DNA of 64,000 bases from a bacterium. Its GTDB lineage: Bacteria; UBP15; UBA6099. Every line of letters starts with the position of its first letter. Positions within the stretch are counted from its first letter, which is position 1. Below are positions 1 to 64,000 of the stretch, in pieces. The notes under the pieces were generated by a model that ran no database searches, was not told where the DNA came from, and saw nothing but the letters and a program-made list of their open reading frames with translations. The stretch covers positions 1 through 64,000 of the forward strand of contig JAKQPS010000005.1 of the NCBI GenBank assembly GCA_029564595.1, in the 5' to 3' direction. The position numbers were made by a program, and so were the translations under genes.

Positions 1-78
1 TGTCTGCAATCCCAGATTCGTGAGCCTGAGATTGTTCATTCCTATCAATGAACTTATGTTGGTGTTCACTACAGTCAT
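1..78 (-). CDS. Flagellin, N-terminal fragment cut by window edge
   Basis: The first 26 codons of a fourth flagellin gene lie here, starting at the ATG whose complement ends at base 78. They read MTVVNTNISSLIGMNN and continue RLTNLGLQT, almost identical to the start of the flagellins at 1219 and 2360. A Shine-Dalgarno GGAGG sits about nine bases upstream. The gene leaves the window at base 1, so its length cannot be judged. It is the most downstream visible member of the array and has the same 310-base structured spacer ahead of it as its upstream neighbour. It is certainly the start of a flagellin; whether it is intact is unknown. Confidence 0.93.
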   Translation of the reverse strand, partial: MTVVNTNISSLIGMNNLRLTNLGLQT

Positions 79-388
79 TTTTCAGTCCTCCATCCATTTG
101 GAAGTGATGTTACCGGGTCTCCATACCCGGGCCTTGCCCCCTAGCCGGCCCTATCGGGTTCCCTCGTCGCGCGCCGCGCGACGGCTCGGGTTTCGTCAGC
201 CGTAATGACCGTTGCCTTCCTTCCGGCTATTGCTCCGGAAACCACCCTGTTCCAACAGGCTTTTCAGCGTTCGGTCTTTCCGCTTCTGTTTCCGATTGCC
301 GGTCGTTCCGGCAAATCAGTCATTCTTCCTCCTATCGCTCCCCTTCGCGGGAAGCGAAAACCACCGCGCAGTAATCCCGCACGGCTGA
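79..388. repeat. Structured flagellin spacer, copy 1
   Basis: This spacer of about 310 bases is nearly the same as the block at 1220-1532. Over the 255 bases nearest the downstream start codon I count nine substitutions. It is a string of inverted repeats: CCGGGT/ACCCGG (113-130), CGTCGCGC/GCGCGACG (165-183), TTCCGG/CCGGAA (221-240), CCTGT/ACAGG (246-259), TTGCCGG/CCGGCAA (296-314) and an imperfect one near 336-356. Four of the nine substitutions fall in the loop of the 221-240 hairpin and leave its stem intact. No sigma-28 box is visible, and no hairpin is followed by a T-run. It could be a processed intercistronic mRNA structure, a set of rho-independent-like barriers, or a leader controlling translation. 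Confidence 0.8.
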
Positions 389-1219
389 CTACTTCAATAG
401 CTGCAGAATGCTCTGCGGCTGGGCGTTGGCCTGAGCAAGAATCGCCGTTCCGCTCTGTTGGAGAATCTGAAGGCGGGTGAACTCGCTGATCTCCACCGCC
501 ATGTCGGCGTCCAATATTCTGCTCTTCGCGGCCGAAATGTTGATGTCGGCGGCTTTTAGGTCGTCGATGATGTAGTTGAGCCTGCGCTCCTGTATGCCCA
601 AACTCGAGCGAACGTCAGAAATCACATTGATGGCGTCCTGCACGGCTGAGATCGCGCCTTGCGCGTCTACTGCCGTTGACAATGTCACTGCGCCCTGATC
701 AATTCCGAGATCCGTGTCGGCGAGAGCTGTGATGACAATTGAAAGCCTGTAGTTCGCATCGTTGTCCGCGCCTACTTGTAAAACGAGGCCGCTGAAGTCT
801 CCGTTGAACAATGCTTTCGTGTTGAATGTGACCGCTTCCGATTTGCGGTTTATTTCGTCCGCAAGACTGCTGAATTCGTCGTTCAAGCGCTGCAGGTCCG
901 CCGAGGTCAGCGTGGCTTCGTTGGAAGCGCGGACCGCGAGGTCGCGCATCCTCATCAGGATGTCGTGCGTGGCGGCCAGAGAGCCGTCCGCCGTGCGGAT
1001 CAGGTTGATCCCGTCTTCCGCATTCTGCACCGCGGTCCTGATTCCGCCTATCTGCGCTTCCATCCCCTTGGCGATGGCAAGCCCGCTCGGATCGTCCGCC
1101 GCCCAGTTGATTCTCAGTCCGGACGACAGTCTCGCGAGCGATGTCTGCAATCCCAGATTCGTAAGTCTGAGATTGTTCATTCCTATCAATGAACTTATGT
1201 TGGTGTTGATTACCGTCAT
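389..1219 (-). CDS. Flagellin (276 aa), array member A
   Basis: This is a compact flagellin, the filament subunit exported through the flagellar type III apparatus. The conserved N-terminal helix (ending SGLRINWAADD, where many flagellins have INSAADD) and the C-terminal helix (AVEISEFTRLQILQQSG, ending SILQLLK) form the D0/D1 core. Only about 70 variable residues lie between, so the surface D2/D3 domains are essentially missing. Start is ATG with a GGAGG site nine bases upstream. It differs from member B mainly in the central part (about residues 140-200), as expected of paralogues whose termini are held constant for packing. It follows member B after a structured spacer and is probably co-transcribed with it. 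Confidence 0.96.
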   Translation of the reverse strand: MTVINTNISSLIGMNNLRLTNLGLQTSLARLSSGLRINWAADDPSGLAIAKGMEAQIGGIRTAVQNAEDGINLIRTADGSLAATHDILMRMRDLAVRASNEATLTSADLQRLNDEFSSLADEINRKSEAVTFNTKALFNGDFSGLVLQVGADNDANYRLSIVITALADTDLGIDQGAVTLSTAVDAQGAISAVQDAINVISDVRSSLGIQERRLNYIIDDLKAADINISAAKSRILDADMAVEISEFTRLQILQQSGTAILAQANAQPQSILQLLK

Positions 1220-1532
1220 TTTTCAGTCCTCCATCCATTTGGAAGTGATGTATCCGGGTCTCCATACCCGGGCCTTGCCCCCAAGCCGGCCCTATCGGGT
1301 TCCCTCGTCGCGCGCCGCGCGACGGCTCGGGTTTCGTCAGCCGTAATGACCGTTGCCTTCCTTCCGGCAGCTTCTCCGGAAACCGCCCTGTTCCAACGGG
1401 CTTTTCAGCGTTCGGTCTTTCCGCTTCTGTTTCCGATTGCCGGTCGTTCCGGCAAATCAGTCATTCTTCCTCCTATCGCCCCCCGGTTCGGGAAGCGAAG
1501 AACCACCGCGCCGTTAAAACCTAACGGCTGGG
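1220..1532. repeat. Structured flagellin spacer, copy 2
   Basis: This is the second copy of the hairpin-rich spacer, lying between flagellins B and A. All stems of copy 1 are present. In the CCTGT/ACAGG hairpin a single A-to-G change turns one pair into T-G: a wobble if the plus strand is read, but a C-A mismatch in the flagellin-sense RNA. The last 60 bases next to member B differ from copy 1 and carry a separate hairpin at 1510-1528. The shared period (78 to 1219, 1141 bases) shows that spacer plus flagellin were duplicated as one unit. Confidence 0.8.
1510..1528 (-). terminator. Hairpin just after flagellin B
   Basis: A perfect seven-base inverted repeat, GCCGTTA and TAACGGC with a five-base loop, starts four bases after the stop codon of flagellin B. 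No T-run follows on the flagellin strand, so it may slow RNA decay or partly terminate rather than act as a full intrinsic terminator. It is absent from the equivalent place after flagellin A. Confidence 0.45.
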
Positions 1533-2360
1533 CTAACTCAACAGCTGCAGAATGCTCTGCGGCTGGGCGTTGGCCTGAGCGAGGATCGCCGTTCCGCTCT
1601 GCTGGAGAATCTGAAGGCGGGTGAACTCGCTGATCTCCACCGCCATGTCGGCGTCCATAATCCTGCTCTTTGCGGCTGAAATGTTGATGTCGGCGGCCTT
1701 AAGGTCGTCGATGATGTAGTTGAGCCTGCGCTCCTGTATGCCCAGATTCGATCGAACGTCGGATACTATGTCGATTGCGGACTGAACAGCAGTGATAGCA
1801 GCTTGGGCGTTTGCCAAATTCGTCAAATTGTCGGCGAGTCCAAGTCCCGCAACGGATGAAAGCGTCTGAATGGTCACAGTCAACTGGTAAGTGCCGGCGT
1901 TGTCCGCGCCGATCTGAAGCACCTGTCCTGCGGCGTAATCGCCGTTGAAAAGGTTCTTCGTGTTGAAAGTGACCGCGTCGGCTTTCCTGTCTATTTCTGC
2001 GACCAAGCTCTGAAACTCGTCGTCGAGCCTAGTCAGATCCGCCGAAGTCAGAGTTGCTTCATTGGCTGCGCGGACGGCCAAGTCCCGCATCCTTAGAAGT
2101 ATCTCGTGTGTCGCGGCGAGCGAACCGTCCGCCGTGCGTATCAGGTTGATTCCGTCTTCCGCGTTCTGCACCGCGGTCCTGATCCCGCCAATCTGGGCTT
2201 CCATCCCCTTGGCGATGGCCAATCCGCTCGGATCGTCCGCCGCCCAGTTGATTCTCAATCCGGATGACAGTCTCGCAAGCGATGTTTGTAATCCCAGATT
2301 TGTAAGTCTGAGATTGTTCATCCCGATTAATGAACTGATATTGGTGTTGATTACTGTCAT
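1533..2360 (-). CDS. Flagellin (275 aa), array member B
   Basis: This is a second complete compact flagellin. The N-terminal 130 residues and C-terminal 80 residues match member A almost residue for residue, including INWAADDPSG and LGIQERRLNYIIDD. The middle (NLFNGDYAAGQVLQIG onward to about residue 200) differs. Start is ATG with GGAGG about ten bases upstream. Unlike members A and 0 it is preceded by a 582-base, unrelated and more AT-rich spacer. It builds the filament with its paralogues; several near-identical flagellins may give a mixed or staged filament, which is inference. Confidence 0.96.
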   Translation of the reverse strand: MTVINTNISSLIGMNNLRLTNLGLQTSLARLSSGLRINWAADDPSGLAIAKGMEAQIGGIRTAVQNAEDGINLIRTADGSLAATHEILLRMRDLAVRAANEATLTSADLTRLDDEFQSLVAEIDRKADAVTFNTKNLFNGDYAAGQVLQIGADNAGTYQLTVTIQTLSSVAGLGLADNLTNLANAQAAITAVQSAIDIVSDVRSNLGIQERRLNYIIDDLKAADINISAAKSRIMDADMAVEISEFTRLQILQQSGTAILAQANAQPQSILQLLS

Positions 2361-2942
2361 AGAGCCTTACCTCCGTCCCTGTAAGGGTAAGTTTGAGCCG
2401 AAAAACCGAACTTCCATATTCGGCTGGAGCGGATGCATTCCTCTCCAATCCCTCCTGAACTTGCTTATCTATCACCCCCCGTTATATTTATATACTCATT
2501 CCATAAATTCTTTATTTGGTTGCGACCATTCACGGCATGCGAAATATGTATATAACGCCCTGACATCGAAGGATAACCAAGATGTTCCATCTCGCTTCGC
2601 CCCTCTGAGCCGAATGTTTCGCAGGCCTCAAATAGACCATTTTTCCAATCTGTTTTGTCCTTAAATCTTCGCTGCTATTTCCTCCGACGCGTTTTTTTCT
2701 CCCGTAAAACTCTTTTCTCTAATATCTCGGCCATAAAAAAACCGAGAAGAATCAAACTCGCGCAACTCCTCCCGGTTAACTAATCGAAGCAATCCGCTAG
2801 GTCGCCACCGCCACGGATGTTTGTTGATTATCTCAAGGACTCATAGCCACATCCCTTTTCCCCAAGCTTTGTTCTATTAATCTATGCTATTATGTCTCCG
2901 GCTGCCGATTTGTCCCTGTGCAGCCGATTCCGCGCTTATGAG
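2361..2942. other. Long spacer between flagellins C and B
   Basis: No convincing gene lies in these 582 bases. The part next to flagellin B holds an AT-rich stretch (about 2480-2520) and an inverted repeat AGCCGAA/TTCGGCT near 2396-2426 in the predicted leader. CGGCTGC/GCAGCCG (about 2898-2926) lies just after the stop of flagellin C and could be a weak terminator. TCTCGG/CCGAGA flanks an A-rich loop near 2725-2747. The spacer does not resemble the repeated 310-base blocks. Confidence 0.6.
2465..2490 (-). promoter_or_regulatory. Degenerate sigma-28-like site before flagellin B
   Basis: On the minus strand TAAA and GATAA are separated by 17 bases, one fewer than in the classical FliA promoter, and the GCC before GATAA is not kept. 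It is placed about 100 bases upstream of flagellin B. This is a weak match and is offered only because the array otherwise shows a single good sigma-28 site. Confidence 0.22.
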
Positions 2943-3779
2943 CTATTTCAGAAGCTGCAACACACTCTGAGGCTGAGCGTTGGCCTGAGCCAAGATTGCG
3001 GTTCCGCTCTGCTGGAGAATCTGAAGGCGGGTGAACTCGCTGATCTCCACCGCCATGTCTGCGTCGTATATCCGGCTTTTTGCGGCGGAAATATTTATGT
3101 CGGCGGCTTTCAGATCGTCTATGATGTGCCCCAGACGCCTCTCTTGTATTCCCAGATTCGCGCGAAGATCAGATATAATATTCAGCGCGCTCTGCACAGC
3201 GTCTATCGCATCCTGCGCTGCGCCCACAGAAGTCGTCTCAATCCCTACGGTGAGCATTATCTGGCTCGCGGACAACGTGGGGATAAACACTGAAAGCTGC
3301 ATCACCCCGCCAGCCATGTTGTCAGGGCCGATCTGAAGGACGAGTCCCGCGCTGAATGTTCCGTTAAACAAAGTCTTTGTGTTGAATGTCACAGCTTCCG
3401 ACTTCCTGTCCAACTCGTCCTTCAAGCTCTGGAACTCGTTGTCGAGCCTAGTCATGTCGGCTGAGGTCAAAGTGGCTTCATTCGCCGCTCGCACCGCAAG
3501 ATCCCTCATTCTCAGGAGGATATCCTGCGTTTCGCTCAATGAGCCGTCAGCCGTGCGGATCAGGTTGATTCCGTCTTCGGCGTTCTGCACCGCGGTGCGA
3601 ATGCCGCCTATCTGCGCTTCCATCCCCTTGGCAATGGCAAGCCCGCTAGGGTCGTCTGCGGCGTGGTTGATTCTCAGGCCTGAAGACAACCTTTCCAGCG
3701 ACGTCTGCAACCCGAGATTAGTCAACCTCAAGTTGTTCAAACCAATAAGTCCGGAAATGTTTGTGTTTACTACCGACAT
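2943..3779 (-). CDS. Flagellin (278 aa), array member C, promoter-proximal
   Basis: This is the first flagellin of the array in the direction of transcription. It is more diverged than A and B: it has INHAADDPSG and LGHIIDD where the others have INWAADD and LNYIIDD. The coiled-coil termini (NTNISGLIGLNNL at the start, AILAQANAQPQS near the end) are intact. The open frame extends 22 codons further upstream, but the ATG at 3779 is chosen because GGAGGA lies seven bases ahead of it and the protein then begins MSVVNTN like its paralogues. The predicted sigma-28 start site near 3844 would leave a leader of about 65 bases. Confidence 0.96.
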   Translation of the reverse strand: MSVVNTNISGLIGLNNLRLTNLGLQTSLERLSSGLRINHAADDPSGLAIAKGMEAQIGGIRTAVQNAEDGINLIRTADGSLSETQDILLRMRDLAVRAANEATLTSADMTRLDNEFQSLKDELDRKSEAVTFNTKTLFNGTFSAGLVLQIGPDNMAGGVMQLSVFIPTLSASQIMLTVGIETTSVGAAQDAIDAVQSALNIISDLRANLGIQERRLGHIIDDLKAADINISAAKSRIYDADMAVEISEFTRLQILQQSGTAILAQANAQPQSVLQLLK

Positions 3780-3850
3780 CGTGGTTTCCTCCATGATCAA
3801 ATATTCGGGCATCCATGCCCTTTGAACCGCTTGCGCGATTCTCAATTACT

Positions 3851-3877
3851 TTATCGTCAACGAAAGATTAAACTTGA
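3851..3877 (-). promoter_or_regulatory. Sigma-28 (FliA) promoter of flagellin array
   Basis: The minus strand reads TCAAGTTT, an 11-base spacer, then GACGATAA. The enterobacterial FliA consensus is TAAAGTTT-N11-GCCGATAA, so 14 of 16 positions match with exact spacing. It lies about 72 bases upstream of the flagellin C start codon. It implies class-3 (late) flagellar control by FliA; FliA and FlgM themselves are not in the window. Confidence 0.85.
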
Positions 3878-4211
3878 GCGTTTTTCGGATTTATATGAAA
3901 ACATTGTCATAAATTGCGGCGAGGCATGGTTCCACTCCTCCGCACAACCGGGCTTATACGCTAAAATAAAGGTGGACAGGCCGCCAGTTTAGAAATATCT
4001 TTTTTATTAAAGGAATATATTCATTTTCTTTCTTCCCTCGAAGATTTTTCATGAAAATTTATCGGCGCTCATTACAAATAACTAGAATATATTTATAATC
4101 ATTGATATTAAATGATATCTTTATATGATGATGGTCAGCAAGACAATTTAAGAATATAGACTAAGTTGATTTTGCCAATTTTATGTGAGCACACGTGGCG
4201 AGCGCTGATAA
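3878..4211. other. AT-rich divergent spacer
   Basis: This spacer lies between the divergent flagellin array and the histidine-kinase operon. It is clearly more AT-rich than the genes around it, especially 4010-4180. A short inverted repeat TCATT/AATGA lies near 4100-4116. No clear sigma-70 promoter for the kinase could be fixed, and the kinase ATG has only a weak ribosome site (GGCGAG). Confidence 0.5.
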
Positions 4212-6575
4212 ATGAAAAAATCTATCGCTTTTAAAATCTCTTCAACGCTTCTATTTGTTGTGCTCGTATCATCGGCAATAATGGGTTATATAAGAATAGA
4301 CACCTTTAAGAATACGATGTTTGTGATGATTCAGGAACAGGGCATTCAAGACGCCTTAATGACCGCCGCAATGATGAGCGACAATTATGAAAACGGGAAA
4401 TTCGATATCAATAAATCCAATCCTTGTATTCATTATTCGCTTCAAGCGAACGGATACATCACAAAATGCTCTATAGTTGATAAAAACTCTGAATATTTAT
4501 ATGAATCAGGACAGAATTCTGGAGACTCTAGGCTCCATTTCCCTCAAGCTGAAAAAGCGTTGAAGATTTGGCAGAAAGGCGGTTCCGAGCCATTCCATTT
4601 ATGGATGTCCGGAGCCGACGGAAAAAGTTACAATCTACGAATCCTCGCTCCGATAATAAAAGACGATTCCTACATAGGCTCGGTTGAGCTTCTCCTGTCG
4701 ACGTCCCGTTTCTGCCATTCCGTTATGGACCTGTGGAAAAGATACGCCGCGGTGATTTTTATTTTAATGGTTGCCATCATGGGCCTGTTTGTAATTCTAA
4801 TACGACGGGCATTAAAGCCTCTAAAGCTTCTTGACAAAGCCATCGAGAGCCTGAACGCGGGAGACAAGACGGAAAAGCTCAGTATTCATTCCGGAGACGA
4901 AATCGAGTCTCTAGCGGCTAATATAGACAACCTGATGGACAACTGGCAGAAGTTGATCGGAGAACGCGAACAACAGAGAAACGAAGCTCTATCACAGAGC
5001 CGATTCAATGACGCGGTGGTTCAGAACATCGCCAACGGCATAGTCGTTTTAGACAATGCCGGACGAATGGTTAAGATCAATAAGTCTGCTGAAGCAGTCT
5101 TAGGTTTCCGCGTTGATAATATCTTGAACAAACCCTTTGATGAACTTTTTCCCGGATGGGAAGGAGAAGACTGCGCTCGCGTTCTAAAAACCGTTCTCGG
5201 CAAAGGCGAGCCTTATTCCAACGAACGCGTGTATTTCAAATCCCCTTTCAATAATCGCGAAGTAGTCTTTAATATCAACATAAGGCCGTTTTTTGACAAC
5301 AACAATCACCTTCAGGGAGCAATCGCTCTTTTTGAGTTTCTTACGGATAAGGTGATATTAGAAGAACACCTTTTAAGAACAAATGAGGAATTGAAACGAG
5401 CGAACCAGATAAAATCCGATTTCCTTTCCACTGTGTCCCACGAGCTTAGAACCCCCCTTACTCTGATAAAAATGTATACTTCCATGCTTGAAGACAAAAA
5501 ACTGGGGGAAATGAATGAGAAACAGGCAAAAGCGGTAGAGGTAATGAGCAGAAGGTGCAAAAATCTCAACGACCTCATAGACGACCTGCTGGATTTGTCC
5601 CGCATTGAATCAAGAAGGATGGAGTTAAACTTGGAGGCTGTCTCTCTTAAATCGATACTTAATGAGATTCAGTCGATATTCCTGCCGAGGATAAATCCTG
5701 AAAGAATACTCTTTTCTGTTGCGGCAGATCCGGACATGCCCGATGTTTTCTGCGACCGCGACAAGATCGTTCGCGCGCTGAACAACCTTGTGGAAAATGC
5801 CGTCAAGTTTACTGAGAGCGGAAGCATAGAGATATGGGCCGCGCCGGACGAAACCACTCCGGCAATGGCTCGGATATGCGTCAAGGACACCGGCAGAGGC
5901 ATCCCGGAAGAACAACAGGAGCAGGTGTTTGAAAAATTTTATCAGGTCGACGGCTCAAATGACCGCCGCTTCGGCGGTATCGGCCTAGGTCTTTCCATAG
6001 CGCGGGATATCATTATCCTTCACGGCGGCCACCTGTGGCTGCAAAAAAGCAAAGAGGGAGAAGGCAGTTTATTCTGCTTCGCAATCCCATTCCACACGGG
6101 AGAAAAAGACGCGCGAAACGAGTTCTTCCAAACCGGAGACGAAAAAACCGGGCCAGAGAAGAAACTTGTTTTAACAGAATCGTCTCAGCGAGACCCGCTT
6201 CAGAAAGCCGCCGTCCTCATTATCGACGACGACCCGGACTTTATTGACGTGATGAAAGACATTCTTGAGGATGACGGCTTCGAGGTTTCCACATCTTCGA
6301 CCGGCGCGGACGCCTTCCCTGCTCTATTCTCCGGTAAAATATTTGACGTTATATTGCTAGACGTGGCGATGCCCGGCATGACAGGATACGAAGTATGCCG
6401 CGCGCTCAAGTCATTTGAAACGACTAAGGACATACCTGTCGTCATGTTAACCGCCGCCGGTCAGTCCGAACAAGTTTCGGCGGGGTTTGAGGCAGGCGCG
6501 GCAAGCTACCTTGTTAAACCTTTCGATCTGAGCAACTTCAGAAAAACTCTCGACAGAGTTTTAGGAGGGAAATAA
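4212..6575 (+). CDS. Hybrid sensor histidine kinase/response regulator
   Basis: A membrane-bound hybrid kinase of 787 residues. In order: membrane helix (about 8-27), external sensor region (28-174), second membrane helix (about 177-197), HAMP linker (198-250), PAS domain (about 262-375), dimerisation helix with phospho-acceptor His410 in STVSHELRTPL, ATPase domain with N box (NNLVENAVKF), G1 DTGRGIP and G2 GGIGLGLSI, and a C-terminal receiver with acidic pocket Asp672-674, phospho-acceptor Asp717 in LLDVAMP and Lys769. Signals would pass from His410 to Asp717 in cis and then to an unlinked partner, since no output domain follows. Its stop is one base from the Hsp20 start codon, so kinase, chaperone and Lon are probably one mRNA, suggesting a stress input. 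Confidence 0.94.
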   Translation: MKKSIAFKISSTLLFVVLVSSAIMGYIRIDTFKNTMFVMIQEQGIQDALMTAAMMSDNYENGKFDINKSNPCIHYSLQANGYITKCSIVDKNSEYLYESGQNSGDSRLHFPQAEKALKIWQKGGSEPFHLWMSGADGKSYNLRILAPIIKDDSYIGSVELLLSTSRFCHSVMDLWKRYAAVIFILMVAIMGLFVILIRRALKPLKLLDKAIESLNAGDKTEKLSIHSGDEIESLAANIDNLMDNWQKLIGEREQQRNEALSQSRFNDAVVQNIANGIVVLDNAGRMVKINKSAEAVLGFRVDNILNKPFDELFPGWEGEDCARVLKTVLGKGEPYSNERVYFKSPFNNREVVFNINIRPFFDNNNHLQGAIALFEFLTDKVILEEHLLRTNEELKRANQIKSDFLSTVSHELRTPLTLIKMYTSMLEDKKLGEMNEKQAKAVEVMSRRCKNLNDLIDDLLDLSRIESRRMELNLEAVSLKSILNEIQSIFLPRINPERILFSVAADPDMPDVFCDRDKIVRALNNLVENAVKFTESGSIEIWAAPDETTPAMARICVKDTGRGIPEEQQEQVFEKFYQVDGSNDRRFGGIGLGLSIARDIIILHGGHLWLQKSKEGEGSLFCFAIPFHTGEKDARNEFFQTGDEKTGPEKKLVLTESSQRDPLQKAAVLIIDDDPDFIDVMKDILEDDGFEVSTSSTGADAFPALFSGKIFDVILLDVAMPGMTGYEVCRALKSFETTKDIPVVMLTAAGQSEQVSAGFEAGAASYLVKPFDLSNFRKTLDRVLGGK

Positions 6576-6576
6576 G

Positions 6577-6975
6577 ATGTTCGGCGACGACCCTTTCGAC
6601 CAAAAAAACTCAAACGGATCACCAACTTCTCTTTTTCCTGACTTTTCACAATATGCGCCTCATGGCGTTCATTGGATACCGCCTATTGATTTTTATGAAA
6701 CCGATTCCGAAGTTGTGGTAATAGCAGAGGTCCCCGGCGTCAAACCTGAAGATATTTCCATATCTTTCGATAAGGGCAAGCTGACAATAAAGGGGGTTAA
6801 GAGCCGGGTCTCCAGCATGCGCGGCCTGAGTTATTACTGTTTTGAAAGGACTTTCGGGAGTTTCGTGAGAACGTTCCCTGTGGTTTCCCCGGTGCATAAG
6901 AGTAAAATCGCCGCGACTTTCGACAACGGGACTCTCACCATTAAGTTGCCGAAGAAAAAAACTGAGAGAGCTTAA
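6577..6975 (+). CDS. Small heat-shock protein, Hsp20/alpha-crystallin
   Basis: A 132-residue ATP-independent holdase that keeps unfolding proteins soluble. The alpha-crystallin domain spans about residues 25-128, with the typical stretch AEVPGVKPEDISISF and a C-terminal strand TFDNGTLTIKLPK. The short N-terminal arm is rich in Phe and Pro. The ribosome site GGAGG lies inside the last codons of the kinase gene and the start follows its stop by one base, so translation is coupled. Four bases separate it from Lon, pairing a holdase with the protease that clears damaged proteins. Confidence 0.95.
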   Translation: MFGDDPFDQKNSNGSPTSLFPDFSQYAPHGVHWIPPIDFYETDSEVVVIAEVPGVKPEDISISFDKGKLTIKGVKSRVSSMRGLSYYCFERTFGSFVRTFPVVSPVHKSKIAATFDNGTLTIKLPKKKTERA

Positions 6976-6979
6976 AACT

Positions 6980-9418
6980 ATGAGCGACGACTCTTCAACC
7001 AGAGAAGATTTTAAAGAAATCCCTGAAACAATGCCAGTGATTCCGTTGATCGGAACCATGATTTATCCGTTCATGGTCGTTCCGTATTTCGTTCAGGGCG
7101 AGAATAACGAAAAAGCGGTGGACGCCGCGATGGAAAACGACCACTACATATTTGCCGCAAGCGTAAGAAATTCAAGCTCCTCAAATAAAACGCCCGCAAA
7201 AGAAGACCTCTTTGAGGTTGGCGCGGTAGCTTCGATAATAAGGCTGATGCGGGTTCCGTCGGGCGGCATAAAAATCCTTGCGCAGGGACTTTTTAGAGCA
7301 AAAGCGTCTTCGCTGACCGATCACCCTTCGGGCTTCATCACAGCGAACGTTGAGCTTATTGAAGAATCTCCTGTCGAACCTTCCCCGGAACTGGAAGCTT
7401 TAATCAGAATCGTAAGGGAGCAGGTCCGCCGCGCGGTGAACTTGGGAAAACCTCTGCCTGAAGAATTCGTCCTGATGATCAATAAAATGGGCGAACCGGG
7501 CAAACTCGCCGACTTAATTTCATCCGCTTTCGACCTAAGCCCTGAAGAGTCTCAGTCGGCGCTGGAAGAATTCGACCCGCAGAAAAGACTCGCTTTCGTC
7601 TCTAAAGCGATAACGCGGGAACTTGAAATCCTTGAGATCCAGAACAAGATTAAAACAAATGTGCAGTCGGAAATGGAAGACAATCAAAAAAAGTATGTTT
7701 TGAAAGAACAGCTCAAAGCGATACAGAAAGAATTGGGACAGGATGATCCGCGCAAATCCGAAATCGACGAGCTTCGCAGAGCGATTTCTGAAGCAAAGAT
7801 GTCCGATACCGCTGAAAAGCAATCTCTAAAAGAACTCGAACGTCTTGAAAGAATGCATCCCGACGCGGCGGAGGCCAACGTCATCCGGACATATATCGAC
7901 TGGATGCTGGCTCTGCCGTGGAACAAATCCACAAAAGACAGGATAGACCTCGACCGGGCGCGAAAAATCCTTGATGCAGACCATTACGGTTTGGAAAAGG
8001 TGAAAGACCGGATAATAGAGGCTCTCGCGGTCCGGAAATTGAAGCCGGACGCCAGAAGCCCGATAATTTGTTTTGTGGGGCCTCCGGGAGTGGGAAAAAC
8101 CTCTCTAGGCCAATCGATAGCGCGCGCCATAGGACGCAGCTTCGTCAGGTTTTCAGTCGGCGGCGTGAGAGACGAGGCCGAGATTCGAGGCCATCGGCGC
8201 ACTTATGTGGGGGCCCTCCCCGGTCGAATTGTCAACGGTTTGAAGACCGCCGGCTCGAAAAACCCTGTCTTCATGATCGATGAAATAGACAAAATCGGCT
8301 CCGACTACAGAGGAGACCCATCGTCAGCGCTACTCGAAGTGCTCGATCCCGAACAAAACAACTCCTTCGCCGATCACTACCTTGATGTCCCCTTTGATCT
8401 TTCTCAAGTCATGTTCATTACAACAGCCAACATCTTGGACACCATTCCCGGCCCGCTGCGCGACAGGATGGAAGTGATACACATTCACGGCTACACCGAG
8501 GATGAAAAGCTTAACATAGCCGTCAGATATCTTATTCCGCGTCAGTGCGAAGCTTCGGGGCTGGACAATAAAAAAGTCAGGTTCCTCAAGCATGCCGTAC
8601 AGAGCATAATCGGAGGATACACTCGAGAAGCCGGCGTCAGGAATCTAGAGAGAGAAATAGGAAAAATATGCAGAAAAATCGCGACAAGAGTCGCTAAAGG
8701 GTCAAGAATAAAATCTTTCACAGTCGCCGCAAGCGATGTGGTCAAATACCTCGGCCCCCCGCGAGCCGAAATATCGTCCCGCAGAAAACGCGACCAGATA
8801 GGAGTCGTCAACGGATTGGCATGGACGCCTTCCGGCGGCGAGACGCTCACAATCGAAGCGATCGTAATGGACGGCAAAGGAAAACTGACTCTGACAGGCC
8901 AGCTTGGAGATATTATGAAGGAGTCCGCACAAGCCGCTTTAAGCTACGCGCGCAGCAGAGCGAACGACTTCGGATTCGCCCCCGACAACGTCGATAAAAA
9001 AGACATCCACATCCATGTGCCTGCGGGAGCGATACCGAAAGACGGCCCGTCAGCGGGAGTGGCAATGTTCACCGCGCTTCTTTCGGCTTTCACAAGAAAA
9101 CCTGTCCGCCGCGACGTTGCTATGACCGGAGAGATTTCTCTTCGCGGGGCCGTTTTGCCCATCGGCGGACTTAAACAGAAGCTTCTGGCCGCGCGAAGAG
9201 AAGGCATCAAAACCGTTCTGGTTCCTTTGTCGAACAAAAATGATATTTCAGATATGGATTCCCGAGATATCGGATACTTAGAGATTAAATATCTGGAATT
9301 CGTGGATGATATTCTTCCTTATGTGTTCAGGGATGGCGGAGCGAAGACAGCAAAAACAGCGAAAACAGAAGTGAAAAAGAAGGCTTCGGCTCTAAAATCG
9401 AAAAAGACAAAAAACTAA
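6980..9418 (+). CDS. lon: ATP-dependent protease Lon (LonA type)
   Basis: An 812-residue cytosolic LonA protease that unfolds and degrades damaged and regulatory proteins. It shows the N-terminal substrate domain (about 15-210), a coiled-coil segment (about 220-300), the AAA+ module with Walker A GPPGVGKTS (367-375) and Walker B FMIDEID (431-437), and the Ser-Lys protease domain with Ser691 in KDGPSAG and Lys732 in GGLKQKLL. Length is normal for the family apart from an extra C-terminal tail of about 25 residues rich in Lys, Ala and Thr (from about 788). It is third in the kinase-Hsp20-Lon operon. Confidence 0.98.
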   Translation: MSDDSSTREDFKEIPETMPVIPLIGTMIYPFMVVPYFVQGENNEKAVDAAMENDHYIFAASVRNSSSSNKTPAKEDLFEVGAVASIIRLMRVPSGGIKILAQGLFRAKASSLTDHPSGFITANVELIEESPVEPSPELEALIRIVREQVRRAVNLGKPLPEEFVLMINKMGEPGKLADLISSAFDLSPEESQSALEEFDPQKRLAFVSKAITRELEILEIQNKIKTNVQSEMEDNQKKYVLKEQLKAIQKELGQDDPRKSEIDELRRAISEAKMSDTAEKQSLKELERLERMHPDAAEANVIRTYIDWMLALPWNKSTKDRIDLDRARKILDADHYGLEKVKDRIIEALAVRKLKPDARSPIICFVGPPGVGKTSLGQSIARAIGRSFVRFSVGGVRDEAEIRGHRRTYVGALPGRIVNGLKTAGSKNPVFMIDEIDKIGSDYRGDPSSALLEVLDPEQNNSFADHYLDVPFDLSQVMFITTANILDTIPGPLRDRMEVIHIHGYTEDEKLNIAVRYLIPRQCEASGLDNKKVRFLKHAVQSIIGGYTREAGVRNLEREIGKICRKIATRVAKGSRIKSFTVAASDVVKYLGPPRAEISSRRKRDQIGVVNGLAWTPSGGETLTIEAIVMDGKGKLTLTGQLGDIMKESAQAALSYARSRANDFGFAPDNVDKKDIHIHVPAGAIPKDGPSAGVAMFTALLSAFTRKPVRRDVAMTGEISLRGAVLPIGGLKQKLLAARREGIKTVLVPLSNKNDISDMDSRDIGYLEIKYLEFVDDILPYVFRDGGAKTAKTAKTEVKKKASALKSKKTKN

Positions 9419-9457
9419 CCTGTCCAAGTTCCGATTCATGGATAGGGTTGCCTCTGA

Positions 9458-9943
9458 TTACAATCTTATAATTTCGCCTGTGATACTTTTTCCATTCAGC
9501 GTTAGGATGCCCACAGAAAAAAACGGAGCGAACCGACGGTCTGTCGGAGAACCCGGGTTGAACATGAGCGCGCCCGCCACGGAACTGTTGAAAGGCTGAT
9601 GAGAATGACCGAAAACCACGCACGAGACTGATTCATCGAACTGGGTCCGCGCCCGAATAGGCAAATCTCCCGGAGCGCCCCAGCCGTGGATAAGCCCTAT
9701 CTTAATATTTCCGATTTCAATGATTCGCTTGTCTGGAAGATTTGCGGATTCGCCGCTATCCATATTCCCGCGCACGGCCTTTACAGGGGCGACAACCTCC
9801 AACTCCTCGAGAACGCTCATATCCACAATGTCCCCTGCGTGCAGAATCATATCCACGCCGGCAAAAGCGGCGACCGCGCTCGAAGGGAGCGCTCTAGCAG
9901 CCGTCGGCACGTGGGTGTCTGAAATCACGCCTATCTTCTTCAT
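9458..9943 (-). CDS. YfcE/MJ0936-type metallophosphoesterase
   Basis: A calcineurin-like phosphoesterase of about 161 residues. Metal ligands are seen in ISDTHVP (Asp, His), HAGDIVD (Asp), RGNMD (Asn), and the late GWGAPG and GHSHQP histidines. Such proteins hydrolyse phosphodiesters, often with little specificity. The open frame runs upstream into the PLD gene; I prefer the ATG at 9943, one base after that gene's stop and preceded by GGGCGGA, over the ATG at 9952 that overlaps it. It is last in a tight minus-strand group with two nuclease-like genes. Confidence 0.88.
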   Translation of the reverse strand: MKKIGVISDTHVPTAARALPSSAVAAFAGVDMILHAGDIVDMSVLEELEVVAPVKAVRGNMDSGESANLPDKRIIEIGNIKIGLIHGWGAPGDLPIRARTQFDESVSCVVFGHSHQPFNSSVAGALMFNPGSPTDRRFAPFFSVGILTLNGKSITGEIIRL

Positions 9944-9944
9944 C

Positions 9945-10490
9945 CTAATCATTCCGCCCGAACGGCGACTCCAGAGGAACCGGACACTGCCGTTTTCTAC
10001 CGCATTTTCGGCACATTTCTCCTGTCCATATCCGATCGTATTTGTCCGCAACAGTATCCATTATGCCGTCTTCATCCGTTAGAATGCCCATCTCGAAATT
10101 CCTTCTTGTCTGCCCTTTCATGCCCAAACCCGCGCCGGTGAAGTTGGCGCTCCCCATATACAACAGCTTGCTGTCAACCAACACGCATTTGAAATGAGTG
10201 CGGACGCATCTGCGCATATCGAAGAAACGGGAAAATTCAGGAGAAGCGCCGGCCTTCAATTCGTGAAGGATAGAGCCTGACGGCACGCCTGAATGCAGCA
10301 ACCTCACGGCAACGCGCCGCGAAGCAAGCTCCTTAAAAAAATCCATTGAGGATTCAACTTCATTCTCATTGACCGACATCATGAGGTTCTTTACGTTGGC
10401 TGTGGCGATCCACACCGAATGCCGCGCGCGCCTAAGCCCGCGCTCTATCACTTCGCTGTAGACCTCGTCATCCCGAAGAAGCTTCAGCAT
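9945..10490 (-). CDS. PLD-like nuclease with a single HKD motif and Cys tail
   Basis: A 181-residue phospholipase-D-like protein. There is one HxK(x)4D motif: His99, Lys101, Asp106, followed by GSANFTGAG, the typical PLD strand. Single-motif members act as dimers and are often nucleases. The C-terminus carries CRKCGRKRQC (Cys160, 163, 169), which could bind zinc or nucleic acid; a fourth ligand is not obvious. It overlaps the end of the upstream TatD gene by 23 bases and abuts the phosphoesterase gene, so the three are co-translated. No signal peptide is seen, so it should act in the cytosol. Confidence 0.82.
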   Translation of the reverse strand: MLKLLRDDEVYSEVIERGLRRARHSVWIATANVKNLMMSVNENEVESSMDFFKELASRRVAVRLLHSGVPSGSILHELKAGASPEFSRFFDMRRCVRTHFKCVLVDSKLLYMGSANFTGAGLGMKGQTRRNFEMGILTDEDGIMDTVADKYDRIWTGEMCRKCGRKRQCPVPLESPFGRND

Positions 10491-11286
10491 CCGCCGCTCC
10501 GATTTTCGATTGAAGGAAATCCGCTGCCGCTCCGCCGAACAAATCTATGGTATTTCGTGTGGAACAAACGGCAATGCTCTCCACGGTTTCATCTCGAATT
10601 TCAGCTATCTTCTCCGCTATGAGAGGAATATACGAAGGCTCGTTCCTTTTGCCGCGATGCCTCTGAGGCGCTAAAAACGGACAGTCAGTTTCGAGCAGCA
10701 GTCTTTCGGAGGGAACCGCTTTTAAAACCGACTGAAGGCGCGCGCTGTTGTTGTACGTCGCCGGCCCTCCTACCGAGATGTTCAAACCAAAATCGAGCGT
10801 CTGCTTCAGAAATTCGATGTCGCCGGAGAAGCAGTGCATGACGCCTTTCAAGGGAGCGTGCGCGCGGATCATGGACGCCATGTCGGCCTCTGCCTCGCGG
10901 CAATGAAAAATCAACGGCAACCCGCGCGCCGCGCAGAGCTCCAGTTGCTTTTCAAAGGAGTCCCGCTGTTTTTTCCTAGGAGCTATGTCCCTGAAATAAT
11001 CGAGGCCGAACTCTCCGACGCCTATATATCTTCCTTTGTATTCTTCGAGAAAATCCTCGAACGCGGGATGGTCGTATTTGGCGGCCTCGTGAGGATGAAA
11101 CCCCACGATTGGGAACACCATAGGGTATTTTTCAGAATTTGCGATTACCTGCTTATTCGTCGGTTCGTCGAGTCCGACATCGAAAACGGCCGCGACTCCG
11201 GCCTTTTCCGCCCGGCTCACAACTTCGTCTCTATCGTTGTCGTAATCCTTGAAAAAAATATGAGAATGAGTGTCTGCAAAAATCAT
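10468..11286 (-). CDS. TatD-family metal-dependent hydrolase (DNase)
   Basis: A 272-residue TIM-barrel amidohydrolase of the TatD family. Visible ligands and motifs: ADTHSHIF at the N-terminus, GEFGLDYF (metal-binding Glu), FHCREAE, MHCFSGD, and LLLETDCPFLAPQ with the catalytic Asp. Family members show 3'-5' exonuclease or DNase activity in repair and also RNA trimming. The length is normal. It is often downstream of metG in other genomes; here metG is 6 kb away. It heads the overlapping TatD-PLD-phosphoesterase group, which suggests a shared nucleic-acid processing role (inference). Confidence 0.93.
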   Translation of the reverse strand: MIFADTHSHIFFKDYDNDRDEVVSRAEKAGVAAVFDVGLDEPTNKQVIANSEKYPMVFPIVGFHPHEAAKYDHPAFEDFLEEYKGRYIGVGEFGLDYFRDIAPRKKQRDSFEKQLELCAARGLPLIFHCREAEADMASMIRAHAPLKGVMHCFSGDIEFLKQTLDFGLNISVGGPATYNNSARLQSVLKAVPSERLLLETDCPFLAPQRHRGKRNEPSYIPLIAEKIAEIRDETVESIAVCSTRNTIDLFGGAAADFLQSKIGAADAEASSG

Positions 11287-11310
11287 CTTAGTCTGCCCGG
11301 AACAGAGGGA

Positions 11311-11640
11311 CTATATCATGTCCGCGAACCGCTTCTCCGGTTCGGTTTTTTTCATTTCCCATTCGCCGACTCTAGGTTTATAAACAAGCTGAACCGGCCC
11401 GTATTCCTTCAAATCCACAAGAAAATGATCTTCCACTTCATAGTTGTCCAAGTGAGTAATCTTTCTCCTGTAAACGAGCATCCCCACTTCATAATTCCTT
11501 CCGTTCATGATAACTCTGCGAGGCGTTTCTCCCGCTTTGTAACCCGCGTAAGCCTCGACTTGAACTTTTTCTCTATCCGCGTCAGCCGCCATATATGTCT
11601 CCATAGAAAAACGTTTATTTTCTTTGGTAAAAACTGTCAA
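11311..11640 (-). CDS. Small protein of unknown function
   Basis: I do not recognise this 109-residue protein. It is predicted soluble and rich in beta strand and charged residues, with no signal peptide, membrane helix or Cys motif. The stretch VGMLVYRRKITHLDNYEVEDHF followed by VDLKEYGPV looks like a small barrel or SH3-like fold, but this is only a secondary-structure impression. The longest start is TTG at 11640, directly after the cupin stop (TGATTG); an ATG at 11604 lacks a ribosome site. It lies 24 bases before TatD, so it is probably in the same operon. Confidence 0.6.
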   Translation of the reverse strand: MTVFTKENKRFSMETYMAADADREKVQVEAYAGYKAGETPRRVIMNGRNYEVGMLVYRRKITHLDNYEVEDHFLVDLKEYGPVQLVYKPRVGEWEMKKTEPEKRFADMI

Positions 11641-12000
11641 TCATTTCCCGCAAGCTGCGCCGCCGGATTGAACGATAGGCACTAGACACATCACCCTAAG
11701 AAGCGTCCCGCCGGTATTTCTGAACTGGTGCAGTTCTCCTCCCGGCACGAACACGGCGTCCCCCGCCTTCGCCCGCTTGGAGCCTTCGGCGCTTGTCGCC
11801 TCGCACTCCCCTTCCAACACATAAACCTCATGTTCCCAGTCGTGCGTGTGCAAGGGAGTGTATCCGCCGGGTTGGATGTCGAATATGCGCATCGCGAAAG
11901 TCGGAGCTCCGTCGTTTCCATCAATCACCCATCTGACTTCCGTCCCCTCGACTCCTTCAACCTTCTGCGGAACTACCGACATAGCGTTCTTGATTATCAT
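11641..12000 (-). CDS. Cupin-domain protein
   Basis: A 119-residue single-domain cupin. The first cupin motif gives metal ligands in LHTHDWEHEVYVLEGE and the second has GELHQF, so the three-His, one-Glu site is complete. Small cupins of this kind include isomerases, dioxygenases and sugar-binding regulators, and the substrate cannot be told. The open frame starts upstream, but ATG 12000 has GGAGAGAG five bases ahead and starts the conserved part. It lies between a GH1 glycosidase and the small unknown protein on the same strand. Confidence 0.88.
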   Translation of the reverse strand: MIIKNAMSVVPQKVEGVEGTEVRWVIDGNDGAPTFAMRIFDIQPGGYTPLHTHDWEHEVYVLEGECEATSAEGSKRAKAGDAVFVPGGELHQFRNTGGTLLRVMCLVPIVQSGGAACGK

Positions 12001-12084
12001 GCGCTCTCTCCAAAATAACCGCGAAGTAATTATAACAGATAAAAGCTCCGCCGACACCGTTGTCGAATACAAGCCCAATCGTCA

Positions 12085-13428
12085 TCAGGATTCAAAAACC
12101 TCTTCTATCACGTTCGGCGCGTATTTTTCAGCCAATTCTCTTGTGATTTTTCCGGTTCGGGCGATTTCCCCGTACATGTAAGCGCTGGGCCGGGGTTTTC
12201 TATTCAGCGTCCCCGGCTCCACTTCCACTAGGCCGAACTTCTTTTCGAATCCCAGCTTCCACTCGAAGTTGTCTATGTACGACCATTGGAAATAGCCCCT
12301 GACATCCACTCCGTCGTCTATCGCGCGCTTGACCTGTTTGAGATGCCTTAGGAGATAGCCGGGCCTCTGCGCGTCCGTCGCGTCAGCGATGCCGTTTTCC
12401 AGAATATAAACCGGCTTGCCATAGCGGGCGGCATCCTTGATGACATTGTAGAATCCCGGCGGGTAAACCTCGTATCCCATTGCGGTCGTCTCAGCGCCTT
12501 CCGGCAGATACAAAAAATCGTTCAGACTGCCAGGTATCTTCTTCAGGTTGAAATTAATTCGCATGCGCGTGTAATAGTTAACGCCGGAATAACTGAAAGA
12601 ATCCTTGAGTCCGGAAATCTTTTCGTTGAAGCCGAAAGGCGGCGAAACCTTGCCGGAGCTTAATGCTTTAGGAAAAGCGTCGTTGTGAAAAAACCTTATG
12701 AATTTATGAATGGCGCTGTCCAGAATATTGTCGGGATTCACCGGAGCGGCGTCCACGACCGCCTGAGCTATTCCGATAAGCGGCTCATCGCTCTCTCCTG
12801 AGCGACGCCACGCGTCGAGTATCCTTCTTCTCGCTTCAACATGCGCCTTTAAGAGATTCTTGAAAACCGTTCTTGCTTCATTCCAACTCCGTCTTTCGGG
12901 CGGAAATTCTCCGAACAGATGGCCCGCGATAACTGGAACCATCGGTTCGTTCAACGTGCACCAGATATCAACTTTTCCATATACTCTTTCGACGACTTTT
13001 TTAACGAATCTGCCGAATAATTCCGGGCTGTCCTCAGCCGTCCACCCTCCGCGCTTAGCCATCCATTTCGGCAACGGCCAGTGATAGAGCGTTAGGCATG
13101 CCTTCAGCCCTCTGGCGCGAAGTTCGTCGAGAACTTTCTCGTAATGCCTCAAAGCGTCCTCGCTAAACACGCCCCTCTCAGGCTCGACTCGCGCCCACTC
13201 GACTGAAAAACGAAACGAGTTATAACCCAAATCGCTCATCAACTTAAAATCTTCCGGATACCGGTTTAGCATGTCAGCCGCGGCCCCTGAAACTGTGCCA
13301 TCTGCTATCTTGCCCTTTTTCTCCCATTCCCACCAGTCCGAATTCACATTATGGCCTTCCGCCTGATGTGAACACACTGCGGTTCCCCACAAAAAATCTT
13401 CTGGAAATTCAATAAGGTTAATAGACAT
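12085..13428 (-). CDS. Glycoside hydrolase family 1 (beta-glycosidase)
   Basis: A 447-residue GH1 retaining beta-glycosidase, cytosolic (no signal peptide). The N-terminus FPEDFLWGTAVCSHQAEG is the family signature. The acid/base Glu161 lies in CTLNEP and the nucleophile Glu344 in YILENG. Members hydrolyse beta-glucosides, galactosides or fucosides. ATG 13428 is chosen because GGGGTGG precedes it and the family start follows directly; the 29 extra codons upstream do not fit. With the GH4 enzyme at 45003 it points to use of oligosaccharides or glycosides. Confidence 0.95.
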   Translation of the reverse strand: MSINLIEFPEDFLWGTAVCSHQAEGHNVNSDWWEWEKKGKIADGTVSGAAADMLNRYPEDFKLMSDLGYNSFRFSVEWARVEPERGVFSEDALRHYEKVLDELRARGLKACLTLYHWPLPKWMAKRGGWTAEDSPELFGRFVKKVVERVYGKVDIWCTLNEPMVPVIAGHLFGEFPPERRSWNEARTVFKNLLKAHVEARRRILDAWRRSGESDEPLIGIAQAVVDAAPVNPDNILDSAIHKFIRFFHNDAFPKALSSGKVSPPFGFNEKISGLKDSFSYSGVNYYTRMRINFNLKKIPGSLNDFLYLPEGAETTAMGYEVYPPGFYNVIKDAARYGKPVYILENGIADATDAQRPGYLLRHLKQVKRAIDDGVDVRGYFQWSYIDNFEWKLGFEKKFGLVEVEPGTLNRKPRPSAYMYGEIARTGKITRELAEKYAPNVIEEVFES

Positions 13429-13528
13429 ACCGCCACCCCAATTTTTTTTACGCCGAAATGATAGTAAATGCGCGCTTGCCATGTCAAATCCAGCTTCTGT
13501 GTTAGAATGAAACAAACGAGAGATATTT

Positions 13529-13556
13529 TTGCCTTTTTACTTAAAATGCATATAAT
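13529..13556 (+). promoter_or_regulatory. Sigma-70 promoter of STAS-FecR operon
   Basis: TTGCCT, a 16-base spacer, then a perfect TATAAT. The expected start site is near 13563 and the AGGAG ribosome site follows at 13566-13570, giving a very short leader. Confidence 0.7.
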
Positions 13557-13579
13557 TTGTATTCAAGGAGATGTCTGTA

Positions 13580-13915
13580 ATGTCTATTTTTACCCTTGAA
13601 AAAGAAACTATAGGCAACACTTTAGTTGTGAAACTGTCAGGAAGAATAGGCGGAGAAGCATCGACGGAGTTATACCGGGATGTCAAACAGTTGATAGAAG
13701 CGCATAAGAATTATGATTTTGCCTTGGATTTCAAACAGTTACAGTTTATCGACAGTTCCGGCCTCGGCTCGCTTGTGGCAATCAACTCTTCTCTTATGAA
13801 GCAAAACAGAAAACTCACATTGCTGGCAGTCCCCGGCGCGCTTATGGAGTTGCTGCGGATCACAAATCTTGACAGGGTTTTCACGATTAAGGACACGTTG
13901 GACACGACAGAATGA
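13580..13915 (+). CDS. STAS-domain anti-sigma factor antagonist
   Basis: A 111-residue single-domain STAS protein of the SpoIIAA/RsbV type. The motif FIDSSGLGSL holds the serine (59 or 60) that a switch kinase phosphorylates to turn binding off. In the family, the unphosphorylated form sequesters the kinase/anti-sigma factor. ATG 13580 is used because AGGAG lies nine bases ahead; the ATG at 13571 touches the AGGAG. The gene overlaps the FecR-domain gene by four bases (ATGA). No kinase is adjacent, but a SpoIIE-type phosphatase that could dephosphorylate this protein lies at 23292. Confidence 0.93.
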   Translation: MSIFTLEKETIGNTLVVKLSGRIGGEASTELYRDVKQLIEAHKNYDFALDFKQLQFIDSSGLGSLVAINSSLMKQNRKLTLLAVPGALMELLRITNLDRVFTIKDTLDTTE

Positions 13916-15144
13916 ATATGACGCGGACAACAGCGATAATCGCGATTGCGGCAATAGCGATTATTGCGTCTTCGGCGATCTCCCAGCCACCCTTGCCCGC
14001 TCCAAAAATTAAGGCGGTGCAGGGAAGAGTTCTATTAAGCGCGAACAACTCGGACTGGTTTCCTGCGCACGAAGAGGCAACAATACACGCCGGAATGAGC
14101 ATAATCGCTCCTGAGAACGCGATGATCGAGGTGCAATCCGGTCGCGCGCTTCAGTGGCATTTCGTAGGCCCCGGCAAGGGTTCTATCGGCAAACGTTCAA
14201 AAAACTCATCCGATTCCTCTTCATTCGACATAGATATATCTCAAGGTCACTTGGCGTTTGCTCTGAATTCCGCCGACGCTCCTGCGACTTTTATGGTGAA
14301 GACTCCATTCGGGATTGTTGAAACGACAAACGGGCTGTTCAGCGTTATTGCGGACGAAACATCCGCGATCGTGATAGCAGTTTCCGAAGGAAAGGCTTGC
14401 ATCGCGAGAGCCGAGCAGAAAAAAATCTGCGTTGAAAAAGACAAAATGCTTTTAATGGTTTCAGAAAAAAATAAACCGCCCAGAATAGAAGCGGTAGACC
14501 CGGAAATCAGAGCGGCATGGAAGAAATTCGACTGGATTGTCGTCGGTGAAAAACCCGAATTAAAAATAGTCCAGCCGCAAGACGGGATGTATTCAAACAA
14601 CTCCACGATTTATATCATCGGAACCGCTTCGCCCGGCTCTACTTTGACAGTAAACAACAAGCAAATCACCGTCGCCGCCGACGGCAGTTTCAACGGCAAC
14701 TACACCCTTTACGAAGGGGAAAACAAACTCGCGATTCAGGCAAGATCAAAAACCGGAAAAATCTCCTCGTTAACGCGAACTGTTTTTCTTGACACCACCC
14801 CGCCGCTCTTATCCATCAGCCAGCCTGCCGGAAGTTTCGATCCGACAACTATCGGAACTTGCGACAATAGATTTTGTTATATTCAGATTTTCGGGATAAC
14901 CGAACCCGGAGTGGCGTTAAGAATTAACGGAGTCGACGTAAGCCGCTTTATCGAAGACGACGGCAGTTTTTTAATTCAGGACTTCCCAGTCAAACACAAA
15001 GAACGAGCGCTCACCGTCGAAGCCGTGGACATGCACCGCCAACGCTCTTTCGACATCTTGAACATAATCGAGCCTCTTGATTCAGACGGCGACAACGTTC
15101 CCGACGCCATCGACGATTGTCCCTCGGACCCTTCCTGCAACTGA
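13912..15144 (+). CDS. Exported FecR-domain protein with TSP3-like end
   Basis: A 410-residue exported protein. A hydrophobic leader (about 5-25, low-complexity Ile/Ala) ends near SAISQPPLP. Residues 30-190 look like a FecR domain (GRVLLSANNSDWFPA, KTPFGIVETTNGLFSV). Residues 215-300 carry an Ig-like repeat (SPGSTLTVNNKQITV, DTTPPLL), with a second similar unit after it. The end DSDGDNVPDAIDDCPSDP is a thrombospondin type 3 calcium-binding motif. FecR domains in Gram-negatives sense envelope signals or bind surface glycans. Overlap with the STAS gene suggests an envelope input to partner switching, which is inference. Confidence 0.85.
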   Translation: MNMTRTTAIIAIAAIAIIASSAISQPPLPAPKIKAVQGRVLLSANNSDWFPAHEEATIHAGMSIIAPENAMIEVQSGRALQWHFVGPGKGSIGKRSKNSSDSSSFDIDISQGHLAFALNSADAPATFMVKTPFGIVETTNGLFSVIADETSAIVIAVSEGKACIARAEQKKICVEKDKMLLMVSEKNKPPRIEAVDPEIRAAWKKFDWIVVGEKPELKIVQPQDGMYSNNSTIYIIGTASPGSTLTVNNKQITVAADGSFNGNYTLYEGENKLAIQARSKTGKISSLTRTVFLDTTPPLLSISQPAGSFDPTTIGTCDNRFCYIQIFGITEPGVALRINGVDVSRFIEDDGSFLIQDFPVKHKERALTVEAVDMHRQRSFDILNIIEPLDSDGDNVPDAIDDCPSDPSCN

Positions 15145-15146
15145 TT

Positions 15147-15175
15147 CTTAGGCGCTGATTATCAATCAGGCTAAG
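15147..15175. terminator. Bidirectional hairpin between convergent genes
   Basis: CTGATT/AATCAG with a three-base loop, extended through a small internal loop by CTTAG/CTAAG, fills the 33-base gap between the stop codons of the FecR and radical SAM genes. Position and symmetry fit a shared terminator; there is no long T-run on either side. Confidence 0.6.
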
Positions 15176-15177
15176 GA

Positions 15178-16620
15178 TTATCCGTTGTGTTTTTTTCGTT
15201 TGACGATATATCCTGCGAATTGCAGTCCCGCTTTGAACCAGTAAGCGGCCTCTCGTGGATTTTTCAATCTTCCCAACCTTCGCAATATGTAGCTAGGCCG
15301 CATATAGAACTCTCTGAGGATGCGGCTTTGCAGTTCCTGAAGGCGCTGTGCGGAAACGGTTTTTGTTCTGGTGATTGAGTCGCCCTGAAACGACCTTCCA
15401 TAGTCGCTCCATTTCAGATTGTCTTCAAGCAGCCCGGCCTCTTTCATCATAAGGTTCAATTCCGAACCCGGATACGGCGACGCGATGGCTACCGTTATCA
15501 GGTCAGGATCGAGAACGCGGATGAAAGAGCGGGTCGCCTCAATGTCGGACTCCGTTTCCTCCGGGTGGTTGCCCACCATGAAGAACGCGCAGGACATCAT
15601 TCCCGCTTTGCGGGTCCACTTGAACGCCTTAGTCGCCTGCTCAAGAGTTATTCCCTTCTTGATGAGTTCGAGAATGCGCGGACTTCCAGTTTCCACCCCG
15701 AACGCCACTTTGACGCATCCCGAATCCGCCATTATCCGCAACAGTTCCTCGTCAACGCGATCCACTCTGGTGTCGCAATCCCATGTGACGTCCAATCTTT
15801 TTATGCCTTCGCAGAACTCCAAAGCCTTTTCCCTGTCATGCGTGAAAGTGTCGTTGTCTATCGTGAAGTGGTTGACGCCGTGCCGCTCTACGCAATCCAG
15901 AGCCTCTTCCATAACTTTGTGCGTCGGCCTATGCCGCACCTTGCGACCGAATACATGTTCAGAGCAGCAGAACACGCACCTTCCAGCGCATCCTCTGGCA
16001 GTGAAAAGTTGCGTCGCATTGTAAACCCCGCCGGGCAATCCCGGCGTCGGCGCTCCGCGATACGACCGCATGCGCAATAGGTCTCTGGCGGGCAGCGGAA
16101 GATTTTCAAGGTCAACAGGTTTCTGGGGCGTTCCTCCATCGAGAATATCGCCGCCGGACGACAACACAGTCCCGGCGATCTCCGAATCCGCGAACCGCCC
16201 CTGTTCGACGGCTCGGCATATCTCGACGAAAGAAATCTCTCCCTCTCCCCTCACGGCGGCGTTGAATTGCGGATACTTAATGAGGGTCTCGCGCGCAAGA
16301 ATCGAAGCGTGCGCGCCACCCAGCGCCGTTATAGCATGCGGAAGCGATTGTTTTGCTATTGCTGCGAGTTCCGCCGCGGCGTCCACCGTTGGAGTCATCG
16401 CCGTAAACCCGATTACCTTTGCGTTTGACGAAGATATCCTCCTTGCAAAATCTATATGTGAGAGAGGCTCCGACTCTAAATCGATGATTTCAGGCGCAAA
16501 TCCGTCCTGTCTGGCCGCCGCCGCCAACAGACATAGATTTATCGGATGCTGCAAAGCATGCGAATGCTCCTGCTTCATAATGCTAGGAGGTCTGACCAGC
16601 AATACTTTCATATTTGCCAT
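15178..16620 (-). CDS. B12-binding radical SAM protein
   Basis: A 480-residue radical SAM enzyme. Residues 1-140 form a cobalamin-binding-like Rossmann domain (IGFTAMTPTVDAAAEL, ALGGAHASI). The radical SAM domain has the cluster motif GCAGRCVFCC (C-x3-C-x2-C) near residue 210, followed by FTIDNDTF and FGVETGSPRIL. The C-terminal helical part is like that of the BchE/P-methylase/anaerobic cyclase class. These enzymes methylate unreactive carbons or do ring chemistry in lipids, cofactors and natural products; the substrate here is unknown. ATG 16620 has GGAAAG upstream. It runs convergent to the FecR gene, downstream of hypA. Confidence 0.9.
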   Translation of the reverse strand: MANMKVLLVRPPSIMKQEHSHALQHPINLCLLAAAARQDGFAPEIIDLESEPLSHIDFARRISSSNAKVIGFTAMTPTVDAAAELAAIAKQSLPHAITALGGAHASILARETLIKYPQFNAAVRGEGEISFVEICRAVEQGRFADSEIAGTVLSSGGDILDGGTPQKPVDLENLPLPARDLLRMRSYRGAPTPGLPGGVYNATQLFTARGCAGRCVFCCSEHVFGRKVRHRPTHKVMEEALDCVERHGVNHFTIDNDTFTHDREKALEFCEGIKRLDVTWDCDTRVDRVDEELLRIMADSGCVKVAFGVETGSPRILELIKKGITLEQATKAFKWTRKAGMMSCAFFMVGNHPEETESDIEATRSFIRVLDPDLITVAIASPYPGSELNLMMKEAGLLEDNLKWSDYGRSFQGDSITRTKTVSAQRLQELQSRILREFYMRPSYILRRLGRLKNPREAAYWFKAGLQFAGYIVKRKKHNG

Positions 16621-16659
16621 AGACTTTCCAATGCTTTGAAACGAAAAATAAGAACACTG

Positions 16660-17007
16660 TCAATCGGCAACTTCTATGCTGTCCACAAAAAGTTCGCGCC
16701 CGCTGACGATGTCCGTCTCGCCGCCGCCGCAAGCCGGACATGAGAATTCAACGGAAACAACATCGAAAACATTTCCGCATGCGGCGCAGGATGCGGTCAC
16801 GGGAGCGACTTCGAAGTCAAGCTCAGCCCCCTCCATCCGGGTTCCTTCAACCAGCATATCGAAGTAATGCCTGACGCAATCGGGCACGACCGCAGTGAAT
16901 CCGCCCACGACGATTTTGACGCGGAGAACGCGAGGGTTGCCCCCGCCTTCGACCCGCGCTTCGTCAACAACCTTCACAAGTTCCTGAGTAATGGAAAATT
17001 CGTGCAA
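16660..17007 (-). CDS. hypA: HypA/HybF nickel-insertion protein
   Basis: A 115-residue HypA. It delivers nickel to [NiFe]-hydrogenase, and in some bacteria to urease. The start is TTG, which matters because Met1-His2-Glu3 is the nickel-binding N-terminus and no ATG gives it; GAGAGG lies about nine bases upstream. The zinc knuckle is CAAC and CPAC, two CxxC pairs about 17 residues apart. HypB and HypC-F, usually next to it, are absent from the window, and neither a hydrogenase nor a urease gene is seen. It lies between metG and the radical SAM gene, 45 bases after metG. Confidence 0.94.
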   Translation of the reverse strand: MHEFSITQELVKVVDEARVEGGGNPRVLRVKIVVGGFTAVVPDCVRHYFDMLVEGTRMEGAELDFEVAPVTASCAACGNVFDVVSVEFSCPACGGGETDIVSGRELFVDSIEVAD

Positions 17008-17052
17008 AGTTCCGAGCCTCTCGGACGATGCCGCCTTATGGTCGCGCGCGGC

Positions 17053-19158
17053 TTAACTGATTCTCGACCCTGCCGCCGCCGGCCCATCCGGACTGAGAAC
17101 AATTATCCTGTCCGACTCTCCTCCGGCAAGAACCATTCCCTGCGATTCATGTCCCATAATTTGTTTCGGCTCTAGATTTGCCACTACGACGACATCTTTT
17201 CCGACAAGCTGTTCCGGTTCATAGAACTTGGCGATGCCCGCCACAATCTGCCTTTTCTCGACGCCGATGTCCACTATTAGCTTAAGCATCTTATTCGAGC
17301 CTTGCAGCTTTTCGGCCTCTACTACTCTTGCCACTCTCAAGTCCAATTTTGCGAAGTCATCGAACACGATGTTCTTCTTCACGCCCGGAATTGACGCGGA
17401 TTTTTTCTTTCGGTCTTTGCCGCTCTTTGAGGCTATAGCCTCAAGTTTTTTCTTTTCTTCTTCGATCTGCGCTTTCTCAATCCTAGTGAAAAGTATCTCC
17501 GGCTCCGGCAGAGTCGCCCCGTCGGCAAGAATATCTTTCGACGCTTCCTCCCACCGGACATCTCTCGCCCGGCCTTTCAGCCCCAGCATCGACCATATTT
17601 TCTGCGCGGTGTCAGGAACGAAAGGCGACGAAATTACAGCCATCGTTTTTATCAGCTTCAGACATAGTCTTATCGTGGCATCCGCGTCCGCCCGGTTTGA
17701 CGTCAGAGCCTTCCACGGCTCTTTGGCGTCGAAATATTTGTTCCCGGCGCGAGCCAGATCAAGCATCGCGGCCAGAGCGTTGCGGAACTCGAAACGATCT
17801 ATGAACCCGCCTACCGCGCCGGGAGCCGCTTCAATGGCTGCGACAATTTCAGCGTCGGCAGAAGCGCTCGAATCGACAAGCGGCGGAACCCTGCCGTCCA
17901 TCTTAGAGGCGACGAACTTAAGCGTTCTATTCACCAGATTTGCGTATATGTTGGTAAGTTCGCTGTTGTGCGCCGCCATGTATCTGTCCCACTGGAACTC
18001 CGAATCGGAGTTCTCGGGCATATCGGCGCAGAGATAGTATCGAATTGAATCCGTCGGGTACTTCTCCATGAATTCAATGACGTCGATATACCAGCCGGCG
18101 CTTTTTGAAAACTGTCTGCCTTCGAGATTCAAGAACGCGTTCGACGCCACAAAATCGGGAATCTTATATCCCTGCCGCATGCGTTCGAGCATTATGGGGA
18201 AAATTATCGCGTGAAACGGGATGTTGTCTTTTCCTATGAAATGATAGAGTTTGCAATCCGGGTTCTGCCAGTAATCGCGCCAGCGGTCGGGCGATTCCCC
18301 GATGCTCTGAAAATATTCAACGGTAGACGAGATGTAGCCGATCGGAGCGTCGAACCACACGTACAACACTTTCCCATCCGCCTCGTCGAGCGGAACCGGC
18401 ACTCCCCAGTCGAGATCCCGCGTTATCGCCCTGCTTTCAAGCCCGCGTTTGAGATATCCCCGCACCTCGGTGGTGACAAGCTGTTTCCACTTCAATCCGT
18501 CCTCGCCGCTTTCTTTCCGGGAGAGCCACTCCTCCAGCCATTCCGCCCGCGAACCTAGATTCAGATACCAATGCGTCGTCTTCCGCGATTCTGCGGCCGT
18601 TCCACAATCCTTGATGTTGCACCTCGGATTCTTTAATTCGTGAGTCTCAAGCATGACCCCGCATTTACCGCACTCGTTTCCCCATGCGTCCGGAAACCCG
18701 CAATGCGGACATTCTCCCCTTACATACCTATCAGCCAGATACTTTTCATGCTTCGGGCAGTAAAGCTGCTCTCCTTCTTTCTTGTCTATCATTCCGTTTT
18801 CCAGCAGCCTCGCGAAAAACTCCTGAGAAATTGGGTAGTGGAGTTTTCGGGACGTGCCGGAAAAATTCGTAAAATCGATATTCATGCGCTCGAATATTGA
18901 AACAATCAAATCATGATTTATCTTCACATGCTCCTCAGGGGAGCGGCCGGCGGCCTCTGCTGAAATCGTGATAGCCACCCCGTGGTCGTCCGTCCCGCAC
19001 ACGTAAATGATGTCCGCTCCGTTCATCTTTTTATAACGGACAAAAATATCTGCGGGCAGATACGCGCCGGCGATGTGGCCGAAATGTATCGGCCCGTTCG
19101 CGTATGGCAAAGCGCTCGTAACTATGATTTTCTCTTTTGCCGATCCCGAAGAACTCAT
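17053..19158 (-). CDS. metG: Methionyl-tRNA synthetase with EMAP-like tail
   Basis: A 701-residue class I synthetase charging tRNA-Met in the cytosol. It has HFGH (25-28, the HIGH motif), a zinc region with CPKH...CPHC...CGKC knuckles (about 135-165), QFSKSAGWY (the KMSKS equivalent), the helical anticodon domain, a Lys-rich linker (about 580-600), and a C-terminal tRNA-binding domain (LDLRVARVVEAEKLQGSNK, GIAKFYEPEQL) of the Trbp111/EMAPII type. FSKS in place of KMSKS is seen in many MetG proteins. Start ATG 19158 has GGGAG eight bases upstream. Length is usual for the two-knuckle form. Confidence 0.98.
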   Translation of the reverse strand: MSSSGSAKEKIIVTSALPYANGPIHFGHIAGAYLPADIFVRYKKMNGADIIYVCGTDDHGVAITISAEAAGRSPEEHVKINHDLIVSIFERMNIDFTNFSGTSRKLHYPISQEFFARLLENGMIDKKEGEQLYCPKHEKYLADRYVRGECPHCGFPDAWGNECGKCGVMLETHELKNPRCNIKDCGTAAESRKTTHWYLNLGSRAEWLEEWLSRKESGEDGLKWKQLVTTEVRGYLKRGLESRAITRDLDWGVPVPLDEADGKVLYVWFDAPIGYISSTVEYFQSIGESPDRWRDYWQNPDCKLYHFIGKDNIPFHAIIFPIMLERMRQGYKIPDFVASNAFLNLEGRQFSKSAGWYIDVIEFMEKYPTDSIRYYLCADMPENSDSEFQWDRYMAAHNSELTNIYANLVNRTLKFVASKMDGRVPPLVDSSASADAEIVAAIEAAPGAVGGFIDRFEFRNALAAMLDLARAGNKYFDAKEPWKALTSNRADADATIRLCLKLIKTMAVISSPFVPDTAQKIWSMLGLKGRARDVRWEEASKDILADGATLPEPEILFTRIEKAQIEEEKKKLEAIASKSGKDRKKKSASIPGVKKNIVFDDFAKLDLRVARVVEAEKLQGSNKMLKLIVDIGVEKRQIVAGIAKFYEPEQLVGKDVVVVANLEPKQIMGHESQGMVLAGGESDRIIVLSPDGPAAAGSRIS

Positions 19159-19193
19159 CTCAATGCTCCCGCGCCGCTATTGCGGTCTGGATA

Positions 19194-19222
19194 ATACTAG
19201 CATCCCCTCAGCGAAAATTCAA
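19194..19222 (-). promoter_or_regulatory. Possible sigma-70 promoter of metG
   Basis: The minus strand reads TTGAAT, 17 bases, TAGTAT (four of six in each box), 36 bases upstream of the metG start. Spacing is ideal but both boxes are imperfect. Confidence 0.42.
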
Positions 19223-19477
19223 AACCATGCTCCGCCAATAACGTCATACTCACAGCTTTCCGCATTGCTTTGCGTCATGAATGATTCATATAACACAATG
19301 CTGCCTTGATACGGTTTGCATTTGAATGCGATATTAAATCTGACTCGAATTGAGTTAGAACGTCAATCTCTATATTGAACGTATTGACTGTCTTTTGCGC
19401 TAAATTGATATATTCACATTCATTCGCTAGAATATTTGGTTATGCAATAAGACGTTAAAAAGGACGGAGGAATAATT
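19223..19477. other. Divergent metG-ilvC spacer
   Basis: The AT-rich spacer between divergent metG and ilvC is 319 bases in all (19159-19477). Besides the two promoters reported separately I see no leader peptide, T-box or attenuator-like set of competing hairpins ahead of ilvC; the predicted ilvC leader is only about 38 bases, too short for one. Confidence 0.5.
19405..19433 (+). promoter_or_regulatory. Sigma-70 promoter of ilvC-leuA
   Basis: TTGATA (5/6), a 17-base spacer and TAGAAT (5/6) lie with the expected start at about 19440. The GGAGG ribosome site of ilvC lies about 25 bases downstream of that start. This is one of the best sigma-70 matches in the window. Confidence 0.75.
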
Positions 19478-20470
19478 ATGACAACGATGTATTACGACGC
19501 TGACGCTGATCTGGGACTGCTGAAGGGCAAGAAAATCGCCATAATCGGATACGGCAGCCAAGGGCACGCGCACGCGCAGAACCTTAAAGAGTCCGGTCTG
19601 GATGTCGTGGTTGCGGAGCTTGAGGGCAGCGAACCGTGGAAAGCCGCCGAAGCGGCAGGATTGAAAGTTATGCCGACGGCCGCCGCCGCCGAAGCTTCCA
19701 GTGTTATGATGATCTTGCTCCCCGACCATGTTCAGGCTGTTGTCTACCAAAAGGACATCGCGCCCCATCTGAAAGCAGGCGACACGCTGATGTTCGCGCA
19801 TGGATTCAACATTCATTTCGGACAGATAACGCCCCCCGCCGATGTGGATGTTACGATGATCGCTCCGAAAGGCCCCGGACACTTGGTCCGCCGCATGTAT
19901 GAAGAGGGCAAAGGGGTTCCGGCTCTGGTGGCGGTATTTCAGGACGCTTCAGGAAAGGCCAAGGCGCAGGCTCTTTCGTACGCAAAAGGAATCGGAAGCG
20001 CCCGCGCCGGCGTTATCGAGACGACTTTTAAGGAAGAAACCGAGACAGACCTATTCGGGGAGCAGGCGGTGCTTTGCGGCGGATGCACAGAACTGGTGAA
20101 AGCCGGCTTCGAGACATTGGTGGAAGCGGGCTACCAGCCGGAAATAGCGTACTTCGAGTGCCTGCACGAACTAAAGCTGATCGTCGACCTTATGCAGGAG
20201 GGCGGCATACAGTGGATGCGCTATTCGATCAGCGACACCGCGGAGTACGGCGACATGACGCGCGGGCCGATGGTCATAGACGCGCGCACGCGCGAGACGA
20301 TGAAAAAAATTCTCGTGTCCATTCAGGACGGCAGTTTCGCGAAGGAATGGATCGACGAAAATAAGAACGGGAGACCTAATTTCAACAGGCTCAAAGAACG
20401 CGACGAGAACAGCCGGATCGAGGTTGTCGGCAAGAAACTGCGCTCGATGATGCCTTGGTTGAAGAAATAG
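19478..20470 (+). CDS. ilvC: Ketol-acid reductoisomerase (class I)
   Basis: A 330-residue class I enzyme that isomerises and reduces acetolactate or acetohydroxybutyrate to the dihydroxy acids in valine, leucine and isoleucine synthesis. The N-terminal Rossmann fold shows [17 protein letters not shown]; the C-terminal helical domain has [12 protein letters not shown] and the magnesium ligands around [12 protein letters not shown]. Length is typical of the short class. It has its own promoter and a good GGAGG site. The stop is two bases from the leuA start. Acetolactate synthase and ilvD are not in the window. Confidence 0.98.
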
Positions 20471-20472
20471 CC

Positions 20473-22086
20473 ATGGCTGAGAAACAAGACAAAAACAGGG
20501 TTGTAATCTTCGACACCACGATGCGCGACGGGGAACAGTCGCCCGGCGCCACGATGACGACTTATGAGAAGCTTCAGGTGGCGCACCAGCTTGCCCGCTT
20601 GAAGGTGGATGTCATCGAAGCGGGATTTCCTTTCGCTTCTCCGGGAGATTTCGAGGCGGTAAAACTCATCTCGCAGCAAGTCGAGGGGCCATGCGTAGCC
20701 GGGCTGTGCAGAACAGCTTTCCCCGACATCGACCGGGCTTGGGAAGCGGTTAAAAACGCTTCGCGAAACAGGCTTCACACATTCATCGCCACTTCTGAAA
20801 TTCACATGTCCAAAAAACTGCAGATGACTCCGAAACAGGTTGTCAAAGCTGCGGTCGACGCTGTGAAATACTGCAAGGAAAGAACGGGCGATGTCGAGTT
20901 CTCTTGCGAGGACGCGACAAGGTCGGAATTCGATTTCTTGTGCGAGATCGTCGAGAAAACGATAGCCGCCGGAGCCACTACAATCAACATACCCGACACC
21001 GTCGGCTACACTATGCCTCACGAGTATGAGCCGCTGATCCGCAACCTGATAAAAAAGATTCCCAACTCCGGCAAAGCCATCTTCAGCGTCCACTGCCATA
21101 ACGACCTCGGATTGGCGACGGCGAATTCGATTGCCGCTCTTGTCGGCGGGGCCAGACAGGTGGAATGCACCATCAACGGCATTGGCGAGCGCGCGGGCAA
21201 CGCTTCTCTGGAAGAGATCGTCATGGCTTTGCGCACCCGGCGAAACCTGATGAACCTTCACACCGGAGTTGAAACAACCGAGATTTACCGCTCAAGCCGA
21301 CTTGTCAGGCGCGTAACAGGCATAGACGTTCAGCCCAACAAGGCTATTGTCGGCAAAAACGCTTTCGCGCACGAGGCGGGCATTCATCAGGACGGCGTTC
21401 TCAAAGACAAGCGCACTTACGAGATAATGGACGCCGATTCCATCGGCCTCTCCTCAAGCTCTCTTGTTCTAGGAAAACATTCCGGAAGACACGCCTTCTC
21501 CGACAAGCTTTCAGAGCTTGGCTATGAGTTGGACAGGAATGATTTGAACAAGGCGTTTTTCCGCTTCAAGGAACTGTGCGACAAGAAGAAGGAAGTTTCA
21601 GACTGGGACATCAGGTCGATAATCGAAGACGAGGTGATGCAGATACCTGAGAAGTTCCACCTCGAGTCCGTGAATGTCATGTGCGGAGGCAGGGTGAAGG
21701 CCACCGCGATGATAATCATGGGAGTGGGAGAAAAACTCGTCGAGGAATCGGCAATAGGCGTCGGCCCCATAGACGCCGTCTATCAGTGCATCAGGAAGAT
21801 AACGGGAGAAGACATCAAGTTGATTGATTTTTCGGTAAAATCAGTCACCGGCGGAATCGATGCGTTGGGCGAAGTGACAGTGCAGATCGCAGGCCCCAAA
21901 GGAACGGTCGTAAGCGGCAGAGGGGCGAGCGTGGACATCGTCGAGGCGGCGGCGAAAGCTTACATCACCGCGATAAACAAACTTATTTTCTGGCGCAAAG
22001 CTCACAAGGAGAAAAAACCGGATAGCCGCAGCGAACATTCGACATCCAAGTCAAAAAGCGGGAGCGCGAAAATCTCCGTCAAGTGA
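20473..22086 (+). CDS. leuA: 2-isopropylmalate synthase
   Basis: A 537-residue enzyme condensing acetyl-CoA and 2-ketoisovalerate, the committed step to leucine. The DRE-TIM barrel starts DTTMRDGEQSPGATM and has HCHNDLGLATANS; the C-terminal LeuA regulatory domain (about 390-505) binds leucine for feedback control (SGRGASVDIVEAAAKAY). About 25 residues at the end are an unusual Lys/Ser-rich tail. ATG 20473 is chosen because the TTG six codons earlier lies inside ilvC. The homocitrate and citramalate synthases are relatives, but length and domain order fit LeuA. Confidence 0.95.
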   Translation: MAEKQDKNRVVIFDTTMRDGEQSPGATMTTYEKLQVAHQLARLKVDVIEAGFPFASPGDFEAVKLISQQVEGPCVAGLCRTAFPDIDRAWEAVKNASRNRLHTFIATSEIHMSKKLQMTPKQVVKAAVDAVKYCKERTGDVEFSCEDATRSEFDFLCEIVEKTIAAGATTINIPDTVGYTMPHEYEPLIRNLIKKIPNSGKAIFSVHCHNDLGLATANSIAALVGGARQVECTINGIGERAGNASLEEIVMALRTRRNLMNLHTGVETTEIYRSSRLVRRVTGIDVQPNKAIVGKNAFAHEAGIHQDGVLKDKRTYEIMDADSIGLSSSSLVLGKHSGRHAFSDKLSELGYELDRNDLNKAFFRFKELCDKKKEVSDWDIRSIIEDEVMQIPEKFHLESVNVMCGGRVKATAMIIMGVGEKLVEESAIGVGPIDAVYQCIRKITGEDIKLIDFSVKSVTGGIDALGEVTVQIAGPKGTVVSGRGASVDIVEAAAKAYITAINKLIFWRKAHKEKKPDSRSEHSTSKSKSGSAKISVK

Positions 22087-22143
22087 AAGCTGCAAATCAT
22101 AGCTCTACGCGCGAACGCCTGACGAGAACAAGGATATGAATTG

Positions 22144-22944
22144 ATGAAAAAAATCAGAGTTATCGTGACAGGGGCCTGCGGAAGAATGGGGCTTGAATGC
22201 GTCCGCGCAATATCCGCAGAGAACGACTTGGAGTTGACAGGCGCGTTCGACGTCGCAGGAGCAGGCAAAGACATCGGGGAGCTTGCCGGCATCGGCCCAA
22301 ATGGCGTAATAGTTTCCGATTCCCTCGGAAGCGTTCTCAAATCAGCTAAACCCGATGTGGCTGTGGACTTCACCATTGCTGAAGGGTTCGGCGCGCGCGC
22401 CGCGTCAATTCTGAAATCCGGGACGCGTCTCGTGTCCGGAACAACAGGGATAGACGCCGCGACAATCAAGAAACTCGAAAAGCTTGCCGCTGAAAAGAAG
22501 TTGTGCGTTCTGCTCGCTCCCAACTTCGCTGTGGGAGCGGCGCTCATGACTCAGTTCGCTCAAATGGCTGCGGAACGGATGAGCGAGTGCGAAATAATCG
22601 AGATGCACCACAACCGAAAGCTTGACGCTCCTTCAGGAACCGCAATGGACACCGCAAACAAAGTTGCGGAGGTGTACGCAAAAAGCGGCGTCCGCGTCGA
22701 TCCGACGAAAACAATTAAACTCGATGGAGCAAGAGGAGGCAGTCTGGGCGGCGTGTCAGTTCACAGCGTCCGTCTCCCCGGATTCCTCGCAAGCCAAGAA
22801 GTGATTTTCGGAGCGCCCGGTCAGACCCTGACTATAAGACACGACACCATATCGAGGGAATCTTTCATGCCGGGAGTAATTCTGGCGATAAGAAGCGCGG
22901 CGCGCATTAAAAAATTGGTGGTCGGTTTGGAAAACATTCTCTGA
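22144..22944 (+). CDS. dapB: 4-hydroxy-tetrahydrodipicolinate reductase
   Basis: A 266-residue DapB, reducing HTPA with NAD(P)H in the diaminopimelate/lysine pathway. The nucleotide-binding start is VTGACGRMG; the catalytic His and Lys are in MHHNRKLDAPSGTA; GTTGIDA is the conserved dinucleotide-side loop. ATG 22144 is preferred to the TTG just before it and has AAGGA about nine bases upstream. It follows leuA by 57 bases, so the three biosynthetic genes are probably transcribed together. dapA, its usual neighbour, is absent. Confidence 0.97.
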   Translation: MKKIRVIVTGACGRMGLECVRAISAENDLELTGAFDVAGAGKDIGELAGIGPNGVIVSDSLGSVLKSAKPDVAVDFTIAEGFGARAASILKSGTRLVSGTTGIDAATIKKLEKLAAEKKLCVLLAPNFAVGAALMTQFAQMAAERMSECEIIEMHHNRKLDAPSGTAMDTANKVAEVYAKSGVRVDPTKTIKLDGARGGSLGGVSVHSVRLPGFLASQEVIFGAPGQTLTIRHDTISRESFMPGVILAIRSAARIKKLVVGLENIL

Positions 22945-22965
22945 GAAAAGAGTGGCCCTTGCCGT

Positions 22966-23295
22966 ATGAAACCTAAAAACCTGCTGTTTGCCGCGATTGG
23001 GTTTATAGACGAGGCTTTGGACAACACAGCCGCTCTTTTAGAGGAGTTGATTGAGCGAGGGCGGCTGAAAAGCGTCGATTCGAAAGGAATGCTCGATAGA
23101 ATCGTCGAAAGAGCGCAAGGCGAAAAGCGCGAAGCCGATGAAATTGTCGGAGAGATCGCCGCAGACGCCAGAGAAACATCCGGTCTTGCGGGACGCGGCG
23201 ATATTGAAAGATTAATGAGCAAGCTGGCGCAACTTGAGGAACAACTTGCTGAAATAAAAAAAACCGGCGACGCTGAAAAGGCAAGAAAAGCATGA
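22966..23295 (+). CDS. Phasin-like helical protein
   Basis: A 109-residue, almost entirely helical protein. A short hydrophobic start (LLFAAIGFIDEALD) is followed by amphipathic helix (EELIERGRLKSVDSKGMLDRI) and a C-terminal coiled coil (LMSKLAQLEEQLAEI) with a basic end. This order resembles poly(hydroxyalkanoate) granule-associated and PhaF/phasin-like small proteins, but no PHA synthase gene is near and the match is by general shape. Its end overlaps the phosphatase start by four bases (ATGA), so it may be a small partner of that signalling protein instead. Its ribosome site is weak. Confidence 0.6.
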   Translation: MKPKNLLFAAIGFIDEALDNTAALLEELIERGRLKSVDSKGMLDRIVERAQGEKREADEIVGEIAADARETSGLAGRGDIERLMSKLAQLEEQLAEIKKTGDAEKARKA

Positions 23296-24902
23296 GACTA
23301 GGCATAGCGACAAAAGCGATTATCGTCCTGTTGGCGGTCATTGCCGCCGCGACCGCCGCTTGCGCTCTTTTTACTCAAAACGCCATGCTGGATCATTACC
23401 TCAGAGTGAGAAACGACCATTTGGCTTCTGTAGCGTCCGCAGTGGATGAGCTTATATCTTCAGACATCAAGGAAGCTTCAACTTCGGATTTCTCCAGAAT
23501 GATAGACATCCTCTCGCTGCGAAATCCTGAGAGAATCATCATCTCTGACATGAAAGGTTTGATACTGTTCGATTCGAGAAGGACGAGGACAGGCTCCAAC
23601 CTCGATCTGGACGAAGAGATGCGAATCAAATCGGACTCTGACGCCGGCATTTTATTATTAAGGACAAGTGAAAATCTGAAAGCCGTATACCTGCGCCCGA
23701 AACAAGTTTTCCGGCTGCTCGACAGCTCGGAGGATGTTTCACTTGTATATTACGCGCCGATCCGCGCGAACGGCGGAATCGCCGGGCAGGCTATGGTGTC
23801 CGAGTCAGTGGCAAAACTCGGACCAATCATCAGGTTGACCCGCAATAGACTGATCATCTTCATGTCGGCTCTTTTCATCGTATTGGGAGCAGCCGTGTTT
23901 TTCCTCGTTAACAAATCAGTTTCGGCTCCGATAGTAAAGCTGGCCGATTTGACCAAAAGAATTGCGAGGAAAGATTTTCAGGAAAGAGTCGATTTTCGAA
24001 CCAGCGACGAGATTTCTTATCTCGGAAGAAGTTTCAACACGATGGTGTATAACCTAGAAAAAATGGTGCGCGAGATCGAGGAGCAGAACGAAGGGCTTAT
24101 TCATCTTTCCGGCGAGTTGGAATTGCGCAACGAGGAGCTTAATAAAAAACAACGACTCATAGAATACGATTTGAGGCTCGCTCACAGGGTGCAACAGGAG
24201 CTTCTGCCGCAAACCTACCCGCGGATCGAAGGCGTGCTGATTAGCGCGGCAAACTTTCAAGTCGGAGAAATCGGCGGGGACTGCTTCGATTTTTACAAAT
24301 TAGACGACTACAGGCTGGGCGCGTTTATCGGAGACGTCTCAGGAAAAGGAATAGCTGCCGCGTTGGTCATGGCGATGTCGACAATTCTTTTCAGCCAGCT
24401 TAAAGACCGTCTTGACGAGCCTTCGGTGATTCTCGGCCGCGTCAATGAAATAATGTATCGTCATTTCGGCAGCCAGCATTCGATTTACCTCACCTGCTTC
24501 TTCCTCATTCTGGATTCGCGCAACATGAAGCTTTCGTATTCCTGCGCGGGTCACACGCCCCCTCTCCTCTTCAGACCCTCGACCGGCGAAATATTCAACC
24601 TCGAAGCGGAAGGCTTCGGCCTCGGAATGTTCAACAATGTCTCTTACGAACAGAAAACCATAGACGTTAAGCCCGGAGACAAGATTATTCTTTACACGGA
24701 CGGAGTCACCGACTGCCGAGATGCCGAGGGGCAGATGTTCGGGCATGAACGCCTTGTGGAAATGGTTAAGATGAATCCTGATTCTAACACATACAGGCTG
24801 ACGCATTTCATAGTCGAGGAACTGGGCGAGTTCGCCGGAGCCGCGGCAAGACAGGACGATTTGACTCTGCTCATTCTCGAACTGGAGAACGATAAAAAAT
24901 GA
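23292..24902 (+). CDS. Membrane SpoIIE/RsbU-type serine phosphatase
   Basis: A 536-residue two-helix membrane receptor. Membrane helices at about 8-27 and 186-206 enclose an external dCACHE/PAS-like sensor region; a HAMP (207-260) and coiled coil (255-295) lead to a PP2C-type SpoIIE domain. Metal-site motifs are VGEIGGDCFDFY (Asp330 and Asp333, with Cys where many have Tyr), GDVSGKG (Asp348), YTDGVTD and QDDLTLLIL. Family members dephosphorylate STAS proteins of the RsbV type. The STAS protein at 13580 is the only candidate substrate in the window. Both ends overlap neighbours by four bases, which implies fixed stoichiometry with the helical and TPR proteins. Confidence 0.93.
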   Translation: MRLGIATKAIIVLLAVIAAATAACALFTQNAMLDHYLRVRNDHLASVASAVDELISSDIKEASTSDFSRMIDILSLRNPERIIISDMKGLILFDSRRTRTGSNLDLDEEMRIKSDSDAGILLLRTSENLKAVYLRPKQVFRLLDSSEDVSLVYYAPIRANGGIAGQAMVSESVAKLGPIIRLTRNRLIIFMSALFIVLGAAVFFLVNKSVSAPIVKLADLTKRIARKDFQERVDFRTSDEISYLGRSFNTMVYNLEKMVREIEEQNEGLIHLSGELELRNEELNKKQRLIEYDLRLAHRVQQELLPQTYPRIEGVLISAANFQVGEIGGDCFDFYKLDDYRLGAFIGDVSGKGIAAALVMAMSTILFSQLKDRLDEPSVILGRVNEIMYRHFGSQHSIYLTCFFLILDSRNMKLSYSCAGHTPPLLFRPSTGEIFNLEAEGFGLGMFNNVSYEQKTIDVKPGDKIILYTDGVTDCRDAEGQMFGHERLVEMVKMNPDSNTYRLTHFIVEELGEFAGAAARQDDLTLLILELENDKK

Positions 24903-26044
24903 AATCGCGATTCTGGAGCGTCATGCTCGCGGCGACCGTCTCTTTTGCCGCAGCTTCAACGGTCCTCGCGGATATTGCCGACCCTTCGCAGGACGACACT
25001 CCTCCTTTCATGTACGATGAAACTGATCCATTTTCTCTTGACGATGACCGCAACGCGCCCGTAAGAGCGACTGAACAACAAAGAAACCGAACATTCGACG
25101 CTCCGTCCGACCCGGCCGAGTATCCGGAATTCGCAAAAAAAATATATCTCAGAGCCGTCGATCTTCATCTCGCAGGGAACATCCATGAATCGATCGAGTA
25201 TTACAAACGCGCGATAATGCTGGACCCCGACTCAGCAGCCTACCACGCGGACCTTGGCGAAGCCTATCGCGAAATGGGAATGACCAGAGAGGCAATAATT
25301 GAGTTCGAAACCGCGGTTCAATTGAATCCTAAACTTGCTAACGCTCTCACCACGCTCGGCGTGATATACGACCGCGAAAACCTTCCCCACAAAGCTATCG
25401 AATATCATCGGCAGGCTTTGCGCCTTGAGCCGGACAACTATGTGGCTCTTAACAACATCGGACACGCCTATGACTCTCTAGGACTGGTTCGAGCCGCTAT
25501 TATCAATTACCGCAAAGCTATCGAAATCAATACCGAGTTCACCGCCGCGCACGTTAATCTGGCAGACACCTATTTGCGCGTCGGACAAGTAGCGGATTCG
25601 ATTGAAATTTTAAAAAAAGCCATTTCAATCGCAGGCGCGGAAAACATTAAAACCGGAATGTATCACAATTTGCTCGCGGAAGCTTTCGCTCTTCAAACCA
25701 GATACGCCGAATCTTTCGAAGCTCTTAAAATCGCAATTTCCATTGAACCGTCGAATCAGGACGCTCAGAGAAATTTTTTCTACGTCTTCGACAATCTTGC
25801 AAAGGAATCCTTGCAGGCTGGAAACGCCGAAACCGCCGCCGCATATCTTTCTCAAGCGGAAAGAACCGTCGGCTCAGGCAACCCGCGCATGGCGTTGTTC
25901 TATAACAGCATCGGAACGGCATACATGCAAAACAAAATGTGCAAGGAAGCTTTAGAGGCTTTTGAAAATGCGGCGGCTCTGATTCCGACCGAACAGGAAT
26001 TTATCAAAAATCTGGAAGACGCGCGGGGGTGTTCGGGTGGCTAA
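24899..26044 (+). CDS. Exported TPR-repeat protein
   Basis: A 381-residue protein with a signal peptide (about 1-24, ending near STVLADIAD), an acidic low-complexity stretch (25-65), then about eight tetratricopeptide repeats from residue 75 to the end. Typical repeats read YHADLGEAYREMGMTREA and ALTTLGVIYDRENLPHKA. TPR arrays bind partner proteins; outside the cytosol they often assemble envelope or secretion complexes. Its start overlaps the phosphatase by ATGA and its stop overlaps the next start, so it belongs to the same signalling operon and could be the external partner of the phosphatase sensor (inference). Confidence 0.88.
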   Translation: MKSRFWSVMLAATVSFAAASTVLADIADPSQDDTPPFMYDETDPFSLDDDRNAPVRATEQQRNRTFDAPSDPAEYPEFAKKIYLRAVDLHLAGNIHESIEYYKRAIMLDPDSAAYHADLGEAYREMGMTREAIIEFETAVQLNPKLANALTTLGVIYDRENLPHKAIEYHRQALRLEPDNYVALNNIGHAYDSLGLVRAAIINYRKAIEINTEFTAAHVNLADTYLRVGQVADSIEILKKAISIAGAENIKTGMYHNLLAEAFALQTRYAESFEALKIAISIEPSNQDAQRNFFYVFDNLAKESLQAGNAETAAAYLSQAERTVGSGNPRMALFYNSIGTAYMQNKMCKEALEAFENAAALIPTEQEFIKNLEDARGCSGG

Positions 26045-27452
26045 AGCGGTCAAAGTGAGAGCTTTCGGCGGCGCGCCCGCAGTGGACTTTCTCGACCTGT
26101 CCTATCTGATGCCTATGCTGGCGTCGGCGGCCCTTAACGATTCTCCAACACATCCTTTGAAATATGGCGCGCCGATAAAACTCGGCGGAGCGCTGGCCCA
26201 ATCCTTCGGAAAACTCCCGCGATGGCAGTTCTACGAACGTTTTGCGCGCCACATGATGACCGAACCTCACGAGGCTGAAACAGTTAAAAGCTGGCTTTTC
26301 GCAAGATGGGCCGCAAACCTGTACAGAGGGAGAAAATATCAGTTTGTTGTCGTCGGCCCCCCGGTTGGCTCGCTGGTTTACTTGTCGATGATTCTCGACG
26401 CTCCGTTCCTTCCTTTGAATTACGAGCTTGCAATCAGGCATAAACCGATCAATCCTGACAACATGTCCGAACATATAGAGATAGCAAAAAAATGGGCCGC
26501 TCACTTCGCAAAAACAGACCCGGATATTCACATTGTTCACGAATACAATCCCGTCCACCAGCGCTTCCGCATCAAACACGGATCCCTGCTGCGCTGCCGC
26601 TTCACTACCATCCCTGAGGCTTATGACGATTTCATTGCGAAAAACCTTGCGCCAAACGGAACTGTGATAATTGTGGAATCGCGAATCGGATGGCGGCAAT
26701 ATAAACTCGCTAACAATCTATCCCATCAGGTCGGACAACCCGGCGGAATTCCATGCGAAGAATATCTGTTCAGCAGCCCTAGGCTTGATAAATTCCGTTC
26801 GCGTTTCATGCAGACCGAAGCTTGCTACAGAATGAATATGCCGGATGAAATTCAACCTGAATCTCGATTCGGCGTGACCCCTCGAATGCGGCTTAGCGTG
26901 ATCTCCTCCGCGGACGAACATAAAAAGAACGTGTGTCAGCTTTACTCCGATGAGATTTATCTTGTGAACCAACTGGTTTCTCAGTTGTTTTTGCGAGGCG
27001 CTCGCAGGGACGGAGCTCTGCCTTCCCGTTGTTATGTTCACTCCGGCAACTTCATCGCTCCCCAGCCTTGCATGCATTCTAATCTTCTTCCAGTGTGGTC
27101 GCCGACGCCCTGTTATCCGGCGTTTCAGTTCGTCGAGACGTATCTGAAAAAGTATCCGCACAAGCTCGAGGAGATTCTGGTGTCTTTCGAGCCGTCCATG
27201 GAAGAAGCCCCTGACTTCATCATGCTCGAACGCTGGAAAGAAATGCTTGAAGAAAAAGCCCCGGTCAGGTTCGTTGGAATGAATCCTAGCAAATATCCTA
27301 GGGAAATGACATCTGTTTTCAGGCAATGGAACGAGATCGTCAGATGGTCTAAGCGGCACAAACATCCGCTGAAGACTCCAATCACAATAGACACAATCGT
27401 TCAGGAAGCAGAAAAGTCCGGCATATATTTTCAAGTGACCGAGAACAAATAG
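26037..27452 (+). CDS. Large protein of unknown function
   Basis: I do not recognise this 471-residue protein. It is soluble, has no signal peptide, and mixes alpha and beta. YQFVVVGPPVGSLVYLSMIL and GTVIIVESRIGWRQYKLAN look like the core strands of a Rossmann-type fold, and several His/Cys lie in RCYVHSGN, PCMHSNLL and IVHEYNPVHQRF. The end is rich in Trp, Arg and Lys. The start is GTG at 26037, overlapping the TPR gene by eight bases, with a G-rich ribosome site. It ends the helical-phosphatase-TPR operon, which is followed by 210 bases without a gene. A distant enzyme fold is possible; I assign no function. Confidence 0.75.
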   Translation: MAKAVKVRAFGGAPAVDFLDLSYLMPMLASAALNDSPTHPLKYGAPIKLGGALAQSFGKLPRWQFYERFARHMMTEPHEAETVKSWLFARWAANLYRGRKYQFVVVGPPVGSLVYLSMILDAPFLPLNYELAIRHKPINPDNMSEHIEIAKKWAAHFAKTDPDIHIVHEYNPVHQRFRIKHGSLLRCRFTTIPEAYDDFIAKNLAPNGTVIIVESRIGWRQYKLANNLSHQVGQPGGIPCEEYLFSSPRLDKFRSRFMQTEACYRMNMPDEIQPESRFGVTPRMRLSVISSADEHKKNVCQLYSDEIYLVNQLVSQLFLRGARRDGALPSRCYVHSGNFIAPQPCMHSNLLPVWSPTPCYPAFQFVETYLKKYPHKLEEILVSFEPSMEEAPDFIMLERWKEMLEEKAPVRFVGMNPSKYPREMTSVFRQWNEIVRWSKRHKHPLKTPITIDTIVQEAEKSGIYFQVTENK

Positions 27453-27662
27453 TTTTTTAGTTGCGATAAACGCATCCCAGATAGAACGACTCCGTCTGCG
27501 CGACCGTTGTTTTGACAGATTCTTTCCTTAGCCATTTTCCGAACTCATATTTTCAGCGTTTCCGCGATTTTCAGCGTCACAAATTCTTTCATAGCGCTAT
27601 CCTGTCACACCCTATGGTTACTATATGAGAAAAAAGATATGTTCTTAAGGGGATGATGCGGC

Positions 27663-28127
27663 ATGACCAGATCGGAGAACGAAATAAAGATGTTGGTCGA
27701 CCTTCTTGAATCAGGGTTTCTTGTTCGAGGCGCGCCTGAGTTGCGCGAACAGGAAGGACCGTCGAAATGGGGTATTGAACCGGGACTGCCTGCAGGGTAT
27801 TACCTTTACGAAAAAGTGTCTTTGGCAGAGCCGCCCGTGGCCGGTACGAGATACTGGACAAGGCCGTGGAAGCTGAAAAACATCAGCGAAGGCGAAAGGC
27901 TGAGACTGATACGAGACCGCGCCAACAGATATGACGCGAACGCCGTCGAAGTTCACGCGCCGGGCATAGGAAAAATCGGATACGTGCCGAGATTCGCGGC
28001 TCCTATGGTGGCGGCAAGACTTGATTCCGGGAAAAGAGTTTTCGCGCGCGCGCGACGCTCAAAGGCGGCTCCCGGAACGCTGGAAATGCGCCTATATTTC
28101 TACATGCCCACAAAATTAAACGCTTAA
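27663..28127 (+). CDS. HIRAN-domain protein
   Basis: A 154-residue protein whose C-terminal half (about 60-150) is a HIRAN domain: LRLIRDRANRYDANAVEVHAP followed by GKIGYVPRF and AARLDSGK, the pattern that binds the 3'-OH of single-stranded DNA ends in HLTF/Rad5 proteins. The N-terminal 55 residues have no clear fold. Stand-alone HIRAN proteins are common in bacteria and are thought to mark damaged DNA. It stands alone between opposing genes. The start is the ATG at 27663; AAGGGG lies eleven bases before it. Confidence 0.85.
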   Translation: MTRSENEIKMLVDLLESGFLVRGAPELREQEGPSKWGIEPGLPAGYYLYEKVSLAEPPVAGTRYWTRPWKLKNISEGERLRLIRDRANRYDANAVEVHAPGIGKIGYVPRFAAPMVAARLDSGKRVFARARRSKAAPGTLEMRLYFYMPTKLNA

Positions 28128-28183
28128 CGCGCGGCGAAGCGGATAGTTGTTTGGAATAAATGATAAAAATCGAAGCTGGAGTA

Positions 28184-28819
28184 CTACTTGTATCGTCCCA
28201 GCATAATCTTCACAACGTCGTAGTACATCTGAGCGCGCGCCACAACGCCCCGCCAAAGTCCCATCTTTTCTTCTTTAGTGTGATGCGTCAAATTCTCAAG
28301 CTCGACTTCATAGATATCGATTCCATTGTCTTCGAGATACTGGTTGATTGCCACCTCTACCCCGAATCTGGAATCTGCGATGTCGACTTTTTCAATTATT
28401 TTCCTGAGGATAGCCCGCTGTCCGGACAGTTTCGGCGCAAATAATTGAGCGAGATCGGTCACCGCTCGGCCCTCTGAGAAAACGCCCATCGTGGCCTGCG
28501 CCTTGCCTTCTAGAATGGGCGACACGAGATCCATGATGTGAGACTTTCTAAGCCCGATCAGATCCGCGTCAAGGAGAAGAATGATGTCGGCTCGAGTCCT
28601 GTTAACCCCGGCGTGAACCGCCCCTCCCTTGCCTCGGTTTTCTTCCAGATTTATCAAAACCACGCCAAGCTCTTCGGCTACTATTTCAGCCGTTCTGTCG
28701 CTCGACCCGTCATTGACGACGATAATCTCGTCTATTGCCTCTACCTGCTGGAGAACATGCAAAGTTCCCCTTATCGTTCGTTCCTCGTTAAATGCCGGAA
28801 CTATTGCGGCGACTTTCAT
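28184..28819 (-). CDS. GT2 family glycosyltransferase (DPM1-like)
   Basis: A 211-residue GT-A fold enzyme. It shows VPAFNEERTI, IIVVNDGSSDRTAEI, ENRGKGGAV and the metal-binding DADLIG where many have DADxQ. It resembles dolichol-phosphate mannosyltransferase and glucosyl-3-phosphoglycerate synthase-like proteins but is short and has no C-terminal membrane helix. Donor and acceptor are unknown. It follows rseP by 60 bases on the same strand and may be last in the pyrH-to-rseP operon. Confidence 0.88.
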   Translation of the reverse strand: MKVAAIVPAFNEERTIRGTLHVLQQVEAIDEIIVVNDGSSDRTAEIVAEELGVVLINLEENRGKGGAVHAGVNRTRADIILLLDADLIGLRKSHIMDLVSPILEGKAQATMGVFSEGRAVTDLAQLFAPKLSGQRAILRKIIEKVDIADSRFGVEVAINQYLEDNGIDIYEVELENLTHHTKEEKMGLWRGVVARAQMYYDVVKIMLGRYK

Positions 28820-28879
28820 ATATGAATTGCTCCCCCGCTTGCGCGATATTCGATTTCTTTGAGCGGCCTAATTCCCCGT

Positions 28880-30481
28880 TCAAAGCCCTATGATAATCCT
28901 GATGTCCCGATATGTCACAACAAGAATCAGACTTATTAAAATCGCAAACCCGACAGTGTGAATCAGTCCCTCGCGTCTCGAATCCAAAGGCCTTCTGATT
29001 ATGGCCTCCCAAGTATGAAACACGATGCGCGAGCCGTCGAGAGCCGGGAACGGAAACAGGTTTATCACCCCAAGACAGACGCTGATAACGCCGAAGAAAT
29101 GCACCAGATCGCTGAAGCCCTGCCGGGCGAAAACGCCGGCGTATTGAATTATCCCGACCGGCCCCGCCACATCGTCCGCAGAAACTTTCATGCGTATCAA
29201 CCCCACTATGCCGTCCAGAATCATCACGACAGACACCGCGCTCTGTTTCGCGCCTAGCCATACGGCCGAGACAGGATTGACTCTTTGCGACACCGATTCA
29301 AGAACGACCCCGATATCATTTCCCGCGGCCCCTGACGCCGCGAGAGAAATCACTTCCCCGCCGCGATAAACTAGGAAAGCCATTTGGGACGCCGCCAACG
29401 AATATTTGTCGCCCATAAACTGAGCGCCGCCGAAATCCAGAATCACGTCTCCGCTCCTGAATCCGGCTTGCGCCGCTATCGAGCCTTCTTTCACGTCCGC
29501 TACCAACCTCGGAGAAGGATTCATCAGGATTACTCCGGAGTCATTCCACCTGTGTTTTTCGGGAATCATTTTAAACTCGACTCTTTCATCGTCTCTGAGC
29601 ACATCAATCCTCACATTGGAGCCGAGCTTTGATTCAATATATTTAATCATGCCCTGACGCGACTCGACAGGATCGCCGTCAAGCGCGAGTATGATATCGC
29701 CTTTCTTAATGCCGGCCTTGTCCGCCGGCATTCCCTCGGTCACAAAACCGACCGGCAGGCCTTTTGTGTATTCCCCTTGTGAAACCGCCACCGGATTATC
29801 AAGACCGGCTCCGATTTTTCCGCGTTTTTCAAGCTTAACGTTGGGAGCGATTTTCAGAGTCACTTCCTTGCCTTCCCTGCGCGCTATGACTCTAGCCGGT
29901 TTTTCTGTTGAGTTCATCAATAATGTCTCGGCGTTTCTGGGATCGGTCACGGCGCTGCCGTTCACAGAGACAATGATATCGTCTTTTTTCATTCCGGCTT
30001 TTCCAGCGGGTTTGCGCGGGTCCACAAAAGCTGCCACCGCGCTGTTCGACAAGTTGCCGCCCGTGTCGGGCATCTCGCGCGGGATGCCCCAAATCATATA
30101 CACGGACCCGAAAAGCAAGACGGCCAGAATGAGGTTCATGAAGGGGCCCGCAAAAATTATTGAAATCTTCTGCAATGGCGTTTTGTGTCTGAAATTGGCG
30201 GTTCGAGGAACGCCTGCGGCTTCCGCATCTTCGCCGTCATCGTCCTCGCCCACCATCTTTATATATCCGCCTATAGGAAACAGACAGAGCTTGTAACGGG
30301 TTCCCCTGAAGTCGAACCCAAAAAGTTCCGGACCCATTCCGAAGGCAAACTCGGGAACTTCAACTCCATGTTTTTTTGCCATTATGAAGTGGCCTAGTTC
30401 GTGAAACAGAATCACAAGCCCGAAAGCGATTATTATCTGAGCCGCAATTTTGATGAATGAAAAGATTTCATAAAAATCCAT
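28880..30481 (-). CDS. rseP: Site-2 intramembrane metalloprotease RseP, three PDZ domains
   Basis: A 533-residue inner-membrane protease that cuts anti-sigma factors and signal-peptide remnants. The zinc motif HELGH is at 27-31; the second ligand motif is NLFPFPALDG near 470; four membrane helices lie at both ends. Between them are three PDZ units: about 125-205 (AGMKKDDIIVSVNG), 220-300 (AGIKKGDIILALDG) and 325-395 (AGFRSGDVILDFGG). Escherichia coli RseP has two and many homologues one, so three is unusual and explains the extra length. It lies downstream of cdsA, its usual neighbour. Confidence 0.95.
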   Translation of the reverse strand: MDFYEIFSFIKIAAQIIIAFGLVILFHELGHFIMAKKHGVEVPEFAFGMGPELFGFDFRGTRYKLCLFPIGGYIKMVGEDDDGEDAEAAGVPRTANFRHKTPLQKISIIFAGPFMNLILAVLLFGSVYMIWGIPREMPDTGGNLSNSAVAAFVDPRKPAGKAGMKKDDIIVSVNGSAVTDPRNAETLLMNSTEKPARVIARREGKEVTLKIAPNVKLEKRGKIGAGLDNPVAVSQGEYTKGLPVGFVTEGMPADKAGIKKGDIILALDGDPVESRQGMIKYIESKLGSNVRIDVLRDDERVEFKMIPEKHRWNDSGVILMNPSPRLVADVKEGSIAAQAGFRSGDVILDFGGAQFMGDKYSLAASQMAFLVYRGGEVISLAASGAAGNDIGVVLESVSQRVNPVSAVWLGAKQSAVSVVMILDGIVGLIRMKVSADDVAGPVGIIQYAGVFARQGFSDLVHFFGVISVCLGVINLFPFPALDGSRIVFHTWEAIIRRPLDSRREGLIHTVGFAILISLILVVTYRDIRIIIGL

Positions 30482-30606
30482 TTTAATATCTCCCGCCCGA
30501 TTCCGGCTGCCCGGAATCCGGCGCGCATCTCCAAGTCGTTTTTCAGAGTATAATCATTTTTTTCGCGTCACACAGGCCGGCTTCTTTCATATCAATCAAA
30601 GGAGTT

Positions 30607-31443
30607 TCACCCGACCACAAAAAGTTTAAGGTAGAAAAAAGTCAGAGGAATGGAAAAAAGGATGCTGTCGGAGCGATCCATAAATCCGCCTGCCCCGATC
30701 ACCATAGTGCCCGTGTCTTTCACATTTACCCTGCGCTTGAACACCGATTCGGCAAGATCCCCAATCTGTCCGAAAGCGCCGATAATCAGCCCCAAGAAGA
30801 TGGCATGAATAAAGCTTATGTCCAACACCGAGCAGATAAGCATTGTAAACATAACAGAGCCTGCCAGACCGCCCACCGCTCCCTCTATCGTTTTGTTGGG
30901 ACTCACTGAAGGCGCAAGCTTCGTTCTTCCCACCGCTTTCCCTGCGAACAACGCGCCGGCGTCGCTCGCCCACGCCCCTGCCAGCGGCAGCACGACTAGG
31001 AGCGCGTATTTCGTATGCTCCAAATAATACGTCTCGTGCAATTCCTTGAGATTGAACACAAAACTCATAAGCGCTCCTATGTAAACCGCGCCGAATATCG
31101 TTACGGATAGGTCCGATATCGAATATCTGTCCCTACCTCTTATTTCCCTGACAAGCTGCATGCAGAAAGCGGCGATTATGGCTAGAGAGAGAATCATCGC
31201 GACGCTTATCTCAGGCTTGATATAGGCTGCCAGAAGAAACAGCAGCCCAAGACCTATTCCCAATCCTGTCATCGGACGCATTCCGCTTCTTGTTAAAAGA
31301 CCGTAGAACTCAACCAACCCGGCGGTTACGGCCACCGATGCCAGAATGAGCAGAAGTAAATCGCCGCATGCCGTCATATACAACACTATAGGGCCTAGCA
31401 CCAAACCGCCGATTATCTTTACTGATATGTTAGAACTCTTCAT
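30607..31443 (-). CDS. cdsA: Phosphatidate cytidylyltransferase
   Basis: A 278-residue integral membrane enzyme making CDP-diacylglycerol from phosphatidate and CTP, the branch point of phospholipid synthesis. About eight membrane helices are visible. The C-terminal signature holds DAGALFAGKAVGRTKLAPS followed by SPNKTIEGAVGG, with the metal-binding Asp. The length is normal. It lies in the usual frr-cdsA-rseP order, but uppS and dxr, which commonly stand between these genes, are missing. Confidence 0.96.
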   Translation of the reverse strand: MKSSNISVKIIGGLVLGPIVLYMTACGDLLLLILASVAVTAGLVEFYGLLTRSGMRPMTGLGIGLGLLFLLAAYIKPEISVAMILSLAIIAAFCMQLVREIRGRDRYSISDLSVTIFGAVYIGALMSFVFNLKELHETYYLEHTKYALLVVLPLAGAWASDAGALFAGKAVGRTKLAPSVSPNKTIEGAVGGLAGSVMFTMLICSVLDISFIHAIFLGLIIGAFGQIGDLAESVFKRRVNVKDTGTMVIGAGGFMDRSDSILFSIPLTFFYLKLFVVG

Positions 31444-31469
31444 GTTGTGGCTCTCTCTTTGTTGTTGTT

Positions 31470-31715
31470 TTATGTTCCTGTTTCTGAAAAACCTAGCGGT
31501 TCGCTAGGAGTCAAAACAGTTCTGAGAGAAATCGAACCGTCTTTATGAGAGACCGCCGAAGCGACGCGTTCAGTTAACAGTCGGCTGTCATCTCCTCTAA
31601 CCCTGAAATCCGATGGCGCGTCAACTCTGCCGACCATAACCGGCTCGACGTTTTTTGCTTTCAACGCGTCGAGCGCGTCTTCCAGCCGCAACGCGATCAA
31701 CGTATCATCTATCAA
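31470..31715 (-). CDS. Small conserved-position ORF between frr and cdsA
   Basis: An 81-residue protein that I do not recognise. It begins inside the frr stop codon (ATGA overlap) and ends 26 bases before cdsA, so its place in the operon supports its being real. The sequence has a helix (LRLEDALDALKAKN) then strands (PVMVGRVDAP, ISLRTVLTPSEP), loosely like a PASTA-type or small alpha/beta domain. Where it stands, other bacteria have uppS, but it is far too short and unlike UppS. Confidence 0.62.
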   Translation of the reverse strand: MIDDTLIALRLEDALDALKAKNVEPVMVGRVDAPSDFRVRGDDSRLLTERVASAVSHKDGSISLRTVLTPSEPLGFSETGT

Positions 31716-32269
31716 AATTCCCTGAGTTCCTTCTCTTTTTTGTCCACTGCGTCATCTATCTTTGCTATGTACTCGTCTGTTATTTCTTGAATTTTCTTCA
31801 AGCCCCGGTCTCTGTCGTCCTCAGTGATTTCCTTCTCGTCTTCCAGCATCTTAATCTCGTCGTTGCCGTCGCGCCTCAGGTTGCGGATTGCGACCTTCAT
31901 CTCTTCGCCCTTTTTGCGGACGCCTTTGGCCAGTTCCTCCCGGCGCTCCTCGCTGAGCATCGGTATTTCAACGAAAATATTATGACCGTCGTTCCTCGGC
32001 ATTATGCCAAGCTCCGACGACGAGATGGCCTTTTCGATAAGAGAGAGATTCGACTTGTCGAAAGGCTGAAGCTTAAGAAGTCTTGGCTGAGGGGCGGAAA
32101 TTGTCGCCAACTGATTTATGGGCATTTTCGCGCCGTAAGCGTCGGCTGCTATTCCGTCCAGAAGAGCCGGTGTCGCCCTTCCCGTCCTCACACGGGCAAA
32201 ATCCTTTACTGCCGTATCGAGAGTTTTTTCCATCCTTGCCCGCAGGTCTTCGAAAACTTCGTCCAACAT
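31712..32269 (-). CDS. frr: Ribosome recycling factor
   Basis: A 185-residue RRF that, with EF-G, splits the ribosome after termination. Family signatures include FARVRTGRATPALLDGI, NQLATISAPQPR, PFDKSNLSLIEKAI and GEEMKVAIRNLRRDGND. The length is exactly that of the family. ATG 32269 lies one base after the pyrH stop, and frr-pyrH linkage is the common bacterial order. Confidence 0.98.
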   Translation of the reverse strand: MLDEVFEDLRARMEKTLDTAVKDFARVRTGRATPALLDGIAADAYGAKMPINQLATISAPQPRLLKLQPFDKSNLSLIEKAISSSELGIMPRNDGHNIFVEIPMLSEERREELAKGVRKKGEEMKVAIRNLRRDGNDEIKMLEDEKEITEDDRDRGLKKIQEITDEYIAKIDDAVDKKEKELREF

Positions 32270-32270
32270 T

Positions 32271-33011
32271 TCATTCCCCTCCGATATAAGTGCCTATCTT
32301 TTTTCCGAGCACAAGCTTCTTAAGGTTGCCTTTCTTCAGAAAATCGAAGACCACTATTGGTATGTTGTTGTTCTGGCAAAGAGTGGTCGCCGTGGTATCC
32401 ATCACTTTGAGCTGTCTGCTTACGACGTCCATATAGCACAACCTTTCGAAACGAACGGCGTCCGGGCACTTGAGAGGATCCTTGTCGTAAACGCCGTCCA
32501 CGCGGGTCGCCTTCAGGATCGCGTCCGCGCCTATCTCTACGGCTCTCAACGCGGCGGCCGTGTCTGTGGTAAAAAACGGATTTCCCGTGCCAGCCACGAA
32601 AATAACAACCCTTTTTTTCTCCAAGTGCCTGACCGCTCTCCGCCTGATGTACGCCTCAGCCACAGCTCGCATTTCGATGGCGGTCATCACCCGTGTGTCC
32701 AGCCCGATATTTTCCAGCGCATTCTGAAGAGCCAGCCCGTTTATCACAGTCGCCAGCATCCCCATATAATCGGCGGACGCTCTCTCCATGCCTTTTGCGG
32801 CCACCGATACGCCTCGGAAAATATTTCCGCCTCCGACAACGACCGCGACTTCCACGCCCAAGTCCCTCACGCTTCTTATCTCTTCGGCGTAGTCCTGCAG
32901 CCTGTCCACGTCTATTCCGTACTGCTGCGCTCCGGCGAGGCCTTCGCCGCTAACCTTCAGCAGTATCCTTTTGAAAATCGGTTTTGTTTTTTCAGCCGTT
33001 TTTTTCGCCAC
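32271..33011 (-). CDS. pyrH: UMP kinase
   Basis: A 246-residue hexameric UMP kinase making UDP for nucleotide and cell-wall sugar synthesis. Motifs: [39 protein letters not shown] and [13 protein letters not shown]. The start is GTG at 33011 with a strong GGGAGGGG site; the first 12 residues are an extra Lys-rich extension. It is first in the operon, with a TATAAT box 33 bases upstream; rpsB and tsf, its usual neighbours, are absent, and a transporter runs the other way. Confidence 0.98.
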
Positions 33012-33043
33012 TATGCCCCTCCCGCCTGATTGCGGCTCAGAGT

Positions 33044-33049
33044 ATTATA
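33044..33049 (-). promoter_or_regulatory. -10 box of pyrH operon
   Basis: A perfect TATAAT on the minus strand would start RNA near 33036, 25 bases before the pyrH GTG, leaving just enough room for the GGGAGGGG site. No good -35 box is seen at 16-18 bases. Confidence 0.5.
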
Positions 33050-33086
33050 TCGCATATCTCTGAAAAGTACACAGAATCGCGCGCGC

Positions 33087-33121
33087 GGGCGCGCTTAAAA
33101 AACATCTTTTTTTTAGCGCCC
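33087..33121. other. Long hairpin upstream of pyrH promoter
   Basis: GGGCGC/GCGCCC closes an inner A-run/T-run stem (TTAAAAAA and TTTTTTTTA) around CATC, making a 35-base imperfect palindrome with an (GC)n tract beside it. It looks like an intrinsic terminator in either direction but stands in a divergent spacer, where a terminator is unexpected; it may be left from rearrangement or serve as an operator or cruciform. Confidence 0.55.
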
Positions 33122-33209
33122 GCAAAGACTACAATATCCGCTGCGGACAACCCTCTGCGCGCGGCGCAAAAACCGCGATGTGGCTCTATTAAGTTTCGGC
33201 GGCAACTCA

Positions 33210-34433
33210 ATGAGCATTGCGGCAATCCTGATTTTTATACTCACATACGCTCTCATAGCGGGCAGGAGACTGGCTGCGCTTCCCATCGGGCGTCCCGCGG
33301 GAGCCCTTCTCGGCGCTCTTCTTATGGTTGTTTTCGGAGCGCTTTCTCCTGAAGAAAGCTACCGCGCGGTGGATGCCGACACCATTCTTCTACTCTTTTC
33401 TATGATGCTTCTTTCCGGGTATCTTGGCAAATCAGGCGTGTTTTCATCGATTTTCGGCGCAGTATTGCGAGTCTGCCGCTCGCCCGAAGGTCTCCTATAC
33501 GCGATAGCCGCGCTCTCCGCCTCTCTTTCCGCTTTCCTTGTGAACGACACGGTGTGCCTGATGATGACGCCGATTGTCGTGTCGATATGCTCGCGGCATA
33601 AGCTCCCTATGGGACCTTATCTCATAGCGCTGGCTACTTCAGCTAATATCGGCAGCGCCGCGACTCTGGTCGGAAACCCTCAAAACATGATAATCGGAAG
33701 CATGAGCGATTACGGGTTTGCCCGCTTCATGGCGGTTTCAGGCCCGGCGGCTCTGGCCGGCATGATGGTAAACATTGCTCTTCTGAAGGTTTATTTCGCC
33801 CGCCGCCTTCCTCGTGATTTCACAGAGGACGCCGGATTCGAGTCCACCATCGAGCTGAAACGGCCTCCGTTTTCAGTTCTGGTTTTCGTTGCGGTTGCGG
33901 CCTGTTTTCTGTCGGGAACACACATGGGTTACACAGCTCTGGCAGGCGCGGTTCTGATAATGCTCCGGGAGCGCAAAGAACCGACGGAAGCTCTCGGCGG
34001 AGTGGACTGGACCCTGCTTCTTTTTTTCGCCGCGTTGTTCGTAGTGGTGGAAGGCCTCGCATCCACCGGAGTCGTAGAGAAATCATGGGACGCGTTTTCG
34101 TACGCTCTCCGCACGGACACGCCATCGGGAATGGCTATGTTCGCAGCATTCATGACCGTCGGCTCAAATCTGGTCTCGAATGTGCCTATGGTTCTTCTGA
34201 CCGGCTCCCATATCGAAGGATTCGGATCGCCGGATCGCGCATGGGCCTTGCTTGCATACACGACAACAGTCGCCGGCAACCTGACTCTGTTAGGCTCAGT
34301 CGCCAACATCATCGTGGCCGAGCAATCTAAAAAATCTTATAACCTTGGCTTCTTTGAATATCTGAAATTCGGCGCGGTGTCCACAGCGCTCGCAATGACC
34401 GCAGGCGTCATAGTCATCGCCCTGCTAACCTGA
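33210..34433 (+). CDS. ArsB/NhaD/CitM-type ion transporter
   Basis: A 407-residue inner-membrane transporter with about 10-11 helices. The paired hairpin motifs NDTVCLMMTPIVV...ATLVGNPQNMIIG in the first half and SNVPMVLLTG...TLLGSVANIIVAE in the second are typical of the ion-transporter superfamily that holds ArsB, NhaD and DASS/YbiR members. Substrate could be Na+/H+, arsenite or an anion; nothing nearby decides. ATG 33210 is chosen over the GTG at 33180 because it directly starts the first helix. Divergent from pyrH. Confidence 0.88.
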   Translation: MSIAAILIFILTYALIAGRRLAALPIGRPAGALLGALLMVVFGALSPEESYRAVDADTILLLFSMMLLSGYLGKSGVFSSIFGAVLRVCRSPEGLLYAIAALSASLSAFLVNDTVCLMMTPIVVSICSRHKLPMGPYLIALATSANIGSAATLVGNPQNMIIGSMSDYGFARFMAVSGPAALAGMMVNIALLKVYFARRLPRDFTEDAGFESTIELKRPPFSVLVFVAVAACFLSGTHMGYTALAGAVLIMLRERKEPTEALGGVDWTLLLFFAALFVVVEGLASTGVVEKSWDAFSYALRTDTPSGMAMFAAFMTVGSNLVSNVPMVLLTGSHIEGFGSPDRAWALLAYTTTVAGNLTLLGSVANIIVAEQSKKSYNLGFFEYLKFGAVSTALAMTAGVIVIALLT

Positions 34434-34577
34434 CGCCGGATCTGAGCCGATTAAAAGGAAATCCTGTTTTTATTGTTTTTTTAGATAAAAGCGTAGTAAA
34501 ATTGCTCCCGACCGCCATTATAGACGTGTCATACCGCAACGCAACACGGCGGTAAAAGCATCATCTGGAGGACGCTA

Positions 34578-36206
34578 ATGAAAACATCTTTCAAACGAAT
34601 TGTCAGAACAGCGGCGTCAGTCGCAACGGCATTGTTGTTCGGAGCTTATTCCGGGGCTTTCGCTCAGGACTGCTCGAACATCAAAACAGACAATGGGCTT
34701 GTGAGCGGAAAACTCGACTCAGGCGTTTGCTCTTTTAAAGGCATTCCCTATGCGGCCCCGCCTGTAGGCGACCTCAGGTTCGCGCTTCCGGTTAAAGCCG
34801 AGCCGTGGGAAGGAACTCTTGAAGCTTTCAATTACGGCAACGATTGCGTTCAGCATCCGCTGAGTCTCTTCCCTTCGGACAAAATATCCGGCAGCGAAGA
34901 CTGCTTGTATCTTAATGTGTGGTCTCAAGCAAAGGCTTCGGATTCCAAGCTGAAACCGGTGATGTTCTTCATCCACGGAGGAGGATTCCTCAACGGCTCC
35001 GGAGCGTGGCCCATCTACGACGGCACGACACTGTCGTCGAGAGGCGATGTCGTAGTGGTGACCATCAATTATAGGCTCGGCAATTTCGGATTTTTCGCGC
35101 ATCCCTCGCTCCGCAGAGATGACGGAGGAGTGGGCAATTACGGATTATACGACATGGTGGCGGCGCTCGAATGGACGCGCGACAATATTAAGGCTTTCGG
35201 CGGCGACCCAGACAACATAACTATATTCGGCGAATCCGCAGGCGGCATCAGCGTAGGGCTTATCATGATATCGCCCAAAGCTCAGGGGCTGTTTCAAAAA
35301 GCCATCATCGAAAGCGGTCCGGTGCATTATTTCTCCAGCCCTGCTAAAAAAATGGAGGAAACCGGACTCGAAGCGGCCGCTAAACTCGGCTGTCCCGACG
35401 CGGCGGCGGCCCCCCAGTGTCTGCGCTCAATCTCTGCGGAAGCTCTGATGCTCGGCGCACCGGGCACTCTTTCCCTCCTGTCGAGCTATGAAACTTCCGG
35501 CAAGTATGTTTATGCTCCCGTTATTGACGGCGTGTTTATTCCGGACACCCCGGCCGAGATGTTCAAACGCGGCGACTTTGCTTCGAACATTCCGGTAATA
35601 ATCGGCTCGAACACGGATGAAGGCTCATTCTTCACCGCAAGCAAGAAGTTGGACACAGTCGAACAATACAACGAGACGGTTGTTTCCGATTCTAAAGCTC
35701 TCGCCGACATTTTTGACATCAAGGTCGACTTCGACGGCATTTTGAACATATTCCCGGCGTCCGAGTATCCGACGCCCAAACTGGCGTACAGTGGCATGCT
35801 GAGAGACGTGGCATTCACCTGCCCGGCTCGCGCGCTGTCAAAACAAATGATTAAAAAGCAGCCGAAAGTCTATTTGTATCTTTTCGGGAAAGCCCCCGAC
35901 GAGGTCGGGCCGCTCAAAGACTGGGGCGCGTTCCACGGTTCGGAACTCGCTTTCGTCTTCCACAATTTTGAGTTTATGGGCATCAAATTCAAATCAAAGG
36001 ACAACACCGCGACGTCAAAACGAATACTCGCTTACTGGTCGCGTTTCGCGCACACCGGAGATCCCAACCTTCAGGGCCTTCCGCAGTGGGAGCTTTTCGA
36101 CCCGGCGAAACTAAACTACATGTATCTTGATGTCGAATCCGAGATGCGCTCCGGGTACAGAAAACCAGTATGCGATTATCTTGATCAGGTTCTTTTCGAG
36201 AAATAA
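34578..36206 (+). CDS. Exported carboxylesterase type B
   Basis: A 542-residue alpha/beta hydrolase with a signal peptide (1-29, cut after AFA). The oxyanion region is FFIHGGGFLNGSG, the nucleophile lies in FGESAGG, an acidic partner in GSNTDEGSFF and a late His in WGAFHGSELAF, completing the triad. Disulphide-type Cys (EDCLYLNVW) fit a location outside the cytosol. Such enzymes hydrolyse carboxyl esters, including aryl and p-nitrobenzyl esters. Start ATG has GGAGGA eight bases ahead. It stands alone between the transporter and a convergent gene. Confidence 0.94.
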   Translation: MKTSFKRIVRTAASVATALLFGAYSGAFAQDCSNIKTDNGLVSGKLDSGVCSFKGIPYAAPPVGDLRFALPVKAEPWEGTLEAFNYGNDCVQHPLSLFPSDKISGSEDCLYLNVWSQAKASDSKLKPVMFFIHGGGFLNGSGAWPIYDGTTLSSRGDVVVVTINYRLGNFGFFAHPSLRRDDGGVGNYGLYDMVAALEWTRDNIKAFGGDPDNITIFGESAGGISVGLIMISPKAQGLFQKAIIESGPVHYFSSPAKKMEETGLEAAAKLGCPDAAAAPQCLRSISAEALMLGAPGTLSLLSSYETSGKYVYAPVIDGVFIPDTPAEMFKRGDFASNIPVIIGSNTDEGSFFTASKKLDTVEQYNETVVSDSKALADIFDIKVDFDGILNIFPASEYPTPKLAYSGMLRDVAFTCPARALSKQMIKKQPKVYLYLFGKAPDEVGPLKDWGAFHGSELAFVFHNFEFMGIKFKSKDNTATSKRILAYWSRFAHTGDPNLQGLPQWELFDPAKLNYMYLDVESEMRSGYRKPVCDYLDQVLFEK

Positions 36207-36231
36207 CTGTTCTATACAACCCGTCTTCACA

Positions 36232-37080
36232 TCAGTCGGGCGCGTCCTGCTCGACTGGCGGAATGAATCTAAATTCGTAAACCCGGGCGTCCATGCCGTC
36301 GTCCGGCAGAAAATAAACGCGCCCTCCATGCAATGCCACGCCCTCGCGCCCCATCGCGTTCCCGGCCTGCGAGTCGCCGATTTCTATTCTTTTTACCAAC
36401 CGCCATTCTTTCAAATCTATGATGTCAAGTTTGTTTCCGCTCGCGCACGCTAGAAATCCGCTGTCGGCTTTGCAATCCTGATATCCTATCCCTGTCGGGC
36501 TTTCCCTCTTTTCCAGCAGACTTCCGTCCTCGTCCCAGAAATAAAACAATTCCGCGTTCCAGTTCGCGCCGATGATGACATCCTCAGCTCTCGCGATCAG
36601 TCCGATGTGATCCTCGACCTCGAACCTGATTCTGGCCTTCAGCGTTTCTGGATCAACTTCGAATATTTTCGACGCTGTTTCTCTCTTGTAAACCGCCATC
36701 GCGATCCAGAATGCGCCGCCGCCGTAATCGAATCCGCTCGGATGAACGTAGAGTCCCTTCGCCAAATTCCTGCTTGCCGCCAACTTCATAGTCCGCCGGT
36801 CATACTTGTGCAGCCAGCCTTTTGCCGAATACTTATCCACGCTGGTGAAAAAAACATGCTCGTCAGTCATGAAAAGCCCTTGAACATGATGTACATCCGT
36901 TCCGAACGGCGGAAACACAGACACTAGTTCTATGCTTTCTACATTTTCATAATCGACAGTATGTGAGCAAAACGCAGGCGAAAAACTCGCAAGAAATAAG
37001 CACACAGCCGATATGCAAACAACAGCCGCCTTTCGCGCAAGCGTTTGCGCGAAAATATTCGTGTTTTGAGCGTGTTCCAT
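36232..37080 (-). CDS. Exported propeller-like protein (DUF6454-like)
   Basis: A 282-residue exported protein. A hydrophobic leader (AAVVCISAVCLFLASFSPAFC) ends at a Cys, so it might be a lipoprotein, although the box is not a clean one. The mature part has repeated strand-turn blocks such as HVQGLFMTDEHVFFTSVDK and ASGNKLDIIDLKEWRLVKR, as in beta-propellers that bind or turn over small molecules. The closest family I can suggest is DUF6454, with low certainty. ATG 37080, one base after the nitroreductase stop, is used; six more codons are open upstream. Confidence 0.7.
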   Translation of the reverse strand: MEHAQNTNIFAQTLARKAAVVCISAVCLFLASFSPAFCSHTVDYENVESIELVSVFPPFGTDVHHVQGLFMTDEHVFFTSVDKYSAKGWLHKYDRRTMKLAASRNLAKGLYVHPSGFDYGGGAFWIAMAVYKRETASKIFEVDPETLKARIRFEVEDHIGLIARAEDVIIGANWNAELFYFWDEDGSLLEKRESPTGIGYQDCKADSGFLACASGNKLDIIDLKEWRLVKRIEIGDSQAGNAMGREGVALHGGRVYFLPDDGMDARVYEFRFIPPVEQDAPD

Positions 37081-37081
37081 C

Positions 37082-37753
37082 TTAAAACGGATTGCCATAT
37101 TTATTCTTGGAAACTACGCTGTCGAAAGTCTTGCGAGGCCTTGCAGGAGGCTGTTCGTCTGGAACGCCAAGCGTCAGCAGCGCTAGAAGATACACTCTTT
37201 CGGGGAGAGCCAAGTCTGCGCGCACTTCGTCATACAGTTCCCGGAGGGAGCCGGTCATCTCATTGCCGAAAGCGCCCACAATGCAACAGCCAAGCCCCTG
37301 ATTTACCGCCTCGACGCACATGAACCCGTATGCGATTCCAAGTTGTTCCATCGTTCTCGCAAGGATAATCGACGGCCCGTGTTCCGCCACGCAGAAAACC
37401 GGGTCTTTCAGAAGAAGATTGTCCACGACTTCCGCCGTGGCTTTCATCGCTCCCGCCTCTATAAGCTCCAGTAGCGCCTCCCTGTTTCGAGGCTTGTCCC
37501 AAGCTCCGACATCTCCGCACACCGCGATGACAACAGGAGCGGAGGCGACGAACTTCTGCCCGCGCGACAGTTTGACCAGTTTCTGCTTCAGGGCTTCATC
37601 GACCACCGCGATGAAATGCCACGGTTGAACATTCTCCCACGACGGAGCCTTGCGCCCGGCGTCAAGCACTTTTCTAAGCGCGCCCTCCGGCACAGGTTCC
37701 GGCTTGTATCTTCTTATGCTTCTCCATTTTGCAATCGCTTCCGTCGTTTCCAT
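37082..37753 (-). CDS. Nitroreductase-family flavoprotein
   Basis: A 223-residue FMN-dependent reductase. The N-terminal RSIRRYKPEPVPEG and APSWENVQPWHFIAV are the FMN-binding signatures; the C-terminal GVPDEQPPARPRK is also typical. Members reduce nitro groups, quinones, flavins or halogenated tyrosines with NAD(P)H; the substrate is unknown. One base separates it from the exported propeller-like protein downstream, so the two are co-translated. Confidence 0.94.
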   Translation of the reverse strand: METTEAIAKWRSIRRYKPEPVPEGALRKVLDAGRKAPSWENVQPWHFIAVVDEALKQKLVKLSRGQKFVASAPVVIAVCGDVGAWDKPRNREALLELIEAGAMKATAEVVDNLLLKDPVFCVAEHGPSIILARTMEQLGIAYGFMCVEAVNQGLGCCIVGAFGNEMTGSLRELYDEVRADLALPERVYLLALLTLGVPDEQPPARPRKTFDSVVSKNKYGNPF

Positions 37754-37802
37754 ATTCTCCGCTCCTTTGTAATGTAATTAAGAGCTTTCCCGCCGTATAT
37801 AT

Positions 37803-38672
37803 TTACTCTTCTTTTCTCAGCCAGACGGCCCTCTGCGGGAAGGGTATTTCAATTCCCGCTTCGTCAAACCTGTTTTTGAATCTCCTTCGCATCTCCCGCA
37901 TCACGTCCCATTGTTTGAGCGGAACCGTTTTCACCATAACCCTGATAGTGACGGCCGAGTCGTCCAGCGATTCCACGCCCGGTATTTCAAAATCCTCAAG
38001 CAGCAGAGGAGCGAATTTTTCATCGGCCTTAATCTCGTCGCAAACCTGCCTTATCGTCTCCATGACCCTGTCCACGTTTTCTTTGTAAGCCACACCCACA
38101 TGTACGAGAGCGCAGGACCACCCCTTAGTCATGTTGCTCACCATATTTATCTGCCCGTTAGGGATGTAGTGGACTACTCCTTGAATGTCCCTGAGAGTCG
38201 TCACACGGAGATTTATGCCCTCGACCAACCCTCCCGTGTCCCCTATCTTAATCACATCGCCGACAGAATATTGTCCTTCGACTATAAGGAAAAAACCTGT
38301 GACGATATCCTTAACAAGACTCTGCGCGCCGAAGCCGAAGGCAAGCCCGATGAAGCCCACGCTCGCGAGTATCGGAGCGATTTTTATGCCAAGCTCCTGA
38401 AGAATCATCATTCCCGCGGCGACTGCGACGACAATCTTTATCGTATTATGCATTATTCCGCCGACCGTCCGCGCTCGCTGCCTGCGTTCGGCCAGAATCA
38501 ACTCATCGTCTTCCTTGATGGCTTTTTCCATGCGCGAAGTAAAAAGTTTCGAAAAGTGAACAGCGGCAAAACTTAAAACCGCTATCAGAAATATCTTCGG
38601 AGCCTGTGTAATAAATGATTTAATGAATCCATTAAGGAGTTCCTTATAATTGAAAATCTGTTCCATAAACAC
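37803..38672 (-). CDS. Small-conductance mechanosensitive channel (MscS)
   Basis: A 289-residue MscS protein that opens under membrane tension to release solutes after osmotic downshift. Three membrane helices: about 16-36, 65-88 and the pore helix TM3 (GFIGLAFGFGAQSLVKDIV). The beta domain has YSVGDVIKIGDTGGLVEGI and TTLRDIQGVVHYIPNGQ; a Cys-poor C-terminal alpha/beta cage follows. The length matches Escherichia coli MscS (286). Divergent from the MFS gene. Confidence 0.96.
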   Translation of the reverse strand: MFMEQIFNYKELLNGFIKSFITQAPKIFLIAVLSFAAVHFSKLFTSRMEKAIKEDDELILAERRQRARTVGGIMHNTIKIVVAVAAGMMILQELGIKIAPILASVGFIGLAFGFGAQSLVKDIVTGFFLIVEGQYSVGDVIKIGDTGGLVEGINLRVTTLRDIQGVVHYIPNGQINMVSNMTKGWSCALVHVGVAYKENVDRVMETIRQVCDEIKADEKFAPLLLEDFEIPGVESLDDSAVTIRVMVKTVPLKQWDVMREMRRRFKNRFDEAGIEIPFPQRAVWLRKEE

Positions 38673-38750
38673 CTCCAGCAGATTAATGCGACAAACTTAT
38701 GACATAAAGATTATATAGATTTTCTCCGCTCGGCGCTAACTATCCCCGCA

Positions 38751-38779
38751 TTGACAAATCCATACGCCGGACGTACTTT
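38751..38779 (+). promoter_or_regulatory. Possible promoter of MFS gene
   Basis: A perfect TTGACA and a 17-base spacer are followed by TACTTT, a weak -10 (three of six). Position fits a leader of about 55 bases for the MFS gene. Confidence 0.42.
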
Positions 38780-38797
38780 ACTTTGATGCCGGTTCGG

Positions 38798-38815
38798 CGC
38801 TGGCTTTCGCCAGCG
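38798..38815 (+). other. Leader hairpin of MFS gene
   Basis: A perfect CGCTGGC/GCCAGCG stem with a TTTC loop lies in the predicted leader, ending 15 bases before the GGAG ribosome site. The TTTC loop is also used in the palindrome at 55639-55656. It could modulate translation or be a small repetitive palindrome. Confidence 0.5.
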
Positions 38816-38840
38816 GCCGCCGTTTGTGACGGAGATTTGA

Positions 38841-40031
38841 TTGAACGGAAAAAAGAAAACATCTTCTCTGATTCTGGTCGCGTGTGTTCATGCGGTGAAC
38901 CACGCGCTGTTCAACATGCTCACCCCTCTCGCCATCACGCTGATGAAATCGTTCGGGTATAATAATGTCGCGCCCATCGCGCTCGGATTCACCCTCTACC
39001 TTGCATTCTACGGTTTTGCGCAGATTCCGCTAGGTTTTCTATCCGACCGCATGTCGCGAAGAACCATGCTCGGAGCCGGACTCATTCTCAATGGATTGGC
39101 AATAGCGATGGCGGGCGTTTCAACAGAATACACGCATTTTCTTATCGCGATGGCCGCCGCCGGGCTGGGTGGCGCGACATATCATCCTGTCGGAGCCGCA
39201 TATCTGAGCGAGTTGTACGCCGACAGAAAAGGGAGCGCGCTTGGCATAAGCGGCATAGGCGCCACAATCGGCCTGACATTCGGGCCGATAATCGGCGGTC
39301 GCCTCAATATGGCTTTCGGCTGGAGACCTACGTTCATTTTCTTCGCCGCGCTGGCCGTGGTTCTCGGAGCCGCTTTCATAAAGTTTGCCGCCGAGCCGCC
39401 CCGCGAAGAATTCAAAGACGGCTCCCGCGCGTCAAGTTTGTGGAACCCGGCGCTTGCGGTCGTTCTGATAATTGCCGCCGCCGTCTTCACTTTCAGGGAG
39501 TTCGCAGGCTGGGGAGTGTATTTCCTCGTGCCGGTTTTTACGGAGATGATATACGGATTCAACACAGTGAGGTCCGGCCTCGCGGGCGGCCTAATATCCG
39601 CTCTCGGTTTCATATCTCAACCGCTCGGCGGATGGCTTTCAGACAGGTTCGGAAGAAAACATCTCATGGCGGGCTTTCTTTTTCTTACAGCCATTTTCCT
39701 TGTCGCCATCCCTTACTCCGGCGAGAAATTCTTGTTCCCGGCGATTCTTCTTTACGGATTCACATACTCGGCCACAGTTCCGATTATCGACGCCCTCATC
39801 GCAGACCGCACTCCAAGCCGCATCAGGGGCGGAGTGCTCGGCATCTTCATGGCATCAGGCATCGGCATAAGCGCCTTTTCTCCGCGCGTCATGGGAAATA
39901 TCATCGACACCCACAACGCGGCTTTCTCCGGTTTTTCTCTCTCATTCACAATTCTTGCCGGTTGCGTGCTCGTATCGATGATAATCATGCTGCTGTTCAA
40001 AAACGCCGACGCCCCTCGCTCTAATAAATAA
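38841..40031 (+). CDS. MFS transporter
   Basis: A 396-residue transporter with 12 predicted helices and the loop motif GFLSDRMSRRTML between helices 2 and 3, repeated as GGWLSDRFGRKHLM in the second half. It is of the fosmidomycin-resistance/oxalate-formate antiporter-like kind by general pattern, but the substrate cannot be told. The start is TTG at 38841 with GGAG six bases ahead; no ATG lies near the first helix. Confidence 0.9.
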   Translation: MNGKKKTSSLILVACVHAVNHALFNMLTPLAITLMKSFGYNNVAPIALGFTLYLAFYGFAQIPLGFLSDRMSRRTMLGAGLILNGLAIAMAGVSTEYTHFLIAMAAAGLGGATYHPVGAAYLSELYADRKGSALGISGIGATIGLTFGPIIGGRLNMAFGWRPTFIFFAALAVVLGAAFIKFAAEPPREEFKDGSRASSLWNPALAVVLIIAAAVFTFREFAGWGVYFLVPVFTEMIYGFNTVRSGLAGGLISALGFISQPLGGWLSDRFGRKHLMAGFLFLTAIFLVAIPYSGEKFLFPAILLYGFTYSATVPIIDALIADRTPSRIRGGVLGIFMASGIGISAFSPRVMGNIIDTHNAAFSGFSLSFTILAGCVLVSMIIMLLFKNADAPRSNK

Positions 40032-40126
40032 TTCCCTCAATGTGGCGACATAGCAAATTATTCATCGATTTGTATTTGCCAGATGTTTTCGGTTTTTATC
40101 TGAATTCTAAATTTAAGATATTGCCC

Positions 40127-40963
40127 TTATTTACAATCCGGATTTTTGAGCGCAGCCGGCGCTGGCGTCTTTTCTATCTGGGGTGTTTTTTCATCGGTTA
40201 TCCGTTTTTTTATCCTGTCCGCCCTCTTTTTTGAAGCGGGATGAGTTCTGAAAAATAAAACCAGAGGGTTTTTCGAATCTTTCGACGACGCTCTTTCGAA
40301 GAAATCCGACGTCCCCGCGGAGCCTCCATATAGTTTTGAAACAAGCTCGAAACCGTAATCGTCGGCGGCATATTCCTGTTTCTGCGAAAACCGCATCTCC
40401 GCGCCAGCAGTCATCGACCCCAGATACTCGGTGACGGAACTGCTCGACCCCGTGACTATCGCAGAGAGAGCAAACAGCGCCAGAATCCTCCCCAGCCCTC
40501 TGAGATGATCCCGGTTGGAAAAATGGCCCAGCTCGTGCGCTAGGACCAAAGCTATTTCGTTCTCAGATTCAGCCTGCTTAAGAAGCCCTTCATAAACAAT
40601 GATGTTGCCGCCCGGCAATGCCGCCGCGTTCACCTCGTCGCCGCATATCAATATCGCGTTGTATTCCTCATATCTCTTCTGCGGTATAAGCGACGTAAGC
40701 CTGTCGAGCAGTTTTTGCAATTCTATTTGAGAAGCGTTAGGCTTTTTTTCGGATATCAAGAATTTTTCATCAAAGAAGCCGAAGAGGCGCTCCTCGGTCG
40801 ATACGGGCAGCCTTGCCGCGACAAACCCGGCGGCCATGCCGAGCGCCATATATAAGACTACCAACGCGCCTATCACGCCGAATAGAAGCAGAAAAAACTC
40901 GCGGAGCGGCGATGTCTTCTCCACGTTCACATTCTCTTCAAAATGTTTCGGCGTGTATTTCAA
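40127..40963 (-). CDS. M48-family membrane metallopeptidase
   Basis: A 278-residue zinc protease anchored by an N-terminal helix (about 24-50). The catalytic motif is VLAHELGHFSNRDH (HExxH), the third ligand Glu is in EYAADDYGFEL, and THPASKKRADRI is the family's late signature. Relatives HtpX, LoiP and BepA act on damaged membrane or outer-membrane proteins. The second hydrophobic stretch (about 160-180) is short. The gene follows the two UPF0145 genes by 5 bases, so the three are one transcription unit, and its job probably concerns envelope quality control. Confidence 0.92.
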   Translation of the reverse strand: MKYTPKHFEENVNVEKTSPLREFFLLLFGVIGALVVLYMALGMAAGFVAARLPVSTEERLFGFFDEKFLISEKKPNASQIELQKLLDRLTSLIPQKRYEEYNAILICGDEVNAAALPGGNIIVYEGLLKQAESENEIALVLAHELGHFSNRDHLRGLGRILALFALSAIVTGSSSSVTEYLGSMTAGAEMRFSQKQEYAADDYGFELVSKLYGGSAGTSDFFERASSKDSKNPLVLFFRTHPASKKRADRIKKRITDEKTPQIEKTPAPAALKNPDCK

Positions 40964-40968
40964 TCCTG

Positions 40969-41427
40969 TTATTTTTTGTAAATGACGGCGGTTCCGTAGG
41001 CAAGAACCTCGACCGCGCCGACAGCGTTCTTCCCTCCGGCGTTCTGTCCGATGGAAGACGTCTCATACCTTGTATTCAGGACAATGTCCGCCCCGGCCGC
41101 CTGCTTCTTCATTCTCAACGTTGCTTCCCGTCTTGCCCTGTCCACCAGCGTTTCATAGGCTCCGACCCGACCGCCGAATATTTTCCTGAGATTCGCCAGA
41201 ACCATCTTAAAATAGTCCAGTCCGACGCAAACGCTGCCCGACACCAGCCATGCGCTTTCCACCATTTCTTCGTCTTCCACATGCCTTATTGTGACAGCCG
41301 GCAGATTGAGCGTTTCCTTTTCCCTCGCGATTATCGAAGCGTAATGCTTCTTCTCAGCCGCATGTCCGGCCAGATATCCTAGCGCCAGCAAAAAAACGAA
41401 TACGCCAAGGTTTATCAGAGATTCCAT
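40969..41427 (-). CDS. Membrane-anchored UPF0145 (YbjQ) protein
   Basis: A 152-residue protein with an N-terminal membrane helix (about 5-23) fused to a YbjQ domain (about 50-152: LVSGSVCVGLDYFKMV, GGRVGAYETLVDRARREA, YGTAVIY). YbjQ forms pentamers and has been called a putative heavy-metal-binding fold; its role is unknown. It is a paralogue of the next gene upstream, with three bases between them. The helix would tether the domain to the inner membrane beside the M48 peptidase. Confidence 0.88.
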   Translation of the reverse strand: MESLINLGVFVFLLALGYLAGHAAEKKHYASIIAREKETLNLPAVTIRHVEDEEMVESAWLVSGSVCVGLDYFKMVLANLRKIFGGRVGAYETLVDRARREATLRMKKQAAGADIVLNTRYETSSIGQNAGGKNAVGAVEVLAYGTAVIYKK

Positions 41428-41430
41428 GGC

Positions 41431-41745
41431 TCACTCCACTCTGACGGCGGTTCCGTAGATGAACAACTCGGAAGCGCCCTGCGTGACGGACGATGTGGCA
41501 AACCTGATATTAACAACCGCGTTAGCCCCCATCCGCTCAGCCTCTTTCATCATCCTTCCGACCGACTCGTGCCTTGCCTCTTGCAACAACTCCGTGTATC
41601 CCCGGAGTTCGCCTCCTACTATGTTCTTCAATCCGGCGGCGATATCCTTGCCTATGTGTTTCGCCCTCACAGTGCTGCCGCTCACCAGTCCGAAGTGCTC
41701 AACCGTTTTTTTGCCGGGCACGTTTTCAAGGTTGGTCAGTATCAT
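41431..41745 (-). CDS. UPF0145 (YbjQ) protein, soluble form
   Basis: A 104-residue stand-alone YbjQ domain: TNLENVPGKKTVEHFGLVSG, VGGELRGYTELLQEARHES, MGANAVVNIRF and YGTAVRVE, matching Escherichia coli YbjQ in length and layout. Start ATG has GGAGCGG six bases ahead and a strong sigma-70 promoter further up. Tandem soluble and membrane-anchored forms suggest they mix into one ring at the membrane (inference). Confidence 0.94.
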   Translation of the reverse strand: MILTNLENVPGKKTVEHFGLVSGSTVRAKHIGKDIAAGLKNIVGGELRGYTELLQEARHESVGRMMKEAERMGANAVVNIRFATSSVTQGASELFIYGTAVRVE

Positions 41746-41784
41746 GCAGTCCGCTCCTTTTTTGAATGAACTTTTGTCTACCGG

Positions 41785-41814
41785 AATATATCAGCATCAA
41801 AGTCCTTGTGTCAA
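41785..41814 (-). promoter_or_regulatory. Sigma-70 promoter of UPF0145-M48 operon
   Basis: The minus strand has a perfect TTGACA, an 18-base spacer and TATATT (5/6), 40 bases upstream of the first UPF0145 start codon. It shows that this operon can be transcribed apart from the MoxR group upstream. Confidence 0.72.
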
Positions 41815-41873
41815 TGAACAATAATCAACCCACAAAAATCCAACTTGTCAAATCCATGCTGCGCGCATGACAA

Positions 41874-42041
41874 TCAGGCTTGTGCCGTTTTGTTCTCCGC
41901 AAGATGCTTCTGGTATGCTTTCCATCCCGGACACCAGCCGGTATGCCATTTCCAGAGCCTTGCCATCAGCGACTTCGGATTCTTCTCCGCCTTCCGCCTG
42001 AACGGACAATTCTCACATTTAATCTCGCTCTCTCCGCTCAT
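41874..42041 (-). CDS. 55-residue Cys/Trp-rich small protein
   Basis: A small gene read directly from the sequence. The protein begins MSGESEIKCENCPFRRKAE and continues with KNPKSLMARLWKWH, then TGWCPGWKAYQKHLAEN. Two Cys (9, 12) in CxxCP and a third Cys (37) in WCPGW could hold a metal with His33. A GGAGG site lies five bases before the ATG, and codon use looks normal. I recall similar short proteins with CxxCP and WCPGWK in anaerobic bacteria, but have no family name. It follows the TraB-like gene by 48 bases on the same strand and so may belong to the MoxR group. Confidence 0.78.
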   Translation of the reverse strand: MSGESEIKCENCPFRRKAEKNPKSLMARLWKWHTGWCPGWKAYQKHLAENKTAQA

Positions 42042-42089
42042 CTCCGCCTCCTTTTCTTTTGATGCGCTCGCTATCTCTTTGCCTCGACA

Positions 42090-43928
42090 CTAGAAAATAT
42101 ATTTTTCAGCGATTCTTCGTATACGCTTGTCCCCCAGAACGTGAAAACGCTGGAGCTTGGACACGCTTTCCGGGTTCAATGTCGATATGGGAATAAAAAC
42201 TATGTGGACGCCTTTCGATTGAGCGATGTTTTTCAGAATGGATGATGGCGGATACTTCGCCACATAAGCGACGAACCTTTCTTGGGAGTTCATAATAGCG
42301 GCGTACAGAAGCAGGTCGGCCTCGTTGCGCGCAAAACCTTTTTCCCGGAGCGCGTCATACACAGCCCAGTAGTTCGCCATGCCTCGCGGAGGATAGACGC
42401 TTGTAAAACCGCCGAAACGGCATTGCGATATCCCCGGCCCGACCAGCGTTTCTCCGGGCGGAGTCGTCATCATCAGCAGGTCCGATTCGTAAGAGAATTC
42501 GCTGTGCCAAACGGCGCGCCACGGATATTTGTCAAGATTATCCTGATCGAAAATCACCGTGACAGGCCCGACGCTGCCTCGCGCGGACGGCGTTTCTTTT
42601 ACGTATATCTTGCCTGTCGCCGCGTTGCGCAGCGTCTCCCTCATGTCTATGCCGTCAAGGATGCTTGTCGTAAATTCTACTACCCGCGTTCTGTCTTCGG
42701 TCATAGACATAATAGCCCTGTCGCGGATAAAGGAGTTGTAATCTTCAAGCCTTATGTCTTCCGGGGTATGCGACACGTGCATCGACGAAAGGTCCCAAAC
42801 ATCCCGCCATTCCCCTTCGTAAAGCTCAGGCGGTCGTCTTCTCAGAGTCACCCGTTTCATGTTGCGTTTCCATGTCGTATTTCTGCGCCTGTTCAGTTTT
42901 ACCGTTTTTCTGCCAATCATTCCCTCGTCGCTTTGTTCAAACCTTCTGACAATGTATATATCGGGCAGCGACGGGTCAGGCTCGCAATGCGGATATCTCG
43001 TCGCGATCTCCATCAGCGCATGCGCAAACTCGTCTCCGCACACGCATTTAGCGGCGGTCAGAAGGTCCACCAAATCAGGCGTGAATTGAAGCGACGTCGC
43101 GCAAAGCTTTCTCAAATACCTGTGCAGAGCTGTTTTTGCGGAAGTCGATATCCTTCCCGCTTCGTCTTCAGCCTGCTCGATGAGCTTGGCGACTTCCTCG
43201 TTTCTGTCCATTTCTCCGATAATTCGCGCTGATTCGAATCTTCCAGCCACCGCCGGTATCTCTTCCAGAACCTCCTTCGCCGATTCAGGATGAAGATTCG
43301 CAAGGAAGGAAAGCGCGTCAGGCTCTTCGAGATCAAAATATTCAAACCCTCCGCCGGACTCGAGCATTTCTCTTATCCGCTCCCAATGAATCATCCCGCA
43401 GACGAAGAGAACCCGCCGTTCAAAACAGTTGAGACGGCGCAGGCTCGCCGCCATGTGCTGCTCCCGCATGTAGTCGAGCGAGCCTATCTCGCTTAACGGC
43501 ACGCGCTCCATCGTTTTCTCGTAATAAGCGGCGGCCCCGATTCTCGGCAGCGCCCAGTCATCCGGCGTATGCCTCAGTTCAGGCCCCGCAAGGTCGAATC
43601 TGTTAAGATCGATGAAATGAACCGGGATACGTCTTTCCAGTCCGATCCTGACTGAATGGACGATGGCGTCGCAAGGATCTATTGGGATGTAGGAATAGTC
43701 CTCTCCGTCCTGCGAAGCGCACGCCACAGTCAAGTTCGGGAGCCTCTTCACTCCTTGAATAATCAGACGCTTCAACGCCTGCGGGAACTCCACCGCGATT
43801 ATTTCGGGTTTAAATTCCTCTATAAGACGCTGCGCGCGCAACGCGAAGTAATACCTTGAATGAACGACAGGCGCGCAAAGTATATTGCCATGCCGGAAGA
43901 CGTTGTCGTCGATTTCGTCGAACATCAT
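42090..43928 (-). CDS. TraB/Tiki-superfamily-like protein (DUF5682-like) paired with MoxR
   Basis: A 612-residue soluble protein. The first 200 residues look like the TraB/Tiki/EreA-like hydrolase fold: His23 in APVVHSRYY, Glu47 in PEIIAVEFP, REQHMAASL (155-163) and His181 in CGMIHW, the places where this fold keeps its His/Glu/Arg site. The middle (230-330) is helical and the end (340-612), with two Arg-rich stretches (near 345-370), is unrecognised. The nearest known case is DUF5682, which is coded beside MoxR ATPases; the match is by motif only. It starts 26 bases after the MoxR gene. I infer that MoxR remodels or activates it; the substrate is unknown. Confidence 0.72.
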   Translation of the reverse strand: MMFDEIDDNVFRHGNILCAPVVHSRYYFALRAQRLIEEFKPEIIAVEFPQALKRLIIQGVKRLPNLTVACASQDGEDYSYIPIDPCDAIVHSVRIGLERRIPVHFIDLNRFDLAGPELRHTPDDWALPRIGAAAYYEKTMERVPLSEIGSLDYMREQHMAASLRRLNCFERRVLFVCGMIHWERIREMLESGGGFEYFDLEEPDALSFLANLHPESAKEVLEEIPAVAGRFESARIIGEMDRNEEVAKLIEQAEDEAGRISTSAKTALHRYLRKLCATSLQFTPDLVDLLTAAKCVCGDEFAHALMEIATRYPHCEPDPSLPDIYIVRRFEQSDEGMIGRKTVKLNRRRNTTWKRNMKRVTLRRRPPELYEGEWRDVWDLSSMHVSHTPEDIRLEDYNSFIRDRAIMSMTEDRTRVVEFTTSILDGIDMRETLRNAATGKIYVKETPSARGSVGPVTVIFDQDNLDKYPWRAVWHSEFSYESDLLMMTTPPGETLVGPGISQCRFGGFTSVYPPRGMANYWAVYDALREKGFARNEADLLLYAAIMNSQERFVAYVAKYPPSSILKNIAQSKGVHIVFIPISTLNPESVSKLQRFHVLGDKRIRRIAEKYIF

Positions 43929-43954
43929 TGAGCCTCGGATAAACGGCCCTTCGC

Positions 43955-44860
43955 TCAGTTCTCGTCAAAATCCAAGTTGTCGATGGGAAACTCTCCCTCG
44001 ATGAATAATTCCCGGTCGGGAAGCTCGTCTTCAAGAGAAGGATTTAGATAACGCAACGCGTCCTGTCCGAGAACGCTGTTTATCGAGAACGCCAGCCGGT
44101 CGGACTGAGAGCTTTGTTCCGCCTCCGCCAGCTTCACCGCGAACCTTAGTATGTTGATTCCGTCCCTAACGGTGTAAGGCTCGCCGAACATGTGCGCCCG
44201 CTGCAGAAAATCAACCACCGTCTCGAGCACGTTGTCTTCCGCCGGCGCGCAGTTCCTTCTTAATATCTCAAGCTCTTCCTCTCGTTCGGGAAAAAACATC
44301 TCAATCGAAGGTTGCAGCCTTGAATGGATATACTCAGGTATTTCGTACGCGCTGGAATCGTCGTTCATCGTCACGCACAAGATGAAATCCGGGTGGGCAT
44401 GAATCTTTATGCCTGCGACGACGCTTTCAACATACCTGCGGTTGTCAAGCAGAGGAGCGAGGGAAGCCCAGCTCTTTTCGCTCATCCTGTTGCCTTCGTC
44501 AAGCACGCACGCCTGCCCTTTTACCATAGCCGTCACAAGGCTCGAAGCGTGATATTTTATCTTTCCCTCCGACGATATCACGGGGGTGATAATCAGGTCT
44601 TCCGGCCGGGTGTCCATCGTGCACTGGAATATGTACACGTCCCTGTTCATCTTCATCTTCGCGGCCGCGTACGCCAGCGACGTCTTGCCCACTCCGGGTT
44701 TGCCTATGAGACGAGGGCTCATCGGCAAATCATTCTCGTCGATTTTTAGCCACGCCGCGCTCAACTGCCTCAACAGGTCTTCCCCGCCGACCCAGTCAAT
44801 CTTTATCTCATCAGGGTGCGAAAGCGAAAGCTCGACCCCGTCTATCACGATCGTTTTCAT
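43955..44860 (-). CDS. MoxR-family AAA+ ATPase
   Basis: A 301-residue AAA+ ATPase. Walker A GKPGVGKTS (53-61), Walker B ACVLDEGNRM (Asp121, Glu122), sensor CVTMND and an arginine-finger region near IHSRLQP are visible; the C-terminal lid ends in an acidic tail. MoxR proteins act as chaperones that insert metals or remodel partners, usually with a von Willebrand A protein. No such gene is adjacent; the neighbour is the TraB-like 612-residue protein. The start ATG 44860 lies 142 bases downstream of the GH4 gene, room for a separate promoter. Confidence 0.92.
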   Translation of the reverse strand: MKTIVIDGVELSLSHPDEIKIDWVGGEDLLRQLSAAWLKIDENDLPMSPRLIGKPGVGKTSLAYAAAKMKMNRDVYIFQCTMDTRPEDLIITPVISSEGKIKYHASSLVTAMVKGQACVLDEGNRMSEKSWASLAPLLDNRRYVESVVAGIKIHAHPDFILCVTMNDDSSAYEIPEYIHSRLQPSIEMFFPEREEELEILRRNCAPAEDNVLETVVDFLQRAHMFGEPYTVRDGINILRFAVKLAEAEQSSQSDRLAFSINSVLGQDALRYLNPSLEDELPDRELFIEGEFPIDNLDFDEN

Positions 44861-45002
44861 TTCGAGATACCGTCTTTCACAAAGTTATCCAATATATTAA
44901 CGAGCAATCCTGATTTGTCGATACCGGGCGCGCCGCCGCAACGACGCTCTAGCTAGTCGCAGGACCGCAATCCGAAAATACCGCTGAAATTCCCTCTCCC
45001 GC

Positions 45003-46289
45003 TCAGAACGGCAACTGCTCCCTCTGCAGGCTCGCCATCTCGTCGAACATTCGCCTGCAACTCTTCTCGTCCGGAGGAGACAACGGGTCGGCGACCAGCG
45101 CCTCAAACGCAAGTTCCGGGTCTCCATTAATAGCTGAATCCACGATTTTGTCCTGAAGGCCGACTTGAAGCCTCATAATTTCCGCTAAAGGCTCATGGAT
45201 CGGAGGAACAGTTTCAGGCAGCAGATTCCTGCTGTCGCATCTCGACGGAACCTCGACTATGCAGCCTTCGGGCAGATTGGGAACATATCCTTTATTCGGC
45301 ACATTGACGGCGTTGAAACGAGCGGTCGTGTCTCCGGTGGCCATTGCCTGAATAATCGGAACCTGTTCTTCAGGAGACATCGGAAGCATCTTTACGGGCA
45401 GCCAGAAAAGCCCGTTCGCGTACTGCTCGCTGAGCCATCCCCTCGCCTTCCAGTCGAAGTGATAAAACTTGTGCGGGTTGTACATCGGCCCGGCTTCCTC
45501 GGACACGAACGGCAGATATTCCCCTATATGGCTGTCCGAACTGGTCGGATACAACCCGAACTCCCTGAAACACCTGCGCACAAGCGGCTGATGCAGAAAC
45601 GGCAGCAGCTTGGCGTGCGTCCTCAACTTCGGATACAGGTCTTCTCCCGTTTCGGCGTTCTCAATTTCGTAGAACCACGTGAAATGGTTAATGCCAGAAG
45701 CGTTCGCTCGAATCTTGGCCGGAGGAAGCAGCAACATGGAAACGAGCCGCGCTAATCCTCCGCCGAACTCATGGCACATGCCGACCGCGCGCAGTTTCGT
45801 CGCTCTGCTTATCGCCAGCGTCACCCTGCTCATCGGATTCGTCAGGTTCAGAAGAAAAGCGTCCGGAGCCGTTCTTTCGATTTGGCGGCAGATTTCAAGA
45901 ATGAGTTTTATCGACCTCAGCGAATGGAACACGCCGCCGGGACCGCCGTTTTCCCCCATCACTTGAGTCGAGCCGTGCTTCTTGGGAATCTCCAGATCTT
46001 CCTTCCATCGCTCCCATCGTCCGACCTCGACGGACGTCATGATATACTCCGCTCCCGCGACGCCCCTTTCGGTGTCCTGCTCTCTCTCGATGATTATCGG
46101 ATTGCCGCACGCCTCGTTTATCCGGCTGGCTATCGCCCATGCGACATCCAGTTTTTTCTCGTCCGTGTCCACGAGCACAAGCGTCGAACCTTTGAGTTTC
46201 TCCGACCTTATCACGTCATATGTCATGATAGGCCCGAACGACATCCCGCCCGCTCCTACCAAAGCAATCCTTACCTGCGCGCTGTCCAT
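45003..46289 (-). CDS. Glycoside hydrolase family 4
   Basis: A 428-residue NAD+- and metal-dependent glycosidase. The Rossmann start reads IALVGAGGMSFGP; the metal and catalytic residues lie in NLTNPMSR, GMCHEFGG (Cys-His) and GINHFTWFY. GH4 enzymes cleave by oxidation, elimination and reduction, and accept alpha- or beta-glucosides, galactosides or galacturonides. CHEF fits the alpha-glucosidase/galacturonidase branch, but the specificity is not certain. Start ATG has a G-run ahead and a TATAAT box 47 bases upstream. Confidence 0.95.
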   Translation of the reverse strand: MDSAQVRIALVGAGGMSFGPIMTYDVIRSEKLKGSTLVLVDTDEKKLDVAWAIASRINEACGNPIIIEREQDTERGVAGAEYIMTSVEVGRWERWKEDLEIPKKHGSTQVMGENGGPGGVFHSLRSIKLILEICRQIERTAPDAFLLNLTNPMSRVTLAISRATKLRAVGMCHEFGGGLARLVSMLLLPPAKIRANASGINHFTWFYEIENAETGEDLYPKLRTHAKLLPFLHQPLVRRCFREFGLYPTSSDSHIGEYLPFVSEEAGPMYNPHKFYHFDWKARGWLSEQYANGLFWLPVKMLPMSPEEQVPIIQAMATGDTTARFNAVNVPNKGYVPNLPEGCIVEVPSRCDSRNLLPETVPPIHEPLAEIMRLQVGLQDKIVDSAINGDPELAFEALVADPLSPPDEKSCRRMFDEMASLQREQLPF

Positions 46290-46809
46290 GACATTTCCCC
46301 CCCAATAAGTTTATGCCAAAAAAACCGGCGCATAAATTATATCACCATCAGGCAATATATAAATAGGGACAAGGGTTTCACTACCTTCAATCCGCCCCTG
46401 CCTGAAAATCGTTCGGGAATTATGCGGAAAGCTTTTCTCATCCCTGCGCCAGCATCAATTTGCGCAGACACTCGACGCCTCTAGGCGCTGCGCTCAACTC
46501 TTCCTCTTTCCCCTCGCGCTTCGCAGATTGCGTCCGCAAAAAGAAATCGCCTCTCACCTCGCTTGAAGAAGGGCGCAAGGACACCGCTCTTATGACTCAG
46601 ATTATCAGAAAATTCAAAGCGGCAAAATTATAAGAATTTCAGGAGCGCAACAGGTTGCAAGGCATGTTGAGGCATGGCGGCTTCGATAGCCGATTCCGGA
46701 AAGACGCCAATCGCAACAATCGTTTCTTTGCCTCGCGCGGTTGCCAATTTTAAGCAAAGCAGTGAAAATATCTTTGGCCTATCGGACGAATCGAAAAGGC
46801 ATCATATCC
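46290..46809. other. Spacer between GH4 and tRNA-Arg
   Basis: These 520 bases hold the GH4 promoter at one end and otherwise no gene I can support. Several short inverted repeats occur in 46470-46560 without T-runs. It may contain the promoter of the tRNA, which I could not place. Confidence 0.4.
46336..46341 (-). promoter_or_regulatory. -10 box of GH4 gene
   Basis: A perfect TATAAT on the minus strand, 47 bases before the GH4 start codon, without a recognisable -35 box. Confidence 0.4.
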
Positions 46810-46882
46810 GCGCCCGTAGCTCAACGGATAGAGCATCAGACTTCGAATCTGAGGGTTGGGAGTTCGAATCTCTCCGGGCGCA
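46810..46882 (+). tRNA. tRNA-Arg (anticodon TCG, reads CGA)
   Basis: A complete cloverleaf of 73 bases. Acceptor stem GCGCCCG/CGGGCGC, D arm GCTC/GAGC, anticodon stem TCAGA/TCTGA with loop CTTCGAA (anticodon TCG), five-base variable loop, and T arm GGGAG/CTCTC around TTCGAAT with one G-T pair. The discriminator base is A. CCA is not encoded, so it must be added by a nucleotidyltransferase. An anticodon TCG rather than ACG means CGA is read directly. Confidence 0.97.
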
Positions 46883-46930
46883 TTGGATTCTTAAACCTAT
46901 AGCTTAGGGTTTCTCTATCAAGTTAAACCC

Positions 46931-46947
46931 GCATTATTCGCTAATGC
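46931..46947 (-). terminator. Hairpin after sodium symporter gene
   Basis: A perfect GCATTA/TAATGC stem with a five-base loop, followed on the minus strand by GGGTTT. It lies 24 bases past the symporter stop and also downstream of the tRNA on the other strand, so it may end either transcript. Confidence 0.45.
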
Positions 46948-46970
46948 CGGCGGAATCCTGTCCTGTTCGC

Positions 46971-48743
46971 TCACTCGCTCCCATAACCTTGCCAGTTTTG
47001 AGACGAGATGTATTTCCACAAAACCCCGCCCAACACAATAGCTATTCCGATTAGTATTAATCCTCTTGAGGCCGGACCAAGAAGCAGTTTCCCGATTCCG
47101 AACAATGCGCAATAAACTGCCGCAATGGACACCACGTAAGCAAACACGGATTGAGCAGGGCCTGGGTCCTTGTCGGCTCCGGGGATATCCTTGCTTATCA
47201 ACCGCCATCCGGGGCCTCCCGGCCTTACTTTCCTGTAGAACGCGGTCAGCTTCTCTTTTGAAACCGGCTTCGTTAAGAATGTCGCCGCAAATGCGACCGT
47301 CAATGCCACAGGCACAATATAAATCAGAGCAAGAGGGTATGGAACTTTAAAAATCCCTCTGACGACATACGTCATGGACAAAGCCGCCGTCATCGCTCCT
47401 ATTTCGCTCCATGCGTTTATCCTCCACCAGAACCATCGAAGGATATATACTATCGCCAATCCTCCGTATATCGCCGACACCACATACCATGCGTCAGCGA
47501 TCGAGTCCATCATCATCGTAACCCCTGCTCCGCACACGGCGATAAGAACAGTCGCCACCCAAGACGCCACAATATAATGACGATCCGACGCTTCCTTCTT
47601 TATGAATCTTTTATAAATATCATTCACCATATAAGACGCGCCCCAGTTCAAGTGGGTGTCTATCGTGCTCATGTACGCCGCGAAAAATGAAGCCAGCACC
47701 AGTCCGAGCATCCCGACAGGAAGATATTTCAACATCACCTTCACATATCCAAGCTCCGGGTCGGGATACACCCCAGCCGCGTCCGGAATGTAGGGAAACA
47801 GAATTGCCGCGCAAAGCCCCACCATAATCCATGGCCACGGCCTCAGACAGTAATGCGCGATATTGAACCACAACATGCCGAGGAACGAATGTTTCTCGTC
47901 TTTCGCCGACAACATTCTCTGCGCCAGATATCCGCCGCTGTCAGAGTTCGAGGCGGTCCACCATTGGAAGAAAATGAATATCATAACCGGCCAGAACATT
48001 CCCACCGAATATTGAGAAGAGTACGCCGGGAACAACGACGATATCTCGGCAGCTTTGTTCGCGCCGTACGTGGTTATCAAACCGTCGTGTATCGCGCCAA
48101 GTCCTCCTATGTCGATTATCGCCACAGTCGCCAGATAAATCGCGCCGAACATCGCTATGGCGAATTGCATTAGGTCAGTCGCCATAACTCCCGTAAGGCC
48201 CGATAAAAGCGTGTAGACCAAAGCAAAGGACATGCAAATCCAAAGAGCCTGATTCTTGTCGAATTCCAACGTCAAACCCAGAATCTTCACCATCGCAAGG
48301 TTTACCCAGCCTATGACAATACAGTTGTAGATGATTGCGAAATAAATGCCTCTGAAACCCCTTAAAAAAGCGGCGCTTCCACCCTCGTACCTCAACTCGA
48401 TAAGCTCATTGTCCGTCAGAACTCCGCTCCGCCGCCACAGGCGCGAAAAGAAAAACACGCCCATCAGAGTGGCCATCGCCAATCCCCACCAATACCAGTT
48501 CCATGCGATTCCGTTCCTGACCACCATGCCGCTGACCGCAAGCGGCGTGTCCGCCGCGAACGTCGTCGCCACCATGGAAGTCCCTAGCAGCCACCACGAA
48601 GCTTTGCGACCGGACACAAAATAATCATCCATCCCTTTATTGGAGCGCCGGCTGTGATATATCGCCAAACCGAACACAAATACGAAATAGATGGCAATAA
48701 TCGACCAGTCTAAAACTGTCAGGTGCTTTGTCAATCCCTGCAT
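46971..48743 (-). CDS. Sodium:solute symporter (SSS family)
   Basis: A 590-residue inner-membrane symporter with about 13-14 helices. The start LDWSIIAIYFVFVFGLAIYH and DDYFVSGRKASWWLLGTSM are the family signature; TTFAADTPLAVSG is the first sodium-site helix. The subgroup with a long extra C-terminal part often moves sugars or uncharacterised solutes, and the GH4 gene nearby would fit a sugar, but this is inference. Start ATG has a clean AAGGAGG site, with a hairpin touching it. Confidence 0.93.
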   Translation of the reverse strand: MQGLTKHLTVLDWSIIAIYFVFVFGLAIYHSRRSNKGMDDYFVSGRKASWWLLGTSMVATTFAADTPLAVSGMVVRNGIAWNWYWWGLAMATLMGVFFFSRLWRRSGVLTDNELIELRYEGGSAAFLRGFRGIYFAIIYNCIVIGWVNLAMVKILGLTLEFDKNQALWICMSFALVYTLLSGLTGVMATDLMQFAIAMFGAIYLATVAIIDIGGLGAIHDGLITTYGANKAAEISSLFPAYSSQYSVGMFWPVMIFIFFQWWTASNSDSGGYLAQRMLSAKDEKHSFLGMLWFNIAHYCLRPWPWIMVGLCAAILFPYIPDAAGVYPDPELGYVKVMLKYLPVGMLGLVLASFFAAYMSTIDTHLNWGASYMVNDIYKRFIKKEASDRHYIVASWVATVLIAVCGAGVTMMMDSIADAWYVVSAIYGGLAIVYILRWFWWRINAWSEIGAMTAALSMTYVVRGIFKVPYPLALIYIVPVALTVAFAATFLTKPVSKEKLTAFYRKVRPGGPGWRLISKDIPGADKDPGPAQSVFAYVVSIAAVYCALFGIGKLLLGPASRGLILIGIAIVLGGVLWKYISSQNWQGYGSE

Positions 48744-49112
48744 TCCGGCCTCCTTAGGGCTGTCGGCCCTTGCGGGGTATTATACCCGACACGCGTTGCA
48801 TCCCGCCAGTCGTATTTCGTCTAACTTTCTGCCGCATTCTACGGCTTCATCCGCTTGCTCGATCAATTATTCCGGCTCTGTCAAATAGCCGGAACCGCTT
48901 TGGCGGTGTCAAGGATATGAGAAATGCCGTAAAAATCATCCTCCCTCGTCAGTGGCGTTCTTAAGGGTTTCACATTCTCCTGACTACGTATAGAATATGT
49001 TTATGATTCGAATGGAGCGCAAACATGACTTTGCCGCATATCGCAGTTTTATAATTTTGCCGTTTCGTGCGCGTTGTGATGACAACATCTTAATTAGTCG
49101 CGGAGAAATAGA
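48744..49112. other. Divergent spacer before symporter and methyltransferase
   Basis: This spacer holds the symporter control region (48749-48790) and an AT-rich end next to the methyltransferase start. No gene is visible. The first half still has gene-like G+C content but is broken by stops in all frames. Confidence 0.5.
48756..48784 (-). promoter_or_regulatory. Symporter -10 box in a palindrome plus leader hairpin
   Basis: On the minus strand a TATAAT box lies inside the palindrome GGGTATAATACCC (48775-48787), a possible operator. A hairpin AGGGC/GCCCT (48756-48770) then follows and ends one base before the AAGGAGG ribosome site. The leader is short, so the hairpin would be near the 5' end and could limit ribosome access. 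Confidence 0.5.
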
Positions 49113-49895
49113 ATGAGATCTTTGTTGTTGTTCTTCCTAATCTTCGTTTATTCCGCAGTAGCATGTTTATATATGTTCACAATTGGGATATTCGCTCCCA
49201 AACACAGAGCTTTCATCAGGCGGATCAGCGATTATTTCGGTTTCAGGCCGGGAGCGCCCGATCTTTCAATTCCGTCCGCAAGTTTGAGTTCTATTGCGCG
49301 CGACGATATAAGTTTCCGAATTCTCGAATCCGAATCCGTCGACGGAAATGTGACCTTGTTCGAGTTGATGGCTCTCGTCAAACTGTCGATCGCAAACGCG
49401 TCTCAGGCTATATTCGAAATCGGAACATTCGATGGGCGCACTACTCTGAATTTGGCCGCAAACGCCCCGTCCGACGGAGAAGTTTTCACGCTCGACCTGC
49501 CTCGCGAAAACATGGGCAACGCGCAGGGAACCATATCAAGAGCAGACAGACCATACATAAATAAGAAAACGTCAGGGGCGCGGTTTGTCGGCACGGAATA
49601 CGAACACATAATAACTCAACTGTACGGCGATTCAGCCGTCTTCGATTTCTCAAACTATTTCAACAATATCGATTTTGTTTTTGTCGATGGAGCGCATACA
49701 TACGATTATTTGATGAGCGACACTGATAGGGCCATTAAAATGTTGCGCTCTGGAAAAGGCGTTATCGCATGGCATGATTACGGCAGGGACAACGGAGCCA
49801 CTCGCGCTCTGAACGATCTTTTCAATAACGACGCTAGATTCAAAAATATTAAAAGAATAAATGGGACTTCTCTCGTAGTGGGCTTTTTTTCGTGA
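49113..49895 (+). CDS. Membrane-anchored class I SAM methyltransferase
   Basis: A 260-residue protein: one N-terminal membrane helix (about 3-27) and a Methyltransf_24-type SAM-dependent domain. Motif I is FEIGTFDGRTTLNLA, an acidic strand follows in EVFTLDLPREN, and VFVDGAHTYDYLMSD is the metal/substrate motif, with WHDYG after it. Relatives methylate sugars or polyketides. It opens the glycan island and is followed after 30 bases by a GT2 gene, so a sugar O-methyl group is the likely product (inference). Confidence 0.86.
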   Translation: MRSLLLFFLIFVYSAVACLYMFTIGIFAPKHRAFIRRISDYFGFRPGAPDLSIPSASLSSIARDDISFRILESESVDGNVTLFELMALVKLSIANASQAIFEIGTFDGRTTLNLAANAPSDGEVFTLDLPRENMGNAQGTISRADRPYINKKTSGARFVGTEYEHIITQLYGDSAVFDFSNYFNNIDFVFVDGAHTYDYLMSDTDRAIKMLRSGKGVIAWHDYGRDNGATRALNDLFNNDARFKNIKRINGTSLVVGFFS

Positions 49896-49925
49896 ACCGA
49901 TATTCTTTTATGACGGGTATGCCTT

Positions 49926-50939
49926 ATGAACCCTCAAGTTTCCATCGTTATTCCCAACTATAACGGGAAACATCTGTTGGAGAAGAATCTTCTGTCCGTC
50001 CTTGCGGCTGCTGGCGGCTTCGGTTCCGCTGAAGTGATTGTCGTGGACGACGCGAGTTCTGACGGGAGCGTCGAATGGCTGAATTCCGTAAATTGCGCAA
50101 ACCTCAGGATCTGCCGACTTGAGCGCAACTGCGGCTTTGCCGGAGCATGTCGCGCCGGAGCCTCTGAAGCTAATGGAGAAATAATTTATTTCCTCAATAC
50201 CGACATTAGAACGGATGCGGATTTTCTTTCTCATCTAGTTTCTCATTTCAATGATCCTAATATATTTGCCGTCGCAAGCATGGCATACGACGGGTCCGGA
50301 GAAAATATTGTTTCCTCCCGATCCGGAATCAAATGGAAGTGGGGAATGCCGGATGTGGACAGGGCCGCTCGTTTTGACGCCCCCGCCGCGTCTTCGTCCA
50401 TTACCCTTTTTGCGTCAGGCGGTCACTCCGCATATAGAAAATCAATGTTTTTCGACATGGGTTGTTTCGACTCTCTTTACAGCCCTTTTTATTGGGAAGA
50501 TGTGGATCTCGGATACAGGGCATGGAAAAGAGGCTGGAAAATCGTTTTCGAGCCTAAAAGCGTCGTTTATCATGACCATCAGGGAACCATCGGAAAAATA
50601 TACAGACCGAGAGTTCTCTCAATTATGAGAAGAAACCGTTTTTTGTTCACATGGAAAAACATCTCGGATCCCACCCTGTTAATTCGACATGTTTTAGCAT
50701 TGCCGTTTTTTTTGGTTATCGCAACTTTGGCAGGTCGCAGGGGAGTCTTATCAGGCTTTTTTATGGCCCTATCTTCTCTGCCAGATGTGATTTCCGCCAG
50801 AAGAAAACGCGAGCGGGAGCCTCTCGTTCTGAAAGACCGCGATATCTTCGTTCTGTTCGATGATGCCGGATACGTTTCTTGTCCGCCTCGCTCAGACGAG
50901 GCCATTTATCATCAAAAAGAGAAGGAAACCAATAATTGA
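49926..50939 (+). CDS. GT2 glycosyltransferase (rhamnosyltransferase-like)
   Basis: A 337-residue GT-A enzyme: SIVIPNYNGKHLLEKNL, VIVVDDASSDGSVEWL, FLNTDIRT (the DxD equivalent), and YWEDVDLGYRAWKRGW, the acceptor-site helix of dTDP-rhamnosyltransferase-like proteins. A hydrophobic stretch (about 255-280) near the end would attach it to the inner membrane. Its stop overlaps the next gene's TTG start (ATTGA). It adds a sugar to a lipid-linked or surface glycan. Confidence 0.92.
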   Translation: MNPQVSIVIPNYNGKHLLEKNLLSVLAAAGGFGSAEVIVVDDASSDGSVEWLNSVNCANLRICRLERNCGFAGACRAGASEANGEIIYFLNTDIRTDADFLSHLVSHFNDPNIFAVASMAYDGSGENIVSSRSGIKWKWGMPDVDRAARFDAPAASSSITLFASGGHSAYRKSMFFDMGCFDSLYSPFYWEDVDLGYRAWKRGWKIVFEPKSVVYHDHQGTIGKIYRPRVLSIMRRNRFLFTWKNISDPTLLIRHVLALPFFLVIATLAGRRGVLSGFFMALSSLPDVISARRKREREPLVLKDRDIFVLFDDAGYVSCPPRSDEAIYHQKEKETNN

Positions 50940-52684
50940 ACTCAAAAGCGTATACGACGCTTTCCCGAGCGATGCCCGTAATCGCTATTCTTTTCATAGC
51001 AGCCGGGTTCATAAGACTCCGTTTCGGCGTATCTTTCAGCGATGAAGGATATTGGTTTTCCGCTCCATACAGATACCTTCACGGGGATATGCCATTTAAG
51101 GATGAATGGCTCTCCGCTCCGAGATGGTTCGACATCATTATCTGGCAGATAATGCGGCTGCTCCCCGACGGCGGCTCCGTTCTTGTTATCAGACATATTA
51201 ACTTCGCGTTTCACTCTATCGCGTTAGGCCTCTTTTGTTTCTCGCTCAGAAAGCTTCTGCCGGCTTCCATTCTCATATCTTGTTTTACCGCTTCAATTTT
51301 CGCCGACGTGAGGTCTTTCTGGAGCCCAAGTTACAACTCGCTGTTCCTAGATTTCACTCTCTTGAGCGCGGCTTTCTTTTTTTTGAGTTTGTTCTCTAAT
51401 AAACCATTGTCGAGGGCGCTGTGCGGATTGATATCTGGCTTCGTTTTCTTCCTCGCCGGGATATCATATTTTCCATCGTTCGCATTAACCGTCATTCCGA
51501 TTTTTTTAGTTGCATTTTCTTTGTCGAGAAAATCGGAATTTATGCTTAACGCTCAAACCGTCGCTTTTTTTATCGCAGGCGTCGCGGCTTCCTGCGCGGC
51601 GACGTATGTGTTATTGCAAAACAATGGCTTGCTCGTTCACTTCTTCAGCGCATTTTCAATGCTGTTGAACGATGCCTACGGCGAAACGCTTTCTATGGGA
51701 GAAAGGCTCTTTAATATATCGGCAGTTGTGTCAAAAACGCTGCCCATAATGCTGCTGTTTCTTATCGGAACGTATTTGTTCAAAACCGCAATCGCTTCAA
51801 AAAGGTCCTTCCTCATTCTTGCTTCAATAATCTTTCCTCCGCTTGTTTTCGCTCTGGCAAGTCTCCCTTCGGCTATCATCGCCTTCGTGGTTTCGGTATC
51901 GATTATTTATCTGTTTAGCAGAGCCAAACTGATGGCGAACGGCCGTAGAAAAGAGCAAGCTGTTTTCATGCTTGTGGCTTGGGGATGCTCATGGTTCGCC
52001 GTTTCCGGGATTGCTTCAAACAATGTCAATCTTTGGACTCCCACGCTGATATTTCCTTTCTTTATAATATCCGCGGCAATAATCGCTCATACTGCCATAT
52101 CCAATGCGCTAGATGAGCGCGCAGACGCCGGTTCTTTCAAGAAAGCCTCGTCGTTCATCGTCGCTTCGCTTTTGCTGATTTCAATCGTCGTCACGGGAAA
52201 AACCTTCAGGAGCGCGCCGACAGAAGGCTCCGTATTTAACCTTAGAACCAAGTTCGCCTACGGAAAACTGTCCTGTATATATTCATCAGAGAAGAGGGTG
52301 GAATATCTTGAAGAGTTGCTTGATTATCTGGACGGCCGCGTCGGCAAAGGCGACAGGCTTCTGGCGTTCAAAAGATTTTCCATGCTCAACTATATCACAG
52401 ACACAATTTCGCCACTTAACACAAGCTATATCGCCGAAGACATTCCAGTGGAAATGTACGACAAAACAATCAAGATAATGATAAAAGAAAGAAGAGAGCC
52501 TGAATATGCCGTCAGGGTTTTGAACTTTCCGAACTATCTAGGCGGCGAAAAAAATCCGGAATTGCTCCCCTACTCTACTGACCCCGCGATAGATCCTTTG
52601 TTTTCTTATGTCCATCAGAATTATACGCTTGAGAAAACGATAGGGCCTTATGAGGTTTGGAGAAAAAATCAGTTCATTCGATAA
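50936..52684 (+). CDS. Multi-pass membrane protein, GT39-like
   Basis: A 582-residue membrane protein with about 12 helices. The first external loop has FSDEGYWFSAPYRYLHGDMPFKDEW in two pieces around the acidic pair SDEG, as in GT-C transferases (PMT/ArnT type), which take sugar from polyprenyl phosphate. No firm family motif is seen beyond this. It starts at TTG overlapping the GT2 gene. The acidic C-terminal soluble domain (about 430-582) lies outside. It may transfer the sugar made by the neighbouring enzymes onto a surface acceptor. Confidence 0.78.
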   Translation: MNSKAYTTLSRAMPVIAILFIAAGFIRLRFGVSFSDEGYWFSAPYRYLHGDMPFKDEWLSAPRWFDIIIWQIMRLLPDGGSVLVIRHINFAFHSIALGLFCFSLRKLLPASILISCFTASIFADVRSFWSPSYNSLFLDFTLLSAAFFFLSLFSNKPLSRALCGLISGFVFFLAGISYFPSFALTVIPIFLVAFSLSRKSEFMLNAQTVAFFIAGVAASCAATYVLLQNNGLLVHFFSAFSMLLNDAYGETLSMGERLFNISAVVSKTLPIMLLFLIGTYLFKTAIASKRSFLILASIIFPPLVFALASLPSAIIAFVVSVSIIYLFSRAKLMANGRRKEQAVFMLVAWGCSWFAVSGIASNNVNLWTPTLIFPFFIISAAIIAHTAISNALDERADAGSFKKASSFIVASLLLISIVVTGKTFRSAPTEGSVFNLRTKFAYGKLSCIYSSEKRVEYLEELLDYLDGRVGKGDRLLAFKRFSMLNYITDTISPLNTSYIAEDIPVEMYDKTIKIMIKERREPEYAVRVLNFPNYLGGEKNPELLPYSTDPAIDPLFSYVHQNYTLEKTIGPYEVWRKNQFIR

Positions 52685-52713
52685 AGATATGCGGCATCCG
52701 AACCAGCAAATTA

Positions 52714-53847
52714 TTATTTGTGTTTTTTTCGAGCGTCCAAGAGTATTTCGCAAATATCCTTTATGTCGGTCTCTGTCAACTCGCCGTAGAGCGGCAGGCA
52801 GAGTATTTCTTTGGAGGCGGCCTCCGCGACCGGCAGATTAGCCGGAGATGATGACGGCAGATATTTGTAACACTGGTAATTGCTGCATAAAGGATAGAAA
52901 TATTTTCTTGGAAAAACATTATGTTCCCTCAGATGAGCGTGCGCCTCGTCGCGGGAACAGCCGAACGACTCTTCGTTGATTCTGACGGTGAAGTATTGAT
53001 GATTCTTTTTCGCTCCCGAGGCGTCCGCGTTGACGCGAAGTCCTTCCACTCCGTCAAGCGCGCTCTTATACACTTCCGTAAGAACCTTTCTCTTTGACAT
53101 CTCGCTCTCGACAATATCAAGAACGAGAAGACCGAGCGCGGCTTGAATCTCGTTCATTTTTCCGTTTATGCCCGGCATAACAACTTCTTCTTCATTTTTT
53201 ATACCGAAGTTTTTAAGGTAATCTATCCTCTGCTTCATGTTCGGGTCTTTGCACGAAAGAGCGCCGCCTTCGGCTGTGTGAAAAAGCTTCGTGCCGTGAA
53301 AGCTGAACATTGAGATATCGCCGTATTCGCCAATCCCGACGCCGTCAATCTCCACTCCGAAAGCGTGCGCGGCGTCATACACCACCCTAAGCCCGTATCT
53401 GTCCGCTATGCGCTGAATTTCAAGGACATCGCATGGCGTTCCGAAAACATGCACCCCCAAGATCGCCGTCGTGTTGGGGGTTATCATAGACTCGATTTTT
53501 GCCGCGTCGATATTAAGCGTGACCGGGTCGATATCGCAGAATATGGGTTTCACATTATTCCACGTGAGCACGTGGGGCGTGGCGGGAAAGGTGAAAGGAG
53601 TCGTTATCACTTCGCCTGTGAGCCTGAGCGCGCGACATGCGGTTATGAGCGCTATCGTTCCATTGTTGAATAAAGATAAATATGGAACTTTAAGATATTC
53701 GACAAGCCTATTCTCTAAAAGCTTATGCTGATCTCCAACGTTCGTGACCCATTTGGAGTCCCAAATATCCTGTATCTTCCGCGTCATATCAGAAATATCT
53801 GGGAGCGCGGGTCTAGATATATATACTGGACTTGGAAAACGTTTCAT
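52714..53847 (-). CDS. DegT/DnrJ/EryC1/StrS sugar aminotransferase
   Basis: A 377-residue PLP enzyme that aminates keto-sugars bound to nucleotides. The N-terminus SKWVTNVGDQHKLLE, the PLP-side AHAFGVEIDG and the Schiff-base lysine in FSFHGTKLFHT are visible. FHGTK is the form seen in enzymes acting at C-3 or C-4 of dTDP- or UDP-sugars. It runs opposite to the GT genes and follows the acetyltransferase gene on the same strand by 24 bases, a pair that typically makes N- or O-acetylated amino sugars. Confidence 0.95.
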   Translation of the reverse strand: MKRFPSPVYISRPALPDISDMTRKIQDIWDSKWVTNVGDQHKLLENRLVEYLKVPYLSLFNNGTIALITACRALRLTGEVITTPFTFPATPHVLTWNNVKPIFCDIDPVTLNIDAAKIESMITPNTTAILGVHVFGTPCDVLEIQRIADRYGLRVVYDAAHAFGVEIDGVGIGEYGDISMFSFHGTKLFHTAEGGALSCKDPNMKQRIDYLKNFGIKNEEEVVMPGINGKMNEIQAALGLLVLDIVESEMSKRKVLTEVYKSALDGVEGLRVNADASGAKKNHQYFTVRINEESFGCSRDEAHAHLREHNVFPRKYFYPLCSNYQCYKYLPSSSPANLPVAEAASKEILCLPLYGELTETDIKDICEILLDARKKHK

Positions 53848-53871
53848 TCGCTTTTCTCGCCAATGTGGAAT

Positions 53872-54501
53872 TCAGGTTGTGAATTCCTTTTGATCCTTTC
53901 TTAAACTTTTAGGAATGTAATTGCCATTAACATCGAAACAGATTTGGCGGTATTCGTTTTCAAGTTGAAGGATTCTGTCTTTGGGTCTGCGTCCGATTAT
54001 TCTCGCTGGAGTTCCCGCGTATATGGTCCACGGCTCGCAATCTTTTTTGACGAGCGAATTGGCTCCAATCGCCACTCCGTCGCCGATTTCCACTCCGGGC
54101 ATTATAACCGAGTTCGCCCCGACTATAACGTGTTTTCCGATCCTAACAAAAGACCTAGTCGGTTTCCTGAAAGGATAATCCACCGCAGGATTGCATAAGC
54201 TTTCGCCCTTGGAGTAATCTTCATCGCCGGTAAAAACTCTCACTCCGGACGAAAAACCGGCAAAATCATTCATAATAAACTCGCCTCCGCCGGCTATGGA
54301 TGAAAAAGAAGCGATATGAACAAAATTCCCTATTTCGATGTTTTTTCCTCCCATGATGAACACGAAATCATCGATTATCACTGAATTGCCAATGGAGATA
54401 TTTTCCTGAGATGTGATTTTTGCGAGCGGCCATATTGTCACATCATCGCCGATTTTTCTGAAACTGTTTATCATTCGTGTATCGCCCATCGCGGCGCTCA
54501 T
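53872..54501 (-). CDS. Hexapeptide-repeat acyltransferase
   Basis: A 209-residue left-handed beta-helix acyltransferase (WbbJ/CysE-like). Hexapeptide turns are seen in IGNSVIIDDFVFIMG, IEIGNFVHIASFSSIAG, VIVGANSVIMPGVEIGDG and ANSLVKKD. It ends with YAGTPARIIGRR, the usual trimer cap. It probably O- or N-acetylates the amino sugar made by the DegT enzyme. Start ATG 54501 lacks a clear ribosome site; internal ATGs follow within ten codons. Confidence 0.92.
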   Translation of the reverse strand: MSAAMGDTRMINSFRKIGDDVTIWPLAKITSQENISIGNSVIIDDFVFIMGGKNIEIGNFVHIASFSSIAGGGEFIMNDFAGFSSGVRVFTGDEDYSKGESLCNPAVDYPFRKPTRSFVRIGKHVIVGANSVIMPGVEIGDGVAIGANSLVKKDCEPWTIYAGTPARIIGRRPKDRILQLENEYRQICFDVNGNYIPKSLRKDQKEFTT

Positions 54502-54525
54502 GTTGATTTTTTACGCATTATAAAT

Positions 54526-54553
54526 AGTATATTTAGTGTAATTTAAATAGCAA
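54526..54553 (-). promoter_or_regulatory. Possible promoter of acetyltransferase-DegT pair
   Basis: The minus strand reads TTGCTA, 16 bases, TATACT in a very AT-rich divergent spacer; the start site would leave a leader of about 18 bases. A TATAAT overlaps the next bases downstream. Confidence 0.4.
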
Positions 54554-54577
54554 CAAACGACGGATAATTGTGACCGG

Positions 54578-55594
54578 ATGATGGAACCGTTGAAAAAAAC
54601 AGAACCCGACAACAAAGAAATATTTCATATTCCTTCAACTAGCCCGCGCCCGGAGATAAGCGCTGTCATCACTTGCTACTTCGAGGAATCAAGCATAAAC
54701 GAGTTTTATTCAAGGCTATCATCGACGTTAAAATCCACCGGACGATCGTATGAAATAATTTTCGTTAACGATGGAAGCAGCGACGGCACGTTCAGGATTC
54801 TAAAAGAGATTTACGATGCGGACGGCTCAGTCGCGGCCGTTATCGACCTTTTCCGCAATTCCGGCCAAGCCGCCGCAATCACCTCCGGGCTGGAATACGC
54901 TAGAGGCGATATCGTTTTGCTTATGGACAGCGATCTTCAGCTTTCTCCGGAAGATTTGCCTCTTCTTTTAGCGGAATATGACAAAGGCAACGACATTGTC
55001 GCCGGATACCGGGAAAACAGAAAAGATCATATTCGACGAATCATTCCATCTAAAATCGCCAACATAATCATGAGAAAAGTGGCAAAACACAACTTGCGCG
55101 ATTTCGGTTGCACATTCAAGCTTATCAATTCCAAACTCGTTAAAGCTTTCGACTTCGGACCATGCAACCCGATTCAGATTTCCTGTGTGATATCCAAAGC
55201 CGCGCTTGTGTCGGAGGTCCCGGTAAACCATCATCCGAGGAAATACGGCAAATCAGGATGGACTTTCTGGAAACTCTATTCATACAATATCGACAATTTT
55301 GTGCGCTTTTCGGAAATACCATTTCAGATTATGGGCGTGGCGTGTTTTGCTGTTGCGGTGGCGTTTCTGATAAGGTTGGCGACGGTGTATCTGTTCCCGT
55401 TCAACATTCTTAAGGTAGTCACCACCGGGCTAATTCTTAACGTTCTTGTCTTCTGTTTTCTCGTGACGCTTGTAATGCTGGTTGCGATAGGAGAGTTCAC
55501 TATCCGCAATTTCATAATGCTGAGCAGACAGCCTTCATACGTGGTCAAGACTGTCTTCCACAGACTATCCGAACAGAACGACAATAGGGTTTGA
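54578..55594 (+). CDS. GT2 polyprenyl-phosphate glycosyltransferase (GtrB/ArnC-like)
   Basis: A 338-residue enzyme: soluble GT-A domain with ISAVITCYFEESSI, IIFVNDGSSDGTF, LMDSDLQLSPEDLP (catalytic DxD region) and AGYRENRKD, then two C-terminal membrane helices (about 248-275 and 285-310). Members load glucose, mannose or aminoarabinose on undecaprenyl phosphate for GT-C enzymes. This would feed the GT39-like protein at 50936 (inference). Start ATG 54578 or 54581. Divergent from the acetyltransferase. Confidence 0.94.
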   Translation: MMEPLKKTEPDNKEIFHIPSTSPRPEISAVITCYFEESSINEFYSRLSSTLKSTGRSYEIIFVNDGSSDGTFRILKEIYDADGSVAAVIDLFRNSGQAAAITSGLEYARGDIVLLMDSDLQLSPEDLPLLLAEYDKGNDIVAGYRENRKDHIRRIIPSKIANIIMRKVAKHNLRDFGCTFKLINSKLVKAFDFGPCNPIQISCVISKAALVSEVPVNHHPRKYGKSGWTFWKLYSYNIDNFVRFSEIPFQIMGVACFAVAVAFLIRLATVYLFPFNILKVVTTGLILNVLVFCFLVTLVMLVAIGEFTIRNFIMLSRQPSYVVKTVFHRLSEQNDNRV

Positions 55595-55638
55595 TTATCT
55601 TGAGAGACGCAAGAAACAGCGCTTGTGTGGAAAATGGG

Positions 55639-55656
55639 TTCCCGCTTTCGCGGGAA
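55639..55656. repeat. REP-like palindrome
   Basis: A perfect TTCCCGC/GCGGGAA stem with a TTTC loop, followed by AATGACGGC, which recurs 26 bases later (about 55663-55672) near a second palindrome, GCGCG/CGCGC. This kind of palindrome followed by AATGAC is scattered in many bacterial genomes. It lies between convergent genes and may double as a terminator. Confidence 0.6.
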
Positions 55657-55751
55657 TGACGGCAGAAAAGAATAAGGAATGACGGCGCGTAAAGCGCGTT
55701 CCGCTCCTTACAGCAAACGCAATATTTTCTGCTCTGCGCAGTAAATCCGGG

Positions 55752-57881
55752 TTAAGCCTTTTCGAACTCTTTGAGCATTCTCGCGCTGAAAGCGTCGTAT
55801 GCGGCTTTGAATTCGGCGAGAGTCTTTTTGACCGAGCCGAATTCCGGCCATTGCGCCGGGGTATGCCCCTTCACTCCGAAATCGCCTTGGATGCCCGCCA
55901 AGCCCAGAATCTTTTTTAGTTCAGCATTCAGCTCATACCCGGCGACAAAATCAGGAATGCGGCTTAACCTGTCGACAACGTCGGCGCCGAAATCGTCTCT
56001 TATGGATTCGACATAGTCGTTAAGTTTGAAATCGTTTTGAAGAGACATTTTTCTGACATTTTCCTGATGGTTGCCGAATTCGGTGTGAACCATATTGTTT
56101 GCGGCTAGAGTCCAGTATGTGTCTTCGGGTTTTCTCTTCGAGGCGGGCAGATAGTTTATCCTGTCCATAATGAAGCGCGCCTGATCCATGCCGAGATCGT
56201 ATGTGTCGCAGATGTATTCCGACCATTTTTCGTAGTTGCGCTCTGAAAAGAAAATATGCCAAACTCTGCGGGCGACGAGAGTTCCGGATTTCTCTATATC
56301 GCTTTCAATCTGCTCAAGCTCAGTCTTGGAAACGATGTCCTTGAGGGCAGCGGCGACATTTGCGTCGATGGTTTTCTGCGCGCCGAAACGAGTCGCGGCG
56401 ACGACCGCCGCCTCATAATTGGAAGCTGATTTAGCGGCTTTCTCTGAACCATTCGCTTTCGCCAGCGCCAGAACTTTTTTCAAAGCTTTCTCCGCGCCGA
56501 TTTTCTTTTTCAGCGAAGCGAAAAGAGACTCGAGTTTGACTTCCCTCAAGTGGCTTTCAAATCTTCCTCCCATATTGGTCATGTAGAGTTGGGTCGGAAG
56601 AATGCCCATGTTCATGGCCGAAGCCATTCCGGCGATTTCCTCAAGAATCATCGTGACCTGCTGCGCCACAGTGTAAACCACGGTGACGTTCGAGCCGAGT
56701 CCGAACGAGTTGATGGAGCGCGCAATATTTCTGGCGGCAGGATGGCAGGCCGCCACTTTTATCACAAGATTTGCGCGCCCTTTTTCCGCGGGAGATTCAT
56801 ATCCGGCGAGCAGATAGGAATCATAAACGCGCAGGTTCTCTTCGGCGAGTTTCAGAGCGTTGAGGGCGTCGGCTATGCTTTCATCAGCTTTATGCGCGAT
56901 ATTCGGGTTCAACTGAAAGCTTACGACGCCGCCGCCGGATTCATCGCGAAGATTGTGAAAGACAGGCCTGAAAACATGAAGGTTGTCCCAAAGAGCTAGC
57001 AAAGTGGCAAAAAGAGCTATCTCGTCCGAATGCTTGGAAGGATTCGCCCGCCATATCTCTCGCATAGGATGGCCGGCGGCGGCTGATATGAATTTCTCAG
57101 TTAATGCCGGATCGTCGTCATACGCTTTGGCTGCCAGAACTGGATTGGTTGAAACCTGTTCGAAACCCAGATGTCGAAGCCATCTTAATCCGAGAGCGTA
57201 GTCGTTCCCGAATTTGCAAACGCCTTCGGCTGACATTTTGAAATAAATATTGTTAAATATTTCATCGGCGGCGGCGTCAAGGAAGTCGAGAGTGACCGGG
57301 CCGTCGCCGGCGACGGCGCCGCGAATCCTTTTGCCTGTAAGGGATGTCATGCTTGCGCCTCCCTGCACAAGTTCCATCCCTTTGAGAATCTTGTCCACTG
57401 CCGCAAAAGCTATAACGGGAACTCCGTTTTCTTCAATTTCCATCGACTCCCACTTCAACAGAACTTCTTCGATGTTCGAAACGCTCAGTTCCGTTTCCCA
57501 TTCATCGAGCCAGCCGCTTTCCAGCCCAAAGAAATTCAGAGCCAGTTCAAGAGCGAACTCATACGCGTTTATTCTGAACTGGATTTTTTTAGTTCGCGCT
57601 TCCTTTGAGTCGCTCGCCTTCAAAGCTGACAAGGCGAACCTGTAGCTGAGGCTTCGAAAAGCGTTTGACACTGTTTCTGTCAACCGACCATTGAGGTCCG
57701 GGAACAAAAAATGATCGGCAGCCAGCCGAGGCCATCCCCATTCGACTAGTTGAGCCGCGTTAGAAGCGGGGTCGCCGATTATCGGCGATTTCCCATGAGA
57801 TGTTAGACTTTCAGCAGACATGCTGTTCGCCGCTTCGCGAACCTCATTCTGAATCTCGGAAGCTCTTGTTTTCTTTGCCAT
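55752..57881 (-). CDS. Transaldolase-like protein (709 aa)
   Basis: A 709-residue cytosolic protein with a transaldolase-like TIM barrel in the middle: QVSTNPVLAAKAY (244-256, the TTNP loop), VSFQLNPNIAHKADESI (the SxEV strand region), ANLVIKVAACHPAARNI with the likely Schiff-base Lys375, and SNVTVVYTVAQQVTMI, as in the CNLTLLFS strand of TalA/B. The first 240 and last 250 residues are extra; true transaldolases have about 220-320 residues. Transaldolase moves a three-carbon unit in the pentose phosphate pathway; whether this long form does so is unproved. A glucose-6-phosphate isomerase fusion is not seen. Confidence 0.78.
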   Translation of the reverse strand: MAKKTRASEIQNEVREAANSMSAESLTSHGKSPIIGDPASNAAQLVEWGWPRLAADHFLFPDLNGRLTETVSNAFRSLSYRFALSALKASDSKEARTKKIQFRINAYEFALELALNFFGLESGWLDEWETELSVSNIEEVLLKWESMEIEENGVPVIAFAAVDKILKGMELVQGGASMTSLTGKRIRGAVAGDGPVTLDFLDAAADEIFNNIYFKMSAEGVCKFGNDYALGLRWLRHLGFEQVSTNPVLAAKAYDDDPALTEKFISAAAGHPMREIWRANPSKHSDEIALFATLLALWDNLHVFRPVFHNLRDESGGGVVSFQLNPNIAHKADESIADALNALKLAEENLRVYDSYLLAGYESPAEKGRANLVIKVAACHPAARNIARSINSFGLGSNVTVVYTVAQQVTMILEEIAGMASAMNMGILPTQLYMTNMGGRFESHLREVKLESLFASLKKKIGAEKALKKVLALAKANGSEKAAKSASNYEAAVVAATRFGAQKTIDANVAAALKDIVSKTELEQIESDIEKSGTLVARRVWHIFFSERNYEKWSEYICDTYDLGMDQARFIMDRINYLPASKRKPEDTYWTLAANNMVHTEFGNHQENVRKMSLQNDFKLNDYVESIRDDFGADVVDRLSRIPDFVAGYELNAELKKILGLAGIQGDFGVKGHTPAQWPEFGSVKKTLAEFKAAYDAFSARMLKEFEKA

Positions 57882-57985
57882 GACGACGCCTCTTTTCGTT
57901 GAGAATATATTGCGCGAAACACATCATGTAAATTATATTGCATACACGCCGCGTTCGCAAAAGCAAGACTGATATTTCGGGGTCG

Positions 57986-59287
57986 TTATTTGCGGTTTCT
58001 AATGAATTCGATATTTCTGCGCGCCATCCCGGCTCCCTCTTCATCTCCTATTCGAGCATAAATATCCATGGCTTCTTTGAAGCTGGAAATCGCGCCTTCG
58101 GAGTCGCCGCTCGCGTACAATGCCGATGCCAGATGTTGCAGGATATCCGCAAGAGACCTATCATCGTCGTTTTCTCTGTGGAATCGCGCGCATTTTTCGA
58201 ATAATGCTATTGCGCTCTCAACATCTCCGATAGCCATTTGGGAGCTTCCCAATCCGAAGAAAGCGTCGTTTTTAAGAGCGTCATCGCCTGAGTCTTCATA
58301 GACTTCCACACTTTTCCTGAAATATTCAATCGCATTTTCATGGTTATTGGTCGATGAATAAATGTTGGCGATTTCGCATAAGCAGTTTCCCACTGATGTC
58401 GCGTCGGGAAAAGAGGAATATTTTTCCATCGCCGACTGTATGGATTCTATTCCCTCAAGAACTCTTTGATTCGCGCATAGAGCCATGCCGCGCGAAAACA
58501 TCGCGTCGGCTTCTCCTCTTTCGTCATTCAGCGTGGTAAACAAACGGACCGCATTGTCGCAGCACATCAGAGCTTCTTCCGCCATGCCTTCCGCTAGATA
58601 TGAGGATGACAGCGAGTCAAGACAAGCGGCGACTCCGGCGTCATTATTTGCGTCCTCGAAAAAAGACCTAGCTCCGTCATATTTCTCGATCGCTTCCTTG
58701 TTCCGGCCAAGAAAGCGGAGAATATTGCCGACCACTGCGGTGTTAAGCGCGGCGCGATCCATCATTCCCGCTTCTAGGTTCGCTTCGACGGCTTGTTCTC
58801 TGCATCTCAAAGCCTCTTCAAAATCCCCTTTATCGGCGGCCGTATCGCCAAGAGCATCAAGACAAGCGTCGAGAGCTTCAAAATCATCGATATCGTCAGC
58901 GATTTCCAATGCGGAAAGATAAGAAGCTGAAGCGGATTCATAATCGCTTTCGAACCGTCTTATGACTCCCAAATTAAACAAACTGACATATTCGCCCTGC
59001 CGGTTGCCTGTCAACTTGAATATTTCGACTGCCTCGAAAAAGCAATCGGCAGAGGCATCAATCCTTCCTTTTTGAAAATGAACGAATCCGAGCAGCAACT
59101 TCGCCGACGCCAAAGCGTCATCCTCAAGTCCTGCGGATATCGACGATACAATAAATTTTTCGGCTTCGTCGACATTGTTTTTCGACAACTCGACCATACC
59201 GAGTCTGGCCGCATTAACCGCTTCTCCCGCCCCTTGTTCCAACGGTTCGGTATAATGGTACAAATAAACTTCTTCTTGTTTCTTCAA
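57986..59287 (-). CDS. Cytosolic TPR-repeat protein
   Basis: A 433-residue protein built almost wholly of about ten TPR/Sel1-like helical repeats, such as GEYVSLFNLGVIRRFESDYE, AALNTAVVGNILRFLGRNKEA and CLDSLSSSYLAEGMAEEA, close to the LGN/RapH type with 40-residue units. It is acidic, without signal peptide or membrane helix. The start is TTG at 59287 with AAAGGCGG ahead. Without other domains it is probably a scaffold. It follows a TMTC-like membrane TPR gene on the same strand by 39 bases. Confidence 0.85.
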   Translation of the reverse strand: MKKQEEVYLYHYTEPLEQGAGEAVNAARLGMVELSKNNVDEAEKFIVSSISAGLEDDALASAKLLLGFVHFQKGRIDASADCFFEAVEIFKLTGNRQGEYVSLFNLGVIRRFESDYESASASYLSALEIADDIDDFEALDACLDALGDTAADKGDFEEALRCREQAVEANLEAGMMDRAALNTAVVGNILRFLGRNKEAIEKYDGARSFFEDANNDAGVAACLDSLSSSYLAEGMAEEALMCCDNAVRLFTTLNDERGEADAMFSRGMALCANQRVLEGIESIQSAMEKYSSFPDATSVGNCLCEIANIYSSTNNHENAIEYFRKSVEVYEDSGDDALKNDAFFGLGSSQMAIGDVESAIALFEKCARFHRENDDDRSLADILQHLASALYASGDSEGAISSFKEAMDIYARIGDEEGAGMARRNIEFIRNRK

Positions 59288-59326
59288 AGCAGTTTACCGC
59301 CTTTGCGCAATAATTTTGTAAAACAT

Positions 59327-61177
59327 CTATTGTCGCCTATTTTTTTTCAATGCGTCTTTCATTCGGATAGCGTGTTCGAGATTTGCAGACGCCGCTTGAT
59401 TGTTAGGGTCTATCTGCAAAACTTTCCTGAAGAACGAAATCGCTGTATCGAAATCTCCGGCCTGCAAATATGTTACGCCTGACATCCCTAAAGCGTTTGC
59501 GTGCGAAGGCTCGCTTTCCAAAACATGTTCGTACCTTCGACGCGCGCCCTCAATGTCTCCTAAGTACAACAACGTGTTGCCCATAAGATAAACGGCGGCG
59601 TTCCAGTCCGGCTGCGTGATGAGGATTTCTTCTATCATCGGTTTTGCCTGCGCGGGTCTGCCGAGACTGTTCAATAGCAAAGCAATGTTGTAACGAACAT
59701 CGTTAGTGGGATGAAAAGCATAGGCTGAATAATAAGTTTTCAAAGCCTCGTCATGGCGGCCAGCGCGCCAATAAGCCGTTCCAAGCGCTAAATACGCCTC
59801 ATAATGTCGAGGGTCCAGCCTGACTGCGGCTTCCAGATTCGTTATCGCCTCTTTCAAATTCGAAGGGGTCGCCCCTATCTCGACGAGCCTTCGTCCGTAA
59901 CCGGTTCGCGCTTTGGAACTGTCCGGGCATACATCAACGGCGCTTTTCCATAGATACAACTCGTCGCGCCAATCGCGGTTTCTTTCAATTGTTTTCGCTC
60001 CGAAGAAAAATGCCACGCACAGCCCTATAAGGAAGCTCAACATCATTATTTTTGGCTTTGCGGATTCCAGTTTCAGTCCGGAATTCATAAAAGCCCCTGC
60101 AAGCATAATAGACAATCCCATTGAGGGCATGTAAAAATATCTTTCAGCTATAACTTCCCCGATAGGCGCGATATTTGAAATGGGAATCATGTTTATCAGA
60201 AAGAAGAAAGCGCCAAAGCTCAGATATTTTTCGGACTTCACGAATGCCAACCCGGCGATAAAAATCAGAGCGTAAAACAGCATCGCAAGTATCGGTTTGA
60301 TAGTCATCAAGGTATCAGGATTAGAGACGCAATGAACCAAACTGAACCCGGACGAAAAAAAGAACATCTGCAAGTATTTCAAAAAGGCGGATAAAATCAG
60401 AGGCGCGCTTTCAACGAAACTGCCGGCGGGATACACTGGCAAAGCGCCCGATTCGCTATTGGCCATTAGAACAAATCTTATCAGGGCGAATATTACGAAT
60501 ACTGTTATGTAGCAAAAATAAGCCGTTCGACTTTGCCAAATTTCATTGAAGCCGCTTTTTCTGCGCGACACCCATTCGTATACGAGAACGACAGCCGGAA
60601 ACACCGCCGCGTTCTCTTTAGAAAACATCGCAAACAAATAGAAAAGCGAAGCAAGCGCAAGTCGAGGAATAGAAAAACCTCCCGATTCACGCTTTGCTCC
60701 GATATGAGCAAATAAAGCCGCCAATAGAAAAAACGCGGCCAAAGGGTCTTCGACGAATGAAGCGGCGTTAACAGCTTCGCTTTGTATCGGGTGCAACGCG
60801 AATATTAAAGAGGCGAGGAAGGCTGTGGCTCTCGCGTTTGCGAACGATGACAATATTAAAAACAGAAGAATGGCGTTGGCGGCGTGCAACAGTATGCTTG
60901 TAATATGAAACGCGGGCGGGTTCTTTCCGCCGACAAGAGTTTGAATAAAAAAAAGCGCGGTGGCAACCGGTCTGTAACTCCGTTCGCCGCTGATATTAAA
61001 GTAGTCGTGATTGAAAAGTTTTTTCAGATTGCCGATATCGTTCAGATTGACGTTCTCTGCGATAATCACGCGGTCGTCATAAACGAACGGGTTATCGATT
61101 GAGCCGAAATATATCGACACAACCGCGACAAGCAACGCGAGCATATAAACAGGCTTTTTTATTTTATCGGGGTGCAT
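59327..61177 (-). CDS. TMTC-like membrane protein with C-terminal TPRs
   Basis: A 616-residue protein: about 10-11 membrane helices in the first 400 residues with the acidic first loop NPFVYDDRVII, then about five TPR repeats (YEAYLALGTAYWRAGRHDEA, ANALGMSGVTYLQAGDFDTA). This layout matches bacterial relatives of TMTC proteins, GT-C-fold enzymes that use lipid-linked sugars, and also exopolysaccharide export scaffolds. ATG 61177 is chosen over the TTG two codons earlier. It follows the pseudopilin-like gene by 18 bases. Confidence 0.82.
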   Translation of the reverse strand: MHPDKIKKPVYMLALLVAVVSIYFGSIDNPFVYDDRVIIAENVNLNDIGNLKKLFNHDYFNISGERSYRPVATALFFIQTLVGGKNPPAFHITSILLHAANAILLFLILSSFANARATAFLASLIFALHPIQSEAVNAASFVEDPLAAFFLLAALFAHIGAKRESGGFSIPRLALASLFYLFAMFSKENAAVFPAVVLVYEWVSRRKSGFNEIWQSRTAYFCYITVFVIFALIRFVLMANSESGALPVYPAGSFVESAPLILSAFLKYLQMFFFSSGFSLVHCVSNPDTLMTIKPILAMLFYALIFIAGLAFVKSEKYLSFGAFFFLINMIPISNIAPIGEVIAERYFYMPSMGLSIMLAGAFMNSGLKLESAKPKIMMLSFLIGLCVAFFFGAKTIERNRDWRDELYLWKSAVDVCPDSSKARTGYGRRLVEIGATPSNLKEAITNLEAAVRLDPRHYEAYLALGTAYWRAGRHDEALKTYYSAYAFHPTNDVRYNIALLLNSLGRPAQAKPMIEEILITQPDWNAAVYLMGNTLLYLGDIEGARRRYEHVLESEPSHANALGMSGVTYLQAGDFDTAISFFRKVLQIDPNNQAASANLEHAIRMKDALKKNRRQ

Positions 61178-61195
61178 ATCCAAGCGCTCATCGCG

Positions 61196-61618
61196 TCAAT
61201 CTATATAACTTTCCTCGAACACTACTCCGTCCGCTCCGAAACCGATAAGACGATACTCAAAACCCTTATCTTCGTTTCTCTCATAAAAAAAGTCGCCGGG
61301 ACTCATTGAATCACTGCCTGCTGTTTTAATCGGCAGGCCATTTGACGAAAAAGGATTCGGAGGATATTTTTTCAGCATTCCGGGGCCGATAAGAGAATCC
61401 GGGACTGAACCGCCAGCTACTTCGCCGCTCTGGGGAAAAACGCCTCCGTGTTTCTCGGCGTAGATATTCAGGGCTATGCTCAATCCTTTAATATTCATCG
61501 CGGCGAGCCTGTCATTTCTTTTGTTTCTGGATGTTAAACCGCCGAAAATAGAAATAATGAGACATAAAGCAACCGTTGCGCTCGCGTAAATCACATTTGC
61601 CGCGACATTCTTTTTCAT
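61196..61618 (-). CDS. Pseudopilin-like protein without the usual prepilin motif
   Basis: A 140-residue protein with one N-terminal helix (about 9-28) and a soluble domain like GspG: NIKGLSIALNIYAEKHGGVFPQ and then a Pro/Gly-rich end (KKYPPNPFSSNGLPIK, EYRLIGFGADGVVFEE). The usual G|FTLIE prepilin-peptidase site is lacking, so it would remain as a membrane anchor rather than enter a pilus. The start ATG is at 61618. It lies between KpsF and the TMTC-like gene. Confidence 0.72.
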   Translation of the reverse strand: MKKNVAANVIYASATVALCLIISIFGGLTSRNKRNDRLAAMNIKGLSIALNIYAEKHGGVFPQSGEVAGGSVPDSLIGPGMLKKYPPNPFSSNGLPIKTAGSDSMSPGDFFYERNEDKGFEYRLIGFGADGVVFEESYID

Positions 61619-61649
61619 AGGATGACGACCTGCGACACAAACCGAGCCG

Positions 61650-62714
61650 CTATTTACGCGCGGCAGTTTTTTTCTTCTTTTTGCCGGCGGTATTTGCGGC
61701 GGCTTTTTTCTGTTCGGGCGACGCTTTCGGCGCGGCGACTGACGGGTTCATTTTCAGAAGACCGAGTTGGACAAGATCATGAAGGTGTATCATTCCGACA
61801 GGTTCCAACTTTGCGCCGACGACCGGCAAAACGGTAATCGAATTGTCTTCCATGATTTTCAAAGCCTCAAACATCGTGCTTTCCCGCCGGACGTGTTTGG
61901 GAGATTTCGTCATGACGGATTTGACGCTTGTGAGGAACAGATTGGCGAGAGAGCCTTGAGACTTCTGAAGGAGTCGCCTGACATCCCCATCCGTGACGAT
62001 GCCGGTCAAAGCGCCGTCTGCGCCGACAATGCTGATGGCGCCCAAACCTTTTGAGGTAATCTCAAGCAACGCGTCTCGGAAAATCATGTCGCCTGCGGCG
62101 ACGGGATTTCCGGGTCTGGTGGCCAGAAGGTCTTCCACTGTGTAAATCGCCTCGCCGCCTGCGGCTTGCGAGCGTGAAGTTCTGCCGCTTTCGATGTCCT
62201 GCTCATAAAGCAAAGCCATAGCAAGCAGGTCCCCCAGAGCCAAAGCGCTCACACAAGTCGAGTAGGAAGCGAAATTGTCCGTTGCGTCCAGAGGCAGGGA
62301 AGTTTTCAGGAGGATATCGGCGGCGCGGGCAAGGCTGCTTCTGCCGCTCGGAGTTAGAGCTATGATTTTTGCTTTCTTCTTTTTGAGCCAAGGGAGAACC
62401 CTTATGATTTCGTCCGATTCGCCGCTGCTGGAAATAGCTATTGCCACGTCTTCATGAGATATCGAAGCGGCTTCGCCATAGAAAGCGGCTATGGGATCGA
62501 GAAGAAAAGCCCTGCGGCCGGCCGCTCTGAGGGTTGAAGCCAATTTGGCGCCGACAGCGCCTGATTTTCCGAAACCGAAAATCACGATCGAGCCTTTGCA
62601 TGATTTCAGAACAGATAAAGCTTTGTCGAAAGGCTGACCTAGCTCGCCGCCCATTCTTTCAAGCTCTAAACCCTGTCTTTGAAGCAGTTCTTTCATCTTC
62701 TTTGCGGCTGTCAT
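61650..62714 (-). CDS. KpsF/GutQ-type arabinose-5-phosphate isomerase
   Basis: A 354-residue sugar-phosphate isomerase: SIS domain (about 35-170; VIFGFGKSGAVGAKLASTL, ISSSGESDEI) and two CBS domains (about 205-325; GIVTDGDVRRLLQ, MEDNSITVLPVVG). It interconverts ribulose 5-phosphate and arabinose 5-phosphate, the first step to Kdo in lipopolysaccharide or capsule. A Lys/Ala-rich tail of about 25 residues at the end is extra. Start ATG has GGAGG seven bases ahead. No kdsA/B/C is next to it. Confidence 0.92.
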   Translation of the reverse strand: MTAAKKMKELLQRQGLELERMGGELGQPFDKALSVLKSCKGSIVIFGFGKSGAVGAKLASTLRAAGRRAFLLDPIAAFYGEAASISHEDVAIAISSSGESDEIIRVLPWLKKKKAKIIALTPSGRSSLARAADILLKTSLPLDATDNFASYSTCVSALALGDLLAMALLYEQDIESGRTSRSQAAGGEAIYTVEDLLATRPGNPVAAGDMIFRDALLEITSKGLGAISIVGADGALTGIVTDGDVRRLLQKSQGSLANLFLTSVKSVMTKSPKHVRRESTMFEALKIMEDNSITVLPVVGAKLEPVGMIHLHDLVQLGLLKMNPSVAAPKASPEQKKAAANTAGKKKKKTAARK

Positions 62715-62766
62715 AAACGGCCTCCGCTTTCCCGCTCCGGATTACGGTCTCTCGATTCCGGGCGAT

Positions 62767-63546
62767 TTATTCTATCATTTCCGGTCTTGGCCGAGGTTCC
62801 CTTGCCCAATCTTCCATTCTTCTTGAGAAGAACGCTTGAAACACCAGATACATGGTTGTCGACCACACTCCCAGCGATATCATAATGTGGAACATCGTTG
62901 TCATTACAATTCTTTTCTCCATGTCGACGCTGTGAGTCAACGGGGAAACGAATCTATTGTTAATAAACGGAGCCGACGCCGCGGTTGCGAATATCAACAA
63001 TCCGGCAAGAAGTCCTATTCCCGAGTAGTAGAATTTCAGCCCGCGCATTGCTTTTATTCCGACGAATATCTCGAAACAAAAGGCTCGAAGGTCCCAAGCG
63101 ACAGCGAACAAAGATTCGTGCTTGCGCACATTAATGCTGTTTTTCCATGCGGAATACACGCCATATAAGAAAGAAGCGGCGATAATCGGCCAAGTCAACG
63201 GCAACATATATGGATGAGGATAGAAGTAAACCATTAAAGAGAGAGAAAGCATAAATGGAAAATACGTCAATCCGAAAATATACAACATCGAAAGATGTAG
63301 ATGTTTTGAGGCTTTGTTTCTAAGGGCGATCTTTTTTCCTCTCGGACTCTCTTCCACCAGCCAAATCCAGTTATCCTCTGGCAGAATGAAAAACACAGGC
63401 GCTGAAACTATCATAAGCTTCAGCATAAAAACGAACATGCCGGACAACTCAGAGGGGGGCGCAAATCTTCCGAAAATAAAAACAGCAATCCAGAGGATCG
63501 CCTCAATGGCCAGAAAAACAAGCGCTTTAAATAATCTGACGTCCAA
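62767..63546 (-). CDS. Membrane protein of unknown function (6 helices)
   Basis: A 259-residue protein with about six membrane helices (about 7-25, 35-55, 88-107, 113-130, 174-195, 216-240). A basic cytosolic loop (SPRGKKIALRNKASKH) lies after the second helix, and the end is Arg/Pro-rich. I do not recognise the family; PEDNWIWLVEESPR is the most conserved-looking loop. The start is TTG at 63546, one base after the stop of the upstream gene, which suggests translational coupling. Confidence 0.72.
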   Translation of the reverse strand: MDVRLFKALVFLAIEAILWIAVFIFGRFAPPSELSGMFVFMLKLMIVSAPVFFILPEDNWIWLVEESPRGKKIALRNKASKHLHLSMLYIFGLTYFPFMLSLSLMVYFYPHPYMLPLTWPIIAASFLYGVYSAWKNSINVRKHESLFAVAWDLRAFCFEIFVGIKAMRGLKFYYSGIGLLAGLLIFATAASAPFINNRFVSPLTHSVDMEKRIVMTTMFHIMISLGVWSTTMYLVFQAFFSRRMEDWAREPRPRPEMIE

Positions 63547-63547
63547 T

Positions 63548-64000
63548 TCAGTATAACGTGAATGCGATATCGAGTCTGTCGGACGCTCTCACATCCTTTG
63601 CGGCAACCGCCCTTAGCAAAGCGTCATTGTCTCTGTTTCGCATCAGCCTTTCAATGATATCCAAATAGTCCTTGGCCGGAACCGCGCCGATTCTTTTTGT
63701 TTCTGCGTCAGGCAACATTCCTCTTTTCAAAGCTTCCGCCGAGACTCTTTGCAACGCGGAAGAAACAAACTGCTCAGCCTCGATGCGAGTCATCTCGCCG
63801 CTGACGCGTTGTTCTACGATAATCTCTCCAGTTGAAAAAATCCGCCTGTTTACAGTCGGCCTCATTTTTATATACATCTGCTGGCCTTTAAATACATTAT
63901 TGGCCGCCAGCGCGTCAATAATGACATCGTCTTTAGAAGCCTTCATCACGTCCATTAAACCTTTGAACTGCTCATTAAAAATCAGGCCTGTGTCTTTGTC
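63548..64000 (-). CDS. C-terminal part of an unknown protein, cut by window edge
   Basis: The frame is open from the window edge to the stop at 63548 (at least 150 residues). The visible part is mixed alpha/beta: VFKGQQMYIKMRPTVNRRIF, TGEIIVEQRVSGEMTRIEAE, then a helix and ALLRAVAAKDVRASDRLDIAF at the end. It has no Cys and no membrane helix. An ATG at 63955 exists, but no ribosome site supports it and the frame continues upstream. The end is slightly reminiscent of a DUF3084-like domain; I do not rely on this. Confidence 0.65.
   Translation of the reverse strand, partial: DKDTGLIFNEQFKGLMDVMKASKDDVIIDALAANNVFKGQQMYIKMRPTVNRRIFSTGEIIVEQRVSGEMTRIEAEQFVSSALQRVSAEALKRGMLPDAETKRIGAVPAKDYLDIIERLMRNRDNDALLRAVAAKDVRASDRLDIAFTLY

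Follow-up and report, generated by a model that had tools for sequence, protein, structure and literature searches.

A predicted CsrA-FliW leader hairpin before tandem flagellin genes in an uncultured bacterial phylum

A flagellin array and its repeated spacers

The window, by which we mean the whole stretch of 64,000 nucleotides analyzed here (contig JAKQPS010000005.1, positions 1 to 64,000), begins inside an array of flagellin genes encoded on the minus strand. It holds flagellin 1 (278 aa; 2943-3779), flagellin 2 (275 aa; 1533-2360), flagellin 3 (276 aa; 389-1219), and flagellin 4, of which 78 nt from the start of the gene lie within it (1-78, with the start codon at 76-78). A terminator-like hairpin with a T tail follows flagellin 1 (2740-2777, minus strand). 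Because the flagellins lie on the minus strand, each of the two spacers in this array forms the 5' leader of the flagellin gene that follows it. Spacer copy 1 (79-388, 310 nt) combines the 5' leader of flagellin 4 with the 3' flank of flagellin 3, and copy 2 (1220-1532, 313 nt) combines the 5' leader of flagellin 3 with the 3' flank of flagellin 2, both on the minus strand.

Window positions 1-115 exactly match the end of contig C79 (L033:6829-6943), on which flagellin 4 continues, and this places the spacers between flagellins 2 and 3 and between flagellins 3 and 4. On C79, flagellin 4 is followed by a terminator-like hairpin and then by mutS2, which we read directly and named from our reading of its protein sequence. 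Contigs C154 and C79 both end in the same 115 nt, such that the assembly breaks within the flagellin array, and the number of spacer copies is therefore a minimum. Flagellins 2, 3, and 4 are probably co-transcribed as a tandem set. The organism's own genome contains the spacer only as two copies plus the contig end, and the sister genome (G001) contains one copy. A dispersed repeat was rejected, as matches in other genomes spanned little sequence and lay close to the chance level, the best of them (in G009) at 3.5e-4. Searching window positions 1-12000 against Rfam returned no matches at E ≤ 1.

The original prediction described the two spacers as near copies with nine substitutions over 255 bases, four of which fall in the loop at 227-234 of a TTCCGG/CCGGAA stem, and took their near-identity as a sign of selection. 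The description was accurate in its coordinates and counts: the copies are 93.5% identical overall, exactly nine substitutions fall in the first 255 bases, and the four loop changes are located at 228, 229, 230, and 232. The inference from near-identity to selection was not supported by comparison with the sister genome. The orthologous spacer of G001 is 94.2% identical to copy 1 and 95.5% identical to copy 2, and neighboring DNA is 96.1% (mutS2) and 95.1% (flagellin 4-mutS2 intergenic region) identical between the same genomes. Since the spacer differs between species as much as the DNA around it, near-identity of the copies is no evidence of selection.

Identity is uneven along the repeat unit. 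In 60-nt windows, identity between units is mostly 90-100% across the spacer and into the 5' portion of the flagellin gene, falls to 55-76% in the middle of the gene, and then returns to 91-100%. High identity at the spacer and gene ends with low identity in the middle fits gene conversion or recent duplication. The difference between flagellin middles and ends (window 389-2360 and L033:6094-6906) suggests either gene conversion or a diversifying exposed domain.

A conserved hairpin beside the start codon

The last ~50 nt of each spacer hold a 6-bp hairpin with the hexaloop AUGGAG, followed by a GGAUGGAGG Shine-Dalgarno (SD) sequence, and these two elements account for about 50 of the 310 nt. 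The hairpin reads CCGGGU-AUGGAG-ACCCGG in both copies (113-130 and 1254-1271, minus strand) and is a predicted upstream CsrA site (BS1). Sections of PMC7652899 describe the CsrA/RsmA target as an ANGGAN hexaloop together with a GGA at the SD. Both spacers have such a second GGA at the SD (AUGGAUGGAGG). The SD can also fold with AUGGA in its loop, as CUUCCA-AAUGGA-UGGAGG in copy 1 (87-104, minus strand) and likewise in copy 2 (1228-1245, minus strand), giving a predicted second CsrA site (BS2) over the SD. The leader of flagellin 2 carries the hairpin AGCCGAAU-AUGGAA-GUUCGGUU (2404-2425, minus strand), and that of flagellin 1 carries the 4-bp hairpin GGGC-AUGGAU-GCCC (3807-3820, minus strand). 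Some leaders (L042, L034, and the window at 2360-2425) show a hint of a second fold, in which the AGCCG that forms the 5' arm of the CsrA hairpin would pair instead with a CGGCU further downstream.

The comparison set comprised 29 distinct leaders from seven genomes of the candidate phylum, each belonging to a close flagellin (at least 75% identical at the N terminus). At 70% identity, these leaders grouped into 16 clusters. The ANGGAN motif was noticed first and then tested on these same leaders. In 25 of the 29 leaders, the region from -80 to -20 contains an ANGGAN hexaloop whose stem forms at least 5 of its 6 pairs, as compared to 0.24 expected from dinucleotide shuffles. Of the other four leaders, three form 4 pairs and L045 forms none, with an 8-bp SD hexaloop hairpin in its place. 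The hairpin is only 4 bp in flagellin-1 leaders. The conserved loop begins 34-57 nt upstream of the start codon, and a GGAGG-type SD follows it. GGAG occurs at -20 to -6 in all 29 leaders, and the distance from the loop GGA to the SD GGAG is 20-41 nt in 28 of them (31 nt in the spacers). We rejected placement of the SD within a hexaloop as a general rule, with only 3/29 leaders having this arrangement at a stem of at least 4 bp, in a stricter register that leaves the spacers uncounted.

Beyond the close flagellins, 8 of 19 leaders of distant flagellin-like genes have the hairpin (0.13 expected), and the same test did not find it before the csrA-adjacent flagellin-like gene in five genomes. Two of the 47 gene leaders within the window pass, and both belong to flagellins. 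Outside of these gene leaders, a 10-bp stem with an AUGGAA hexaloop occurs on the minus strand at window position 15401, perhaps by chance.

It had been proposed to align the spacers with those of related genomes and check for covariation, which proved positive for one hairpin, that beside the start codon. Across 27 hairpins, 93.8% of cells were paired (57.2% when shuffled) though every stem pair varies, and two-sided changes numbered 58 versus 15.4 in shuffles, with the best slid register reaching 46%. The 27 rows were chosen, leaving out flagellin-like leaders without an ANGGAN hairpin and imperfect ones such as L095 and L110. Because rows were picked for having the hairpin, the count across leaders carries less bias.

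We searched the organism's own 4.4-Mb genome with a 22-nt covariance model, scoring 150 of 1006 candidates. Six flagellin leaders ranked first of 11 matches, a partly circular outcome given that most of these top leaders had served to train the model. The C5 flagellin at 16458-17279 has a leader that the model missed. Among 20 further regions matched by the model, one belonged to a training flagellin, one was an untrained flagellin leader (G002:C30), and one lay far upstream of a flagellin match (G001:C375); no convincing gene start was found at the other 17. Four sites in G004 (C98:6603, C11:5936, C301:11149, and C218:2731) share a near-identical hairpin around GGGTACGGAGACCC off obvious gene starts, which is perhaps a dispersed repeat. 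A weak match was also observed between csrA and the flagellin-like gene at G000:C15:19441-19462, ~110 nt before the gene's match.

The proteins of the corresponding switch are encoded throughout the genome set. Each of the seven genomes has one CsrA above the family cut-off and a FliW adjacent to csrA, and a flagellin-like gene lies beside the fliW-csrA pair. Over its core, the organism's CsrA can be aligned with CsrA of solved structure, and it contains both Leu4 and Arg44, which are key RNA-binding residues. Its CsrA and FliW match solved CsrA and FliW, including an entry holding both (5dmb).

Our main reading, to which we assign a probability of roughly 0.8 on the basis of sequence comparison, is that the spacers are leaders of the next flagellin under CsrA-FliW control, with CsrA predicted to bind them. 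That the same hairpin precedes almost every related flagellin gene suggests that a familiar type of switch operates, in a variant layout, in a lineage new to it. Each spacer would serve as an untranslated leader for the flagellin that follows it in the tandem set, where a CsrA dimer would be expected to place one face on the ANGGAN hexaloop hairpin at about -46 and the other on the SD. Occupation of both predicted sites would block ribosome entry and presumably repress translation. FliW free of unsecreted flagellin would remove CsrA and thereby relieve the block, so that flagellins of the array would be translated only while the filament can be exported.

Structure and origin of the distal spacer

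The spacers had been described as strings of hairpins, and our scan found eight stems of at least 6 bp in copy 1 and nine in copy 2 on the sense strand. Folding of the sense (minus) strand exceeded dinucleotide shuffles with z-scores of -4.06 and -4.05, and the plus strand of copy 1 had a z-score of -2.98. Two-sided change was absent from all 95 predicted pairs across three whole-spacer sequences, with no covariation on either strand. GGA was not significantly enriched in the spacer (16 observed versus 12.8 expected from dinucleotide shuffles, p = 0.11). As predicted, neither spacer contains a sigma-28 box scoring above shuffles, and we found no sigma-70-like site within the spacers on either strand. 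One weak terminator-like match, at 363-385 with the tail GGTTTTCGCT, is confined to copy 1. From the selected, structured element initially envisaged, we retain a structured RNA probably acting on flagellin expression, but not near-identity as proof of selection.

A stem change that wobbles on the plus strand had been taken to allow an antisense RNA, with cruciform DNA as another possible form of the element. The change at 257/1398 does behave in this manner. However, two changes in the 335-357 hairpin family still permit G-U pairing in a minus-strand RNA but would be C.A mismatches in a plus-strand one, which leans the strand evidence toward a sense RNA. Furthermore, the plus strand folds more weakly, no promoter-like site was found on either strand, and the ANGGAN loop code is meaningful on the minus strand only. 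We found no evidence of a cruciform, and we consider an antisense or cruciform element highly improbable.

A second pattern distinguishes the leaders by their distal sequence. We counted a sigma-28-like box when at least 10 of 12 positions matched the consensus within -130, which occurred in 14 of the 29 leaders. None of these 14 has a distal AGGAGG, whereas 11 of the 15 leaders without a strong sigma-28 box do, including the spacers (minus strand, at 328-333 in copy 1, which is 255 nt upstream of the start codon, and at 1469-1474 in copy 2), the G001 orthologue, and flagellin-2 leaders. The difference is significant by Fisher's test across leaders (p = 5e-5) and across clusters (7/10 versus 0/6, p = 0.011), for a pattern that was noticed before it was tested and a chance AGGAGG expectation of 2.9/29. 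The leaders with neither element are L040, L041 (score 9 at -108), L045, and L046 (only 81 nt of sequence).

Eight of the 11 AGGAGG leaders could be aligned from AGGAGG to ATG, revealing a hairpin A and then the CsrA hairpin. In this alignment, in which MAFFT misplaced AGGAGG in some rows, 9 of the 16 pairs predicted show changes on both sides. Most leaders have a hairpin A pentaloop of AUGCA, AUGCG, AAGCG, or AAGCA, and the spacers would represent this layout stretched to 310 nt. The spacers retain the AGGAGG, the CsrA hairpin, and the doubled GGA, and we found no counterpart elsewhere to their ~200-nt middle. One tentative interpretation, which we think is well below an even bet, is that the clade has a second, undescribed leader type for flagellin genes inside arrays, whereby one polycistronic mRNA would act as its own CsrA sink. 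This type would be composed of a distal AGGAGG, a covarying hairpin A, CsrA hairpin B, and a GGA doubled at the SD, with no sigma-28 promoter.

Several rival explanations concern the distal sequence. The odds fall only slightly short of even that the distal ~230 nt are a recent duplicate, homogenized by gene conversion between the tandem flagellin units and functionless, with selection acting on the proximal CsrA leader alone. The copies are 6.5% apart, on the same scale as orthologues between species, the G001 spacer is closer to copy 2 than to copy 1, the identity profile resembles converted tracts, and the lack of two-sided change across the 95 predicted pairs agrees with this explanation. 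It accounts less readily for folding well in excess of shuffles (z about -4), for several stem changes that preserve pairing, and for two hairpins past the stop codon that vary in sequence and still fold. Alternatively, the distal hairpins may be processing or stability elements of the intercistronic mRNA, with the distal AGGAGG marking or protecting a processed 5' end. We regard this as a possible but doubtful explanation. It is consistent with the spacers lacking both a sigma-28 box and a good terminator, and with the distribution of AGGAGG among leaders with and without a strong sigma-28 box. The number of AGGAGG already expected by chance counts against it. The best-known stabilizer of this kind, the STAB-SD of Bacillus, depends on RNase J. 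None of the seven genomes has an RNase J reaching the family cut-off (TIGR00649), which leaves a STAB-SD role for the distal AGGAGG unsupported.

Translation of a short leader peptide, started at the distal AGGAGG, could also control the flagellin that follows. An AGGAGG-4nt-ATG arrangement and a putative 19-codon open reading frame (264-323 in copy 1, minus strand) are intact in all three spacers. Nevertheless, the sole difference between species in this reading frame alters an amino acid, other AGGAGG leaders have no consistent start or frame, and conservation of the short reading frame was not found past the three near-identical spacers. We consider such a peptide very improbable.

Relation to known CsrA switches

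The predicted leaders resemble that of Campylobacter jejuni flaA, for which sections of PMC4894983 describe two stem-loops upstream of the start codon, each with an ANGGA loop and the second lying at the ribosome-binding site, supported by structure-preserving compensatory changes, footprints, and measured CsrA binding, and with FliW antagonizing CsrA. Like flaA SL2, the SD of our spacers can fold into a hairpin with a GGA loop. The same sections quote 18 nt as the optimal site spacing and 21 nt for flaA. Unlike flaA and its 45-nt leader, the elements here are repeated in a tandem array with 310-nt spacers, and few leaders place the SD within a hexaloop. Bacillus subtilis hag has two CsrA sites, one over the SD (according to sections of PMC7652899), like the pair predicted here. 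The fliW-csrA pair with a flagellin-like gene beside it also recalls the Hag-FliW-CsrA switch, although B. subtilis has one hag gene and here the CsrA sites are predicted along an array. Some Leptospira flagellins (flaB) likewise have a GGA hexaloop near the start codon, with CsrA binding by gel shift, but the loop is described in sections of PMC8668096 as 6-7 nt before the start codon, much nearer than the upstream loops observed here. CsrB/RsmZ sponge RNAs are also hairpin strings with GGA, whereas most distal hairpins here have no GGA in their loops and the spacer is not enriched for it. Our search of the open-access literature returned no report on flagellin leaders of this phylum among the matches listed.

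Taken as comparative evidence, these results extend the CsrA-FliW flagellin switch to an uncultured phylum. They also supply about two dozen natural hairpins, divergent from one another, on which the features recognized by CsrA could be tested. What began as a string of hairpins becomes a testable model of post-transcriptional co-regulation across a flagellin gene array. If the second leader type is real, a polycistronic flagellin mRNA with several CsrA sites would set the number of flagellin kinds that are made together.

Follow-up and report, generated by a model that had tools for sequence, protein, structure and literature searches.

A conserved pair of bacterial genes encoding a MoxR-clade ATPase and a TraB-like partner with a candidate pore-docking finger

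The two genes and the ATPase

We characterized two adjacent genes on the minus strand of a 64,000-nt stretch of bacterial DNA (the window, by which we mean the whole stretch analysed). The upstream gene encodes an AAA+ ATPase and the downstream gene a 612-aa protein, referred to here as the partner. An earlier, sequence-only reading of the window had described the two as joined; it had the extent of both open reading frames right, but they are separate genes with no fusion and a gap of 26 nt. The features on which the analysis draws are as follows.

43955-44860, minus strand: MoxR-clade AAA+ ATPase gene, 301 aa, with a match to AAA_5
44681-44704, minus strand: Walker A motif, residues 53-60, GKPGVGKT
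44525-44614, minus strand: helix-2-insert region, residues 83-112 (DTRPEDLIITPV...), read from the sequence and not from a structure
44486-44509, minus strand: Walker B motif, residues 118-125, CVLDEGNR
42090-43928, minus strand: partner gene, 612 aa, 26 nt past the ATPase stop, with 470 relatives in genome contigs
43029-43901, minus strand: N-terminal TraB/DUF5682-type domain of the partner, approximately residues 10-300, carrying H23, E47, D107, R155 and G178xxH181 and aligned to DUF5682 by hhalign
42093-42782, minus strand: C-terminal domain of the partner, residues 383-612, its best-conserved part
42627-42656, minus strand: candidate finger motif DGIDMRETLR, residues 425-434, similar to the stretch ahead of the VWA domain in VWA proteins that partner MoxR
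42546-42548, minus strand: D461, which comes after the post-finger strand and aligns with the first MIDAS Asp; the remainder of DxSxS is absent

The ATPase matches Pfam AAA_5 with an E-value of 1.3e-18 (67.8 bits vs. a cut-off of 22), and midasin, CbbQ, and NorQ are its nearest solved chains by sequence. In the ATPase alignment (A4), G53, K54, P55, G56, G58, K59, and T60 of Walker A, D121 and E122 of Walker B, and D83, T84, R85, P86, E87, D88, L89, P93, and V94 of the helix-2-insert region are invariant. The family therefore keeps the Walker residues which, together with the helix-2 insert, place it in the MoxR clade of AAA+ proteins. A family model scored its members at 165-384 bits and the other AAA+ genes tested at 37 bits or less, indicating that the ATPase represents a distinct and well-separated MoxR subfamily. 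By analogy with the rest of the MoxR clade, we propose that the helix-2-insert region, with its DTRPEDL motif, could be a finger-docking loop.

Distribution, pairing and gene neighbourhood

Relatives of the partner were collected by scanning genome contigs with a two-sequence profile, which returned 470 matches. The best 80 of these 470 were retained and come from Brachyspira and other Spirochaetes, the Geobacter and Desulfobacteria groups, Omnitrophota, Thermodesulfobacteriales, and Bryobacterales; in one further phylum, the partner is present in 56 of 77 genomes. The full-length protein is conserved across phyla at 26-39% identity, which is far above chance. A search of NCBIfam with the partner gave no meaningful match, a sequence search of the PDB gave no match of note, and no family name for the two-gene system was found in the libraries searched. 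Likewise, the mainly open-access literature covered on MoxR with TraB, EreA, or DUF5682 contains no description of the pair. A single plasmid record with the partner was found (Neochlamydia sp. S13), where RefSeq labels the products "AAA family ATPase" and "hypothetical protein," and no phage record with it was found. On the sole contig from a viral collection found to carry the pair (L231, IMG/VR), an integrase and a portal-like protein immediately adjoin it, and by inspection the partner there has lost the TraB His residues, the first one included.

Most related loci contain both genes, with the ATPase upstream of the partner. Among 386 diverse genomes (approximately 327 genera), the partner occurs in 22, the ATPase in 23, and both in 21 (Fisher p about 2e-31, with no phylogenetic correction), leaving three exceptions: a partner-only genome in which the partner is cut by a contig end (G451), and two ATPase-only genomes (G249 and G387). 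The genes also keep company when unlinked, being 2.6 Mb (G229) and 0.4 Mb (G365) apart in single-contig genomes. When 11 genomes without an adjacent ATPase were searched (Brachyspira and others), an approximately 60% identical ATPase was found elsewhere in 10 of them, one being a fragment at a contig end and one containing an in-frame stop. In the draft genome to which locus L086 belongs no ATPase was found by this test, which did detect the linked control L038. Moreover, the distance matrices of the two proteins correlate closely over 89 pairs (Mantel r 0.975, a value that includes shared species history). Together, the ATPase and the partner are an obligate two-gene system across many bacterial phyla, even when megabases apart, and the pair is conserved well outside the window, as the sequence-only reading required.

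Two kinds of divergent locus were also seen. The lone ATPases of G249 (L165:4697-5677) and G387 (L166:5174-6112) are of a variant type (SDTQPND/SDTLPND) and have no detectable partner, which could mean that the partner has diverged or that the ATPase acts alone. In G193 (L164:3595-5826), a much diverged pair consists of a 743-aa partner-like ORF following a divergent ATPase, in which the DGID motif is not evident, and this pair may be an intermediate or a sister family.

The recurrent neighbours of the pair are lineage-specific, with no general one among them and no sign of a role in defence. They comprise a penicillin-binding protein in Brachyspira, DnaA (by eye), D-Ala-D-Ala ligase, and a sigma-54 regulator in Desulfobacteria, and DAHP synthase in Omnitrophota. 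Ferrochelatase lies just upstream of the pair in about ten Geobacter-group loci (L047, L052, L054, L056, L075, L076, L082, L085, L090, L091, and L092), with hemE (by eye) and a radical SAM/SPASM gene in some. A link to tetrapyrroles or metals is possible for the Geobacter group only. Heme synthesis was raised by these loci as a client pathway, but it was not adopted because the ferrochelatase link is absent from other lineages.

The sequence-only reading had also singled out a 55-residue neighbour as a possible associate. This is a real gene at 41874-42041 (minus strand) with an AGGAGG ribosome site (CENCPFRRKAEKNPKSL...WHTGWCPGWKAYQ), and its conserved cysteines suggest that the product may be a small metal-binding protein. 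It has no Pfam or NCBIfam model, although 17 further genomes among the 386 encode homologues that are 30-61% identical. The family is present in 19 of the 386 genomes and does not overlap with the pair outside the genus of the window. An association is thus not supported, and the gene was rejected as a third component. Downstream of the 55-aa gene, at 40127-41745 on the same strand (minus), are two YbjQ-family genes and an M48 (LoiP/BepA-like) peptidase; such genes were not observed beside the pair in any other lineage.

The domains of the partner

The N-terminal domain of the partner is homologous to that of DUF5682, since hhalign aligned partner residues 17-294 with the DUF5682 N-terminus at a probability of 97.6 (E 2.7e-12), placing H23, E47, D107, R155, and G178xxH181 on the corresponding DUF5682 residues. 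In addition, TIGR00261 (traB) matched two of 17 partner members, with a best E-value of 1e-7, and DUF5682 weakly matched nine. These results support the earlier reading of a TraB/DUF5682-type domain with His, Glu, and a GxxH-like motif in the first 200 residues. They do not extend to DUF5682 membership, since the Pfam match to the window's partner is partial (15.2 bits vs. a cut-off of 26) and the relationship is confined to the N-terminal half. The putative site (H23, E47, D107, R155, and G178xxH181) is intact in the window, Spirochaetes, Desulfobacterota, and Omnitrophota and changed in two clades. In all 30 sequences of one phylum E47 is replaced by A, C, or G and H181 by D, while in Bryobacterales H23, R155, G178, and H181 are all altered; the first TraB-type His has also been lost, by inspection, in the G437 copy. 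In the clades that lost the site, the gene, the ATPase, and the C-terminus of the partner are still conserved. Because the site has been lost in some lineages, catalysis by the TraB-like domain cannot be the function that the family shares, and the emphasis of the sequence-only reading on TraB chemistry is not supported.

Conservation is instead strongest in the C-terminal domain, whose mean identity to the window is 41%, as against 28.5% for the N-terminal domain. D425, D428, R430, T432, W474, E477, S482, G499, G507, P514, W521, H596, and R604 do not vary among 110 sequences that span all clades, and R434 is kept in all but one. AlphaFold2 modelled the whole partner with a mean pLDDT of 82.5 and a pTM of 0.58, and the C-terminal domain alone with a pTM of 0.79 (the best of five models, the rest being clearly less confident). 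Neither model gave a Foldseek match in the PDB at E<=0.001, and the weak matches of the C-terminal domain (deaminase, integrase, Argonaute, and others) all had E >0.1. The C-terminus of the window's own partner had no Pfam match, and no VWA family was matched among its relatives. A Pfam "Mor" match to 18 C-terminal fragments (best E 0.0016) had no supporting context and was deemed due to chance.

The earlier statement that the last 270 residues match nothing therefore holds for Pfam and for folds in the PDB, but not for a profile of MoxR-partner VWA proteins, which detects the finger motif. The profile was built from 28 CoxE- and YehP-kind proteins with the pre-VWA segment included, and hhalign matched it to the C-terminal domain with a score of 35.4 (E 2e-4, probability 47%). 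Controls scored lower, with maxima of 30.1 for 300 column shuffles and 20.7 for 104 unrelated-alignment decoys. The signal sits in [LI]DxRxT[LI]R, ahead of the first strand; the finger segment alone gave an E-value of 7e-4, while the VWA body alone gave no signal against the C-terminal domain. A profile of three YehP-type sequences gave no signal, one of 11 sequences a marginal one, and the one of 28 a clear, finger-localised one. The AlphaFold2 domain model places a short helix flanked by short strands at the motif. In the NorQ/NorD system, where pore docking is established, the finger of NorD (deleted as residues 403-448) enters the NorQ pore and touches the NorQ helix-2 insert, and McrC is noted to dock likewise in McrB without a VWA domain (PMC13036017; PMC9976466). 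Because the motif in the partner directly precedes the strand leading to the MIDAS Asp position, we infer that it corresponds to a NorD-type finger. The match is of moderate strength and the motif short; we regard a finger of the MoxR-docking type in the partner as supported, though short of proof.

Relation to known systems and a proposed mechanism

MoxR ATPases are thought to act via VWA co-chaperones. As the sequence-only reading had observed, no VWA gene is adjacent to the pair in the window, and among the fetched flanks of 80 related loci only one contained a MIDAS-like ORF (874 aa, opposite strand). A CoxE-type VWA was absent from six pair-bearing genomes (G011, G106, G069, G116, G437, and G357), of which G106, G069, and G116 are single-contig, and a strong one was found in only seven of the 22 partner-bearing genomes (of 386). 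Within the partner itself, only D461 remains of the MIDAS DxSxS. With no VWA gene nearby and no MIDAS in the partner, the pair is by definition not a MoxR-VWA couple. Its architecture nevertheless resembles one: as in NorQ/NorD, CbbQ/CbbO, and CoxD/CoxE, a single-module MoxR ATPase is served by one dedicated protein, and as in MoxR-VWA partners, that protein combines an N-terminal domain with a C-terminal part that carries a finger motif. It differs in lacking a recognisable VWA body and in its TraB-like N-terminal domain, and the ATPase differs from NorQ in having DTRPEDL in place of the GRxLL helix-2-insert signature.

The DUF5682 system (PF18934, E. coli yehM type) shares a homologous N-terminal domain and a MoxR ATPase with the pair. 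However, it includes a separate VWA protein, which the pair does not, and the C-terminal half of the partner is unrelated to it. Furthermore, DUF5682-linked ATPases belong to another MoxR branch that the family model misses at E 1e-5, and family-model scores do not support descent of the ATPase from a DUF5682-linked (YehL-type) one. Genomes G229 and G221 contain both a DUF5682 system and a pair of the window's type. Among the DUF5682 loci L178-L181, a separate VWA gene with DQSGSM is next in L179 and L181, and a YehL-type ATPase is near in L178 and L179. The partner also shares positions with the TraB/PrgY/Tiki and ChaN superfamily, namely those of two His, of the Glu, the Asp, and the Arg, and of GxxH; it differs in that its first motif is PxxH and not GxxH, its site has been lost in some clades, and its C-terminal domain is a different one. 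The best reading of the sequences is that the pair works like a MoxR co-chaperone couple; the partner is not a DUF5682 member.

We consider it probable that the pair constitutes an undescribed two-gene MoxR chaperone system, in which a finger-docking co-chaperone without a recognisable VWA uses its TraB-like domain mainly as a client adaptor. The ATPase would form a hexameric ring, and the partner's finger (approximately residues 415-445, with the tip DGIDxRxTxR) would enter the ring pore and meet the DTRPEDL helix-2 insert. ATP hydrolysis would then twist or pull the C-terminal body of the partner, while the N-terminal domain, acting mainly as an adaptor, would grip a client protein that is thereby remodelled or matured. 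A bolder proposal, which we hold only tentatively, is that the VWA-type finger is mounted here on a new kind of C-terminal body that is not a VWA. The family would then define a third structural class among MoxR-type partners, alongside VWA proteins and McrC, within an obligate, broadly conserved chaperone pair.

Other explanations were weighed against this one. The partner could be mainly a TraB-like hydrolase (a metallo-peptidase or esterase), with the MoxR ring unfolding or delivering its substrate or gating its activity. The intact residues in the window and three other groups and the traB and DUF5682 similarity would fit such an enzyme. On the other hand, loss of the site in one phylum and Bryobacterales has left the rest of the system conserved, and we regard a mainly hydrolytic role as unlikely. 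Equally, the enzyme could reside in the C-terminal body, with the invariant E477, S482, H596, and R604 and the near-invariant D461 as catalytic residues activated by the ring through the finger, much as in McrBC. This would account for the many invariant polar residues and has a precedent in McrC, the non-VWA finger partner of an AAA+ ring. No enzyme family or fold was matched, no McrC or PD-(D/E)XK nuclease appeared among the Pfam matches of partner-family members, and no nuclease signature or restriction, mobile, or defence context accompanies the pair, which makes this arrangement rather improbable.

The sequence-only reading had pointed to putative conflict and quality-control islands, and an anti-phage or biological conflict module could be envisaged as a reduced form of the MoxR-vWA ternary systems, since MoxR-vWA conflict systems exist (PMC7159879) and one copy of the pair is on a plasmid and another beside a phage integrase. 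Those systems combine a vWA protein with a third component and variable effectors, whereas the pair has a constant two-gene architecture with neither a VWA nor a variable effector. PADLOC gave no match for the partner, the neighbours are housekeeping genes that differ by lineage, no phage records were found, and the pair is stable within clades, as its frequency in the phylum surveyed illustrates. A conflict role was therefore already disfavoured, and we think it very improbable.

Returning to the finger-docking co-chaperone, its obligate pairing in many phyla and an apparent finger without the usual body argue that this is an undescribed molecular machine and not a one-off. If this is true, a widespread obligate pair with a finger but no recognisable VWA or MIDAS would set apart the finger, as the requirement of the motor, from the body, as that of the client, and would allow the finger-in-pore model to be tested cleanly. 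The finding also offers a starting point on function for hundreds of genes that have no family name, including those of cultured Brachyspira and Geobacter-group bacteria.
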